From contig JAGNBF010000061.1 in assembly GCA_018004935.1 (NCBI GenBank), forward strand, positions 1-45,704: a stretch of DNA of 45,704 nt, written 5' to 3'. The notes below the pieces were generated by a model. It saw only the letters and a list, made by a program, of their open reading frames with translations. It was not told where the DNA came from and searched no databases. Numbering within the stretch: the stretch's first letter is position 1; each line of letters opens with the position of its first letter. The DNA comes from Chloroflexota bacterium (GTDB taxonomy: Bacteria > Chloroflexota > Anaerolineae > Promineifilales > Promineifilaceae). Shown one piece after another: positions 1 to 45,704 of the stretch. The translations under genes were made by a program, and so were the position numbers.

Positions 1-2
1 TG

Positions 3-188
3 GGAATTGCTTTGGGCTGGTCGGTGGCCCTGGTGGCCGGTTTGGCCCTGGATGTGACAACGGTGGTAGATGTGGGGACAATTGCGCTGTCAACGGGGTT
101 CGCGGCCGCGGTCGGGCTGGTGTTTGGTATTTATCCGGCATGGCGGGCGGCTGGTTTGAGGCCGATTGAGGCGTTGCGGTATGAATAG
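3..188 (+). CDS. ABC transporter permease, MacB/FtsX type (C-terminal end only)
   Basis: The window opens inside this gene; only about 61 codons remain, ending at a TAG at 186-188. The visible part has two hydrophobic segments followed by the ending [18 protein letters not shown], the typical last stretch of MacB/FtsX-family permeases (final membrane helix, then a short basic tail with the [10 protein letters not shown] signature). Such permeases work with a cytoplasmic ATPase to move peptides, lipoproteins or drugs, or act mechanically on the envelope. A two-component system starts about 80 bp downstream on the same strand, a common arrangement for stress- or antimicrobial-responsive ABC systems, so co-regulation is plausible. 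The codon run for three alanines contains a GCGGCCGC octamer. The substrate cannot be inferred from this fragment. Confidence 0.85.
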
Positions 189-256
189 GGGAGACTAAGA
201 GACTGAGAGACTAAGAGATTGGGAGATTGATTAGTCGCTCAGTCTCTTAGTCTCCC
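189..256. terminator. 19-bp stem, 30-nt loop built of short repeats (terminator-like)
   Basis: Bases 189-207 (GGGAGACTAAGAGACTGAG) are the exact reverse complement of 238-256, leaving a 30-nt loop of further GAGACTAA-like units. It lies between the permease stop and the response regulator. It could end or attenuate permease transcription, but there is no clear T tract. It may instead be one of the short-period repeat elements found in other spacers here; the one at 42636-42703 has the same 19-bp stem and 30-nt loop. Confidence 0.6.
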
Positions 257-266
257 GGTTTTGTAT

Positions 267-965
267 ATGGTTAAACAACGCATTCTAGTTGTAGATGATG
301 ATCGGGAAGTGGTGCGGCTGATGCGGGCGTATCTGGAGCAGGCCGGGTATGAGGTGTTGGTGGCCTATGACGGCGAGACGGCTCTGCACACGTTGCGCCG
401 CGAACGGCCCGATTTGCTTCTGCTTGATTTGATGCTCCCGGATCGGGATGGGTATGACATTACCCGGATCGTGCGGGCGGATGCCATGCTGTCAGCGTTA
501 CCCATCATCATGCTCACGGCGCGGGTGGATGATACGGACAAAATCGTCGGGCTGGAGATGGGGGCGGATGATTATGTGACGAAGCCGTATAATCCGCGTG
601 AGGTGGTGGCGCGGGTGCGGGCAAGGTTACGGAAGTTGGGGGAGTCGCGGCCGCAGATTCTCCAGGTCGGCTCCCTACAAATGGACATCGGGCGGCACGA
701 AGTCACCCTCAACAACCAAGCCATCAACCTGACCGCCAGCGAATTTGATCTGCTCCGGGTGCTGATGGAGCAGGCGGGTTACGTCTTTACCCGCAGTGAA
801 CTCATCCACAAAGGGCTGGGGGCCGATTACGAAGGGTTAGACCGCACCCTCGACAGCCACATCCGCAACCTGCGCCAAAAACTCGAACCCAACCCCAAAC
901 AACCAACCTTCATCCAGACAGTGCATGGCGTGGGGTATCGGCTGGTGGGGGATAGGGATGAATGA
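267..965 (+). CDS. OmpR/PhoB-family response regulator
   Basis: A protein of 232 aa with the usual two domains. The receiver domain (about residues 3-120) shows the acidic pair DDD near the start, the phosphoacceptor aspartate in LLLLDLMLP (D54 from this start), the switch threonine in IIMLTAR and the lysine in VTKPYN. The winged-helix DNA-binding domain (about 135-230) ends with HIRNLRQKLE and a VHGVGYRL hairpin, as in OmpR/PhoB proteins. I use the ATG at 267; a TTG at 261 would add two residues, and neither has a clear Shine-Dalgarno. The histidine kinase follows after a 220-bp spacer holding a dispersed repeat, so the pair may not be tightly co-translated. The regulated genes probably include the upstream ABC permease (inference from position). 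Confidence 0.93.
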   Translation: MVKQRILVVDDDREVVRLMRAYLEQAGYEVLVAYDGETALHTLRRERPDLLLLDLMLPDRDGYDITRIVRADAMLSALPIIMLTARVDDTDKIVGLEMGADDYVTKPYNPREVVARVRARLRKLGESRPQILQVGSLQMDIGRHEVTLNNQAINLTASEFDLLRVLMEQAGYVFTRSELIHKGLGADYEGLDRTLDSHIRNLRQKLEPNPKQPTFIQTVHGVGYRLVGDRDE

Positions 966-1185
966 TGAAGTGTGAATTGTGAAGTATGAATTGTGAATAT
1001 GAGGGAATGGTCAATGGTTAATGGTCAATGGCTAAGTAATCGTCCGAAAATAACGTAGGTGGCACGGTCAGGAGACCGGCCACAGCAAATCGCTAAGTTA
1101 ATAACGAACGACTACTAATCATTGACCCACTACCTACCGATAACTGGTAACTGATTACTGCTCACTGCTAACTGCTCACTAAACT
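966..1185. repeat. Spacer with short-period repeats and one dispersed repeat copy
   Basis: The gap between the regulator and kinase genes holds GTGAATT- and GGTCAATGGTTA-like short repeats (970-1032), a copy of the dispersed element with core GGTCAGGAGACCGGCCACAG (about 1034-1117), then ACTGCTCACTGCTAACTGCTCACT (ending at 1181). The same dispersed element occurs at about 6767-6860, 26318-26400 and, inverted, 30809-30869. Its presence between two partner genes suggests insertion into an operon. Confidence 0.75.
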
Positions 1186-2280
1186 ATGAACCGTCTCTGG
1201 GTCCGCTTTAGTCTCATTATTCTGGGGGTGATATTGTTCGTCATCATCACCCCGTTCCTGTTTCGTGGGGTGGTGTTTCCGTTGTTGGGGCAGGATAGAG
1301 AAGTGGCGCGGGAGCTTTTTCCGCAGGTGTTGGAGACCTTGCCGTCGGAAACGGTGGATCGGATTGCCCAATTTTTTCTGGCCGAATTGATTTCCAGCCT
1401 GGTAGCGTATGTGGTGGTCAGTGCGGTGGCGGCTTTGCTCGTGGGGTCGTGGGTGGGAAGAACGTTGACGCGGCCGCTGCAACAACTTGAAAAAGCGGCC
1501 AATGCCATCAAAGCCGGGGAGCTAAACCAGAATGTCCCGGCGCAGGGGAGCCGGGAAATGGTGGCGATGGCCACGGCGTTCAACGGCATGGCCGCCCAAC
1601 TGAGCCAGGCCGAGACCCTGCGTAAAAACCTGCTGGCCGATGTCGCCCACGAATTACGCCACCCCATTCACATCCTACAAGGCAATCTCCAGGCCATTCT
1701 GGACGATGTGTACCCCCTGTCCAAAGAGGAAATCGCCCGGCTGGCCGATCAGACGCAACATTTGACCCGGCTGGTGCAAGATTTGCATGATCTCTCCCAG
1801 GCGGAAGCGCACCAACTACCCCTGCACCGGCAAGAGATGGAGGTGGCGGATGTGGTGAAGGACGCGGCCGCGACGTACAAACCGCTCGCTTCAGGCCGTC
1901 ACATTGATCTGCATGTCGAACTATTGGGGGCCATTCCGACCATTCAGGGGGACCCGGCCCGGTTGCGCCAGGTGATGTTAAACCTGTTGGATAACGCCCT
2001 GCGCCATACGCCGGATGGGGGGAAGGTGGTGGTGACGGTGCAGAAGTTGGCGGGCCGTTTGCAGGTACAGGTGCGAGACAGTGGCAGTGGCATCAGCCCG
2101 GAGCATCTCCCCTTTGTGTTTGATCGGTTCTACAAGCTGGATCGCGGCCGCGAACGGAGCGGCACCGGCTTAGGGCTGGCGATTGCAAAGGCGGTGGTAG
2201 AGGCACATGGGGGCGAGATTGCGGCCGCGAGTCAGGGGGCAGGGCAGGGGAGTACGTTTACGTTGGGGTTGCCGTTGTGA
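1186..2280 (+). CDS. Membrane sensor histidine kinase (HAMP, HisKA, HATPase_c)
   Basis: A 364-aa kinase. Two membrane helices (about residues 8-26 and 69-91) flank a short extracytoplasmic loop of about 40 residues, so this is a small-loop sensor that may sense the membrane itself. A HAMP region follows (about 91-145). The H box is VAHELRHP with phosphoacceptor H155, the N box is NLLDNALRHTP (N264-N270 region), then DSGSGIS and FDRFYKLDRGRERSGTGLGLAI for the G1, F and G2 motifs. All catalytic motifs are intact. It should phosphorylate the response regulator encoded just upstream. Its last 127 bp, from 2154 to the stop, are duplicated at about 87% identity at 3153-3279, on the far side of the xisI/xisH pair. 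The gene carries four GCGGCCGC octamers, including one in the duplicated part. Confidence 0.95.
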   Translation: MNRLWVRFSLIILGVILFVIITPFLFRGVVFPLLGQDREVARELFPQVLETLPSETVDRIAQFFLAELISSLVAYVVVSAVAALLVGSWVGRTLTRPLQQLEKAANAIKAGELNQNVPAQGSREMVAMATAFNGMAAQLSQAETLRKNLLADVAHELRHPIHILQGNLQAILDDVYPLSKEEIARLADQTQHLTRLVQDLHDLSQAEAHQLPLHRQEMEVADVVKDAAATYKPLASGRHIDLHVELLGAIPTIQGDPARLRQVMLNLLDNALRHTPDGGKVVVTVQKLAGRLQVQVRDSGSGISPEHLPFVFDRFYKLDRGRERSGTGLGLAIAKAVVEAHGGEIAAASQGAGQGSTFTLGLPL

Positions 2281-2348
2281 AGGGTGTATTAGTCTATTGG
2301 TGTATTGGGGATGCGGCCGCGCACATTGCCACATCTCGTTTCCTTATT

Positions 2349-2693
2349 TCAAGCAACAGCAAAATCGGTATGCGGCCGCATTTCCGGCGGTTGGAAGGCT
2401 AAAACAATATCCTCTTTCGGCACGCCTGCCTCTAGCAAATCCTTGACAATGCCATTCTCCAACCAATCCTCTTCCACCCAGATTTTGCCATTCCGTAGGC
2501 GCAAATAAACGGTTGTCCCCCGCATCCGTTGGCGTTTCAACCAGCCTGTATTGACCAGCAAATATTGATCACGTTCCTCATCTACCACCAATTCGGTCAT
2601 AATCTCAGGGGTAGCGGCACTCTGGTTAATTAGTTCAGCGTATCGTGTAAGCAAATTTTTGATGAGGTTACGGTAGTGGCTTAATTTATCCAT
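2349..2693 (-). CDS. xisI: XisI-family protein
   Basis: A 114-aa protein that matches the XisI family in length and landmarks: start MDKLSHYRNLIKNLL, a central DQYLLVNTGW strand, LRNGKIWVEEDWLENGI and the C-terminal GVPKEDIVLAFQPPEMR. XisI was described with XisH as controlling excision of the fdxN element in heterocystous Cyanobacteria, but homologues are widespread in genomes without that element and their biochemical role is unclear. Its start overlaps the end of the upstream xisH gene by 13 bp, so the two are translationally coupled. No XisF-type large serine recombinase is visible. The pair sits between two copies of the histidine kinase 3' end. Family assignment is firm; function is open. 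Confidence 0.92.
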   Translation of the reverse strand: MDKLSHYRNLIKNLLTRYAELINQSAATPEIMTELVVDEERDQYLLVNTGWLKRQRMRGTTVYLRLRNGKIWVEEDWLENGIVKDLLEAGVPKEDIVLAFQPPEMRPHTDFAVA

Positions 2694-3097
2694 TGCGCGA
2701 TCTCCTCAGTTAGAACATCCACGACAAGTAAGGGTGGATGGCTCCATTCTATGATCACTTGCACTGATTTTCGTCGAAAAACCTGACTGTAAGCCGTATC
2801 ACTTACAGCCAGATAAAGTTTGTGATCCGGAGCTACCTTGGCCAGAAGTGGGTAATACATCTGATACTGCCCCAGAGCCAACTTCAAATCCTGCATAGGG
2901 GATGGCCCAGTAAAGCTCTTCACTTCAACAACGATCTTCGTTCCCGATTTCTCTGCTCCAATCGGATGTTCTGCGGCCAGGTCTGCGAAAACAGTGGCAT
3001 CCTCGTAACGCATGGTGAATGGATCAGAGGTAATGGTCCATCCATCTTTGATCAGGGCATTTTTTACCGCATCGTGAATGAAATCTTTGGCTGACAT
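2681..3097 (-). CDS. xisH: XisH-family protein (PD-(D/E)XK nuclease-like fold)
   Basis: 138 aa from the ATG at 3097, chosen because family members begin with a sequence like MSAKDFIHDAVKNALIKDGW; a longer version from 3118 would add seven residues with no better ribosome-binding site. The region TVFADLAAE followed by KIVVEVKSF (D39, E58, K60) fits the PD-(D/E)XK arrangement proposed for XisH, with GQYQMYYPLL and LYLAVSDTAY after it. XisH always travels with XisI; here the genes overlap by 13 bp and form a two-gene unit. In Anabaena the pair controls fdxN element excision, but elsewhere the partner recombinase is usually missing, as here. A role as a small selfish or defence module is speculation. 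Confidence 0.92.
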   Translation of the reverse strand: MSAKDFIHDAVKNALIKDGWTITSDPFTMRYEDATVFADLAAEHPIGAEKSGTKIVVEVKSFTGPSPMQDLKLALGQYQMYYPLLAKVAPDHKLYLAVSDTAYSQVFRRKSVQVIIEWSHPPLLVVDVLTEEIAQWIN

Positions 3098-3152
3098 GTG
3101 AGGAAAGTATAGAAACACACCTGACCAGTGTCAAACTTGTTTGTTGTTGTGG

Positions 3153-3279
3153 ACGGAGCGGCACAGGTTTAGGGCTGGCGATTGCGAAGGCGGTGGTAGA
3201 GGCATATGGGGGGGAGATTGCGGCCGCGAGTCCCGGCCATGGGCAGGGGAGTACGTTTACACTGGCGTTGCCGCTCTAA
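3153..3279 (+). pseudogene. Duplicated 3' end of a histidine kinase gene
   Basis: These 127 bp align without gaps to the last 127 bp of the histidine kinase gene (2154-2280). I count roughly 16 differences. Read in the kinase frame it gives RSGTGLGLAIAKAVVEAYGG and ends ...STFTLALPL then TAA, so the frame and most residues are kept and many differences are silent. There is no upstream kinase sequence: homology begins abruptly after the spacer behind xisH. It is therefore the severed tail of a kinase gene, either the original 3' end displaced when the xisHI module arrived with a replacement tail, or the remains of a paralogous kinase. Its stop codon overlaps the stop of the facing C39-like gene. 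The GCGGCCGC octamer is kept in both copies. Confidence 0.88.
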
Positions 3280-3737
3280 GCAACGACAAGAACAGCATAC
3301 AAATAATCCATTTCCATCCAGGCCAGCAGAAATTCATCCACCGTAACAGAAACAGGTTCTGTACTCATATCTGGGTCTAGCAACCACATCACATCTGGTT
3401 CAACCTCAATGACAACGATGGCGTGTTGAAAAAACTCCCCTGACCAATGCGATAACTCGCCTGCCTGAACAAAAACAATCACCGGATAGTCTTGACGCAC
3501 CCATTTTTGAAGCGTATTCAGGTCTCCCTCTTCATAAATCACTTCGATGGGCAATTCTGTGAGGCGTTTAATTTGAAATGTTGGCGTTCCCAGCCCTGGT
3601 TTGATGGACAGTAATCGGGCTAAATGTTCTTGGGTAACATTTAGCCCTTGGTAGGCCAAAACCATTTGGGCACAGGCGGCTAAGCAATAGCCGGTATCAA
3701 TCTGCGCGTGAAAAGGAACGGACAAACGCTTCCCCAT
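3276..3737 (-). CDS. C39-like papain-fold protein (putative cysteine peptidase)
   Basis: 153 aa. The N-terminal motif DTGYCLAACAQMVLAYQG places a cysteine (C18) at the head of a helix, as in peptidase family C39 and related papain-fold proteins; FFQHAIVVI supplies a histidine (H106) and WLLDPDMS an aspartate about 16-18 residues later, giving a plausible Cys-His-Asp triad. There is no signal peptide and no transporter domain, so this is not a bacteriocin-exporter processing domain but a small stand-alone cytoplasmic protein. Its gene overlaps the end of the upstream AF2212-like gene by 41 bp in another frame, implying coupled expression. The pairing resembles a toxin-antitoxin layout, but activity is unknown; it could also be a housekeeping peptidase or an inactive homologue. 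Confidence 0.75.
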   Translation of the reverse strand: MGKRLSVPFHAQIDTGYCLAACAQMVLAYQGLNVTQEHLARLLSIKPGLGTPTFQIKRLTELPIEVIYEEGDLNTLQKWVRQDYPVIVFVQAGELSHWSGEFFQHAIVVIEVEPDVMWLLDPDMSTEPVSVTVDEFLLAWMEMDYLYAVLVVA

Positions 3738-4095
3738 GAGCGATCATCTCCTCGGCTTTTTGTTCGGTGGCGATTACCTGCCCCTGATGAGCATCTACAT
3801 CTACATACCCAATTGGCCCTTGAGGTAGTTGGCCTTTTGCCGTGATAAACGCTCCGAATCGCCAAATGATTTTTTTGTCCGTTTCTGTCAGAAACCCTTC
3901 TTGAGCCACCAGCATGTTGCCCACGTATTCGGCTAACCAACGGGTAGCTTTACGCCGGGCGATTTGTTCGGCTACCACTGGTTCTTTGCCCGCTACGATT
4001 ACGTAAACATGACTCCCTTCTGGCAATTTTGTTTCTGGAGTCAAGTGAATATGCCCTTGTTGAACGACACCTTGATAAGTGTGTACCATTGTCAT
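3697..4095 (-). CDS. Small protein with AF2212/DUF104-like N-terminus (antitoxin-like)
   Basis: 132 aa. The first 35 residues, with YQGVVQQGHIHL followed by LPEGSHVYVIV, resemble the short beta domain of AF2212-type (DUF104) proteins, which often act as antitoxins or DNA-binding partners of small toxins. A charged helical middle (EQIARRKATRWLAEYVG) follows, then a second part with GYVDVDAHQGQVIATEQ that I do not recognise. An AGAGGT lies about 6 bases before the ATG at 4095. The downstream C39-like gene starts inside this one (41-bp overlap). I infer an antitoxin-like partner from the domain and layout only. Downstream of the kinase fragment, it belongs to the same accessory block as xisHI. 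Confidence 0.6.
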   Translation of the reverse strand: MTMVHTYQGVVQQGHIHLTPETKLPEGSHVYVIVAGKEPVVAEQIARRKATRWLAEYVGNMLVAQEGFLTETDKKIIWRFGAFITAKGQLPQGPIGYVDVDAHQGQVIATEQKAEEMIAHGEAFVRSFSRAD

Positions 4096-4215
4096 ACCTG
4101 TACCTCTAGCATGTATTTGGATGCTAAAGAAATCATACCATACTCATCGGAGATACTAAATGGGAAACACGCGGCCGCAACTCCCCCTGAGTTTCCGCAA
4201 GTTCTCTTGTGAAAA

Positions 4216-4314
4216 TGTAGGGCGATTTGGTAAATCGCCCGGACGATTTACCAAATCGTCCTACAGACTTTCATCCCACTTGGTGCGCCGTAGGCCCATG
4301 GGGAACTCCTACGC
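4216..4314. repeat. Hairpin repeat plus fragment of the 115-bp repeat
   Basis: 4216-4265 is a near-perfect hairpin (GGCGATTTGGTAAATCG pairing with CGATTTACCAAATCGTC) of a family seen again at 13269-13320 and as half-sites near 28380, 39118, 45292 and 45551. It may serve as a terminator or a mobile hairpin. Next to it, 4278-4314 (GGTGCGCCGTAGGCCCATGG...) matches part of the tandem unit at 11941-12440. Confidence 0.7.
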
Positions 4315-5139
4315 CACCTCTCGCCCTCCCGTCAAATTGTACGCCTGCCCCGTGATAAAACTCGCCTCATCCGAGGCCAGGAACGCGACCAGTTGGGCCA
4401 CATCATCCGGCGTACCGAGCCGTTTGAGCGGGATGCGGCTCTCCTGAGAGGCCAGCACCGCTTCCTTCGTTTGCCCTGTTACCCATGCTTCCATCTGTAT
4501 CCCCCATTGCTTCATCCCGGTGTCAATATCCCCTGGTAGGATGGCGTTGACGGTAATTCCGGCGTCCCCCACCTCTTGCGATAATGATTGGGTGAGGGCA
4601 ATGACGGCGGCTTTGCTGGCGGCGTAGGCAGACATGAAGGGCCGCGGCCGCACCGCTGCAATAGATGATATGTTGATGATGCGGCCGCCGTTCCCCCCTT
4701 CGAGCATTAAGGGCAGGGCATAATGACAGCACAAAAACGTCCCCGTCGCGTTAATCTCCAACGTTTTGCGCCACGCTTCTTCGGCCATGTGCAGAACCGG
4801 GGCCGGGCCGATGGTGGCTCCGGCATTGTTCACCAGGATGTCCAACCGCCCAAACCGCTCTTTGGTCTGGGCGATCATCGCCTGGACATCGGCTGTCTGG
4901 CTGACATCGGCGCGGAGAGGCAGGCTTTGTACCCCGTGTTCCGCAACACAGTCAGCCACCGCCTGTAACTCTTCCCACTGGGCGTTGCCCCCATGCGGTA
5001 ATGTCGAAGGCGCAGCACACAAATCGGTGACGACAACATGCGCTCCATCTTGGGCCAGCCGTAGGGCAATCGCCGCCCCGATTCCGTTTTGCCGCCCGGC
5101 CCCCGTCACCAGGGCGACTTGATTGTGTAAGGCGTACAT
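4309..5139 (-). CDS. Short-chain dehydrogenase/reductase (SDR family)
   Basis: 276 aa, a classical SDR by length. Residues 12-21 (TGAGRQNGIG) form the dinucleotide-binding TGxxxGxG turn with a two-residue extension; D39 at the end of the second strand suggests NAD(H) preference; NNAG is at 104-107. The catalytic set is S158/S159, Y172 and K176 (YAASK), all present, and the C-terminus has ITGQAYNLTGG as in FabG-like enzymes. It would oxidise an alcohol or reduce a ketone in the cytoplasm; the substrate is not identifiable. A UMF1-type transporter lies upstream on the same strand after 187 bp of CTCTGTG-type repeats, so linkage is loose. An alternative reading as FabG itself is less likely given the extended N-terminal loop (about residues 42-58) and lack of fatty acid synthesis neighbours. 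Confidence 0.92.
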   Translation of the reverse strand: MYALHNQVALVTGAGRQNGIGAAIALRLAQDGAHVVVTDLCAAPSTLPHGGNAQWEELQAVADCVAEHGVQSLPLRADVSQTADVQAMIAQTKERFGRLDILVNNAGATIGPAPVLHMAEEAWRKTLEINATGTFLCCHYALPLMLEGGNGGRIINISSIAAVRPRPFMSAYAASKAAVIALTQSLSQEVGDAGITVNAILPGDIDTGMKQWGIQMEAWVTGQTKEAVLASQESRIPLKRLGTPDDVAQLVAFLASDEASFITGQAYNLTGGREVA

Positions 5140-5326
5140 TGACTAAACTCCTAACCTGGTCAAGCCAGAACTAAAAAAAGGAACACAGAGGGTCACAGAG
5201 AAGGCACAGAGATACACAGAGTTATAAAACGGTCTTGGCTTTTCTCTGTGAACCTCTGCGTTTCCTCTGTGAATCTCTGTGTAACCTCTTTCTTGCTCAC
5301 TGTACAAGGACAATCCATGGCCTCAA
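5140..5326. repeat. CTCTGTG-type interspersed repeats
   Basis: This spacer contains ACACAGAG/CTCTGTG units on both arms (about 5183-5222 and 5243-5290), able to fold back on each other. The same family occurs at 6700-6745, 8771-8813 and 18748-18781, always between genes. The tail CTAACTGTACAAG-like sequence recurs after the copies at 5300 and 18787. Confidence 0.7.
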
Positions 5327-6661
5327 TCAATCTGTAGCGATGGGGTTCGCGGCCGCGTCTCTGGCCTTCTCCTCGTTGACAAAGTACAACAGGGCCAACC
5401 CCACAGCAAAGAACACCGCAATAGACAAAATCGCCAGCCGTTGCCCCGATTGCTCCGCCAGGGTGATAGATTCCCCCTGCGCCTGATACCAGAGCGCGGC
5501 TTCGGCGGCGATGAAACCGTAGACGGTGGGGCCGATAAAGGACGAGGTGCGCCCGGCAACGGCAAAGAAGCCGTAGAATTCCGCACTTTGCCCCGGCGGG
5601 CTAAACATCGCCACCATCGTCCGGCTCACCGATTGGGTCCCCGCCATGGCAAACCCGGCCACAACCCCAATCAGATAAAAACCGGTTTGCGTCTGGTTGA
5701 AATACATCCAGATAATCACGACGATCATGATCAGAATGGAGATGACCAGCGACCGTTTGCCGCCGAATTTATCCACCCAACGGCCAAACATAAACGCCCC
5801 GATGACGTTGGTAATCTGCACGATAATGACAAAAACGATCAAATCCGTCTGATCCATGCCGAACAGCACCGCCCCGATAATGGCGGCAAAATCCAGGGCC
5901 ATGATAATGCCGTCGTTGAAAATCAAGAAGGCCACCATGAATTTGATGAACTCACGGAAATTTTTGGCCGTGCCGATGGTTTTGCGGAGCCGTTTGAAGG
6001 CCAATGTCAGGTAGTTATCGCCAGGGGGCAAAGCCTGTTTTTTGGCCCGCTCTGGGAGCCAGAGGAATAGGGGAATGGCCGAAAGGGCAAAAAATACGGC
6101 GGTGACAACCAGTGTGGAGCGCACCACCACCGTGCCTTCGACTTTGAGCAGGACAATCATGGGCAGAACGATCAGCAGGCAGATGATCCCCCCGGCTGTC
6201 CCTACCGCCCAACCGTTGCCGGAGATGCGTCCCATCTCTTCCGGGGCGGCGATTTCGGGGAGCAGGCCATCGTAAAACACCTGGGCACTGCGGTAGCCGA
6301 TCTCGGCGAGGATGAAGAAAGCCATGCCGATGAAGACGCGCCCCGGTTCGGCCAGGAAAAGCAGGGCGGTAAAGACGCAGGTCATTACCGTGTAGCCCAA
6401 CAAGAACTTTTTCTTGGCCCCGGAATAGTCGGCGATGGTTCCTAGAATGGGGGCGGTGACGGCCACGATGAGCATAGCGACGCCCACGGCGATCCCCCAC
6501 AGCCGCGACCCCTCAGCCCCGCCGACTACCGTCCCCTGGAAGTAGGCGGAGTAAACGGCCAACAATACCACCGCCGCATACGCCGAATTACCAAAATCGT
6601 ACAAATACCACGCCCAACGTTCCCGCCCGGTTGCCAATGCTCCCGTGGTTTTGGTCATCAT
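5327..6661 (-). CDS. MFS transporter of the UMF1 type
   Basis: 444 aa from the ATG at 6661, which has a strong AGGAGG seven bases upstream; an upstream in-frame start would only add repeat-derived sequence. The N-terminus (RERWAWYLYDFGNSAYA) is the hallmark of UMF1/Atg22-like major facilitator proteins, with about twelve hydrophobic segments. The signature loop IADYSGAKKK lies between helices 2 and 3, and GRWVDKFGGKRS in the second half. Such proteins export metabolites, possibly amino acids, but the bacterial substrates are unknown. The SDR gene is downstream on the same strand. Only one GCGGCCGC octamer, near the 3' end, occurs in this gene. Confidence 0.9.
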   Translation of the reverse strand: MMTKTTGALATGRERWAWYLYDFGNSAYAAVVLLAVYSAYFQGTVVGGAEGSRLWGIAVGVAMLIVAVTAPILGTIADYSGAKKKFLLGYTVMTCVFTALLFLAEPGRVFIGMAFFILAEIGYRSAQVFYDGLLPEIAAPEEMGRISGNGWAVGTAGGIICLLIVLPMIVLLKVEGTVVVRSTLVVTAVFFALSAIPLFLWLPERAKKQALPPGDNYLTLAFKRLRKTIGTAKNFREFIKFMVAFLIFNDGIIMALDFAAIIGAVLFGMDQTDLIVFVIIVQITNVIGAFMFGRWVDKFGGKRSLVISILIMIVVIIWMYFNQTQTGFYLIGVVAGFAMAGTQSVSRTMVAMFSPPGQSAEFYGFFAVAGRTSSFIGPTVYGFIAAEAALWYQAQGESITLAEQSGQRLAILSIAVFFAVGLALLYFVNEEKARDAAANPIATD

Positions 6662-6875
6662 CTTCCCTCCTGAATGTGATGCGTGAATAAAAAAGAAGAA
6701 GGTACACAGAGGGCACAGAGGTGACGACACAGAGATTCACAGAGAAAGACCTGATAGGTTTAATCACTTAGGGTTCACTTGGAATTAAGTTGGGTGGCGC
6801 GGTCAGGAGACCGGCCACAGCAAACTCCAAAGTTGTTTACGAGCGAACCCTTAGGACTTAGCGCCTTTAATTTTT
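6662..6875. repeat. Spacer: CTCTGTG repeat and a dispersed repeat copy next to the IS
   Basis: After a CACAGAG repeat block (about 6697-6745) comes a copy of the dispersed element with core GGTCAGGAGACCGGCCACAG (about 6767-6860). Here it is bounded by imperfect inverted ends, CTTAGGGTTCAC and GCGAACCCTTAGG, which suggests a small non-autonomous mobile element. It abuts the left end of the IS110-type element. Confidence 0.65.
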
Positions 6876-6984
6876 TAACAGGCTCTCGTTGTGTCATTCT
6901 GAGAGTATCCACGAGCGGTGCACTCGTTCAATGAGTGCAGAAACAAGGCTTGCTCCAGATTAGGCTCAGTCGGTATCATTCACC

Positions 6985-7145
6985 TCCGGTTCAGACAGTT
7001 AAAACCGAGACTCCATTGGTGCCATAGTGCCCATTGCTGAGAGTGGTTCCGAATATCAGCGGTTTTGTGAGTGGTGGCCTAGACCCCGTTGAGTAGCCTA
7101 CAAAAAAGAGAAGATAGTCGGGTCTGAACCAAACTAAACCGGAGT
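6985..7145 (+). ncRNA. Candidate bridge RNA (seekRNA) region of the IS110 element
   Basis: IS110-family elements encode a structured guide RNA in the non-coding end next to the transposase; in the IS110 subgroup it lies upstream of the gene. Here the leader is long and self-complementary: GGTTCAGAC at 6988-6996 pairs exactly with GTCTGAACC at 7122-7130, and CTCCGGT at 6984-6990 could alternatively pair with ACCGGAG at 7138-7144, closing a structured region of about 150 nt. Internal GTGGTGGCCTAGACC and TGCCATAGTGCCCATTG could form further stems and loops. The target- and donor-binding loops were not assigned. Position and pairing are seen; the RNA itself is inferred from the family. Confidence 0.5.
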
Positions 7146-7156
7146 GAGTATCAGAC

Positions 7157-8533
7157 ATGAGCAAAGAAAAAAGCCCGAAAAAGCAAACCCAGGAATTCGA
7201 CATTTTACAGCAGATAAACCACAACGCCGGCGGCATTGATATTGGCGCGGAAGAGATTTACGTTTGTGGGCCACCGGGGCGGGCCGAGGAACGCATTCGT
7301 TGTTTTGACACCTTTACGGTTGACCTCAACCGGTTAGCTGACTGGCTACAGACCTGTGGCGTCAAGACGGTGGCGATGGAGTCAACCGGCATCTATTGGA
7401 TACCCTTATTTGACATTCTGGAAAGTCGGGGCATTGAAGTCTGTTTAGTCAATGCCCGGCATCTCAAGAATGTGAGCGGACGCAAGAGTGATGTGGCCGA
7501 TTGTGAATGGCTGTACCAGTTACACACCTACGGTTTGTTACGGGCTTCCTTTCATCCCCCAGACCAGATTCGGGCCTTAAGAGCCTTGGCTCGTCATCGG
7601 GAGATGTTAGTGAGCTATCGTGCCGCCCACATCCAGCACATGCAAAAAGCTTTAGAGCAGATGAATGTGAAACTGACCTATGTTTTGAGCGATATTACCG
7701 GTGTCACAGGTATGACCATCATTCGGGCGATTCTGGCTGGAGAACATGACCCGTACACCTTGGCTCAGTATCGAGATAGTAAGTGCAAGCATAGTCAGAA
7801 AGAAATTGCCAAAGCTCTTGAAGGTCACTATCGCCGCGAACATCTTTTTGCCCTCCAACAAGCGGTTGAACTGTATGACATGTATGGTCAACAGATCATG
7901 GCTCTGGATGAGGAAATGAAAACGATGTACGCTCAGGTCAAGCCACTGGATGAGGGTCATAGCAGAACGACCACACCACCGAAACCCCAACAGGCAAAAC
8001 CACGCAAGAACCAGGCCCACTTTGACCTGAAGACAACGCTGTATCAAATGGCTGGTGTAGACCTGACCCAAATTGATGGCATTGATGCCCTAACCGCCCA
8101 AACGGTCTTGACCGAAATCGGTTTGGATATGAACAAATGGCCGACCGAAAAGCATTTCACTTCCTGGTTGGGTTTATGTCCCAACAATGACATCAGCGGG
8201 GGTAAAGTCAAACGACGCCGCTCGGGCAAAACAACCAACCGAGCGACCACGGCCTTACGGGTGGCGGCCCAGTCTTTGGCCCGGAGTGCTACGACGTTGG
8301 GGGCCTTTTACCGCCGTATCAAAGCCCGTCGTGACGCCCCCAAGGCGATTGTCGCTACTGCTCATAAACTAGCACGCATCATCTATCACATGTTAAAAAA
8401 CCGGACCGATTACGTTGACCGTGGTCTAGAGCATTACCAGGAACAACAGCGTGCCCAGGCGATTAAGCGTCTGCAACGTCAAGCCACAAAACTGGGCTTA
8501 CGTATCGAAGGTTTGTCAGCACCGGTTGCTTAA
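7157..8533 (+). CDS. IS110-family transposase
   Basis: 458 aa. The N-terminal RuvC-like DEDD domain shows D28 (GGIDIGAEEIY), E75 (VAMESTGIYW) and D112/D115 (RKSDVADCEW). The C-terminal Tnp domain has the helix-hairpin-helix-like GIDALTAQTVLTEIG, then LGLCPNNDISGGKVKRRRSGKTTNRATTALR, here quoted by its ends only: LGLCPNNDISGG (S347) and RRRSGKTTNRATTALR, containing the serine-bearing region needed for catalysis in this family. A basic, Pro-rich linker (about residues 270-290, TTPPKPQQAKPRKN) separates the domains. It acts with a guide RNA on element and target DNA. The frame is complete with no frameshift, so the element may be active. It is a typical length for the larger IS110 proteins. Confidence 0.95.
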   Translation: MSKEKSPKKQTQEFDILQQINHNAGGIDIGAEEIYVCGPPGRAEERIRCFDTFTVDLNRLADWLQTCGVKTVAMESTGIYWIPLFDILESRGIEVCLVNARHLKNVSGRKSDVADCEWLYQLHTYGLLRASFHPPDQIRALRALARHREMLVSYRAAHIQHMQKALEQMNVKLTYVLSDITGVTGMTIIRAILAGEHDPYTLAQYRDSKCKHSQKEIAKALEGHYRREHLFALQQAVELYDMYGQQIMALDEEMKTMYAQVKPLDEGHSRTTTPPKPQQAKPRKNQAHFDLKTTLYQMAGVDLTQIDGIDALTAQTVLTEIGLDMNKWPTEKHFTSWLGLCPNNDISGGKVKRRRSGKTTNRATTALRVAAQSLARSATTLGAFYRRIKARRDAPKAIVATAHKLARIIYHMLKNRTDYVDRGLEHYQEQQRAQAIKRLQRQATKLGLRIEGLSAPVA

Positions 8534-8817
8534 CAAACGCCTTGTTTCTGAGTAGGAGTCCGCGACGAAGAATCCCTAACGACTCGTCTATCCAGATTGT
8601 CGGGATTCTTCGCTCCCAAAGCCTCGCTCAGAATGACACGACTCAAAATTCGGTGAAATACACGAGTAGCCAATTTTCTAACAGGCTCTTACGTGCTGTG
8701 GCCGGTGTCCCTACCGAGCCACGACGAACGTGATCAGGGGACCGTCTCAATCAACCCCCATAAATCCTAAACTCTGTGTGTCTCTGTGCCTTCTCCGTGT
8801 TCTCTGTGTTCCTCCCA
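8534..8817. other. IS right end and repeat-bearing spacer
   Basis: 8534-8689 is the trailer of the IS element. 8690-8755 is a diverged repeat (GCTGTGGCCGGTGTCC...) also seen at 32066-32140. 8771-8813 is a CTCTGTG repeat block. No gene is visible. Confidence 0.6.
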
Positions 8818-10026
8818 TCATCTCATCGTAAACGCGACTTTGATGGCGTGTGTCTGTTTTTTGGCGAGGGCGGTGTGGAAGGCGTGGCGGTAGTCGGTGA
8901 GGGGGAAGCGGTGGGTGAGTAGAGGGGCTGTTTGGATTTTTCCCTCAGCCATCCAGCGCAAGGCGAGATCAAAGGTGCTCACCTGTTCTCCTTGCCATGT
9001 CACCACATCATGCCCCACTGCCCCGATCAGGTTGACTTCCTGATGCCAGACCGGGGTTAAGTCCACGTTCATCTTGTGCAGATAGACACCCACCAGCACG
9101 ACCGTACCCCCGGCGCGTGTCCAGCGCAGGGCGTTGTGGAGTGTAGCGGGAATGCCCACCACGTCAAAAATGAGGTCAAAGCCACCGAGCAACATGCGAT
9201 TGCGGCCGCGACCCTCATACATTCTCGCCCCTGTCAACTCACACGTAGCCTTGTACCCATCCTCATGCGCCAAAAACGTCGCATCCGCCCCCAACTGCCG
9301 GGCCAACTCCGCCTGCCAGGGAAACTCGGCGACGGCGGTGAGGTGGCAGGCCGGTTGCAGGAGCTTGATGGCCTGAATGAGCAGGAAACCGATGGGGCCA
9401 CAGCCGAGGACAAGCACGTTGTCATTCGCGGCCGCAATTTTCCTGTACGCCGCATGAATCGCCACGGCAATTGGTTCCGTGAAGATAGCCTGCTCATCCG
9501 TAACCCCATCGGGCACGGGGACGAGGGTGCTGGCGGGGGTGATGAAGCTATCCCCAAAGCCGCCGCCCACCGGGTGCGCGTCCCGCGCTTCGGAGGCGAA
9601 CTCGCACAGGACGCGATGGCCTCTGGTGCAGGCAGGACATAACTCGGCGCGGCCGCGTGCCCGGCAATCATCGGCCCGCCCCCAACGCACCACCCGATCC
9701 CCCACGCGATAAGGGGTTGCGGCCGCGCCCACTTCCGTCACCACGCCGATCATCTCATGCCCCAGGTAAATCCGCTTGTGGGCAGGCAGGGCCACCGGAG
9801 CCACATTCAGGCTGGCATCCACGAACAACTGGTGCAAATCACTGCCACAAATGCCACACATCCGGTTCCGCACCCGCACCCACTCCGGCCCCGGCAGGGG
9901 TGGTTCCGGCAGTTCCGCCAGATGGAGCGGCGAGGTCGAGGCGAAATACGCCCCCGGCCACACCCGCCCCAACAGCCGCGTCAACACAATGCGCGGAATG
10001 GAGATGTCGAGGTACATGGTTTTCAT
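8818..10026 (-). CDS. Zinc-dependent alcohol dehydrogenase-like protein (MDR family)
   Basis: 402 aa. The N-terminal catalytic domain has CGICGSDLH (catalytic zinc ligand C60), GHE at 89-91 with zinc ligand H90, and a Cys-rich segment (DDCRARGRAELCPACTRGHRVLCE region, four cysteines about residues 120-143) corresponding to the structural zinc lobe, with unusual spacing between the first and second Cys. The Rossmann domain has VLVLGCGPIGFLLIQ. It oxidises or reduces an alcohol or polyol with NAD(P). An extra 20-30 residues at the N-terminus compared with typical members include a hydrophobic start. The ThDP enzyme gene lies upstream on the same strand, 165 bp away, so the two may act on the same substrate (for example acetoin or butanediol chemistry), which is only a guess. 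Confidence 0.88.
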   Translation of the reverse strand: MKTMYLDISIPRIVLTRLLGRVWPGAYFASTSPLHLAELPEPPLPGPEWVRVRNRMCGICGSDLHQLFVDASLNVAPVALPAHKRIYLGHEMIGVVTEVGAAATPYRVGDRVVRWGRADDCRARGRAELCPACTRGHRVLCEFASEARDAHPVGGGFGDSFITPASTLVPVPDGVTDEQAIFTEPIAVAIHAAYRKIAAANDNVLVLGCGPIGFLLIQAIKLLQPACHLTAVAEFPWQAELARQLGADATFLAHEDGYKATCELTGARMYEGRGRNRMLLGGFDLIFDVVGIPATLHNALRWTRAGGTVVLVGVYLHKMNVDLTPVWHQEVNLIGAVGHDVVTWQGEQVSTFDLALRWMAEGKIQTAPLLTHRFPLTDYRHAFHTALAKKQTHAIKVAFTMR

Positions 10027-10191
10027 GGGAAGAGGGTGTATTGGTATATTGGTTTATTGGTTTATTGGTTTATTGGTGTATTGATGTTCTTGTGTGCTGA
10101 TGTGTTGATGTGTTGTTACATAGGTGAAGTGGGCATCGCTGACGCACTAATACACCAATACACCAATACACCAATACACCAATACACCTTC
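10027..10191. repeat. TTGGTGTA-type short-period repeat arms
   Basis: The spacer starts with about seven 8-bp units like TTGGTTTA/TTGGTGTA (10033-10085) and ends with the complementary units ACACCAAT (10146-10190), so it can fold into a long hairpin. The same unit recurs at 2285-2309 and 44050-44126. Confidence 0.75.
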
Positions 10192-11925
10192 TTAGAAGCT
10201 GACCTTCCCCGACCGGGCCGCGTTCCAAATCCACAGGCCGGGCGGATCAACGTTGGCTTCGGCGTCTACGACGGCGTGGATGACGGCGGGTTTGCCAGAG
10301 GCGACGGCTCGTTCCAGGGCGGCTTTCAGGTCAGAGCCTTTGCTGACACATTCACCGTAACAGCCCATCGCCTGGGCCACCAGGTCGTAGCGCACCGGGG
10401 CATGGTCGTGGTGAAACCAGGGGGCGGTGCGACCAAACACCCGTCTCTGCGCCGATTTCTCCATACCAAACGCCCCATCCACCGCCACAATGACCACAAT
10501 GGGCAAATTGAGCCGGGCGGCGGTCTCTAACTCCTGCATATTAAACCCGAAGGCACTGTCCCCCGTTACGCAGTAAACAGGGCGATCCGGGGCGACGATT
10601 TTGGCCCCGATGGCGTAGGGCAGGCCCGTGCCCAGGTAGCCCATGTTGGCAGTGTACAGGACACCCTGCTGTTGCCGCGCCTGGTGGTAATGCATCGCCC
10701 ACATGACGGTGTTGCCCCCATCGAACGCCACAATCGCATCTTCAGGGAAAAATTCGTTGCACACCTGCAAAATCGTGCCGGTGAGCATTGGCTCCCGCTC
10801 CCGGTCGGCGATGGCGTCGTCCAGTCCTTGTTGCCATTGCTGTTTGACCATCTGCAACGCGGCGATTTTGGCGTGGGGTTCCCGTTGGGGGGTGAGTTCG
10901 CGCACGGCGGCGAGGAGTTGTGCCATTACCACCTTCGCATCACCGATGAGAGGCAAGTCCACCGGGCGGTTCAGGCCGATGTGGGCGGGGTTGGTGTCAA
11001 TCTGGATGGTGGGTTGGGTGGCGGGGTCGCCCCACAGCGGCGGCCGCCCCCACATGACCAGTTCCCCGAAGCGTGTGCCGACGGCCAGGATGAGATCGGC
11101 CTGCTGGTGGGCCATGAAGGCGGCCATACAGAGCGGCGGGTACAGTTGGGGGTGGTTTTCGGGGATGATGCCCCGGGCGGTGACGTTGTTGGTGACAGCA
11201 CAGCCCAGGTGTTCGGCTAACGCCAGGATTTCCGGCCCGGCCCCGGAGCGCATGGCCCCGTTCCCGGCGTGGATGTTGACGAATCCGGCGTTGACGAGCA
11301 TTTCAGCGGCGTGGCGGATGGCTTGGGGCGCGGCCGCGACCTTCTCCACCACCTGCACGCGTTCACGGGGCCATTGGTGAACCGTGCTGTCGTCCCCTTT
11401 CTGGTTCAGCACATCTTCGGGGATGACCAGATGGACGGGGCCGGGTGTACCCTCTTTGGCGACGCGGAAGGCGTGGCGCACCATGTCGGGGATGCGGTGC
11501 CAATGGTTGACGCGGCCATTCCATTTGACCGCCGGGGCGAAAAGGGCCAGGTGGTCAGGCGATTGTGTGCCGCCCATGTGCCGGTAATCGTCGCTGATTT
11601 CGGTGCGGCGCATGGTGGTGATGGCGACAACGGGGCTACCTTCGGCCTGGGCGCAGATGACGCCGGAGAGCAGATTGGCGGCTCCTGGCCCGGCGCAGGC
11701 CATGACGAGGGCCGGTTCCCCGGTGAGACGGGTTTCGGCATCGGCCATGTGCGCGGCCGCGGCCTCATGGCGTGGCACGATCAGGTGCATGTCGAACTCG
11801 GCCCCTAGCCGTTCCAATGCTTCCAAAAAAATCATGTAGGTGCCATCGGTGATGGCGTGGATATGGCGGACATTCTGAGCGTGTAAACTGCGGAGCAATA
11901 ATTCGCCCCCGGTGATTTCGGCCAT
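10192..11925 (-). CDS. Thiamine-diphosphate enzyme, acetolactate synthase large-subunit-like
   Basis: 577 aa from the ATG at 11925, which has AGAGGAG about 9 bases upstream; an upstream extension would be repeat-derived. Three ThDP-family domains in order: N-terminal pyrimidine-binding with the activating glutamate E54 in PRHEAAAAHMAD and CAGPGAANLLSGV; the central domain with MRSGAGPEI; and the C-terminal diphosphate-binding domain with GDSAFGFNMQELETAARLNLP. The metal-binding motif has GDS in place of GDG and lacks the usual closing NN (VAVDGAFG), so it is diverged from true IlvB. It may make acetolactate, act as a glyoxylate carboligase-like or decarboxylase-like enzyme. No small regulatory subunit gene is nearby, which argues against a valine-isoleucine biosynthetic role. 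Confidence 0.87.
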   Translation of the reverse strand: MAEITGGELLLRSLHAQNVRHIHAITDGTYMIFLEALERLGAEFDMHLIVPRHEAAAAHMADAETRLTGEPALVMACAGPGAANLLSGVICAQAEGSPVVAITTMRRTEISDDYRHMGGTQSPDHLALFAPAVKWNGRVNHWHRIPDMVRHAFRVAKEGTPGPVHLVIPEDVLNQKGDDSTVHQWPRERVQVVEKVAAAPQAIRHAAEMLVNAGFVNIHAGNGAMRSGAGPEILALAEHLGCAVTNNVTARGIIPENHPQLYPPLCMAAFMAHQQADLILAVGTRFGELVMWGRPPLWGDPATQPTIQIDTNPAHIGLNRPVDLPLIGDAKVVMAQLLAAVRELTPQREPHAKIAALQMVKQQWQQGLDDAIADREREPMLTGTILQVCNEFFPEDAIVAFDGGNTVMWAMHYHQARQQQGVLYTANMGYLGTGLPYAIGAKIVAPDRPVYCVTGDSAFGFNMQELETAARLNLPIVVIVAVDGAFGMEKSAQRRVFGRTAPWFHHDHAPVRYDLVAQAMGCYGECVSKGSDLKAALERAVASGKPAVIHAVVDAEANVDPPGLWIWNAARSGKVSF

Positions 11926-11940
11926 GATGTTTTCTCCTCT

Positions 11941-12440
11941 GAAAATAGCCACTGATTGAAGAAACACGGATGGGAAGGAACACGGATAGAAATGAAAAAT
12001 GGTGGCGTTATTTTCATTCATCCTGGTGCACCGTAGGCCCATGGGGAACTCCTACGAAAATAGCCACTGATAATGGAAACACGGATGGGAAGGAACACGG
12101 ATAAGGAATGAAAAATGGTGGCGTTATTTTCATTCCTCTTGGTGCGCCGTAGGCTCATGGGGAACTCCTACGAAAATAGCCACTGATAATGGAAACACGG
12201 ATAGGAAGGAACACGGATAGGAATGAAAAATGGTGGCGTTATTTTCATTCATCCTGGTGCGCCGTAGGCCCATGGGGAACTCCTACGAAAATAGCCACTG
12301 ATAATGGAAACACGGTAGGCTTCGCCGCGCCGCAGGCTAAGGAATGAACACGGATGGGAATGAAAAGTTGTGGCGTCATTTTCATCTATCCCTTCGGCAA
12401 GCTCAAGACAGGCTTGGTGCGCGTTCCGTCCATGGGGAAT
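11941..12440. repeat. 115-bp tandem repeat array (3 full units plus a degenerate fourth)
   Basis: Units start with GAAAATAGCCACTGAT at 11941, 12056, 12172 and 12287, giving 115, 116 and 115 bp. Each carries AACACGGAT repeats, GTGGCGTTATTTTCATTC and GCCGTAGGCCCATGGGGAAC. The fourth unit has about 22 extra bases (GGCTTCGCCGCGCCGCAGG) and a replaced 3' part. The array fills the spacer between the ThDP enzyme and the TetR gene, just upstream of the former's ribosome-binding site. A partial unit occurs alone at 4278-4314. It is not a CRISPR: units are contiguous, without unique spacers. Confidence 0.9.
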
Positions 12441-12465
12441 TCACCATTCGCCATTCGGAGAGTTC

Positions 12466-13089
12466 CTATTCTTCCCGCGCCTTCAGCCCATCCACCAGCA
12501 CCTCCACCACGGCTTCCAGGTAGCGGGCATCGGCCGCGGCCGCGGCCGCTTCGTCTAGTTCGGCATAATGTTGAATGACGGGGCGGTTTTGGAACCAGTG
12601 GGTGGTGAGGGCGAGGGAGATCGCCAGGATATTCTCTGGCTCCATGTCGGCGCGGATACTGCCTTCAGCCTGGGCCTGCCGGATTTTGGCCAGCATCTGC
12701 CGGGCCACATCTTGCCCCGTTTCCATGCCGAACGGGTCTTCGAGGATTTGGAGCCAGGAGAGGAGTTTGGCGACCTGGGGATGAGATTGGAAGAATTGGA
12801 AGCGGCCGCGAACCGATGATTGAATAAAATTGACAATATGGCCGTCGTCCTGGTCGAGCAACTGCTGTTGGTGGGCCAGGTAACTGCCATACGCCTCTTG
12901 TTTGACCGCCTGCCACAATCCCTCTTTCGAGCCAAAATAATGGTGGATCAGGCTTTGGGTGATGCCACTGCGGCGGGCGATCAAGCTCATAGACGTGCCT
13001 TCAAACCCTTTCTCAATGAAGAGTTCCTGGGCCGCTTGAAGCACTTTCGCCCGATTGCCTTCGGGGTTGTTGGTACGTTTGTGGGTCAT
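12466..13089 (-). CDS. TetR-family transcriptional regulator
   Basis: 207 aa from the ATG at 13089; a start at 13167 would add 26 residues overlapping the probable operator. The N-terminal helix-turn-helix covers about residues 14-60, with LQAAQELFIEKGFEGTSM, IARRSGITQSLIHHYF and GSKEGLW, the standard TetR pattern. The C-terminal ligand domain (about 70-205) ends with a run of five alanines encoded by two overlapping GCGGCCGC octamers. A palindrome at 13153-13174 lies 64-85 bp upstream, fitting autoregulation. Downstream on the same strand lie the tandem repeat and the ThDP enzyme and dehydrogenase genes, which may be its targets (inference). Confidence 0.92.
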   Translation of the reverse strand: MTHKRTNNPEGNRAKVLQAAQELFIEKGFEGTSMSLIARRSGITQSLIHHYFGSKEGLWQAVKQEAYGSYLAHQQQLLDQDDGHIVNFIQSSVRGRFQFFQSHPQVAKLLSWLQILEDPFGMETGQDVARQMLAKIRQAQAEGSIRADMEPENILAISLALTTHWFQNRPVIQHYAELDEAAAAAADARYLEAVVEVLVDGLKAREE

Positions 13090-13152
13090 GGCGTGTGTCG
13101 TCAACGGGTAGAAAACGACGGTCAAGGCACGCCCTGTAGTATAAACGAAAAT

Positions 13153-13174
13153 AAATTGATCGGTCAATCAATTT
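13153..13174. promoter_or_regulatory. Probable TetR operator (inverted repeat)
   Basis: AAATTGAT (13153-13160), six-base spacer CGGTCA, ATCAATTT (13167-13174): the 8-bp arms are exact reverse complements. The central sequence TTGATCGGTCAATCAA is like operators of many TetR repressors. It sits just upstream of the tetR gene, so negative autoregulation is likely. Confidence 0.7.
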
Positions 13175-13632
13175 CACCCAGATACAGCAATTCTCAATTT
13201 GGTTTGCCCCTGGTGTTTGCCCTTTTTTGGGCGTGGTTCAAAAGTCGGCCAATGATGCTTAACAGTTTGTAGGGCGATTTTGTAAATCGCCCACGAGACG
13301 ATTTACAAAATCGTCCTACAAATTTGTAAAGCTGATCTGAACCATGTCGTTTTTTGTTTTCATGAGAGGGCGAACAGCCTGAAAGGCTGTTCTATGGCTT
13401 GGACCATTTTTTGAGCGTGCTTTTGGCGTCCAATCACCGGGGGGTAGGTCTTTCGTGGGAGCCATTTTATGCCTGTGTTATTTCGGAAAAGCATCTTCTC
13501 ATAAAGTGTGGTGAAGTTGGTTGAGCCTGTCGAAACCAACGGCCTTCAACAAGCTCAGTCCTCGAGGACGTGTATAGTTACGTTTGCATGAATATCCCAT
13601 TGGTATGGCACATAGGCTGAGCCTTTTCTGTT
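13175..13632. repeat. Repeat-filled spacer
   Basis: Contents in order: a half copy of the CAGCAATTCTCAATTT repeat (13184-13200); the hairpin GTAGGGCGATTTTGTAAATCGC ... (13269-13320, arms of about 20 bp); a copy of the CATGAGAGGGCGAACAGCC hairpin element (13349-13394), also found twice between the kinase genes; and a TTCAACAAGCTCAGTCCTCGAGG-type dispersed sequence (about 13520-13567). No gene is visible; a promoter for the next gene was not identified with confidence. Confidence 0.65.
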
Positions 13633-15015
13633 ATGCTACCGGGCATGAGTCAAAGAACCCGAAACTTGATTCTGGCTGTTGCCCTGACCCAAATCGTCAC
13701 CGTCTTTGCTCTTTTGGCCTTACCTTCTATCGTCCGAGCAATTCCAGGGCGTTACCGGGTGCGGCTAGAAAATGTGCCAATTGCCCAAGATGTGCTGGAA
13801 CTGGTGACAACTCCATATGCTCTGGCTCTGCCCACACCGGGTGGGGCGATCAATCGGCCCGCGGCCGCGTTACCCACTGGCATTGTGGCCTTGCCGGATG
13901 CCCCTACGGCTACAGTTACAGCCACTGCCACACCGACGAATGACCCCCCACCAACTCCCGCACCGCAAAATACCGTTACCCCTACTTTTACTCCCTCACC
14001 AACCCCTTCACCGACCCTCACCCCTTCCCCCACCCCTTTGCCAGAGAGCATCAAACTGGAAGGGATCACCGCCGTCGCACAGACATTCAACAATTGTGGC
14101 CCGGCCAATCTGACGCAGGTGTTGAACTTTTACGGCGCGGCCGCGAACCAAAACGATGTCGCCTCCTATTTGAAACCCGATGACGAAGATCGCAACGTCA
14201 GCCCCTGGCAGATTGAGGCGTATGTGACAGATAACACCGCCCTGCGTGTCATCTACCGTAGCGGCGGGACGCTGGAATTGCTCAAAAACCTGCTCGCGGC
14301 CGGGTTCCCGATTGTCATCGAGAAGGGGTATGAGCCGGGTACGGCCAACGCCCAGGGCTGGTTCGGCCATTATCTGACCCTGTTTGGGTATGATGAGACG
14401 GAGCAGGTTTTCCACACCCAGGATAGCTACCTGGGGCCGTTTGATGGCACGGGGCGGCCGGAAAGTTATGCCAACATCGAACAGTTCTGGCAACAATTTA
14501 ACTTCACTTTTTATGTGGTGCATGAACCGGCGCAGGCGGAGACGGTGGCCGCGTTGCTGGGACCGGAGTTGATGGATGATCGGATGATGTGGGAGAACGC
14601 GGCCGCACGCGCACAAGCTGAAATTGACGCTGACCCGGAAAACGCTTTTGCCTGGTTTAACCTGGGCACGAACCTGGCGGAACTGGGCAATATGACGGGT
14701 GAGGCGCAATATTATGACGCGGCCGCGGCCGCTTATGATCAGGCACGTGTCATTGGGCTACCGCCGCGCATGTTGTGGTATCAATTCCGCATCTACCTGG
14801 CCTACATCAAGACGGAGCGGTATGAGGATGTGATGACACTGGCGAATACGATTCTGGCAAATGAAGGCGGCCGCTATGTCGAGGAGACATACTATTACAA
14901 AGGGTGGGCACTGCTCTATTCGGATACGCAGGCGGCCATCAACAACCTGGAACTGGCCCTGGAGCGCAACCCCAACTTCACCCCGGCGCAACTGATGTTA
15001 GATTCGCTGTCGTGA
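13633..15015 (+). CDS. Membrane-anchored C39-like peptidase domain protein with TPR repeats
   Basis: 460 aa from ATG 13633 (ATG 13645 is equally possible). Residues about 8-35 form a signal anchor (LILAVALTQIVTVFALLALPS). A Thr/Pro-rich linker spans about 95-140 (TPTFTPSPTPSPTLTPSPTP). The C39_2-like papain-fold domain follows (about 145-310): FNNCGPANLTQVLNFYG gives the catalytic cysteine, GHYLTLFGYD the histidine, and HTQDSYLGPFDG the acidic residue. The last 130 residues hold three TPR-like helix pairs (DPENAFAWFNLGTNLAELG; YYYKGWALLYSD; LELALERNPNFTPAQLML). It probably acts outside the membrane on peptides or cell-wall-linked substrates, with TPRs for protein contacts. No partner is evident; neighbours are spacer repeats and a divergent-function oxidase. 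Confidence 0.83.
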   Translation: MLPGMSQRTRNLILAVALTQIVTVFALLALPSIVRAIPGRYRVRLENVPIAQDVLELVTTPYALALPTPGGAINRPAAALPTGIVALPDAPTATVTATATPTNDPPPTPAPQNTVTPTFTPSPTPSPTLTPSPTPLPESIKLEGITAVAQTFNNCGPANLTQVLNFYGAAANQNDVASYLKPDDEDRNVSPWQIEAYVTDNTALRVIYRSGGTLELLKNLLAAGFPIVIEKGYEPGTANAQGWFGHYLTLFGYDETEQVFHTQDSYLGPFDGTGRPESYANIEQFWQQFNFTFYVVHEPAQAETVAALLGPELMDDRMMWENAAARAQAEIDADPENAFAWFNLGTNLAELGNMTGEAQYYDAAAAAYDQARVIGLPPRMLWYQFRIYLAYIKTERYEDVMTLANTILANEGGRYVEETYYYKGWALLYSDTQAAINNLELALERNPNFTPAQLMLDSLS

Positions 15016-15092
15016 ATGCGGCCGCAAGAGGGCGAGACGACGCGGAACCAACGTTTCCCGTTTTTCCAAAATGAACCCGCATCGTCCCGCCC

Positions 15093-15226
15093 CTACATTT
15101 CGCCGTATGGGTATTGGGTGCTGGTTTCGATGAGGGCGATTTCATCCGGGGGGAGGTGGAAATCCGTCGCTTCCACCAGGAAATACCCAGACTCATCTGG
15201 GCGGTGGAGATGATCTTTGGGGTCAT
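15093..15226 (-). pseudogene. Possible decayed C-terminal gene fragment
   Basis: Reading leftward from about 15226 there are 44 sense codons that look protein-like (DESGYFLVEATDFHLPP, then DEIALIETSTQYPYGEM) before a TAG at 15093-15095. A stop codon in the TTATGGGG repeat lies immediately upstream, and there is no start codon, so nothing complete is encoded. I do not recognise the family. It may be the tail of a lost gene; chance cannot be excluded. Confidence 0.35.
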
Positions 15227-15531
15227 GGGGTTATGGGGTTATGGGTTATTGGTTATTGGGCCAGGTGGGCAAAATATAGCATAAGTGGGGCGACAGGGCA
15301 TGGGAACGACGGTTTGGGGTATGTTATAATCAGCATGACGTAGTTGATAGTGACGCCGTTAGTGTCTGGAGTTCCTCTGAGTTCCCGCTATCCCCCTTGT
15401 TTCTTTTCAGGTCTTTCCGGTATCTTCTCAATATTCCGGGCAAACCTTCGGAAGGTTTGAACTACGAGCCAGGCTGTAGATGAAACCTTCCGAAGGTTCC
15501 GCACTTTATTGAGATATTACTCTTTCCGCTT
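15227..15531. other. Spacer upstream of the FAD oxidoreductase gene
   Basis: Contains a GGGTTATG/GGTTATT short repeat (15228-15258), a -10-like TATAAT at 15325-15330 without a convincing -35, and a double palindrome: AAACCTTCGGAAGGTTT (15453-15470 region) and GAAACCTTCCGAAGGTTCC (about 15483-15501). The paired AACCTTC/GAAGGTT arms recall the interior of the 87-bp elements at 31649 and 31890. No gene is visible. Confidence 0.5.
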
Positions 15532-16707
15532 ATGTTCGACTATCTGGTGATTGGCAAAGGGTTGATGGGAAGCGCGGCCGTGCGCTACCTCTCAGCGCAT
15601 TCCTCCCGTGTGGCCATTATCGGGCCGGATGAACCGGCCAACTACGCGACACATCCCGGCGTGTTTAGCAGTCATTACGACGAGGGGCGCATTACGCGGC
15701 AGCTGGCGCGGGATATGGTCTGGGCGTACCTGGCCGACCGGGCCATCCGGCAGTACGCCCTGTTGGAAGAGGCCAGCGGACTGCGCTTCCATGTGCCGGT
15801 GGGCTGTCTGACGGTGGCCCACACGCCAGAGGAAAGTCGTTATTTACGCGGCCGCGACGACATCGCCCAGCAGTTAAATGTGAAATATGCACGGTTGGGG
15901 GACGCGGCCGCGATCCATCACAACTTCCCGTTCCTCACCTTCCCCGAGGGCTACCGGGGCGATTACGAACTGGCTCCCGCCGGATACATCAATCCCCGCA
16001 CCCTGATTCGTGCCCAACTGCATGTGGCACGGCAAAACGGGGCTACCATTCGCAACGATGAAGTCCACCACCTGGCCGCCTCGCCCAGCCACATCACGGT
16101 GAAGACGCAGAGAGGCGACACCTACCAGGCGGAGAAGGTGCTGGTAGCGACCGGGGCGTTTGCCAATAGTTATGAGATTTTGGCGCGGCCGCTGGCTCTA
16201 CGCGTCAAAAGTGAAACCATCATCATGGCCCAGATCACCCCCGACGCCGCCGACCGTCTGCGTGACATGCCCGCCGTCATCTACGACATCCACTCCCCCA
16301 TCCTCAAAGACATCTACCTCTTGCCCCCCATCCGCTACACCGACGGTCATTTTTACTTGAAAATGAGTTGCGATACCGCCGCCGATCAAACCTTGGCTGA
16401 CCTGGACGCCATGCGCGACTGGATGATTCAGGGGGAAAGTGATGTTTACAAAGCCGAACTCCAGACCGCCCTGCAAGCCATCATCCCCGGTCTGGCCGTG
16501 CAGACCTGGTTCACCAAACGATGCCTCGTCACCTACACACCCCACGGCAAACCCTATGTAGACCAACTGGACGAACGGCTCTTCGTAGCGACCGGCGGCA
16601 ACGGCACAGCCGCCAAATGTGCCGACACCCTCGGCCACCTGGCGGCCCAACTGATGCGGGGCGAGGCGTGGGAACCGGTTTTTGAGCGGGCGATGTTTCA
16701 ACTATGA
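15532..16707 (+). CDS. FAD-dependent amine oxidase (sarcosine/N-methyl amino acid oxidase-like)
   Basis: 391 aa, the usual size of monomeric sarcosine oxidase and N-methyltryptophan oxidase (DAO family). The N-terminal VIGKGLMGSAAVRYL (G8, G10, G13) is the Rossmann FAD-binding turn in the modified form GKGLMG. VATGAFAN and the late segment VTYTPHGKPYVDQLDERLFVATGGNGTAAKCADTLG are the second FAD and active-site parts; in the latter a cysteine falls near the place where sarcosine oxidases attach FAD covalently, though alignment is needed. It should oxidise a secondary amine or amino acid with release of H2O2. Its stop overlaps the start of a drug/metabolite exporter (ATGA), so they are co-translated, suggesting import or export of a related amine. 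Confidence 0.85.
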   Translation: MFDYLVIGKGLMGSAAVRYLSAHSSRVAIIGPDEPANYATHPGVFSSHYDEGRITRQLARDMVWAYLADRAIRQYALLEEASGLRFHVPVGCLTVAHTPEESRYLRGRDDIAQQLNVKYARLGDAAAIHHNFPFLTFPEGYRGDYELAPAGYINPRTLIRAQLHVARQNGATIRNDEVHHLAASPSHITVKTQRGDTYQAEKVLVATGAFANSYEILARPLALRVKSETIIMAQITPDAADRLRDMPAVIYDIHSPILKDIYLLPPIRYTDGHFYLKMSCDTAADQTLADLDAMRDWMIQGESDVYKAELQTALQAIIPGLAVQTWFTKRCLVTYTPHGKPYVDQLDERLFVATGGNGTAAKCADTLGHLAAQLMRGEAWEPVFERAMFQL

Positions 16708-17636
16708 GTACACTCCCCGCTTCCCCTCTTGCCGCACCCACCCGCCGCACCCACCTCAGTGCCATTTTGCAGGCAGTGCTGGTGACGTTTTTATGGTCAA
16801 CCTCGTGGGTGCTGATCAAAATCGGCTTGCAGGTCAATTTGCCTGCGTTGACCTTTGCCGGATTGCGTTACACGCTGGCCTTCTTGTGCCTGGCTCCGCT
16901 GGTGTTATCCAACCGACAGCACCGGGCCACCTTGCGCCAGTTGCCCCGTGCCACCTGGGGGCAATTGCTTTTGTTGGGGGTGGTGTACTATGCCGTGACG
17001 CAGGGTTCACAGTTTGTGGGCCTGTCACTGCTTCCGGCGGCCACGCTGAATCTCTTGCTCAACCTCACTTCGCTGGTGGTCGGGCTGATGAATGTTGTGG
17101 GGGGACAGGAGAAACCCACCTCGGGACAATGGGCGGCGATGGGGTTGTCGGCGGTGGGTGTACTGGTTTATTTCCTACCGCTTAATTTACCCCCCGGTAT
17201 CTGGTTAGGGCTGGCTGTCGCCACGGTAGGTGTGGTGGCGAATGCCTGGGGATCCGTGCTGGGGCGGAAGGTCAATCAAGCCGCTCATTTGCCCCCTTTG
17301 CTGGTAACGTTTGTGAGTATGGGTATTGGGGCTGTGCTATTGTTGGTTGTGGGCGGCGTAACACAAGGGTTTGGCACGCTCCAGTTACAGCAATGGTTGA
17401 TTATCGGCTGGTTGGCGGTGGTGAATACGGCGTTTGCCTTCACGTTGTGGAATCGTACCTTGCAAACGCTGACAGCGGTGGAATCGAGTATGATTAACAG
17501 CCTCATGTTGCCGCAGATTGCCATCCTGGCCTGGGTGTTTCTAGGCGAAACACTCACCGGGCGGCAAATTATGGGGTTACTGTTGGTGGGGTTGGGGGTG
17601 ATGTTGGTGCAACTATTGCGGCCGCGAGGGAAATGA
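16704..17636 (+). CDS. EamA-family (DMT superfamily) transporter
   Basis: 310 aa with about ten hydrophobic helices in two EamA halves. The first half has FLWSTSWVLIKIGL and PALTFAGLRYTLAF, the second AFTLWNRTLQTLTAVESSMINSLMLPQIAILAWVFLGE, quoted here as its core TLTAVESSMINSL and AWVFLGE, which is the conserved second-half motif of EamA proteins. The family exports amino acids and other metabolites through the inner membrane. Translation starts on the ATGA overlapping the stop of the amine oxidase gene. A GCGGCCGC octamer is in the last codons. Substrate unknown; a nitrogenous compound would fit the neighbour. Confidence 0.92.
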   Translation: MSTLPASPLAAPTRRTHLSAILQAVLVTFLWSTSWVLIKIGLQVNLPALTFAGLRYTLAFLCLAPLVLSNRQHRATLRQLPRATWGQLLLLGVVYYAVTQGSQFVGLSLLPAATLNLLLNLTSLVVGLMNVVGGQEKPTSGQWAAMGLSAVGVLVYFLPLNLPPGIWLGLAVATVGVVANAWGSVLGRKVNQAAHLPPLLVTFVSMGIGAVLLLVVGGVTQGFGTLQLQQWLIIGWLAVVNTAFAFTLWNRTLQTLTAVESSMINSLMLPQIAILAWVFLGETLTGRQIMGLLLVGLGVMLVQLLRPRGK

Positions 17637-17711
17637 GAGACTACCCACTACCCACTACCCACTGTTCACTGTTCACTGTTCACTGTTCACTATTCACTAC
17701 CTACCAAACCT
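17637..17711. repeat. ACCCACT / GTTCACT short tandem repeats
   Basis: The spacer is almost wholly CTACCCA and CTGTTCA heptamers (17641-17700). It is a heptamer-period direct repeat, similar to the short repeats at 970-1032 and 1125-1181. Confidence 0.8.
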
Positions 17712-18488
17712 ATGCCCACCTTCTACTCCTGGAACGTCAACGGCCTGCGTGCGGCCGCGAAAAAAGGTTTTCTCGATTGGTTTCATACCACCCAACCCGA
17801 CATCCTCGGCCTGCAAGAGACGCGGGTGCATCCCGATGAACTGCCCCCGGCCTTACGTTGCCCGGACGGATATCACAGCTATTGGGGCATCTGCGAGCGC
17901 AAGGGGTACAGCGGCGTGGCGTTGTATACACGGCAGGAGCCATTAGCCGTGCAGGCAGGGCTGGGCATCCCCGAATTTGACAAAGAAGGGCGCACACTCA
18001 TCGCCCATTACCCCGACTTTGTGTTTATCACCGCCTACTTCCCCAACGGCGGCCGCGACCATCTGCGTGTGCCTTTTAAGCTCGATTACTCGGCGGCGTT
18101 CCTGGCGGTGTGCCAGCAGTTCCGGGCGCAGGGCAAAACGGTGATTTTCTGTGGCGATGTCAACACCTCACACAAGCCAATAGACCTGGCGCGGCCGCGC
18201 GAAAACCGCAATCACACCGGCTTTTTACCCATCGAGTGTGCCTGGATGGATGAACTGGTGGCGGCAGGGTACGTAGACAGCTTCCGCCACCTTTACCCGG
18301 AGCAAAAAGGGGCCTACACCTGGTGGGCACAATTCGGTGGGGCACGGCAACGCAACACCGGCTGGCGGCTGGACTACTTTTTTGTTAGCGCAGAGGGGAA
18401 AGGGGGCATCGCGGCCGCGGACATTCATCCCCATGTACTCGGCTCAGACCACTGCCCCGTCAGTTTGGGTTGGCGCTATTTGCCTTAA
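17712..18488 (+). CDS. xth: Exodeoxyribonuclease III (AP endonuclease)
   Basis: 258 aa, typical for ExoIII/ExoA. All catalytic motifs are visible: WNVNGLRA (N8), LQETR with the metal-binding E36, GYSGVALYTR, the AYFPNG tyrosine Y109, GDVN with D149 and N151, and the C-terminal GSDHCPV (D246, H247). The enzyme cuts DNA 5' of abasic sites and removes 3' blocking groups in base excision repair. It has a cleavage-site loop RENRNHTGFLP and TWW (YTWWAQFGGARQRN) as in bacterial type II AP endonucleases. It is transcribed in the same direction as the transporter but separated by heptamer repeats. Three GCGGCCGC octamers are inside the gene. Confidence 0.96.
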   Translation: MPTFYSWNVNGLRAAAKKGFLDWFHTTQPDILGLQETRVHPDELPPALRCPDGYHSYWGICERKGYSGVALYTRQEPLAVQAGLGIPEFDKEGRTLIAHYPDFVFITAYFPNGGRDHLRVPFKLDYSAAFLAVCQQFRAQGKTVIFCGDVNTSHKPIDLARPRENRNHTGFLPIECAWMDELVAAGYVDSFRHLYPEQKGAYTWWAQFGGARQRNTGWRLDYFFVSAEGKGGIAAADIHPHVLGSDHCPVSLGWRYLP

Positions 18489-18839
18489 GCGACTGTAAAA
18501 GAATAAGTTCCGCCAGACCTGACAGGTTTTCGGAAACCTGTCAGGTCTGGCCCACCCTCACCTTGTCGTAGGGGCGGGGCAGGTGGGGTTGACCTCGCCG
18601 TTTCACCATGATTCCCTCTCCCACCTGCCTCGCCCCGGTGGTGAGGCAGGGTGTTGTTGGGTAAACCGGGGTGAGGCAACCGGAAACCAGGGTCAACCGT
18701 TCGCCCAACATGACTATGGTGCGAGCTTCCAATAATCGGCAATCTTCTGTGAACCTCTGTGCATCCTCTGTGTAACCTCTTTCTGGCTAACTGTACAAGA
18801 AGTTAACTCGTAAGGGACTAAACCCGTTGCCTGAGTTTG
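18489..18839. repeat. Repeat-filled spacer with a 34-nt palindrome
   Basis: 18515-18548 is the palindrome AGACCTGACAGG...CCTGTCAGGTCT, with a short TTTTCGGAAA centre; the same palindrome is at 26253-26286 and 30743-30776, each near AATAAGTTCCGC. Directly after xth it could end transcription. It is followed by a GGGGCGGGGCAGGTGGGG-type region similar to 45340-45505 and a CTCTGTG block (18748-18781). No gene is visible. Confidence 0.75.
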
Positions 18840-19331
18840 TCAAAGGCCAACTTTCTCTCCCCGAGCGGGAGGGGCCGGGCGCACAGATTGCAAGAACCCT
18901 GACCACACTTCATTAAGCGTATAACGGGGATCCTGAAGCCAGATGGAGTTGAGAAGGGTATCGGCCTGTTCCTGGGTCCAGCCCAGTTTATTCATGGCAT
19001 AACTGGAAAAGAAGGCGGTGACACGATAGTTAGCGGCACAATGGATCAGAATTTTTTGATCCTGTGTTTGGGCTAACGCGGCCGCAAAGCGCTGGTAATC
19101 TTCTATGGTGGGGTTTTGCCAATCTACCGGGATGTAATGATACGTCAGGCCTAACTGTTGGCAGAGACCGGGTTCATCGGGCAGGGCGTTACTAGAGTGA
19201 TGGGGGGCCAGATTGATGACCACTTGAACTCCTTCATTCGCGGCCGCGTGCAGTTGCGCTTCTGTGGGCTGTCCGGCAGTAATGACCTTATCATTGATGA
19301 GACGATAGTTGAAAATATCTTGCAGACTCAT
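18840..19331 (-). CDS. Protein tyrosine phosphatase-like protein (DUF442/DSP type)
   Basis: 163 aa from the ATG at 19331, supported by AAGGAG upstream; sequence further upstream is dispersed repeat. The N-terminus IFNYRLINDKVITAGQPTEAQL and GVQVVINLAPHHSSNALPDE are typical of the DUF442-like phosphatases (the GQP and NL motifs). The P-loop HCAANYRVTAF has the cysteine and arginine four residues apart (Cys-X4-Arg), one shorter than the classical CX5R, as in close relatives with HCAANxRVSAF. It may hydrolyse phosphoprotein or another phosphoester, or be a pseudo-phosphatase. It lies directly downstream of two serine/threonine kinase genes on the same strand, so a kinase-phosphatase partnership is attractive but unproven. 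Confidence 0.8.
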   Translation of the reverse strand: MSLQDIFNYRLINDKVITAGQPTEAQLHAAANEGVQVVINLAPHHSSNALPDEPGLCQQLGLTYHYIPVDWQNPTIEDYQRFAAALAQTQDQKILIHCAANYRVTAFFSSYAMNKLGWTQEQADTLLNSIWLQDPRYTLNEVWSGFLQSVRPAPPARGEKVGL

Positions 19332-19515
19332 TCTCACGGCTCCTTTCTCGGCGATCAAATCAAACTGAGGGTCTTCGGGATTTCGTAAAGTACGGGCAAC
19401 CACAAGGGTTGCCCCGACAGATGGTGTCAATAAAATCCCGAAGACCCACATTCTGGTTACGGCAATAGTTTGGGTAGCTTTCCTGAACAGCCTGAAAGAC
19501 TGTTCTACAGCGCAG
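19332..19515. repeat. Inverted-repeat spacer between phosphatase and kinase genes
   Basis: GGGTCTTCGGGATTT (from 19369) is the reverse complement of AAATCCCGAAGACCC (19435-19449), enclosing the dispersed sequence GTACGGGCAACCACAAGG found also at about 28266, 36388 and 39200. Near 19485-19508 there is one more GAACAGCCTGAAAGACTGTTC hairpin of the family seen at 13370, 22546 and 22729. Confidence 0.7.
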
Positions 19516-22461
19516 TTAGTGAGACTCCGACACATGCCAGATGTTGACCAACCCATTCCCGCCAACCGTTGCCAGGAGCAAACCATCTGCCGACCAGGCA
19601 GTATTACCGCTGAAGGGATGTTGATCGGCTAAAGTATGCACCAGGGTGCCATCACTGACTTGCCAGAAACGCACTGTCGCACCAAGGGTAACAGCCAGAA
19701 GCGTATTATCGGGCGACCAGGCCAAATGGCGCACACTGCCCTGTCCGCTCAGGGTTAAAAGCGGTTGGCCGTTATCTTCCACGGTTTCCGCCCACACCAA
19801 AATCTGCCCCCCATTATCACCAGAGGCAAACTGATGACCATTCGGCGACCAGGCTAAGGCTTTTACGGGGGCGGCATGATCATTCAGGGTAATAGTCAAC
19901 TCATTGGGGTTGGGCGGGCGAATCTGAATGAGGCCCGTCTGGCCCGCAACGATGATTTTACTCCCATCAGGCGACCAGCTAACGGCCAGGGCCTGCCCCA
20001 GTGCATTGACCTGGAAGGAGCGAACCTGCTCTCCCGCGGCCGCGTCCCAGACAATCATCTCACTATCAAACCCACACGAAACCAGTTGCGTACTATCCGC
20101 CGACCAGGCCACAGCTGTGACCTGCGCCGTATGCCCAGACATCTCCGCCATCAGTTCCCCCGTTGTAGCCGACCAGACCCGCACCGAATTATCAGGCAGG
20201 CCACTCGTCGCCAGCCAGAGGCCATCCGGCGACCAGGCCAGACTGGTGATACTGGCTTCATGACCCCCCAGGACTGTTATCATTTCTTTTGCTAGAGGCG
20301 ACCACACCTGCACCGTGCCGCCATTATTACCCACCGCCAACCGGGAACCATCCGGCGACCAGGCAATTACCGTCGCCAGTTGGTAGGCCACAAAGTCAAA
20401 CAAGGTTGTTATCTCTGTGCCACTTTGTCTGTCCCACAAACGCACCGTCTGATCGCGGCCGCCGACAGAAAGCAGTTGCCCCGCACCTAGTAGCCACAAC
20501 AGTTGTTCAACCGCCGCATGCCGACTCAGCACCAATGAAACCTGCCGTTCACCCGTGGGCCAGAGCCGGATGCGCCCATCGGTGGCCCCAAAGGCCACGG
20601 TTGTAGCATCCAGCCATACGACGCTGGTTAGCGGCGAACCCACAAAAAGCGATCCTGAGTCAGCCCCGGCGATAGTGGCTACACGCAAAAAGCCGTCCGC
20701 ACCCGCCGAGGCCAGTGTCGTCCCGTCAGGAGACCAGGCCACCGCCAGCGCCCCATCTTGCCGGTAAATAGAAGTGGCCCGTTCCTCACCCAGAACCCGG
20801 GTACGGATAAAATCCTCGCTACTACCAGAAGCAAAACGGGTTCCATCAGGCGACCAGGCCAGCGTGGTAATGGCCGTGGTGTGATCATTCCAGGTAGCGA
20901 GCGCGGCCGCGTCTGTCAGATTCCACCACGAGATTTGGCCGCTACTCGTTCCCACCAGCAGGGTGTCATCAAGCGGCGACCAGGTCAGGGCCACCACATT
21001 GGCTACCCTCAATTGGGTTAGTTCCGTCCAGACGCTGGTATCCCAAATAATAACAGTCCCCACCTGACTACTGGCCAGATAATGCCCATCTCGTGACCAG
21101 GCCACTCCCACCAGCGCCCGGCCACTCTCGTCAAGGGAACGCACCAGCGTCAGGTCGGGCAGGTGATAAAGGCTGAGGCCAGTGGATGTGGCCGCGACGA
21201 GCCATTGTTCATCTGGACTGACAGCCATTTGGTTGAGTTGTTGGGTGGCCCCGGTTAAGGTTCCGGCCACACTAAGTTGGGGCAATGTGTCCGCATCCAG
21301 GGCTAACTGGATAGGGGTAGGTGTGGGGGTGATAGTCGGAGCCAGCGTAGGGCTAAGCAACAGGGCGGGTGACTCAGCCGGTACTGTAGTCAGGCCAGAC
21401 GCGGCCGCGTCCACGGATGTGGCCGTAGGAACAATGGTAGGGCTAGATGTTGTGGCGGCCACGACTACGGGGATGGTCGGGGTGAGGGGTAATTCAGTGC
21501 CCTGAGGCCACAAAAAAAACGCCCCCAGGCTCAGCAGAAGGCAGGCGAACAGCGCTCCACCCAGGAAAAACAAAACGGGAACGCGGCCGCGGTGCGGCTT
21601 CGCTATCTCCATCTCCAATTTAGGGACAGCCTCAACCGGAATCACTTCCAGGTCAGCCACATTGTCCAGGTCAGCCACCATGGCCGCAACCGACCCATAA
21701 CGTCGGCTCATATCCTTACTCATGGCCCGGCGAATCACCGTCTCACAACCAGCAGGCAAATGGGGATTAATTCGGAGAATACTAGGAACTGGCTCCGTTA
21801 CATGCTTCATCACCACCTGAAGTGGCGTTTCCCCCTGGAAAGGGGTTGTCCCAGTCAACATTTGAAACAAAATCACCCCCAGCGCATAAATATCTGACCG
21901 TCCGTCCAGAGTGGCATTTCCGCGCACCTGTTCGGGACTCATATACGCTGGTGTACCGACAATATTCCCTTCTGTTAAGGTAGCCTGGCTTCCCGCCATC
22001 TTCACAATGCCAAAATCGGCTAGATACGCCGTGCCAAATTCATCAAACAAGACATTATCCGGCTTCAAATCCCGATGCACCATACCCTGACGATGGGTGT
22101 GATCCAGGGCTGGGGCTATCTGGCGCAAAATCTCCGTTGCCCGTTCCACGGGAATGGGACCATTCTGAATTTGTTGGGTCAGGGTTCCCCCCGGCATCAG
22201 CCGCATCACCAGATAAAGTTCGTCCCCTTCCTCGCCATAATCATAAACGGGCACAATACCGGGATGGTCAATTTTGGCCATCACCTGAGCCTCGCGCCGG
22301 AACCGGCTTAAAAAAGATTTGTCATGGGTAAGCCGTTTGTCAATGAGTTTCAAGGCTACTTCGCGTCGGAAATGGGGATCATACGCCCGATAAACGGATC
22401 CCATGCCGCCGCGTCCCAGTCTGTCTTTAATTTCGTACCGACCAAACTTCACTTTGTCCAT
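19516..22461 (-). CDS. Serine/threonine kinase with a 14-repeat WD40 region
   Basis: 981 aa from the ATG at 22461, which has AAAAGGT just upstream. Kinase domain (residues 8-270): glycine loop LGRGGMGSVY, K38 in VALKLI, catalytic HRDLKPDN with D131, and DFG at 149-151, all intact; this is the PknB-like bacterial Hanks type. A juxtamembrane segment leads to one membrane helix (about 294-318), then a Thr/Ser/Pro-rich linker (about 320-400). The C-terminal part (about 405-981) has 14 repeats of the AWSPDG type, enough for two seven-bladed propellers, outside the cell if the helix has the usual orientation. It is probably a sensor or scaffold kinase. A second, similar kinase gene lies 384 bp upstream on the same strand, and a phosphatase-like gene lies downstream. 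Target unknown. Confidence 0.95.
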   Translation of the reverse strand: MDKVKFGRYEIKDRLGRGGMGSVYRAYDPHFRREVALKLIDKRLTHDKSFLSRFRREAQVMAKIDHPGIVPVYDYGEEGDELYLVMRLMPGGTLTQQIQNGPIPVERATEILRQIAPALDHTHRQGMVHRDLKPDNVLFDEFGTAYLADFGIVKMAGSQATLTEGNIVGTPAYMSPEQVRGNATLDGRSDIYALGVILFQMLTGTTPFQGETPLQVVMKHVTEPVPSILRINPHLPAGCETVIRRAMSKDMSRRYGSVAAMVADLDNVADLEVIPVEAVPKLEMEIAKPHRGRVPVLFFLGGALFACLLLSLGAFFLWPQGTELPLTPTIPVVVAATTSSPTIVPTATSVDAAASGLTTVPAESPALLLSPTLAPTITPTPTPIQLALDADTLPQLSVAGTLTGATQQLNQMAVSPDEQWLVAATSTGLSLYHLPDLTLVRSLDESGRALVGVAWSRDGHYLASSQVGTVIIWDTSVWTELTQLRVANVVALTWSPLDDTLLVGTSSGQISWWNLTDAAALATWNDHTTAITTLAWSPDGTRFASGSSEDFIRTRVLGEERATSIYRQDGALAVAWSPDGTTLASAGADGFLRVATIAGADSGSLFVGSPLTSVVWLDATTVAFGATDGRIRLWPTGERQVSLVLSRHAAVEQLLWLLGAGQLLSVGGRDQTVRLWDRQSGTEITTLFDFVAYQLATVIAWSPDGSRLAVGNNGGTVQVWSPLAKEMITVLGGHEASITSLAWSPDGLWLATSGLPDNSVRVWSATTGELMAEMSGHTAQVTAVAWSADSTQLVSCGFDSEMIVWDAAAGEQVRSFQVNALGQALAVSWSPDGSKIIVAGQTGLIQIRPPNPNELTITLNDHAAPVKALAWSPNGHQFASGDNGGQILVWAETVEDNGQPLLTLSGQGSVRHLAWSPDNTLLAVTLGATVRFWQVSDGTLVHTLADQHPFSGNTAWSADGLLLATVGGNGLVNIWHVSESH

Positions 22462-22845
22462 ATTACCTTTTATGAGTATCTCGTAACGACTAAGCCTCTT
22501 GAGGGGGTGTATCGTTACGCCCATTTTTTGTTTTCATGAGAGGGCGAACAGCCTGAAAGGCTGTTCTACTTGAACGATAAATGTTCCATTGATCCGCCCG
22601 ATGGTCAACTGGGCGTAGCACAGCCTTTCCAGGCTGTGCGTTCTCTCTACAGGCGGAGCCGGGCTTCGGCAAGCTCAGCCCTCGAGGGGGTGTATCGTTA
22701 CGCCCATTTTTTGTTTTCATGAGAGGGCGAACAGCCTGAAAGGCTGTTCTACATCTAGCGGTCGTGCCCAAATTTGCCGGAGTCGCATCTTTTACAAATT
22801 CTAAGGAACGATTGCCTGCTAGATTTTTCCTCACCGGGGGCGAGG
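22462..22845. repeat. 69-bp direct repeats and hairpins between the two kinase genes
   Basis: Two copies of one 69-bp sequence, 22501-22569 and 22684-22752, start with GAGGGGGTGTATCGTTACGC and end in a hairpin (GAACAGCC TGAA AGGCTGTTC). Between them is another hairpin, GCACAGCCTTTCCAGGCTGTGC (22618-22639), and a CTTCGGCAAGCTCAGCCCTCGAGG stretch (about 22665-22688). The hairpins could stop transcription from the upstream kinase gene. No gene is visible. Confidence 0.85.
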
Positions 22846-25800
22846 TCAGGGGGCAATGACCAATATTTGCATGGTTTGCTGGGCCGTAACCAGGGCGAGT
22901 TGTTGGCCGTTGGGGGAAAGGGCCAGATAATGCCGTCTGCCCAGATAGGTAACATCAGCACGGGCATACCCCTGCCGGAACGCTTCTGGCAAAACTACCC
23001 CATCTTCAACTTGCCCCTCACCGTTTACCCGCCAGGAACGTAACTCGCCATTATTACTCAGGGTCAACAGATAAACGCCATCCGGGGGTAACAAAAGCAA
23101 TTGTTGCAGGCCACGGCTATTCACGTTTTGCACCAGGCTACTGAAGTTGTTGATGGCATTGCCAAAAACGGCGGCGTCCCAGAAATGGACTGTGCCTTCG
23201 TTGCGGGCCGTGGTAATGAGGCGGGCATTGTCCAATGACCAGGCCAGATCCCCCACCACGAGGGTTCGGTCTGTAAGAGCAAACCAATCGAGAGAACTGC
23301 CCGCGGCCGCGTCCCAGATTTGCACACCCCCACTTCCCGCCCAGCCCCCCACAGCAATTTTACTGCTATCCGGCGACCAGATAATGTTGGCAATATTGAT
23401 AACCGTATTGTCCTGATCCCATAACAAATCATAACCATTACTATCCCACATCCGCAGGTGACCAGTTCCCTCAACCGCATCACTGCTGGCTGTGATGATT
23501 TTGCGCCCATCCGGCGACCAGCTAACCACCCACACCGGCAAACTATGGGTCAACACGGCCACCTGTCGTCCCGTAACCACATCCCATACGCGGGCCGTAC
23601 CATCACTCCCAGCCGTTATCAGTTGGGAACCATCCAATGACCAGGCCATATCGTTGACGGGGCGGGCCGTATTGTTAAGGCCATCAGGTTCGGCCTGAAT
23701 GATATGTCCAAAGAGGGCCTGCGTTGGTTGCCCAGTGGTTACATCCCAGAGACGAACCACGTCATCGTTGCTGAGAACGGCTAAGGTTTGATTGTTGGGC
23801 GACCAGGCGATAGAACGAATGGCGGTTTGGGCGCTATGTGTGGCCAACAGTGCCAGAGGTTGCTGGCTGGTTGTATCCCACACACGCACCAGATTGTCTA
23901 TGCCGCCCAGGGTTAAAATGGCTGTTTCAGAAACCCAATTGGCTTGCCGGGCCAGGTAATGGCCAGGGAATTGGGCCGCGGCCGCGCCGCTGGTGGTATC
24001 CCATATTTGTACCGTATGAGTGGCGGCGGTTACAAGTTGGCGACCGTCAGGGGACCAGTTAATTTGGGTGAATAATTCGGGCTGGGCCGGAATGGTGAGA
24101 ACGGTGGTCTGGTTAGTGATGTTCCAGAAGCGGATAGTGCGGTCGCGGCCGCTTGTGAGCAATAGCTCCGGGTTGGTCGGTGAAAAAGCCAGCGTAGTGA
24201 TTGCCCCGGTGTGTCCGCGCAAAAAATAGGCTTCATCACCACTGGCGGTACGCACAGCAATATCATTGCCCATTACCAGACCAATATGAGTGCTATCCGG
24301 CCACCAGACAATCGCCGCCACATTTACCCGCCGATCCAATTGCGTACCATCTATGGCGTTCCACCACATCGCCAGTCCGTACCCATAAAGCGCTACCATC
24401 TGCCCATCCGGCGACCAGGCCAGCGTTTGCACATCCGTACCCAGGCCACTCAATGTCAGCCGCTCACTACCAGACAGCCCGCCGCTGGTGGTAATATCCC
24501 ACAGGCGGGCCGTATTGTCCGTGCTACCTGAAGCCAGGGCCATCTCTCCGGTAGGCGACCAGGCCAGATGGGTTACAGCTTCTGTATGGCCGGAGAGCAC
24601 CAGCGGGTTGCTCCAATCGCCCACTATCCATACATATACCTGGCGGTCTTGACTCCCTGCGGCCAGCCAACGGCTCTCATTGCCCGGTGACCAGGCGAAA
24701 GTGAGGAGTTGGCTACCCCCAGTCAACACAGGGGTCATATCTGCCGGGGCGCGGCGATCCCACACCAATAGCTGTCCCGCCTGATCTACCACCAGGAGAA
24801 GTTGGCTGTCCGGCGACCAGACCAGGGGCACATCCGTAGAGGCAACAATAGGCCATTGTTGGAGTAGGCTGAGGTCTATAGTTTGAAAAAGTTCCAGACC
24901 ATTACCGCTGGCAATGGCGGTAAAAGCTCCATCCGGGCTGACAGCCAGGTTTTCGATGGGGAGTTGCGGGGCCAGGTTGGCATACTCGACAAGACGATCC
25001 AGATTCGTGGCGTTCAGGGCGGCCTGGGTGGGGATGGCCGTGGGCAGAGGGGTAGCTGTGCCCCCGGTGGTGGGCGCAGGGGTGAGGGTGGGTGTAAAGG
25101 TAGGCGCAAGGGTAGGGGTGTGCGTAGCCGTAGGCAAAGGGGTATTGGTGGCGGTGGGAGCGTCGGTGGGGGTGGCTGTGGCGGTAGCGGTGGGGTTGGG
25201 GGTGCTGGTGGGGGTGGGTGAGATGAAGCCTAAGGGGACGAGGGCCTGGGGTACACTGGTGGCGGGCAGGGTACCAGTGCGAAGAAAGATATAACCGGCT
25301 CCGGTCGCGGCCGCGAACAGACACACCGCCATAAAACCAGCTACCAGCAACCACCGTCCGACCCGGCGGCGCGGGGTAGGCTTCTGGGTTTGTAGAGCGG
25401 CAATAGCCGCTACGAGATCCACCGCCGTTTGGAACCGTTGACTGGGTTGTTTGGCCAGGGCACGATTGATCAACGTATTCGTGGCTGGGGGCAGTTTCTG
25501 ATTGCGGGCTGTGGCACTGGGAATGGGGGCCTGAATATGCTGAACGATAACCTGTAGGGTGGTATCCCCCTCGTAAGGACGTGTGCCAGTGATCATTTCA
25601 AAGAAAATGACCCCCAATGAGTACAGATCGGCCCGGCCGTCAATCTCTTGTAACCCATGGGCCTGTTCTGGGCTAATGTAACCGGGCGTGCCAATGACAC
25701 TGCCTTCGGTAAGCGTGGCACTACTACCCGCCAGTTTCACAATCCCAAAATCGGAGAGGTACGGGTTACCAAATTGATCGAAGAGAATGTTATCGGGTTT

Positions 25801-26196
25801 GAGGTCGCGGTGGATGATGCCTTGTTTGTGGGCACTATCCAGAGCGGCGGCAATTTTTTCCAGAATAGGCAGAGCGTCAGTGATGTTCATTGGCCCTGGG
25901 GCTAACCGCTGGCTGAGGGTTCCGCCGCGCATGAGGCGCATGACCAGATAGGGTTGGCCCTGGTATTCGCCGTAGTCATAGACAGGTACGATGTTGGGGT
26001 GGTTGAGTCGGGCTACGGTTTGGGCCTCACGCTCGAAGCGGCCGCGTAACGCCGCATTATCTAGCAAGGTTTGGGGCACAATTTTCAGGGCAACTTCGCG
26101 CCCCGTGTTGGGGTCAAGGGCCAGATAGACAACGGACATCCCCCCCCGTCCGAGTTCGGATAAAATCTGGTAACGGTCAATTTTTTCTGGAACCAT
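22846..26196 (-). CDS. Serine/threonine kinase with an extended WD40 region (second paralogue)
   Basis: 1116 aa. The kinase domain has the same numbering as its neighbour: LGRGGMSVVY, K38 in VALKIV, D131 in HRDLKPDN, DFG 149-151. One membrane helix lies at about 280-305 (LLVAGFMAVCLFAAATGAGY), followed by a long linker of PTPTSTPNPTATATATPT type (about 315-395), and then about 14 to 16 WD40-like repeats, most with AWSPDG or AWSLDG. The first repeats align with those of the downstream kinase (AVSPDG after a linker), so the two genes are paralogues that diverged in the sensor part. The longer C-terminus includes a less regular end. Likely substrates are unknown. The ATG at 26196 lacks a clear Shine-Dalgarno. 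Confidence 0.94.
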   Translation of the reverse strand: MVPEKIDRYQILSELGRGGMSVVYLALDPNTGREVALKIVPQTLLDNAALRGRFEREAQTVARLNHPNIVPVYDYGEYQGQPYLVMRLMRGGTLSQRLAPGPMNITDALPILEKIAAALDSAHKQGIIHRDLKPDNILFDQFGNPYLSDFGIVKLAGSSATLTEGSVIGTPGYISPEQAHGLQEIDGRADLYSLGVIFFEMITGTRPYEGDTTLQVIVQHIQAPIPSATARNQKLPPATNTLINRALAKQPSQRFQTAVDLVAAIAALQTQKPTPRRRVGRWLLVAGFMAVCLFAAATGAGYIFLRTGTLPATSVPQALVPLGFISPTPTSTPNPTATATATPTDAPTATNTPLPTATHTPTLAPTFTPTLTPAPTTGGTATPLPTAIPTQAALNATNLDRLVEYANLAPQLPIENLAVSPDGAFTAIASGNGLELFQTIDLSLLQQWPIVASTDVPLVWSPDSQLLLVVDQAGQLLVWDRRAPADMTPVLTGGSQLLTFAWSPGNESRWLAAGSQDRQVYVWIVGDWSNPLVLSGHTEAVTHLAWSPTGEMALASGSTDNTARLWDITTSGGLSGSERLTLSGLGTDVQTLAWSPDGQMVALYGYGLAMWWNAIDGTQLDRRVNVAAIVWWPDSTHIGLVMGNDIAVRTASGDEAYFLRGHTGAITTLAFSPTNPELLLTSGRDRTIRFWNITNQTTVLTIPAQPELFTQINWSPDGRQLVTAATHTVQIWDTTSGAAAAQFPGHYLARQANWVSETAILTLGGIDNLVRVWDTTSQQPLALLATHSAQTAIRSIAWSPNNQTLAVLSNDDVVRLWDVTTGQPTQALFGHIIQAEPDGLNNTARPVNDMAWSLDGSQLITAGSDGTARVWDVVTGRQVAVLTHSLPVWVVSWSPDGRKIITASSDAVEGTGHLRMWDSNGYDLLWDQDNTVINIANIIWSPDSSKIAVGGWAGSGGVQIWDAAAGSSLDWFALTDRTLVVGDLAWSLDNARLITTARNEGTVHFWDAAVFGNAINNFSSLVQNVNSRGLQQLLLLPPDGVYLLTLSNNGELRSWRVNGEGQVEDGVVLPEAFRQGYARADVTYLGRRHYLALSPNGQQLALVTAQQTMQILVIAP

Positions 26197-26600
26197 AACA
26201 TCGCCTGGATTGACTGGAACTAAGTGAACATCTAAAAATAACTTCCCGATTTAGACCTGACAGGTTTCCGAAAACCTGTCAGGTCTGTGCGGAACTTATT
26301 TTTGGACGATTACTAAGGATTCACTTGAAATTGAGTAGAGTGGTGCGGTCAGGAGACCGGCCACAGCAAATTGGGAAATTATTTTTGGTCAATTATGTAG
26401 GGCAGTCGTTGTGGTGGCCCCTGGGTGGGCAGGCACAAGGCCAACCCTTACATGTACTGGCAACGGGCATGATCCAAGGTTTTTTCGCCCTGTCACGATT
26501 GCTTTGTCGCCGTGTCGGGCACAGCCCCAGCCCTCAAATTCCGAAAGATCCCGAATTAGCACGAAAAAAGCAGTGATAGGGGATATTATAGCAGAGCTTT
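26197..26600. repeat. Spacer with one arm of a perfect 98-bp inverted repeat and a dispersed repeat
   Basis: 26220-26317 is 98 bp with an exact reverse-complement copy at 30712-30809. Its centre is the palindrome AGACCTGACAGG...CCTGTCAGGTCT (26253-26286). Directly after it, about 26318-26400, lies a copy of the GGTCAGGAGACCGGCCACAG element, then a degenerate copy of the GGGCAGGCACAAGGCC repeat (about 26398-26550). No gene is visible. Confidence 0.85.
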
Positions 26601-27095
26601 TTACCACCCCGTTGTACCAGGTTCACCTTTGAAGGGGCCGACGATGTTGCGGGTGATCCAGCCACCGTAAAAGTTGCCGGGTTGCGGCCGCGCTACCTCC
26701 CCATCTACCAGACAGGCATCCATGGGGTGGGCATAAAAGGCAACATACCCGGCTATCCCCTTAAACGCCGGGGTTGGGTTGGGGTAAGTCCAACCCACCC
26801 GTTCTGCTACTTTATCACCAACACGCAACGTCAAATAAGTGGCCTGACCTTTCCATTCACACCAGGATGACCCTGTTGCTGGGCGCACATATTCCTGGCG
26901 TATGTCTTCTACAGGCAAATAGTACACAGGCGGGTGGCTCGTTTCTAAAACACGAAAGGCGTTATGGGTATCGGCGATAGTAACGCCGTTAAAGATAATC
27001 TGTATATGATGATTGACGCGTTCCAGGCGAGGCGGCCGCGGATAATCCCAAACGGATTCTTGACCAGGGCCAGGGGGTATGGGGACAGGTTTCAT
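26601..27095 (-). CDS. DUF427-domain protein
   Basis: 164 aa from the ATG at 27095 with GGGAG upstream; an upstream ATG at 27131 would add 12 residues of unlike sequence. The DUF427 marks are clear: VRVVFNGVTIADT-like start (HIQIIFNGVTIADT), LETSHPPVYYLPVEDI, SSWCEWKGQATYL and AFYAHPMDACLVDGE. The family is compact and beta-rich (an Mss4-like fold); its biochemical role is not established. The gene is followed downstream by repeats and preceded by an NmrA-like gene 84 bp away on the same strand, so both may be one unit. An octamer lies near each end of the gene. Confidence 0.92.
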   Translation of the reverse strand: MKPVPIPPGPGQESVWDYPRPPRLERVNHHIQIIFNGVTIADTHNAFRVLETSHPPVYYLPVEDIRQEYVRPATGSSWCEWKGQATYLTLRVGDKVAERVGWTYPNPTPAFKGIAGYVAFYAHPMDACLVDGEVARPQPGNFYGGWITRNIVGPFKGEPGTTGW

Positions 27096-27179
27096 GGTGT
27101 GGGGTACTCCCAAAAGGTTAATTTCAAACACAAGTCGCCAAACTTCAAATACATACCATTAAACTATAAACACACGCTG

Positions 27180-28034
27180 TTAATCGTCAAGCGGCAAGCT
27201 GGCAAAAAAAGATTCCAACGAGGTAGGCGGCCGCGAAAGGAGCAGGTTGAGTATAGTAGGGTTTCCTTCCAGTCCATAGGCGGCATAATAATGAAACATC
27301 TTAACCAGGGTATCCAGGGCATAAGCAGACAAAGTAGCCCCAACCTGCCATCGCCACTCCTCCAACGGAATCTCTGTAGCGACAACCGGGCGGTCTAGCA
27401 CCTGGCTTAACAGTGCCGCGACCTGGGTTTGGGTAAGCGGCCGCGTGCCTACTAATTCATAAGTGGCATAGTTATGACCCGGCTCGGTCAACACCCTGGC
27501 CGCCACTTCAGCCACATCACGCAAGTCTACAAGGCTCAGCCGCGTGGTGATAGGGTAGGGATTGGCCAGGATACCCTGTTGCGTGATTCGTGACCAACCC
27601 GCCAGTATATTTTGCATGTAAGCGGCGGGTTGCAAAATTGTATAAGGGATACCGGCGGTAAACAGTTTTTCTTCCAACTGATTTTTCTGCCAGTGGTGGG
27701 GCATTTCGTGGGTTTGGGGGTGTAAGACGGAATGGTAAACCAGGTGCGAGAGGGTGTGCTGATGCGCGGCCGCGAGCAATTTCTCCCCTATACCCAGTTC
27801 ATTGGGGTGCATATTAGGGCAAATGTGATAAACGGCTCGCACCCCAGCCAACGCCTGGCGCAAATCATTCTCATTAGCCATATCCCCCTGATACACAGCC
27901 ATAACCCCCGCCTGCCTGACCGCTTGCGCCTGCCCTTCATGACGCACCATCGCCCGCACCGCCGCCCCTCGTGCCACCAACGCCCGAATAACGGCCTGCC
28001 CCGTTTTACCGCCTGCGCCCGTAACAAGTATCAT
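27180..28034 (-). CDS. NmrA/SDR-like NAD(P)-binding protein
   Basis: 284 aa. The N-terminus ILVTGAGGKTGQAVIRALVARG is the atypical SDR Rossmann motif GAxGxxG, followed by RAMVRHEGQ and GDMANENDLRQALAGVRAVYHI, the pattern of NmrA-like and quinone-reductase-2 proteins. LVYHSVLHP and EEKLFTAGIPYTILQPAAYMQN fill the mid part. It lacks the classical YxxxK. It may be an NAD(P)-dependent sensor or a reductase such as a YtfG-type enzyme. It likely shares a transcript with the DUF427 gene downstream. Confidence 0.9.
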   Translation of the reverse strand: MILVTGAGGKTGQAVIRALVARGAAVRAMVRHEGQAQAVRQAGVMAVYQGDMANENDLRQALAGVRAVYHICPNMHPNELGIGEKLLAAAHQHTLSHLVYHSVLHPQTHEMPHHWQKNQLEEKLFTAGIPYTILQPAAYMQNILAGWSRITQQGILANPYPITTRLSLVDLRDVAEVAARVLTEPGHNYATYELVGTRPLTQTQVAALLSQVLDRPVVATEIPLEEWRWQVGATLSAYALDTLVKMFHYYAAYGLEGNPTILNLLLSRPPTSLESFFASLPLDD

Positions 28035-28454
28035 TTCCCGTCCCTCATAAATACAGCAATTCTCAATTTAACAAATGAATACCGGTATAGAGCTTCCCCC
28101 ACCCTAACCCCGCCTCCAGGGGCGGAAACTTTTTCTCGTGTCATTTTTCGCGGGCGGACGCCCGCGAAAAATGACACGATTGGTAAATTGCCCAGTGGAT
28201 GATTTACCAAAGGGTGTGGCTCATTTCGGTTGAGGGAAGAAAATAAGTTCTTTGGGGTTTCGTGGGGTACGGGCAACCGTTGTGGTTGCCCACACGGGGC
28301 AGGCACAAAGCCAGCCTGTACATCTGCTGTCAACCCCTAAATTCCCCAAGACTCATTATTCAACTCATTTGCAACACACCCTTTACCAAATCGTTCTACA
28401 AATTAGTAAAGTTGACCTGAACCATGCCAATAGCTTAAACATTTGCGGGGCCGT
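28035..28454. repeat. Spacer with two dispersed repeat families
   Basis: About 28053-28185 is a 130-bp composite (CAGCAATTCTCAATTT, then CCCCCACCCTAACCCCGCC, then a hairpin TTTTTCGCGGGCG ... CGCCCGCGAAAAA) with a second copy at about 31310-31447. About 28246-28360 is a copy of the GGGGTACGGGCAACC ... GGGGCAGGCACAA family (others at 36376 and 39150). At 28376-28400 comes a half-site of the GTAGGxCGATTTGGTAAA hairpin. No gene is visible. Confidence 0.8.
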
Positions 28455-30350
28455 CTACTGTTCACCACCAACCGGTAATCCTGCCAGAGCCATAATCTTC
28501 AGGGCATTGGTAGTGGGGCAGGGGCCAGAACGTAGTTTGTAATCAAAGATCATCTGCCCATCACGCACTTCTTCGCGAAAATGAATGTTGTGCATGGTCG
28601 TCGTTGTTTCCGCCAATTGGACAAGCTCCAGGTCATGAGTAGCCACCATGCCCAGACCATTGTGATTGACCAGGTGTTTTAATACCGCACGACTGCCAAT
28701 AAGCCGTTCCCGGTTATTGGTGCCCCGAAAAATCTCATCTATGAAGAAAAAGAGGGGCTGGGAATGCGGCCGCGCTAACTCATCCAACAATAGCTTTAAA
28801 CGGCGCACTTCGGCATAAAAATAAGAAATACCATCGGCCAGAGAGTCAGTTACACGGATGCAGGTGAAAAGGCGACCTGGCGTTACGGTAAAGGCGCGGG
28901 CGTCCACCGGGCCACCGGCATAAGCCAAAACCAGATTCAGGCCAATTGTCCGTAAAAACGTGCTTTTCCCGGCCATATTGGAGCCGGTAATCAAAAATAC
29001 CTGCCCCACCTGCGTAAAGACAAAGTCATTACGCACCTTCTCCTTATCAGAAATCAGCGGATGCCCCAGACTGGTGGCGCTAAAGGGAGCCACTGGCACT
29101 CTGATACTCCCGTGGGATGTTTCCGTGGTCTGGAAAACGGGTAAAACGGTGTGCGGATTAAGATACCCCCAATTTGCCAGCCCGCTCAGCGCTTCCAACT
29201 CGTGCCATACATTCAGCCAGACGGGTAACTCGCGGGCCAAATCCGCTTTTGCCTGCTCCAGTCGGTACGTGAAGTAAAAATCCCAGGGAAAGAAAGCATT
29301 GAGCAGAAGCCAGACAACAGGATTGCCTCGTACGCCAGTTGCATTAACGATGTGGCTCACCCGTCGCAAATAGTGGGAAGGGCGTTGCTCCTGGCGCAGA
29401 AAGGGGGCACAAAGTTGACGCAAATGGGGAGTACGGGTGTAATCGGTTTTCTCCAGGTGGGCAAAAACGAGTAACCATTGTTCCAGCATGTCACGCAACG
29501 CGGCCGCGTCCTTAAACACATCGCCCAACTGTTGCCCTACGATCCCCCCCACGGCCAGGGCCAGCAGAACTCCAATCGGCCAGATGGGGACAATGAGACC
29601 CGCCAGGCTTAATCCCAGAAGAAGGATGTTGCCCGCGGCCGCGACCAGCAAAACCACCAGCCAACGACGGGCAAAAGGGAGTGTGGATGGGTGAGCCACA
29701 AGCGGGAAATACCCGACAGTGCTCCCCGCTTCACTGCTATTTTTACGCGCCTTCAACTGCCCGGCCAACGCCAATTTATCCCGAAAAAGGACACGCGGCC
29801 GCAGTTCCGCCACCAAAATTTGCCGTCGTTGCACCGTTGCCGGATCTGCAACTCCAGCAATAAGCCATTGGCGCAACCTTTCCCGGCTCGCCAGCGCTAC
29901 CCCTACATCCAGCACTCGATGCAGGCCCCACTTTCCCTGCAAATCCAGGTCAATCTCCAGGGCATGACGCTCCGATTGGGCAACAGTCAACGGCGCAGGC
30001 AAATGCTCCCAATCCAGCGCCATCCGCGCCAGATGGGTTTGTTTGATCGCCTGCCATGTTTCATAACGCAAAATCGTCTGCTCTACCCGCTGATGCCAGA
30101 CCACAACAGCCACAAAAGTCATCGTGGTTACCAATAACCCTACCCACAACCAACCTGGCCCCGAGGTAAAAAAGGCCAGCGCACTCAACCCCATACCCCC
30201 AAGAAAAACAAGTAAACGCAAGGTGGAAATGCGGCCGCTTACCTGCCGCCAGACATTTAATCGCCCCTCCACTCGTTTTACCTGCCTTTGTAAAACCCGT
30301 TCTCTTTGTTGCTTTTTTTGGTACATACTTGACTCATTCTCAAAAACCAT
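28455..30350 (-). CDS. Membrane-associated MutS-like ATPase
   Basis: 631 aa (start at 30350; the ATG at 30326 is also possible, and neither has a strong Shine-Dalgarno). The C-terminal third is a MutS domain V ATPase: Walker A ITGSNMAGKSTFL (456-463), Walker B LFFFIDEIFRGTNNRER (D538, E539) and the switch histidine VATHD (H572). The N-terminal part has no mismatch-recognition domain. It has hydrophobic pairs near 43-84 and 229-272, so the protein is probably membrane-bound, with a coiled or helical region between them that resembles MutS core helices. Such MutS-like proteins are known in several phyla but their task is unclear; it is not replicative mismatch repair MutS. No mutL neighbour is present. 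Confidence 0.88.
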   Translation of the reverse strand: MVFENESSMYQKKQQRERVLQRQVKRVEGRLNVWRQVSGRISTLRLLVFLGGMGLSALAFFTSGPGWLWVGLLVTTMTFVAVVVWHQRVEQTILRYETWQAIKQTHLARMALDWEHLPAPLTVAQSERHALEIDLDLQGKWGLHRVLDVGVALASRERLRQWLIAGVADPATVQRRQILVAELRPRVLFRDKLALAGQLKARKNSSEAGSTVGYFPLVAHPSTLPFARRWLVVLLVAAAGNILLLGLSLAGLIVPIWPIGVLLALAVGGIVGQQLGDVFKDAAALRDMLEQWLLVFAHLEKTDYTRTPHLRQLCAPFLRQEQRPSHYLRRVSHIVNATGVRGNPVVWLLLNAFFPWDFYFTYRLEQAKADLARELPVWLNVWHELEALSGLANWGYLNPHTVLPVFQTTETSHGSIRVPVAPFSATSLGHPLISDKEKVRNDFVFTQVGQVFLITGSNMAGKSTFLRTIGLNLVLAYAGGPVDARAFTVTPGRLFTCIRVTDSLADGISYFYAEVRRLKLLLDELARPHSQPLFFFIDEIFRGTNNRERLIGSRAVLKHLVNHNGLGMVATHDLELVQLAETTTTMHNIHFREEVRDGQMIFDYKLRSGPCPTTNALKIMALAGLPVGGEQ

Positions 30351-30866
30351 ATAAGCGTTCAGTCGGGTTACATCGTAAGCGTTCAGTCATATCTATTCAT
30401 CCACCAGACCCGCCCGGTCGTAAACGACCGCGCTATGGTGACAAAGGCCGCTGGCCTGGGCTTTTAGCCCGCAAAGCTCCATAGGTTTAGCCCGGTGGTT
30501 TGACCGCCGGGCGGGGTAACTGAACGCTTACGTTACATCAACGGATTTTCCAGAGGTCGTCTTTAATCCGTTCCTTTCTAAATCCGCTGAAGTAATCCAA
30601 AACGGCCTAAAACCGTCTCTGAACTGAACGGTTACAAAACCATCATTAAACAGGCGCATTGTTGGGACACAATTAAACCGGTCGCGTCACTTAGGCATCA
30701 TTCGTTTTTAACTTAGTAATCGTCCAAAAATAAGTTCCGCACAGACCTGACAGGTTTTCGGAAACCTGTCAGGTCTAAATCGGGAAGTTATTTTTAGATG
30801 TTCACTTAGCGATTCGCTGTGGCCCGTCTCCTGACCGTGCCACCCTCATTATTTCTGAACGATGAC
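30351..30866. repeat. Repeat-filled spacer with the second 98-bp inverted repeat arm
   Basis: About 30405-30530 holds GC-rich inverted stretches (GCCCGGTGGTTTGACCGCCGGGC) related to 35821-35957. 30712-30809 is the exact reverse complement of 26220-26317, and 30810-30869 is an inverted copy of the GGTCAGGAGACCGG element. AAATCCGCTGAAGTAATCC and following bases (30590-30700) show no feature I recognise. No gene is visible. Confidence 0.8.
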
Positions 30867-31211
30867 TTACTTTTGCTCTTCAGCCATTGATCGAGCATAT
30901 CTATAACTCGAGATAAAACCGGGTACAAGCACCCCAATGAGAACACCCAGGCAGGCCAGGGCATAGAAATCCACCGACAAACCAGGAACAAAATATAACC
31001 CTATAGCTGTCAGCAAAACACTGACACCCCCCGCCGCCAACCATTTGGCCGCATACTTATTGGTGGCATACCATATGCGCTCATCATTGAAAACGGGGGT
31101 CAACCGAAAACCATAAAATGGGTTAGGGCGAATTTTTTGCCCAATCAACGGCAAAGACAGCCCAATAAGGAAAAGGCTACCCACCACATAAAAGAGGAGA
31201 AGTGTGCGCAT
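30867..31211 (-). CDS. SdpI/YhfL-family membrane protein
   Basis: 114 aa from ATG 31211, placing a hydrophobic helix first (LLLFYVVGSLFLIGLSLPLI); a start at 31259 would add 16 polar residues. Three membrane helices (about 3-22, 58-78, 83-103). The conserved segment between the first two, NPFYGFRLTPVFNDERIWYATNKYAAKWL, is shown here by GFRLTPVFNDERIWYATN and is the signature of the SdpI/YhfL family. In Bacillus SdpI gives immunity to the SdpC toxin, but short family members without the regulator partner are common and of unknown function. It stands alone between repeat spacers. Confidence 0.82.
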   Translation of the reverse strand: MRTLLLFYVVGSLFLIGLSLPLIGQKIRPNPFYGFRLTPVFNDERIWYATNKYAAKWLAAGGVSVLLTAIGLYFVPGLSVDFYALACLGVLIGVLVPGFISSYRYARSMAEEQK

Positions 31212-31648
31212 GATTTCATCCAGTGCCACCCATATCCGTGACGAAACCCTCAGAATCATTTGCTATTGTATTACCCTATACGCCAGGGGCAACCCTCTCT
31301 AGGGCAATGTAGCAATTCTCAATTTAGCAAGGGTTATTGAAATTAATACCGGTGTTGAGCTTCCCCCACCCCTAACCCCGCCCCCAGGGGCGGGGAACTA
31401 TTTCTGGTGCGGTTTGGCGGGCGTCTGCCCGCCAAACCGCACCATTTGTTTCCCCGGGATGGGGTCTTCTGCCCAGGCTTACTCAGCAGTTGCCGCCAAC
31501 AAAATGTCATTTTATAACCGTGGTAAGTATAGATACTATTTTTTAAGGTTTTACATCAAACAGGTATGTGTTAGAATATTATCTAATTCGTGCACGGTTA
31601 TTTTGCTAGCTTTAGAAGATTTTCCGTTTGATCCTGGACAATAGGGTG

Positions 31649-31735
31649 TATCAGTAATGACTTTCCGAAGGTTTATGTCAACTGATGACTCAGAGAGGGA
31701 AACCTTTGGAAGGTTTCCAAATGCTATTACCGATA
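31649..31735. repeat. 87-bp element with 11-bp terminal inverted repeats, copy 1
   Basis: Starts TATCAGTAATG and ends TATTACCGATA (two mismatches to a perfect inversion). The interior has GGTTTATGTCAACTG and a GAAACCTTTGGAAGG region. It pairs with copy 2 in length, ends and most interior bases. The outside context CAATAG is also shared, so about ten bases left of the end belong to the repeat or to a common target. Confidence 0.75.
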
Positions 31736-31889
31736 ATATCTAATGTCCGGACCCCATAATAGCCAGCCCGCTTCTCTACCTTATTTATCTACTTCCTCAC
31801 CAAGATCTGGAAAGATTTGCCCTCGGCATTAACCCAACTTCTTTTCAGGAATTGTTTATCGGTGAAGATGTGCCTTGTTCAATAGAGTT

Positions 31890-31976
31890 TATCGGTAATA
31901 ACCTTCCAGAGGTTTATGTCAACTGGCTACGCAAAGGTACAAACCTTCTGAAGGTTTCCAAATGCTATTACCGATA
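31890..31976. repeat. 87-bp element with 11-bp terminal inverted repeats, copy 2
   Basis: TATCGGTAATA (31890-31900) and TATTACCGATA (31966-31976) are exact reverse complements. The interior shares GGTTTATGTCAACTG and GAAGGTTTCCAAATGC with copy 1. Size and ends suggest a non-autonomous, MITE-like element, though no target-site duplication was certain. Confidence 0.78.
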
Positions 31977-32319
31977 ATGTCTAATCCATTACTGCGGTTC
32001 TTTCGGAATTCTGCGGGTTTCTTACGTATAAGGGATGGGAATTAAATAACTTAGGATTTACACGCTGTGGCCGGTGTCCTCACCAAGCCACAACGAGCAT
32101 GGTCAGGAAATCGGCTCGAGCGACCTCGTAAGTCCTGAACTTTCAAGAGTGGCACACCACAGCAAATGTTCAAGTTATTTGATCGCTGATCCTGAGTGGG
32201 TATAAGTTGGTATTCAATAAGGGCGTCCATAAAGGCTCCACCTTTATTGTTATTGACGCACCGGGAATGCCCAAGAATCTTCATAGTTGCTTTCCCAGCT
32301 AACTGAAGGAGTATGATAT

Positions 32320-35300
32320 ATGTTCAAGAGATTTATGCGTTTTGTTCCCATCATCGCTTTGTTTCTGTTTGCGCTACTGATGATTAACCAGCCACGCACG
32401 GCTGATGCCAGCCCCAAAGGTGATATCACCTTCAATTATGCTCCTGAGCATATGAGTCTGAGTCGCGCCCGTGATGGGCAATTTCTTAGCGGACCAGCCG
32501 CTGGTGATGCCTATAAAATCGCCGTTGATTACCTCAATGCCCAAAAGGCGGCGTTGGCTCTCAATGGTGCAGACCTGACTTTTGTGGTAACTGATCGGTA
32601 CACTAGTGAGACCAACGGTGTCACCCACATTTATCTGCAACAACAGGTCAATGGTTTAGTGGTGCAAGGGGCAGTCATCAATATTAATGTTACGGCCGAT
32701 GGGCGAATCCTAAATGTAGGAAGTAGTTTCATTGGCAATGCGGCTCAACAAGCCAATAGTAACATACCAGGCTTAGATGCCAATGATGCGGTGACCGCGG
32801 CCGCGAATTATCTCAGTTCCCCCCTTACAGCCCCCTTGACTGTGGTACGGCAAAATGGTGGCCCCAGTCAGACCATCGAGTTCAGCACCGGGGGAATCTC
32901 CCTCAACAACATTCCTGCCCGTCTGGTTTACCAACCCGTTTCCCCCAACGAAGTCCGGTTGGCCTGGGATATCGTCATTTACCCCTTAGATGCCCAAAAC
33001 TGGTGGAACCTGCGGGTAGATGCCAACAGTGGCCAGGTATTGGCTCAGGACAACTGGGTAGATCAGGAGCACTGGGGCGAAACTGGAACAGGCACTTCTG
33101 ACGATGCCGCGGCCGCGCCCTTCCAGGCTCCCCTCAACCCCGATGCCTACCGGGTCTATGCCATTCCCGATGAAAGCCCCAGCCATAGCACCCCCTCCAC
33201 CCCGGCAGATGGGCGTATTCTGGTCGCTAACCCGGCTACCTCGGCTTCTCCCTTTGGCTGGCACGACACCAATGGGGCCGCCGGAGCCGAATACACCACT
33301 ACCCAGGGTAACAACGTCCATGCTTATACCGACATAGACGACAACAATTCGCCTGATGCCGGTTCTAGTCCAGATGGTGGGGGTACTCTCGTCTTCGATT
33401 TTGCCCTTGACCTGACTCAGGCTCCCAGTACCTACCGCCCCGCCGCTGTGACAAACCTCTTCTATGCCAACAACATCATCCATGATGTTCTCTACAACTA
33501 TGGCTTTGATGAGGTTGGCGGTAACTTCCAGCAAAGCAATTATGGTAATGGTGGGCTGGGAAGTGACTATGTGCTCGCTGAAGCCCAAGATGGTGGCGGC
33601 ACAAACAACGCCAACTTTGCTACCCCGCCCGATGGTTCAAGCGGCCGCATGCAAATGTATGTTTGGACGGCTCCCAATCCGGATCGGGATGGCGATTTTG
33701 ACAATGGCATTATCTTCCACGAATATGGGCATGGTGTTTCCAACCGCCTCACCGGCGGCCCCGCCAATGCTGGCTGTTTAGGCAACGCCGAACAGATGGG
33801 TGAAGGCTGGAGCGACCTGATGACCCTCTTCTTCAGTGCTAAAGTCGGTGACACTGGGCCTAATGGTCGCGGTATCGGCACATATGCGCTGGGTCAGCCC
33901 ACCAATGGGGTCGGTATTCGCCCGGCGCGTTATTCCACCGACCTGGCCCAAAATAATTACACATATGCCAATGTTGGCTCCATGGCCATTCCCCACGGCG
34001 TCGGGTTCATCTGGGCCACGATGTATTGGGAAGTATATTGGAACCTGGTGACGGCTCATGGTTTCAATAGCGATTTCTACGGTGACTGGACAACCGGTGG
34101 CAATAACCTGGCCATGCAATTGCTTATTGATGGCATGAAAATGCAACCCTGTGGTCCTGGCTTCGTTGATGGGCGTGATGCCATCCTTGCCGCTGACCTG
34201 GCTCTGACAGGTGGTGAAAATTATTGCGCCATTTGGAGCGGTTTTGCCAAACGTGGCCTGGGCTTCAGTGCCAGTCAGGGAAGTCCCAATAGCACCGTTG
34301 ACGGTACACCCGCATCAGATATGCCCCCCGCCTGTACCCTATTGGGGACGATTCCTTCACCAGCAGTGGTAGATGTCTGTGCTGGTAGTACAGCCTCTTA
34401 TAATATTGGTGTGGGTACAAACTTCACACCTCCTGTGACGATGAGTGGTAATGTTGTAGGAGCCGCCGGAACAGGCGTTACCTTCAATCCCAATCCGGTC
34501 ACTGGTACGTTGCCCCAGGTCATAGACATGAATGTGACCACAACATCGGGTACAACCACGGCAGGTAGCTACACGGTGAATATCAATGGTACGGGTGGTG
34601 CTTCGGCCAATATTACCACCACACTCAATGTTTATAGCGCGGCCGCGGCCGCGCCCACCCTCACCGCCCCGGCAAATGGTGCCACAGGCGTGAGCAGTTC
34701 TCCCTCATTCACCTGGAATGCCTCGGCTCAAGCCATTAGCTACACCCTCCAGGTAGACAATAATGCCGACTTCTCCAGCATTGAGTACGAAATCAGTACC
34801 ACAGGAACCAATCACAACGTTCCGATCACCCAACCATTGGCTTATAGCACCACCTACTATTGGCGTGTCAGTGCCAATAATGTCTGCGGTGATACCAATA
34901 GTTCGGTCTTCTCCTTCACCACCGTAGGTGAGCCAGGGGCTTGTAATTCTCCCGCGGACACCATCGTTGCTTATCAGACTGATTTCGAATCTGGTACAAC
35001 AGGCTGGTCGCACTCTGGCACAGGTGATACCTGGACCTTGAGTGGGACGAACACCACCAGCGGTGTGAATGCGTTCCATGCGGTGGATAGTGATTTAACC
35101 AGCGACCAACGCCTGGTTTCCCCTGTAATTGCTCTACCCAGCGTAGCGCAGTCACCCATCACTCTGCGCTTCCAAAACCGTCAATACTTCGAAACGCCCA
35201 ACACCGATGGTCGTTGCTGGGATGCCGGTATTCTGGAAGTTAGTACCAATGGTGGTTCAACCTGGACAAAAGTACCCAACTCCGCCTTGCTTACCGACCC

Positions 35301-35709
35301 GTATGACAATATTCTCTGGAATGATCAACCAGGTAATAACCCCATCTCCAATGATTATGGCGCAACTGACGCCTGGTGTGATCCGGGTCAGGCCTTCCTG
35401 AACAATGTGGTATTGCTGGATGGGTATGCAGGCCAAAATGTGACCTTCCGCTTCCGTATTGGCACCGACGGGGCCGCCGGTAATGAAGGTTGGACGATTG
35501 ATGATGTCTCTGTGCAATCCTGTGCTGCCGGAGCCACCCCCACGCCCACCCCCACCGTTACCCCCACCCCGACCTCACCGCCGACCGATGTACAGGTAAG
35601 CAGTGTGAGCGGTAATCACACCGGTTCTGGTTGGTTCACAATGTTTGCCGGTATGGTTTTGTTGGGTCTGGCGTTCTTCTTGTATGTACGCCGCCAACCA
35701 ACCGCCTAA
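32320..35709 (+). CDS. Secreted M36 (fungalysin) metalloprotease with C-terminal anchor
   Basis: 1129 aa with GAAGGAG before the ATG. A signal peptide (about residues 1-30, ALFLFALLMINQPRTADA) is followed by an FTP-like propeptide (about 60-240) and the M36 catalytic domain (about 290-670). Zinc ligands are in HEYGHGVSNRL (H467, E468 catalytic, H471) and GEGWSD (E495). After it come a beta-sandwich region (about 680-780), a fibronectin-III-like domain (PTLTAPANGATGVSSSP to about 870), a MAM-like or jelly-roll domain (TDFESGTTGWSHSGTGDTW to about 1065), then a TPTPTVTPTPTSPP linker and a C-terminal hydrophobic helix ending FFLYVRRQPTA. The end pattern (linker, helix, RR) suggests cell-surface anchoring or sorting. 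It would digest external proteins. No neighbour shares the pathway. Confidence 0.93.
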   Translation: MFKRFMRFVPIIALFLFALLMINQPRTADASPKGDITFNYAPEHMSLSRARDGQFLSGPAAGDAYKIAVDYLNAQKAALALNGADLTFVVTDRYTSETNGVTHIYLQQQVNGLVVQGAVININVTADGRILNVGSSFIGNAAQQANSNIPGLDANDAVTAAANYLSSPLTAPLTVVRQNGGPSQTIEFSTGGISLNNIPARLVYQPVSPNEVRLAWDIVIYPLDAQNWWNLRVDANSGQVLAQDNWVDQEHWGETGTGTSDDAAAAPFQAPLNPDAYRVYAIPDESPSHSTPSTPADGRILVANPATSASPFGWHDTNGAAGAEYTTTQGNNVHAYTDIDDNNSPDAGSSPDGGGTLVFDFALDLTQAPSTYRPAAVTNLFYANNIIHDVLYNYGFDEVGGNFQQSNYGNGGLGSDYVLAEAQDGGGTNNANFATPPDGSSGRMQMYVWTAPNPDRDGDFDNGIIFHEYGHGVSNRLTGGPANAGCLGNAEQMGEGWSDLMTLFFSAKVGDTGPNGRGIGTYALGQPTNGVGIRPARYSTDLAQNNYTYANVGSMAIPHGVGFIWATMYWEVYWNLVTAHGFNSDFYGDWTTGGNNLAMQLLIDGMKMQPCGPGFVDGRDAILAADLALTGGENYCAIWSGFAKRGLGFSASQGSPNSTVDGTPASDMPPACTLLGTIPSPAVVDVCAGSTASYNIGVGTNFTPPVTMSGNVVGAAGTGVTFNPNPVTGTLPQVIDMNVTTTSGTTTAGSYTVNINGTGGASANITTTLNVYSAAAAAPTLTAPANGATGVSSSPSFTWNASAQAISYTLQVDNNADFSSIEYEISTTGTNHNVPITQPLAYSTTYYWRVSANNVCGDTNSSVFSFTTVGEPGACNSPADTIVAYQTDFESGTTGWSHSGTGDTWTLSGTNTTSGVNAFHAVDSDLTSDQRLVSPVIALPSVAQSPITLRFQNRQYFETPNTDGRCWDAGILEVSTNGGSTWTKVPNSALLTDPYDNILWNDQPGNNPISNDYGATDAWCDPGQAFLNNVVLLDGYAGQNVTFRFRIGTDGAAGNEGWTIDDVSVQSCAAGATPTPTPTVTPTPTSPPTDVQVSSVSGNHTGSGWFTMFAGMVLLGLAFFLYVRRQPTA

Positions 35710-35757
35710 ACAAATCCGCTATCGTCGGGTCTAATGTTTGACATTGACCCACAAAAG

Positions 35758-35788
35758 AAGGCCATCCTTAGGGATGGCCTTTTTTGTT
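35758..35788 (+). terminator. Intrinsic terminator of the metalloprotease gene
   Basis: AAGGCCATCC (35758-35767), a TTAG loop, GGATGGCCTT (35772-35781), then TTTTTGTT. A 10-bp perfect stem with a T tract about 50 bp after the stop codon is a clear rho-independent terminator. Confidence 0.9.
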
Positions 35789-35997
35789 ATACTTACCATG
35801 GTCATAAAGTGATATTTTGTTGGCGGCCACAGCTACGCCTGGTTGAACCGCCGGGCTATCCATACCAGGCTATAGGGGCTAAAACAGCAGGCCAACGTCC
35901 TTCGTAACCATAGCCTGGCCCGTTTTACGGCGGGGCGGCCTCGACACTTTTAGACGTTCAGGCCAAATTGAGAATTGCGGCGGAAAGGCCCTGATTA
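35789..35997. repeat. GC-rich inverted sequence related to 30405-30530
   Basis: About 35821-35957 contains GGCGGCCACAGCTACGCC, GAACCGCCGGGCTATCC and TTTTACGGCGGGGCGG in a complementary order to the stretch at 30405-30530. Near 35966, AAATTGAGAATTGC is the reverse complement of the CAGCAATTCTCAATTT repeat. No gene is visible. Confidence 0.5.
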
Positions 35998-36026
35998 TTG
36001 ACATTGGCTTGGGGCTATGCTAGGCT
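35998..36026 (+). promoter_or_regulatory. Sigma70-type promoter upstream of the leuS leader
   Basis: TTGACA (35998-36003), 17-bp spacer, TAGGCT (36021-36026). The -35 is a perfect consensus and the spacing optimal; the -10 matches at the first, second and last positions. The predicted start is near 36033, giving a short leader before the 25-codon frame. Confidence 0.65.
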
Positions 36027-36050
36027 TGTGTACGTATAAGGAATGAATTG

Positions 36051-36128
36051 ATGAAACGCACAGCACAGATGATTCAACCTACATTGCTTCGCCACTTGCT
36101 TCTTGAGGGGCTTATTTTGGGCTGGTAG
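36051..36128 (+). CDS. Candidate leucine-rich leader peptide of leuS
   Basis: A 25-residue frame beginning MKRTAQMIQPTLLRHLLLEG, with seven leucines (positions 12, 13, 16, 17, 18, 21, 23). AAGGA lies about nine bases before the ATG, and the TTGACA promoter about 45 bases before it. The Leu codons are TTG and CTT only; CTG, the commonest Leu codon in nearby genes, is absent. An intrinsic terminator follows 30 bases after the stop, and leuS is the next gene. This is the arrangement of leader-peptide attenuation, where scarce leucyl-tRNA stalls the ribosome and lets an alternative hairpin form: GGGCTGG (36119-36125) can pair with CCAGCCC (36168-36174) of the terminator. Function is inferred; a chance short frame is possible. 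Confidence 0.5.
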   Translation: MKRTAQMIQPTLLRHLLLEGLILGW

Positions 36129-36158
36129 GTGGCTGTGACAGAACATTAAGAGAATCGC

Positions 36159-36195
36159 GGCCGCAAGCCAGCCCTGGTTTGCGGCCTTTTTGTTT
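36159..36195 (+). terminator. Intrinsic terminator 1 in the leuS leader (attenuator candidate)
   Basis: GGCCGCAAGCCA (36159-36170), loop GCCC, TGGTTTGCGGCC (36175-36186), then TTTTTGTTT. All pairs are standard but one G-T. The left arm includes a GCGGCCGC octamer. Part of the arm and loop (36168-36174) can instead pair with 36119-36125 in the leader frame. Confidence 0.8.
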
Positions 36196-36222
36196 CCCCA
36201 CCCTCACCTATAAACCACAGGG

Positions 36223-36263
36223 AACGCGGCCGCAACTTGATTTTGCGGCCGCGTTTTGTTTTC
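36223..36263 (+). terminator. Intrinsic terminator-like hairpin 2 made of two octamers
   Basis: AACGCGGCCGCAA (36223-36235) and TTGCGGCCGCGTT (36243-36255) form a perfect 13-bp stem with a 7-nt loop, followed by TTGTTTTCT. Both arms contain the octamer. It lies 290 bp before leuS; a second stop in series, or a separate repeat. Confidence 0.75.
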
Positions 36264-36544
36264 TCCAATCACACGAATGAACATCCGTCACCATCTCCTT
36301 CGCTCCGTGCGTGGTTAGATAAAGGGTAAAAGATCATGAAACGACTTACCAACAACAACAATAAATTTGGTTCTTTGCGGTTTCGTGGGGTACGGGCAAC
36401 CCTTGTGGTTGCCTCACACGGGGCAGGCACAAGGCCAACCCCTCCATCTGGTGTCAACTCCCTGAATTCCCAAAAACCACAAACCTGCGGAAGGCTGAAC
36501 GGTTACGCCGATAATGATGCAGTTACTGCCTGAGGAGCAATCTC
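36264..36544. repeat. leuS upstream region with a dispersed repeat copy
   Basis: Contains about 36366-36480 of the GGGGTACGGGCAACC ... GGGGCAGGCACAAGG ... GGTGTCAACTCC family, inserted between the leader hairpins and leuS. The leuS ribosome-binding site AGGAG is at about 36533-36537. No T-box motif (GGGTGGNACCGCG) is seen. A separate leuS promoter was not recognised. Confidence 0.7.
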
Positions 36545-39019
36545 ATGATCACCCCCTATAATTTTCAAGCCCAACAAGCCAAATGGCAATCCTATTGGCA
36601 GGCCATTGACCTGTATAAAACCACCACCGACCCAGACAAACCCAAACAATATATCCTGGATTTCTTCCCCTATCCCTCTGGCGAAGGCTTATCTATGGGG
36701 CATGGACGCAACTATATTCCCACCTGCGTCTATAGCCGCTTCCAGCGTCGCCGGGGGTACAACGTTTTGCATCCCATGGGTTGGGATGCTTTTGGTTTAC
36801 CAGCCGAGAATTATGCCATCCGTACAGGGGTACACCCAGCCATCACCACAAAGCGTAATACCCGTGCTTACCGGCACCAACTGGAACTAATGGAATGCAG
36901 TTATGACTGGTCACGGGAGATCAACTCCACAGATCCCGCGTATTATCGTTGGACCCAATGGTTCTTCCTGATGCTGTTTCAGCGTGGTCTGGCCTACCGG
37001 GCGAGGGGTAAACAATGGTGGTGCCCCCATTGCCAGACTGTCCTGGCCAATGAGCAGGTAGATAACGGTCAATGTGAGCGATGTGGCACCTCGGTGGAGA
37101 CAAAAGACCTGGAACAGTGGTATTTCAAGATCACCCAATATGCCGAACGCCTGCTAGATGACCTGGCGACGGTGGATTGGCCGGAAAAAATCAAAACCAT
37201 ACAACGAAACTGGATTGGCCGCTCGGAAGGGTTCGAGGTGATATTCCGAGTAGAGAAGACAGGCATTTCGAGCCAGCCAGGAACCTGGGATATACCTGTG
37301 TATACGACTCGGTTGGACACATTGTTTGGTGTCACCTTCCTGGCTCTGGCTCCAGAGCACCCGCTGGTGCCTGATATGGTAACGACAGAACAGCACGCGG
37401 CCGCGAACGCCTATATCAACACCACCCAAACCATGCCCGAAATAGACCGCCTATCTACCATCCGCCAAAAAACCGGTGTTTTCACCGGCAGTTACGCCAT
37501 CCACCCCATCACCGGCCAGCCCATCCCCATCTGGATCGCCGATTATGTTCTGATGGGATACGGCACGGGCGCGATTATGGGTGTACCCGGCCACGATGAA
37601 CGGGATTATGCTTTTGCCCAGACCTTTGCCCTGCCGGTCAGCGAAGTTATCACCCCCACGGGGCAAGCACAAGGTACACAACATTGTTTCGCCGGGGAGG
37701 GTATCCTGATCAATTCTGGGGTTTACTCGGGAATGAACAGTGCTACCGCCATTCAGGCCATCGGTCAGACCATCATACGGCAGAAACAAGGGCAACCCCA
37801 GGTGAAATACAAACTGCGGGATTGGTTGATCTCCCGGCAACGGTATTGGGGAGCACCCATTCCCATTATCCATTGCCCGGAGTGTGGCCCGGTAGCCGTA
37901 CCGGAAGAACAACTGCCCGTCCGCCTGCCCGATATTCAGGAGTTTGCCCCAACGGGGGATGGGCGATCACCACTGGCACGTATACGCGAATGGGTAGAGG
38001 TGGCCTGCCCCGTTTGCGGCCGCGCCGCCGAGCGCGAAACCGATACGATGGATGGGTTTGCCTGCTCATCCTGGTATTTCCTGCGCTTCACCAACCCCAC
38101 CATAACCGATCGTCCTTTTGATCCGGCGGCAGTGGCTTACTGGATGCCGGTAGATACCTATGTGGGTGGAGCCGAGCATGCCGTTATGCACCTGCTGTAT
38201 GCTCGGTTCTGGACCAAAGTAATGTTCGATGCCGGGCTGATCAATTTCACTGAGCCGTTTACCCGCTTGCTGAACCAGGGCGTTCTGCACGCCGCCGATG
38301 GTCGTCGCATGTCCAAATCCAAAGGTAATGTCGTTCCCCCAGATGCGGTTGTCGCCCGATACGGCACAGATGCCACCCGCGCTTACACCCTGTTTATTGG
38401 CCCCTTTGAAGGCAACGTCATTTGGGATGAGACGGGGATTCGGGGCATAACCCGTTGGCTGGAGCGGTTCTGGCAACTGGCTCAAGAAATGGCAACCTAT
38501 ACACCTACCCAACCGGCAGAACCGGCGGTTGAGCGTCGTTTTATCCAGGGCCGTCACCGGCTAGTGCAACGTATCACCCGCGAGATGGAACTATTTAAGT
38601 TTAATACGGCTGTGGCCGCGCTCATGGAATACCAAAATGACCTGATAGAAAAGAAGGATGCAGGTATCGCTTCCATAATCTGGCGGGAAACCATTGCCAC
38701 CGTCGCCAGCCTGATGGCCCCCATCACGCCATTTATAACCGAGTCGGTATGGCACGAGGTCCTGGGCGAAACAAGTTCGATTCACCAACAACCCTGGCCG
38801 ACATATGATGCGGAACTGGTACGGCGGGATGAGGTGGAGATGGTCATTCAGGTGAATGGCCGGGTACGTGATCGGATGCAGGTGACGGCCAATGAAGATG
38901 AGGAAGGGGTACACGCGGCCGCGATCCAACGCCCCATCGTTCAACAATTCATCAACGGAGCCACCATTCAGCAGGTGATTATCGTCCCCGGTAAGTTGGT
39001 TAACATCGTCACCCGGTAA
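36545..39019 (+). CDS. leuS: Leucyl-tRNA synthetase
   Basis: 824 aa, the bacterial LeuRS size, with AGGAG before the ATG. Class I signatures are intact: the HIGH-like motif in PYPSGEGLSMGHGRNY (residues about 40-55), ending LHPMGWDAFGLPAENYA, and the KMSKS loop as GRRMSKSKGN. A zinc-binding-like pair CPHC...CERC is present in WWCPHCQTVLANEQVDNGQCERCGTS (quoted by CPHC and CERC). The editing domain (about 225-420) has TTRLDTLFGVTFLALAPEHP-type sequence. The C-terminal part has the anticodon-binding helices and QVNGRVRDRMQV. It charges tRNA-Leu. The upstream leader frame rich in Leu codons suggests control by leucyl-tRNA supply. Confidence 0.98.
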   Translation: MITPYNFQAQQAKWQSYWQAIDLYKTTTDPDKPKQYILDFFPYPSGEGLSMGHGRNYIPTCVYSRFQRRRGYNVLHPMGWDAFGLPAENYAIRTGVHPAITTKRNTRAYRHQLELMECSYDWSREINSTDPAYYRWTQWFFLMLFQRGLAYRARGKQWWCPHCQTVLANEQVDNGQCERCGTSVETKDLEQWYFKITQYAERLLDDLATVDWPEKIKTIQRNWIGRSEGFEVIFRVEKTGISSQPGTWDIPVYTTRLDTLFGVTFLALAPEHPLVPDMVTTEQHAAANAYINTTQTMPEIDRLSTIRQKTGVFTGSYAIHPITGQPIPIWIADYVLMGYGTGAIMGVPGHDERDYAFAQTFALPVSEVITPTGQAQGTQHCFAGEGILINSGVYSGMNSATAIQAIGQTIIRQKQGQPQVKYKLRDWLISRQRYWGAPIPIIHCPECGPVAVPEEQLPVRLPDIQEFAPTGDGRSPLARIREWVEVACPVCGRAAERETDTMDGFACSSWYFLRFTNPTITDRPFDPAAVAYWMPVDTYVGGAEHAVMHLLYARFWTKVMFDAGLINFTEPFTRLLNQGVLHAADGRRMSKSKGNVVPPDAVVARYGTDATRAYTLFIGPFEGNVIWDETGIRGITRWLERFWQLAQEMATYTPTQPAEPAVERRFIQGRHRLVQRITREMELFKFNTAVAALMEYQNDLIEKKDAGIASIIWRETIATVASLMAPITPFITESVWHEVLGETSSIHQQPWPTYDAELVRRDEVEMVIQVNGRVRDRMQVTANEDEEGVHAAAIQRPIVQQFINGATIQQVIIVPGKLVNIVTR

Positions 39020-39421
39020 TTTCTCGAAATTTCGGGACTGTACGTTCTCTGGTGAAAACGAAACCCGCCAATGTCGCGTAGAGACGCAAATTTTTGCGTC
39101 TCTACGGCCATGTCATACACCCTTTGCCAAATCGTCCTACAAAGGTTCTTTCGGAATTCGTGGGGTGCGGCTACATGTAGGGGCTGGCCTTGTGCCTGCC
39201 CCGCCGAGGGCAACCACAAGGATTGCCCCTACAGATGGTGTCAACCCCCTGAAATCCCCAAGACCCGTCCTACAAATTTTCATTCCCCGGCGTGCCCGTT
39301 CAGCGAAATGTTGAAGGTAAAGATTGCTTAACACAACCAGCAATCCCCCTAAACATTTTCTGAACAACTTCCCCGTAAGATACCCCTATACACCAATTAT
39401 TCGTGGCTATGGGTAAACAAC
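39020..39421. repeat. Repeat-filled spacer after leuS
   Basis: CGTAGAGACGCAAA...TTTGCGTCTCTACG (39075-39104) is a stem-loop that may terminate leuS. Then come a half-site of the GTAGGxCGATTTGG family (about 39118) and a copy of the GGGGTACGGGCAACC family with both orientations (about 39140-39275). No gene is visible. Confidence 0.75.
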
Positions 39422-40246
39422 ATGATCAACAAACTCGATTTTCCCAGACAATGGCAGTTACAACCAGCTTCCCTTTCCACCCTTCCTGCCCCTGCCCTGA
39501 CTGACCTGCGAGACCTGTTGGCCCAATTCAACCCCATCAGTCTGGCGGAATTGGATGGGGTGGCCTTGTTGAGCCGTACCGATACCAAATATGTGCTCAA
39601 CCGCCATCAGCTCATGGCCGTATTGGTCACTCTGCCGCACTATTATCGCATTTTGGAGATCAAACAGGTTCGCCTGAACCAATATCAAACGCTCTATTTT
39701 GACACCCCCGGTTTTGACCTTTACCTGGCCCACCATGCCGGGCGACGCAACCGGGTAAAAGTGCGTAGCCGCGAATACGTTGACACCCATCGCTCGTTTC
39801 TGGAAATCAAGCAGAAAACGAACAAAGACCAGACCATCAAACATCGGCTTCCCACAACTGGATTCATGACCTGTATGACACCGGAAACAGATGAGTTTCT
39901 TTACAGCCAATCACCTGCTACACCGCTTAATCTGGAACCAAAGTTGAGTAACAACTTCTCCCGGCTGACGCTGGTCAGCCTGTACCGCCCAGAGCGGTTG
40001 ACGCTGGATGTACAACTGCAATTCGCGGCCGCAGATCAAACCGTCACATTACCCAGCATCGTCATCGCCGAGGTCAAACAGGCCGGTCACATCCCTGATT
40101 CCGATTTTATCCGGCAAATGCGGGCGATGAAAATCCAACCGATGGGGTTCAGCAAATATTGTATGGGTGTTTCGTTGCTCTATCCCCAGGTGAAACATAA
40201 CAACTTTAAGCCCAAATTACGCTGGCTGAATAAGTTGATGCATTGA
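39422..40246 (+). CDS. VTC-domain polyphosphate polymerase-like protein
   Basis: 274 aa, one VTC (tunnel-fold) domain. Basic residues line the tunnel: SRTDTKYVLNRHQL (R52, K56, R61 region), YQTLYFDTPGFDLY, GRRNRVKVRSREY and SFLEIKQKTNK, and near the end VIAEVKQAG and SKYCMG. In yeast Vtc4 this fold makes polyphosphate from ATP; bacterial VTC-domain proteins occur with DUF4956 and CotH genes, as here, and may phosphorylate or polymerise an unknown product. The gene is followed by a 110-bp spacer of GCTGACTA repeats and then DUF4956. Confidence 0.93.
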   Translation: MINKLDFPRQWQLQPASLSTLPAPALTDLRDLLAQFNPISLAELDGVALLSRTDTKYVLNRHQLMAVLVTLPHYYRILEIKQVRLNQYQTLYFDTPGFDLYLAHHAGRRNRVKVRSREYVDTHRSFLEIKQKTNKDQTIKHRLPTTGFMTCMTPETDEFLYSQSPATPLNLEPKLSNNFSRLTLVSLYRPERLTLDVQLQFAAADQTVTLPSIVIAEVKQAGHIPDSDFIRQMRAMKIQPMGFSKYCMGVSLLYPQVKHNNFKPKLRWLNKLMH

Positions 40247-40355
40247 GTAGGAAGCATTTCAGCCGGTCAGCATTTCAGCATTTCAGCAGGTCAGCTTCTT
40301 AGCTGACTAGCTGACTAGCTGACTAGCTGACTAGCTATCCCACGAGGAGTTTACC
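40247..40355. repeat. GCTGACTA / CAGCATTT octamer repeats
   Basis: 40258-40290 has CAGCATTT and GGTCAGC units, 40303-40338 has about four GCTGACTA units, which are nearly self-complementary (TAGCTGACTAGCT). The ribosome-binding site CACGAGGAG for the next gene follows. Confidence 0.8.
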
Positions 40356-41015
40356 ATGTTTAGCGAACTTACCCGTTTTATTTTAGGGGCAGGGCTTAAC
40401 CTGTTGGTGGCGGTGTTGATTGTCAGGTTCATCTACTACCCATCCAGTCCTAACAAAAATTATGTTTTTACCTTCCTGGCCTTTAACACCATCATTTACT
40501 TCGTATTGGGGTTGTTTACCAGTGTTGAACTCAGTGTAGGTGTGGGCTTCGGCCTGTTTGCCATCTTTTCCGTGCTCCGCTATCGCACCGACGAAATGCC
40601 CATCCGTGAGATGACCTATTTGTTTGTGCTGATTGCTTTGCCCGTCATGAACTCTCTGCTCCTGAGCGGTGGGGATTATGCCCGGCTTGCGGTGGCGAAT
40701 GGCATTCTGTTGGCCTTGCTGTATGTGCTAGAACGGGAGTGGGGTTTCCGTTATGAAACAAGCAAAAAGGTGCTTTATGAAAAAATTGAGCTGATTACCC
40801 CGGAAAATCGGGAAGAGATGTTGGCAGATTTACGCGGCCGCACCGGGCTTCCCATCAAACGCATCGAAATTGGCCGGGTGGACTTCTTGCGCGACACCGC
40901 CGAAGTCAAAATCTTCTATGATGAACCGCGCCATCACAACCCCGAATACTCTCTACCTGATGCCGAATTTCCCTACGAAGAGGAAGAAGTTCTGCACGCC
41001 CAGACGAAAGGATGA
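40356..41015 (+). CDS. DUF4956 membrane protein
   Basis: 219 aa with GAGGAG before the ATG. Three to four membrane helices in the first 125 residues (LNLLVAVLIVRFIYY; YVFTFLAFNTIIYFVLGLF; VGVGFGLFAIFSVLRYRTDEMPIREMTYLFVLI, here shortened to GVGFGLFAIFSVLRYRTDE), then a cytoplasmic C-terminal domain with KIELITPENR and RIEIGRVDFLRDTAEVKIFY. VLRYRTDEMPIREMTY is the DUF4956 signature. The family travels with VTC and CotH genes. The next gene starts five bases after this stop, so they are co-translated. It may form the membrane partner of the VTC enzyme; its role is not established. Confidence 0.92.
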   Translation: MFSELTRFILGAGLNLLVAVLIVRFIYYPSSPNKNYVFTFLAFNTIIYFVLGLFTSVELSVGVGFGLFAIFSVLRYRTDEMPIREMTYLFVLIALPVMNSLLLSGGDYARLAVANGILLALLYVLEREWGFRYETSKKVLYEKIELITPENREEMLADLRGRTGLPIKRIEIGRVDFLRDTAEVKIFYDEPRHHNPEYSLPDAEFPYEEEEVLHAQTKG

Positions 41016-41019
41016 AGAA

Positions 41020-42627
41020 ATGAACCGCTCTCTCTTATTGATTGTTGCCCTGATATTACTTCTGTTAGTGGGCTGTTCCGGAGAAAAAACGGCCGAAGTC
41101 GCGGCCGCGACTACTCCTACCAGCAATGAGTCCACCACCAGCGGGGACACCGACTCAACCGCCCGCCCCACCGGCTGGAGCGAAGCCAGCCACAGCAACA
41201 ACGCCGACCCCAATTATGAGGTCGTCTTCCCTGAAGATAAAGTCAACCAGATCACCATCACCATTGACCCCGATAGTTACGCCGCCATGCAGGCCGATAT
41301 GACCGAATTGTTGGGCGAACCGGGAAACCGCCAAGGCCCTGGCGGTTTCGGGGGGCCACCCGCTGGGGGGCAATTCAACCCCGCCGGGGGGCAACCACCC
41401 GCCGAAGGGCAATTTGTACCCGGTAACGGCCAACCCCCAGAAGGGTTTAACCCCGGACAAGGGGGACAGGGTGGCCCTGGCGGTTTTGGCGGGGGCGATC
41501 TCATCAGTGAGAACCCCATGTGGGTCACAGCAACCATCTCCTTTGAGGGACAGAGCTGGACGAATGTGGGTGTACGTTACAAAGGCAACTCCTCGTTGAC
41601 CAATGCCTGGAGCAGTGACTCAGAGAAGTTACCGTTTAAGCTGGATTTTGATCAGTTTGAGACCGAATACCCGGAAATTGAAAACCAACGGTTTTATGGG
41701 TTTAAGCAGTTATCGCTGGCCAATGGGTTTGGCGATGCCACCTACATGCGAGAAACAATGGCTTACGATTTGTTAGCAGAAGCCGGACTGACCGCGGCCG
41801 CGACCGCTTTCTACGAAGTCACCCTCGACTACGGTGAAGGGCCAGTCAATCTGGGGCTGTATGTGATGGTTGAAGTCGTGGATGATACGGTTGTGGATCG
41901 CGTCTTTGGCGATGACAGTGGCAACATTTATGAGGGTGACGGCACGGCCGCGAGCCTGGCCGATGGTACATTTGAGCAGATTAGCGACAGCTTCCAGAAA
42001 GAAAACAATGAAGATGAAGCCGATTGGAGCGACATCGAAGAACTTTACACGGTGCTCCACGCGACCAACCGCACGACCGACGCGGCCGCGTGGCGGGCTA
42101 ATCTGGAAGCTGTTTTCGCTGTAGACAGCTTTCTCGAATGGTTAGCCATCAGCACCATCATTCAGCATTGGGACGCTTATGGCTCCATGTCTCACAACTA
42201 TTACCTGTACCATGACCTGGACACCGATCAACTAACCTGGATTTCTTGGGATCATAATCTGATCTTGGGCGCCAATCCCGGTGGCCCCAATGGCAACAAC
42301 AACAACGCTCCCGCCAGTGGGCCAGCCGGGGGCGGAGGGCCAGGTAGTCGCAGTACCACCTTCGACAAAGTGGATGTCAACAACAATTGGCCGCTGATTC
42401 GTTTCCTGCTGGACGATCCGGTTTATATGGAGCAGTATATGGGTTATCTGGCTTCAGCCAGCGAGTTGTTTGATGCCGAGGCACTGGCGGGGCAATATCA
42501 GGTATGGGCGGAGCTTCTGGCCCCGTATGTTGAGGATCAAACAGCCTTTACGACAGCGGTAGAGCAACTGACAACCATAACCTACGAACGGGACGCGGCC
42601 GCGACCGCCTTCCTCACCACTCGATAA
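41020..42627 (+). CDS. CotH kinase-family lipoprotein
   Basis: 535 aa from ATG 41020, with GAAAGGATGAAG upstream. A lipoprotein signal ends LLLLVGC at C19. Residues about 100-160 are Gly/Pro/Gln-rich (PPAGGQFNPAGGQPPAEGQF and related units) and break the CotH domain near its start. The CotH kinase domain (about 60-535) includes VGVRYKGNSS, LPFKLDFDQ, YMRETMAYDLL, YVMVEVVDDTVVDRVFG and the characteristic WISWDHNLILG, with the metal-binding D in WDHN. CotH proteins phosphorylate spore-coat proteins in Bacillus; here, the role is likely phosphorylation or surface binding outside the cell, with VTC and DUF4956. Two GCGGCCGC octamers encode triple alanines late in the gene. Function inferred. Confidence 0.92.
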   Translation: MNRSLLLIVALILLLLVGCSGEKTAEVAAATTPTSNESTTSGDTDSTARPTGWSEASHSNNADPNYEVVFPEDKVNQITITIDPDSYAAMQADMTELLGEPGNRQGPGGFGGPPAGGQFNPAGGQPPAEGQFVPGNGQPPEGFNPGQGGQGGPGGFGGGDLISENPMWVTATISFEGQSWTNVGVRYKGNSSLTNAWSSDSEKLPFKLDFDQFETEYPEIENQRFYGFKQLSLANGFGDATYMRETMAYDLLAEAGLTAAATAFYEVTLDYGEGPVNLGLYVMVEVVDDTVVDRVFGDDSGNIYEGDGTAASLADGTFEQISDSFQKENNEDEADWSDIEELYTVLHATNRTTDAAAWRANLEAVFAVDSFLEWLAISTIIQHWDAYGSMSHNYYLYHDLDTDQLTWISWDHNLILGANPGGPNGNNNNAPASGPAGGGGPGSRSTTFDKVDVNNNWPLIRFLLDDPVYMEQYMGYLASASELFDAEALAGQYQVWAELLAPYVEDQTAFTTAVEQLTTITYERDAAATAFLTTR

Positions 42628-42635
42628 AGCCAGTC

Positions 42636-42703
42636 AGCCTGTCAGCATTTCAGCACAGATGCTGACTCGCTGACAAGCTGACAAGCTGAAATGCTGACAG
42701 GCT
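42636..42703. terminator. Bidirectional terminator-like hairpin (19-bp stem)
   Basis: 42636-42654 and 42685-42703 are exact reverse complements (AGCCTGTCAGCATTTCAGC), with a 30-nt loop of GCTGACAA-type repeats. It lies between converging CotH and aminotransferase genes and overlaps the stop of the latter. It fits a bidirectional terminator. The same 19/30 geometry occurs at 189-256. Confidence 0.75.
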
Positions 42704-44048
42704 ACAACAACGCCGCCACACTCTCGCGGAACACCCCGGTATGATAATCAATATCTTCCGGGGTGGTGGCGGGGGAGATGAGGGCCATGTTGTGGAACGG
42801 GGTCAGCAAAATACCCCGATTAAGCGCGGCCAGGTGCATGTAATAATCAAGTTCGTGGTCAATCGCGGCCGCGGCCTCACCCCCATTACGCGGCGGCGTC
42901 GCCCGGAACCAATACTCCGCCCGGCAACCCAACTGCTTCACAATCCAGGGCAGGCCAAACTCCGCCATCACCCCTTCCACCCCCGCTACAAACCGATCCG
43001 CCAGGGGAATCGTCTTGTCATAGGCAGACTGAACCAACACATGCTCCAACGTTGCCCGCATTGCCGCCAACGACAGCGCATTCCCGGCCAACGTACCCCC
43101 AATACCCCCCACATCCGCCTCATCCAAAATTGTATGCGCCCGGATGCGATCCGCCACTTCTTGGGTAAACCCATAAACCGCCGTCGGCACGCCCCCCCCA
43201 ATGGGTTTACCAATGGTGAAAAAATCTGGTTGTAGACCATATTTTTGGGTGTAACCGCCAGGGCCAGTGCTGATGGTGTGGGTTTCATCAATGATCAGGA
43301 GTGTGCCAGTGCGCCGGGTAATCTCACGCAACGCATCAAGATACCCGGGATCGGGGTGAATGATGCCGATATTGGTCATCACCGGCTCGGCCAGCACACA
43401 GGCCACGTCACCGGGAGCCAATGCCGCTTCCAGGGCCGGAATATCATTAAACTCCACCACCTTCGTCGTCAAAGCCGGGTTCACCGCCGGGCCGATGTTG
43501 CCAAAACGGGGGCCAACCGTGCCATCTGCCTGCAACGTGGCAAACGCCTCATCCACCGAACCGTGATAGCAGTAGTTGAACACCAGCACTTTGGGGCGTT
43601 GGGTGATTTGCCGGGCCAACCGCAAAACAAAACGGTTGGCATCGGTGGCGGTCAGGGTGACTTGCCAGTAGGGTAGCCCAAAGCGGCGGCTCAACTCCTG
43701 ACTCACCCATAAAGCGTTCTCGGTGGGCAACATGAAGGTCAGTCCGTTTTGGATTTGGGCGGTGATCGCCTCCACAGTGGCCTTGGGGGCGTGCCCGGTC
43801 ATAGCTCCGGTATCTCCCAGGCAGAAATCCAGGTAAGAATGGCCGTCCACGTCGGTGAAACGTGCCCCTCTGGCCTCGGTGACAAAGACGGGAAACTTGC
43901 CCGCCCAGCGAACCATCCAGTTCATGGGCACGCCATCGTGCAGGTGGGCCTTGGCTTGTTGGAACAGACGCCAGGAGCCAGGGTGCGCGGCCGCGAATCG
44001 GCTCTCTTCCTCAGCAATTTGGGTGTGTAAACGGGTGCGGTTAATCAT
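42702..44048 (-). CDS. Class III aminotransferase (GSA aminomutase-like)
   Basis: 448 aa. The PLP-binding pattern of fold-type I class III enzymes is complete: GDTGAMTGHAP early, EPVMTNIGI, the cofactor aspartate in LLIIDETHT (D254), and the Schiff-base lysine K281 in TIGKPIGGG. DGHSYLDFCLGDTGAM and HDGVPMNWM resemble glutamate-1-semialdehyde aminomutases, but the neighbouring polyamine transporter suggests an omega-aminotransferase acting on putrescine, GABA or a related amine. It is downstream of the PotD-like gene, 80 bp away and on the same strand. Exact substrate unknown. The TTGGTGTA repeat hairpin sits between them. Confidence 0.9.
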   Translation of the reverse strand: MINRTRLHTQIAEEESRFAAAHPGSWRLFQQAKAHLHDGVPMNWMVRWAGKFPVFVTEARGARFTDVDGHSYLDFCLGDTGAMTGHAPKATVEAITAQIQNGLTFMLPTENALWVSQELSRRFGLPYWQVTLTATDANRFVLRLARQITQRPKVLVFNYCYHGSVDEAFATLQADGTVGPRFGNIGPAVNPALTTKVVEFNDIPALEAALAPGDVACVLAEPVMTNIGIIHPDPGYLDALREITRRTGTLLIIDETHTISTGPGGYTQKYGLQPDFFTIGKPIGGGVPTAVYGFTQEVADRIRAHTILDEADVGGIGGTLAGNALSLAAMRATLEHVLVQSAYDKTIPLADRFVAGVEGVMAEFGLPWIVKQLGCRAEYWFRATPPRNGGEAAAAIDHELDYYMHLAALNRGILLTPFHNMALISPATTPEDIDYHTGVFRESVAALL

Positions 44049-44128
44049 GGTGGTGTATTAGTGTATTGGTATATTGGTGTATTGGTGATGGCGGCTTCAA
44101 TATACTAATACACCAATACACCAATAAC
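44049..44128. repeat. TTGGTGTA-type hairpin between potD-like and aminotransferase genes
   Basis: TATTGGTGTATTGGTG (44072-44087) and CACCAATACACCAATA (44111-44126) are exact reverse complements with a 23-nt loop. Extra GTGTATTAGTG units stand to the left. It may reduce readthrough into the aminotransferase gene. Confidence 0.75.
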
Positions 44129-45268
44129 TCAATTCCCCTTCACTTCCGTCCAAATCCGGTCATACAGCGGTGTGGTCTCCCCAACATCATCAATACGGTG
44201 GCCCGTAGCAATCACATCAGCTGGTGTATTGGTGATGGGTGACTCAATATAGGCGTTGTACAGATCCGCCTGATTTTCTTTGGCATAATCCAACGCCGCC
44301 TGATTAGGATTGGTATAGGGGAAATCCCGCAACATCAGCCAGAACACATCCCCTTGCAGGTTGTAATTGAGCCAGGCATAAGCCGCGTCCAGATGAGGCG
44401 CATCAGCGGGAATGGCATAGTTGTCCATCCACAAAATCGCCCCTTCGCTGGGGTAAATGTACTGAATAGCCGGGTTTTCCTGCTGGGCCAACAACGCTTC
44501 CGCCGTCCAGGTCATTCCCAAATCCACATCCCCGGCAATCAAAGCTGTTTTGGGACTATCACTATCAAACAACTTAATCCCAGGAACCAATTCAGCCAGT
44601 TTGGCTTTGGCTTCTTCCAGTTCAGCCGGATTCGTCGAGTTGACATCATACCCCAGCGTGAGCAAGGTAAGGCCAATGACAGCACGGGAATCATCCAGGA
44701 ATACCATCCGCCCGGCATATTCGGGTTTCCACAAATCCGCCCAAGATGTCGGCAGGTTTTCGACAGCATCCGTATTGATGACGATAGCATCCGTTCCCGC
44801 CTGATAGGGTAATGTGTATTTGTTGCCCGGATCAAAGCTGAAATCCAGGTAATTGGTATCCAGGTTGCCAAAGTTGGGCAGTTGGCTCATGTCCAACTCC
44901 GTCAGTAACTCCTGCCGAATCATCAGGCTGACGATGTAGTCAGTGGGCTGAACCAGATCATAGCTGGCCCCACCAGCGGAAATTTTGGCGTACATCTCTT
45001 CATTGGATGAATATTCATCCCGGTTGACGGTAACATCATAAACCTGCTCAAAACAATCAATGATGTCTTGAGGAATATATTCCGTCCAGACAAAAAGGTT
45101 TACTTCTTCCGAGGTAAGTTCCATCCGGGGACTAGGTTCTGGGCACTGGAAACCGTTGTCTAAGGTAACGGGGCCATCGCTGTCAGTGGCCTCTTCGCCA
45201 CCACCACCGCAGGCAACCAGCAACAGGCCCAATATCAGAATACAGGTAAGGGTAAACCATCGTTTCAT
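44129..45268 (-). CDS. Polyamine ABC transporter substrate-binding lipoprotein (PotD/PotF-like)
   Basis: 379 aa with AAGGAG before the ATG. A lipoprotein signal ends LLLVAC at C20, followed by a Gly-rich spacer. The mature part has NLFVWTEYIPQDIIDCFEQVYDVTVNRDEYSSNEEM-type sequence (quoted by VWTEYIPQ and YSSNEEM), GASYDLVQPTDYIV, LPYQAGTDAIVIN and PTSWADLWKPEYAGRM, all typical of spermidine/putrescine-binding proteins. It captures polyamine outside the membrane and delivers it to the permease, of which the end lies upstream. The aminotransferase downstream may use the imported amine. No octamer GCGGCCGC is in this gene. Confidence 0.93.
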   Translation of the reverse strand: MKRWFTLTCILILGLLLVACGGGGEEATDSDGPVTLDNGFQCPEPSPRMELTSEEVNLFVWTEYIPQDIIDCFEQVYDVTVNRDEYSSNEEMYAKISAGGASYDLVQPTDYIVSLMIRQELLTELDMSQLPNFGNLDTNYLDFSFDPGNKYTLPYQAGTDAIVINTDAVENLPTSWADLWKPEYAGRMVFLDDSRAVIGLTLLTLGYDVNSTNPAELEEAKAKLAELVPGIKLFDSDSPKTALIAGDVDLGMTWTAEALLAQQENPAIQYIYPSEGAILWMDNYAIPADAPHLDAAYAWLNYNLQGDVFWLMLRDFPYTNPNQAALDYAKENQADLYNAYIESPITNTPADVIATGHRIDDVGETTPLYDRIWTEVKGN

Positions 45269-45580
45269 CTTTCTTCTCCTTCAAAATGGATTTGTAGGCC
45301 GATTTGGCAAACGGGGTGTGTTTCCTTTCGGTTGAGTCGTAGGGGCGGGGCAACCGGGGGAAATATTGACTGATCACCCCAACGTGTTCTCCCGGTTGCC
45401 TCGCCCACCTGCCCCACCAAGGCCTTGTCTGCTACCAGGGTGAGTCAGGTGGGAGATGAGGCCAGGGTGAAAAGATGAGGCCAACCCCACCTGTCCCACC
45501 CCTACCCATTGTGACAATTGAGCATAGCTGTTATTCAACTCATTGGAAACACACCCTTTGGCAAATCGTCCTACAATAGA
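45269..45580. repeat. Spacer with dispersed repeats
   Basis: Holds half-sites of the GTAGGxCGATTTGGxAAA hairpin at 45292-45312 and 45555-45575 in opposite sense, bounding a GGGGCGGGGCAACC...GGTTGCCTCGCC region (about 45340-45405) and GGTGGGAGATGAGGCC repeats similar to 18560-18700. No gene is visible; the permease-to-binding-protein transcript must cross it. Confidence 0.65.
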
Positions 45581-45703
45581 CTAAGCGGAGCGCCGTTCTA
45601 GCCGTTGCGAGACGAATAGGGCCAGCAATACTACCGTGATCCAGACGGTAGAGAGGGCGTTTACTTCTGGGGTGATGATGCGGCGCAACAGGCCATAAAC
45701 GTA
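45581..45703 (-). CDS. ABC transporter permease, PotC-like (C-terminal end only)
   Basis: The gene enters from beyond the right edge; 40 residues remain, YVYGLLRRIITPEVNALSTV then WITVVLLALFVSQRLERRSA, and a stop. RIITPEVNALSTVW is typical of the last periplasmic loop of PotC-type permeases of polyamine ABC transporters, with one membrane helix and a basic tail. It is upstream of the PotD-like gene on the same strand, as expected in a pot operon. Only the end is visible, so the assignment leans on the neighbour. Confidence 0.85.
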   Translation of the reverse strand, partial: YVYGLLRRIITPEVNALSTVWITVVLLALFVSQRLERRSA

Positions 45704-45704
45704 A

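What the first reader, a model, noticed from the sequence alone, without database searches (positions are those of the whole stretch)
6876..8689. Intact IS110 element with a candidate bridge RNA and 11-bp flanking repeats
The transposase frame is complete and the 270-bp leader can fold with a 9-bp closing stem (6988-6996 with 7122-7130), the expected location of the guide RNA. TAACAGGCTCT at both presumed ends gives testable boundaries. Absence of the genome octamer suggests recent arrival. New guide/target pairs are useful for understanding programmed recombination in this family.
Basis: partly seen in the sequence, partly recalled or inferred. Interest (0 to 1): 0.62.

Follow-up and report, generated by a model that had tools for sequence, protein, structure and literature searches.

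The report
IS110 transposon with mirror-order guide RNA
This is an intact bacterial jumping gene that carries its own guide RNA for choosing insertion sites; its true ends lie 28 and 136 bases inside those first proposed, and its guides sit in the opposite order to the best-studied relative, IS621.

Summary
TAACAGGCTCT belongs to a palindromic host repeat. The element runs 6904-8553 (1650 bp) between two AG core dinucleotides. Three results fix this: joining the flanks gives a 33-bp exact empty site elsewhere in the genome; a 133-bp transposase-less derivative on another contig begins and ends at exactly these bases; about 80 relatives share the same end motifs.

The leader encodes a bridge RNA (6986-7130).

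Across up to 69 relatives, guide-DNA covariation shows each loop's 3' side reading the left half of target or donor and, for the target loop, its 5' side reading the right half. This reverses the published IS621 and ISEc21 order and resembles IS1111, although the RNA lies upstream of the gene. A two-base 'handshake' guide also sits on the mirrored strand. The transposase branches apart from both IS621 and IS1111.

It is a member of a known kind, in an apparently undescribed variant. The right donor guide is unresolved; nothing was tested experimentally.

The parts
6904..8553 (+). IS110-family element (1650 bp, flanked by AG cores)
   Evidence: Empty site C117:25075; 133-bp derivative on C103 aligns 1-47 and 118-133 to element bases 1-47 and 1635-1650; conserved end motifs in relatives
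6902..6903 (+). left core AG
8554..8555 (+). right core AG
   Evidence: left and right core dinucleotides agree in 53 of 61 loci
6893..6901 (+). left target GTCATTCTG
8556..8563 (+). right target GAGTCCGC
6938..6949 (+). left subterminal inverted repeat CAGAAACAAGGC (contains conserved AGAAAC)
   Evidence: 12-bp perfect match to the reverse complement of 8539-8550
8539..8550 (+). right subterminal inverted repeat GCCTTGTTTCTG
8544..8553 (+). conserved right-end motif GTTTCTGAGT
   Evidence: GTTTCTnAGn at or near the stop codon in most relatives
6974..6979 (+). putative -10 box TATCAT of the bridge RNA promoter
   Evidence: TATAAT-like at the same place in relatives; function inferred
6986..7130 (+). 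bridge RNA
   Evidence: covariance model R1, 133.6 bits, sole hit in the genome; covariation
6988..6996 (+). closing stem, 5' arm (3' arm 7122-7130)
   Evidence: helix 1
7009..7014 (+). right target guide GACTCC (5' side of loop 1), pairs with top strand 8555-8560 GGAGTC
   Evidence: 6 of 8 in the register set by relatives; only 1 of 69 guides in the set reaches 6 on this DNA, and the window's own guide is in that set; family covariation z 7.0
7037..7043 (+). left target guide CTGAGAG (3' side of loop 1); identical to 6899-6905 (left target + core + first 2 bases of the element)
7042..7043 (+). handshake guide AG, matches the element's first two bases
   Evidence: family test z 6.6, 0 of 2000 permutations
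7090..7096 (+). left donor guide TGAGTAG (3' side of loop 2); identical to the right end + core, 8549-8555
   Evidence: z 8.7
7157..8533 (+). IS110-family transposase, 458 aa; D28, E75, D112, D115, S347
6859..6903 (.). left part of the host palindromic repeat that the element split (contains the 11-mer 6876-6886); not part of the element
   Evidence: same repeat on C103
8554..8687 (.). right part of the host repeat (its 11-mer runs to 8689); not part of the element

Best explanation
An intact IS110-subgroup insertion sequence (long-transposase branch) that moves by RNA-bridged recombination. The transposase (RuvC-like DEDD domain plus catalytic serine domain) binds the 145-nt bridge RNA made from the left end. 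[quoted passage not shown] Loop 2 reads the joined ends of the excised circle: its 3' side pairs with the right end plus core. Strands are exchanged at the AG core. The last two bases of the left target guide pair with the first two bases of the element after exchange. Here the element went into the GTCATTCTG-AG-GAGTC site of a palindromic repeat. Shown by sequence: boundaries, core, RNA family, three guide-DNA pairings, handshake covariation. Inferred: transcription, circular intermediate, catalysis, trans-mobilisation of the C103 derivative. Unresolved: the right donor guide.
For: Empty site identical over 33 bp to the joined flanks, reversed-pattern control 0. A deletion derivative with the same base-exact ends in another copy of the host repeat. 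RNA structure: 97.6% of cells paired, 16 pairs with compensatory changes, 0 of 500 shuffles as high on any measure. The model finds the RNA upstream of the gene in 84 of 87 sources at E below 1e-4, though trained on only 18. Left guide matches its own left flank better (8.3 of 11) than shuffled guides (6.5) or other loci's guides (6.0). Loop 1 5' side vs right target, top strand: z 7.0. Loop 2 3' side vs right end, bottom strand: z 8.7, and 5.8 without the A6 group. Handshake z 6.6 and 6.8. Invariant G-U pairs fix the transcribed strand as +. Catalytic residues are conserved.
Against: Single copy in this genome, so no recent transposition is seen here. Loop 2 5' side shows no convincing pairing with the left end (z about 2). 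The loop 1 5' side signal is weak without the A6 group (z 2.0, n 15). Relatedness among loci inflates the z values. The left flank position in relatives was chosen by guide match, which controls for only by re-optimising the control guides. The window guide differs from its target at several outer positions (ATTG vs CATT).
Confidence: 0.87

Rival explanations
1. The element runs 6876-8689 with TAACAGGCTCT as its ends or target duplication.
For: The 11-mer is exactly repeated and also brackets the repeat on C103.
Against: On C103 the 11-mers bracket the host repeat while the deleted IS110 sits in its other arm. A full empty site exists inside the 11-mers. Relatives end at GTTTCTnAGn + core.
Confidence: 0.03
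2. The bridge RNA uses the published IS621 order (5' side reads left, 3' side reads right), and the mirrored signal is an artefact of relatedness.
For: Some IS621-order diagonals reach z 3.5-4.1 in the full set.
Against: Those diagonals lie at edge offsets and drop to z 2.4 or less without the A6 group, while mirror-order signals remain for both 3' sides (12.1, 5.8). The matches are visible by eye, e.g. L019 TTGCGAGTA, L015 AACTAAGCC, L018 TTTTTCAGCG.
Confidence: 0.05
3. The leader RNA is a 5'UTR regulatory structure (attenuator or translational control), not a guide.
For: It lies just upstream of the start codon; the transposase gene of another element, ISPpu9, is regulated by small RNAs and its 5'UTR structure (PMC8450116, title and abstract).
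Against: Loop sequences covary with flanking DNA and element ends locus by locus, which regulation would not explain.
Confidence: 0.03
4. The element is intact in sequence but no longer mobile.
For: One copy only; the right-target pairing in this copy is 6 of 8.
Against: Open frame, all catalytic residues, conserved RNA, intact ends and subterminal repeats.
Confidence: 0.2

Closest known systems
IS621 (IS110 family; Durrant 2024 PMC11208160, Hiraizumi 2024 PMC11208158)
   Same: DEDD plus serine transposase, RNA in the left end, two guide loops, 2-bp core, handshake guides
   Different: Distant protein (E 1.5e-7, 458 vs 328 aa), guide order and handshake strand mirrored, core AG or AA rather than CT
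IS1111 group (ISEc11, IS4321, IS5075; seekRNA paper PMC11187229)
   Same: Subterminal inverted repeats; top-strand complement precedes bottom-strand match in the RNA
   Different: RNA upstream, not downstream, of the gene; separate transposase branch; model R1 does not hit these elements
ISArsp3 and the IS110 subgroup with 395-455 aa transposases
   Same: Nearest named element in the tree; its upstream region matches model R1 at E 1e-5; length class fits the subgroup described in PMC11187229
   Different: About 31% protein identity; its guide order was not worked out here
ISEc21 (IS110 type, 358 aa; PMC11187229)
   Same: Upstream guide RNA; target inside IS3-family genes, as for many relatives of this element
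   Different: Guide order reported as bottom-strand match first, top-strand match second; smaller transposase cluster (345-385 aa). Sequence not compared here

Membership tests
IS110 family | DEDD RuvC-like domain plus PF02371 domain with SG motif | tested here: met
IS110 family | Non-coding RNA with target and donor loops complementary to flanks and ends | tested here: met
   right donor guide not resolved
IS110 family | No target duplication beyond the 2-bp core | tested here: met
   empty site
IS110 family | Circular intermediate with abutted ends | not testable with these tools
   no reads or bench data
IS110 group (IS621-like) | RNA upstream of the transposase gene | tested here: met
[quoted passage not shown]
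   opposite order
IS1111 group | Subterminal inverted repeats of 7-17 bp | tested here: met
   12-bp perfect pair
IS1111 group | RNA downstream of the transposase gene | tested here: not met
IS1111 group | Transposase in the ISEc11/IS4321 branch, 330-350 aa | tested here: not met
   458 aa; separate branch with support 99/98

The most novel reading that the evidence does not exclude
The long-transposase IS110 subgroup is a third bridge-RNA architecture: RNA upstream of the gene but with guides and handshake in mirror order to IS621. One genome (G278) further carries transposase-less satellites, each with a full bridge RNA retargeted to the right end of the autonomous copy.
Probability: 0.55. 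Interest if true: 0.7.

Novelty: new variant of a known kind. Interest (0 to 1): 0.55.

Why it matters
Bridge recombinases are being developed as programmable genome-editing tools, and the published design rules come from IS621-like order. A large, widespread subgroup with mirrored guides and a base-defined donor, core and target offers a new scaffold and a test of whether strand-exchange geometry follows guide order. The roughly 70 natural guide/target pairs listed here can be assayed directly.

Tried and rejected
First boundary estimate (CT core at 6857-6858 and 8688-8689, from flanking dispersed repeats) was dropped: it gives the ends of the host repeat, not of the IS110. Rfam at gathering threshold: no hits. 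The own-genome pattern CATTCTGAGN{0,2}GGAGTC was mis-specified by one G and is uninformative. A related genome at the syntenic site lacks the whole insertion and repeats but is too diverged for a base-exact empty site. Right donor guide: contiguous and cell-wise scans against the left end gave nothing convincing.

Full report
OBSERVATION. The ORF 7157-8533 encodes a complete 458-aa IS110-family transposase with D28, E75, D112, D115 and S347 at catalytic positions; the four acidic residues are conserved in nearly all of 51 aligned homologues, and the serine is Ser in 44 and Thr in 7. It is the only copy in the 8-Mb genome; a second, distant IS110 lies on contig C25.

BOUNDARIES. Relatives (45-70% identity) share a right-end motif GTTTCTnAGn at or just after the stop codon and AGAAAC about 30-37 bases inside the left end. 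Applied to the window this gives the element 6904-8553 between AG cores at 6902-6903 and 8554-8555. Prediction: the empty site reads GTCATTCTG-AG-GAGTCCGCG. That 20-mer occurs exactly once, on contig C117, with the reversed-pattern control empty; identity to the joined flanks runs 33 bp, ending at GAAGAATCCC. On C103 the same host repeat carries a 133-bp derivative without transposase or RNA, inserted in the opposite arm and orientation, whose first 47 and last 16 bases align to element bases 1-47 and 1635-1650. The 11-mers are present there too, so they belong to the host repeat. That repeat in turn sits between dispersed repeats.

BRIDGE RNA. Alignment of 18 leaders gave a structure of a closing stem, a target-loop stem and hairpin, and a second long stem holding loop 2. 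Of 28 pairs, 16 show changes on both sides, 97.6% of cells pair, and no shuffle of 500 matches any measure; sliding the partners collapses it. Several G-U pairs are invariant or nearly so, which would be A-C on the other strand, so the RNA is read from the + strand. The covariance model finds the RNA upstream of the transposase gene in 84 of 87 sources at E below 1e-4, only once in this genome, and upstream of ISArsp3 at E 1e-5 but not at ISEc11, IS4321 or IS5075. Folding energy alone is not significant.

GUIDES. In the window the 3' side of loop 1 (CTGAGAG, 7037-7043) is identical to left target + core + first two element bases (6899-6905); the 5' side (GACTCC, 7009-7014) complements GGAGTC (8555-8560); the 3' side of loop 2 (TGAGTAG, 7090-7096) is identical to right end + core (8549-8555). 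In relatives the left guide matches its own flank at 8.3 of 11 against 6.5 for shuffled guides and 6.0 for other loci's guides. With the right boundary set independently by the GTTTCT motif, left and right cores agree in 53 of 61 loci. Permutation tests: loop 1 5' side vs right target top strand z 7.0; loop 2 3' side vs right end bottom strand z 8.7; without the A6-target group 2.0 (n 15) and 5.8. Diagonals for the IS621 order are weaker and at edge offsets. The two bases after the core in the left guide match the element's first two bases (z 6.6; 6.8 without the A6 group), located without using those bases. This is a handshake guide as in IS621 (PMC11208158) but on the mirrored strand. The right donor guide could not be resolved.

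COMPARISON. PMC11208160 (IS621) and PMC11187229 (ISEc21) describe a 5' side complementary to the bottom strand and a 3' side complementary to the top; PMC11187229 reports the reverse for IS1111. The present group has the reverse order with an upstream RNA and, in the window, 12-bp subterminal inverted repeats. Its transposases form a branch with ISArsp3 and two other elements, apart from IS621 and IS1111 references (support 99/98; IS621 entered as a partial sequence, and several branches are long). PMC11187229 notes a subgroup including IS110 with 395-455 aa transposases, which roughly fits; the member it tested (ISEc21) belongs to another cluster. Figures showing other bridge RNAs could not be read, so novelty of the order is provisional.

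LIMITS. No expression or recombination data. Relatedness of loci inflates z values. Left flanks in relatives were located by guide match, with controls re-optimised in the same way.

Noticed in passing
L099:2878-3313 and 3314-3749; L112 downstream of its transposase gene (genome G278): Tandem 436-bp units (two in L099, one in L112) with left end, full bridge RNA and right end but no transposase. Their left guide (CTCAGG-AA-GT) matches the right end of the adjacent autonomous copy: apparent bridge-RNA-only satellites.
   Followed up: partly
L142:about 326-472 (contig C103): 133-bp derivative of this IS110 (47-bp left end, 16-bp right end, palindromic filler) in the other arm of the same host repeat.
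   Followed up: yes
window 6859-6903 and 8554-8687: Split palindromic host repeat with TAACAGGCTCT near its ends; second copy on C103; may be a mobile miniature element.
   Followed up: partly
window 6762-6854 and 8688-8775: Two dispersed repeat families flank the insertion: about 90 bp on the left, and a palindromic one (TTAGGACTTACG...CGTAAGTCCTAA) on the right with about 40 listed matches.
   Followed up: partly
L035, L052, L062, L069, L074 and many others: Many proteobacterial relatives sit in a CCTAAAA-AA-GGC site that looks like the frameshift site of IS3-family elements, with core AA and AAAAAAC in the left guide.
   Followed up: partly
L103, L113, L114, L099, L112 right flanks: Right flanks such as AACGCTTTGTTAGGC resemble integron attC sites; some members may target them.
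   Followed up: no
L031:2801-5977: Two full elements of this group in direct tandem, sharing a right end-AA-left end junction.
   Followed up: no
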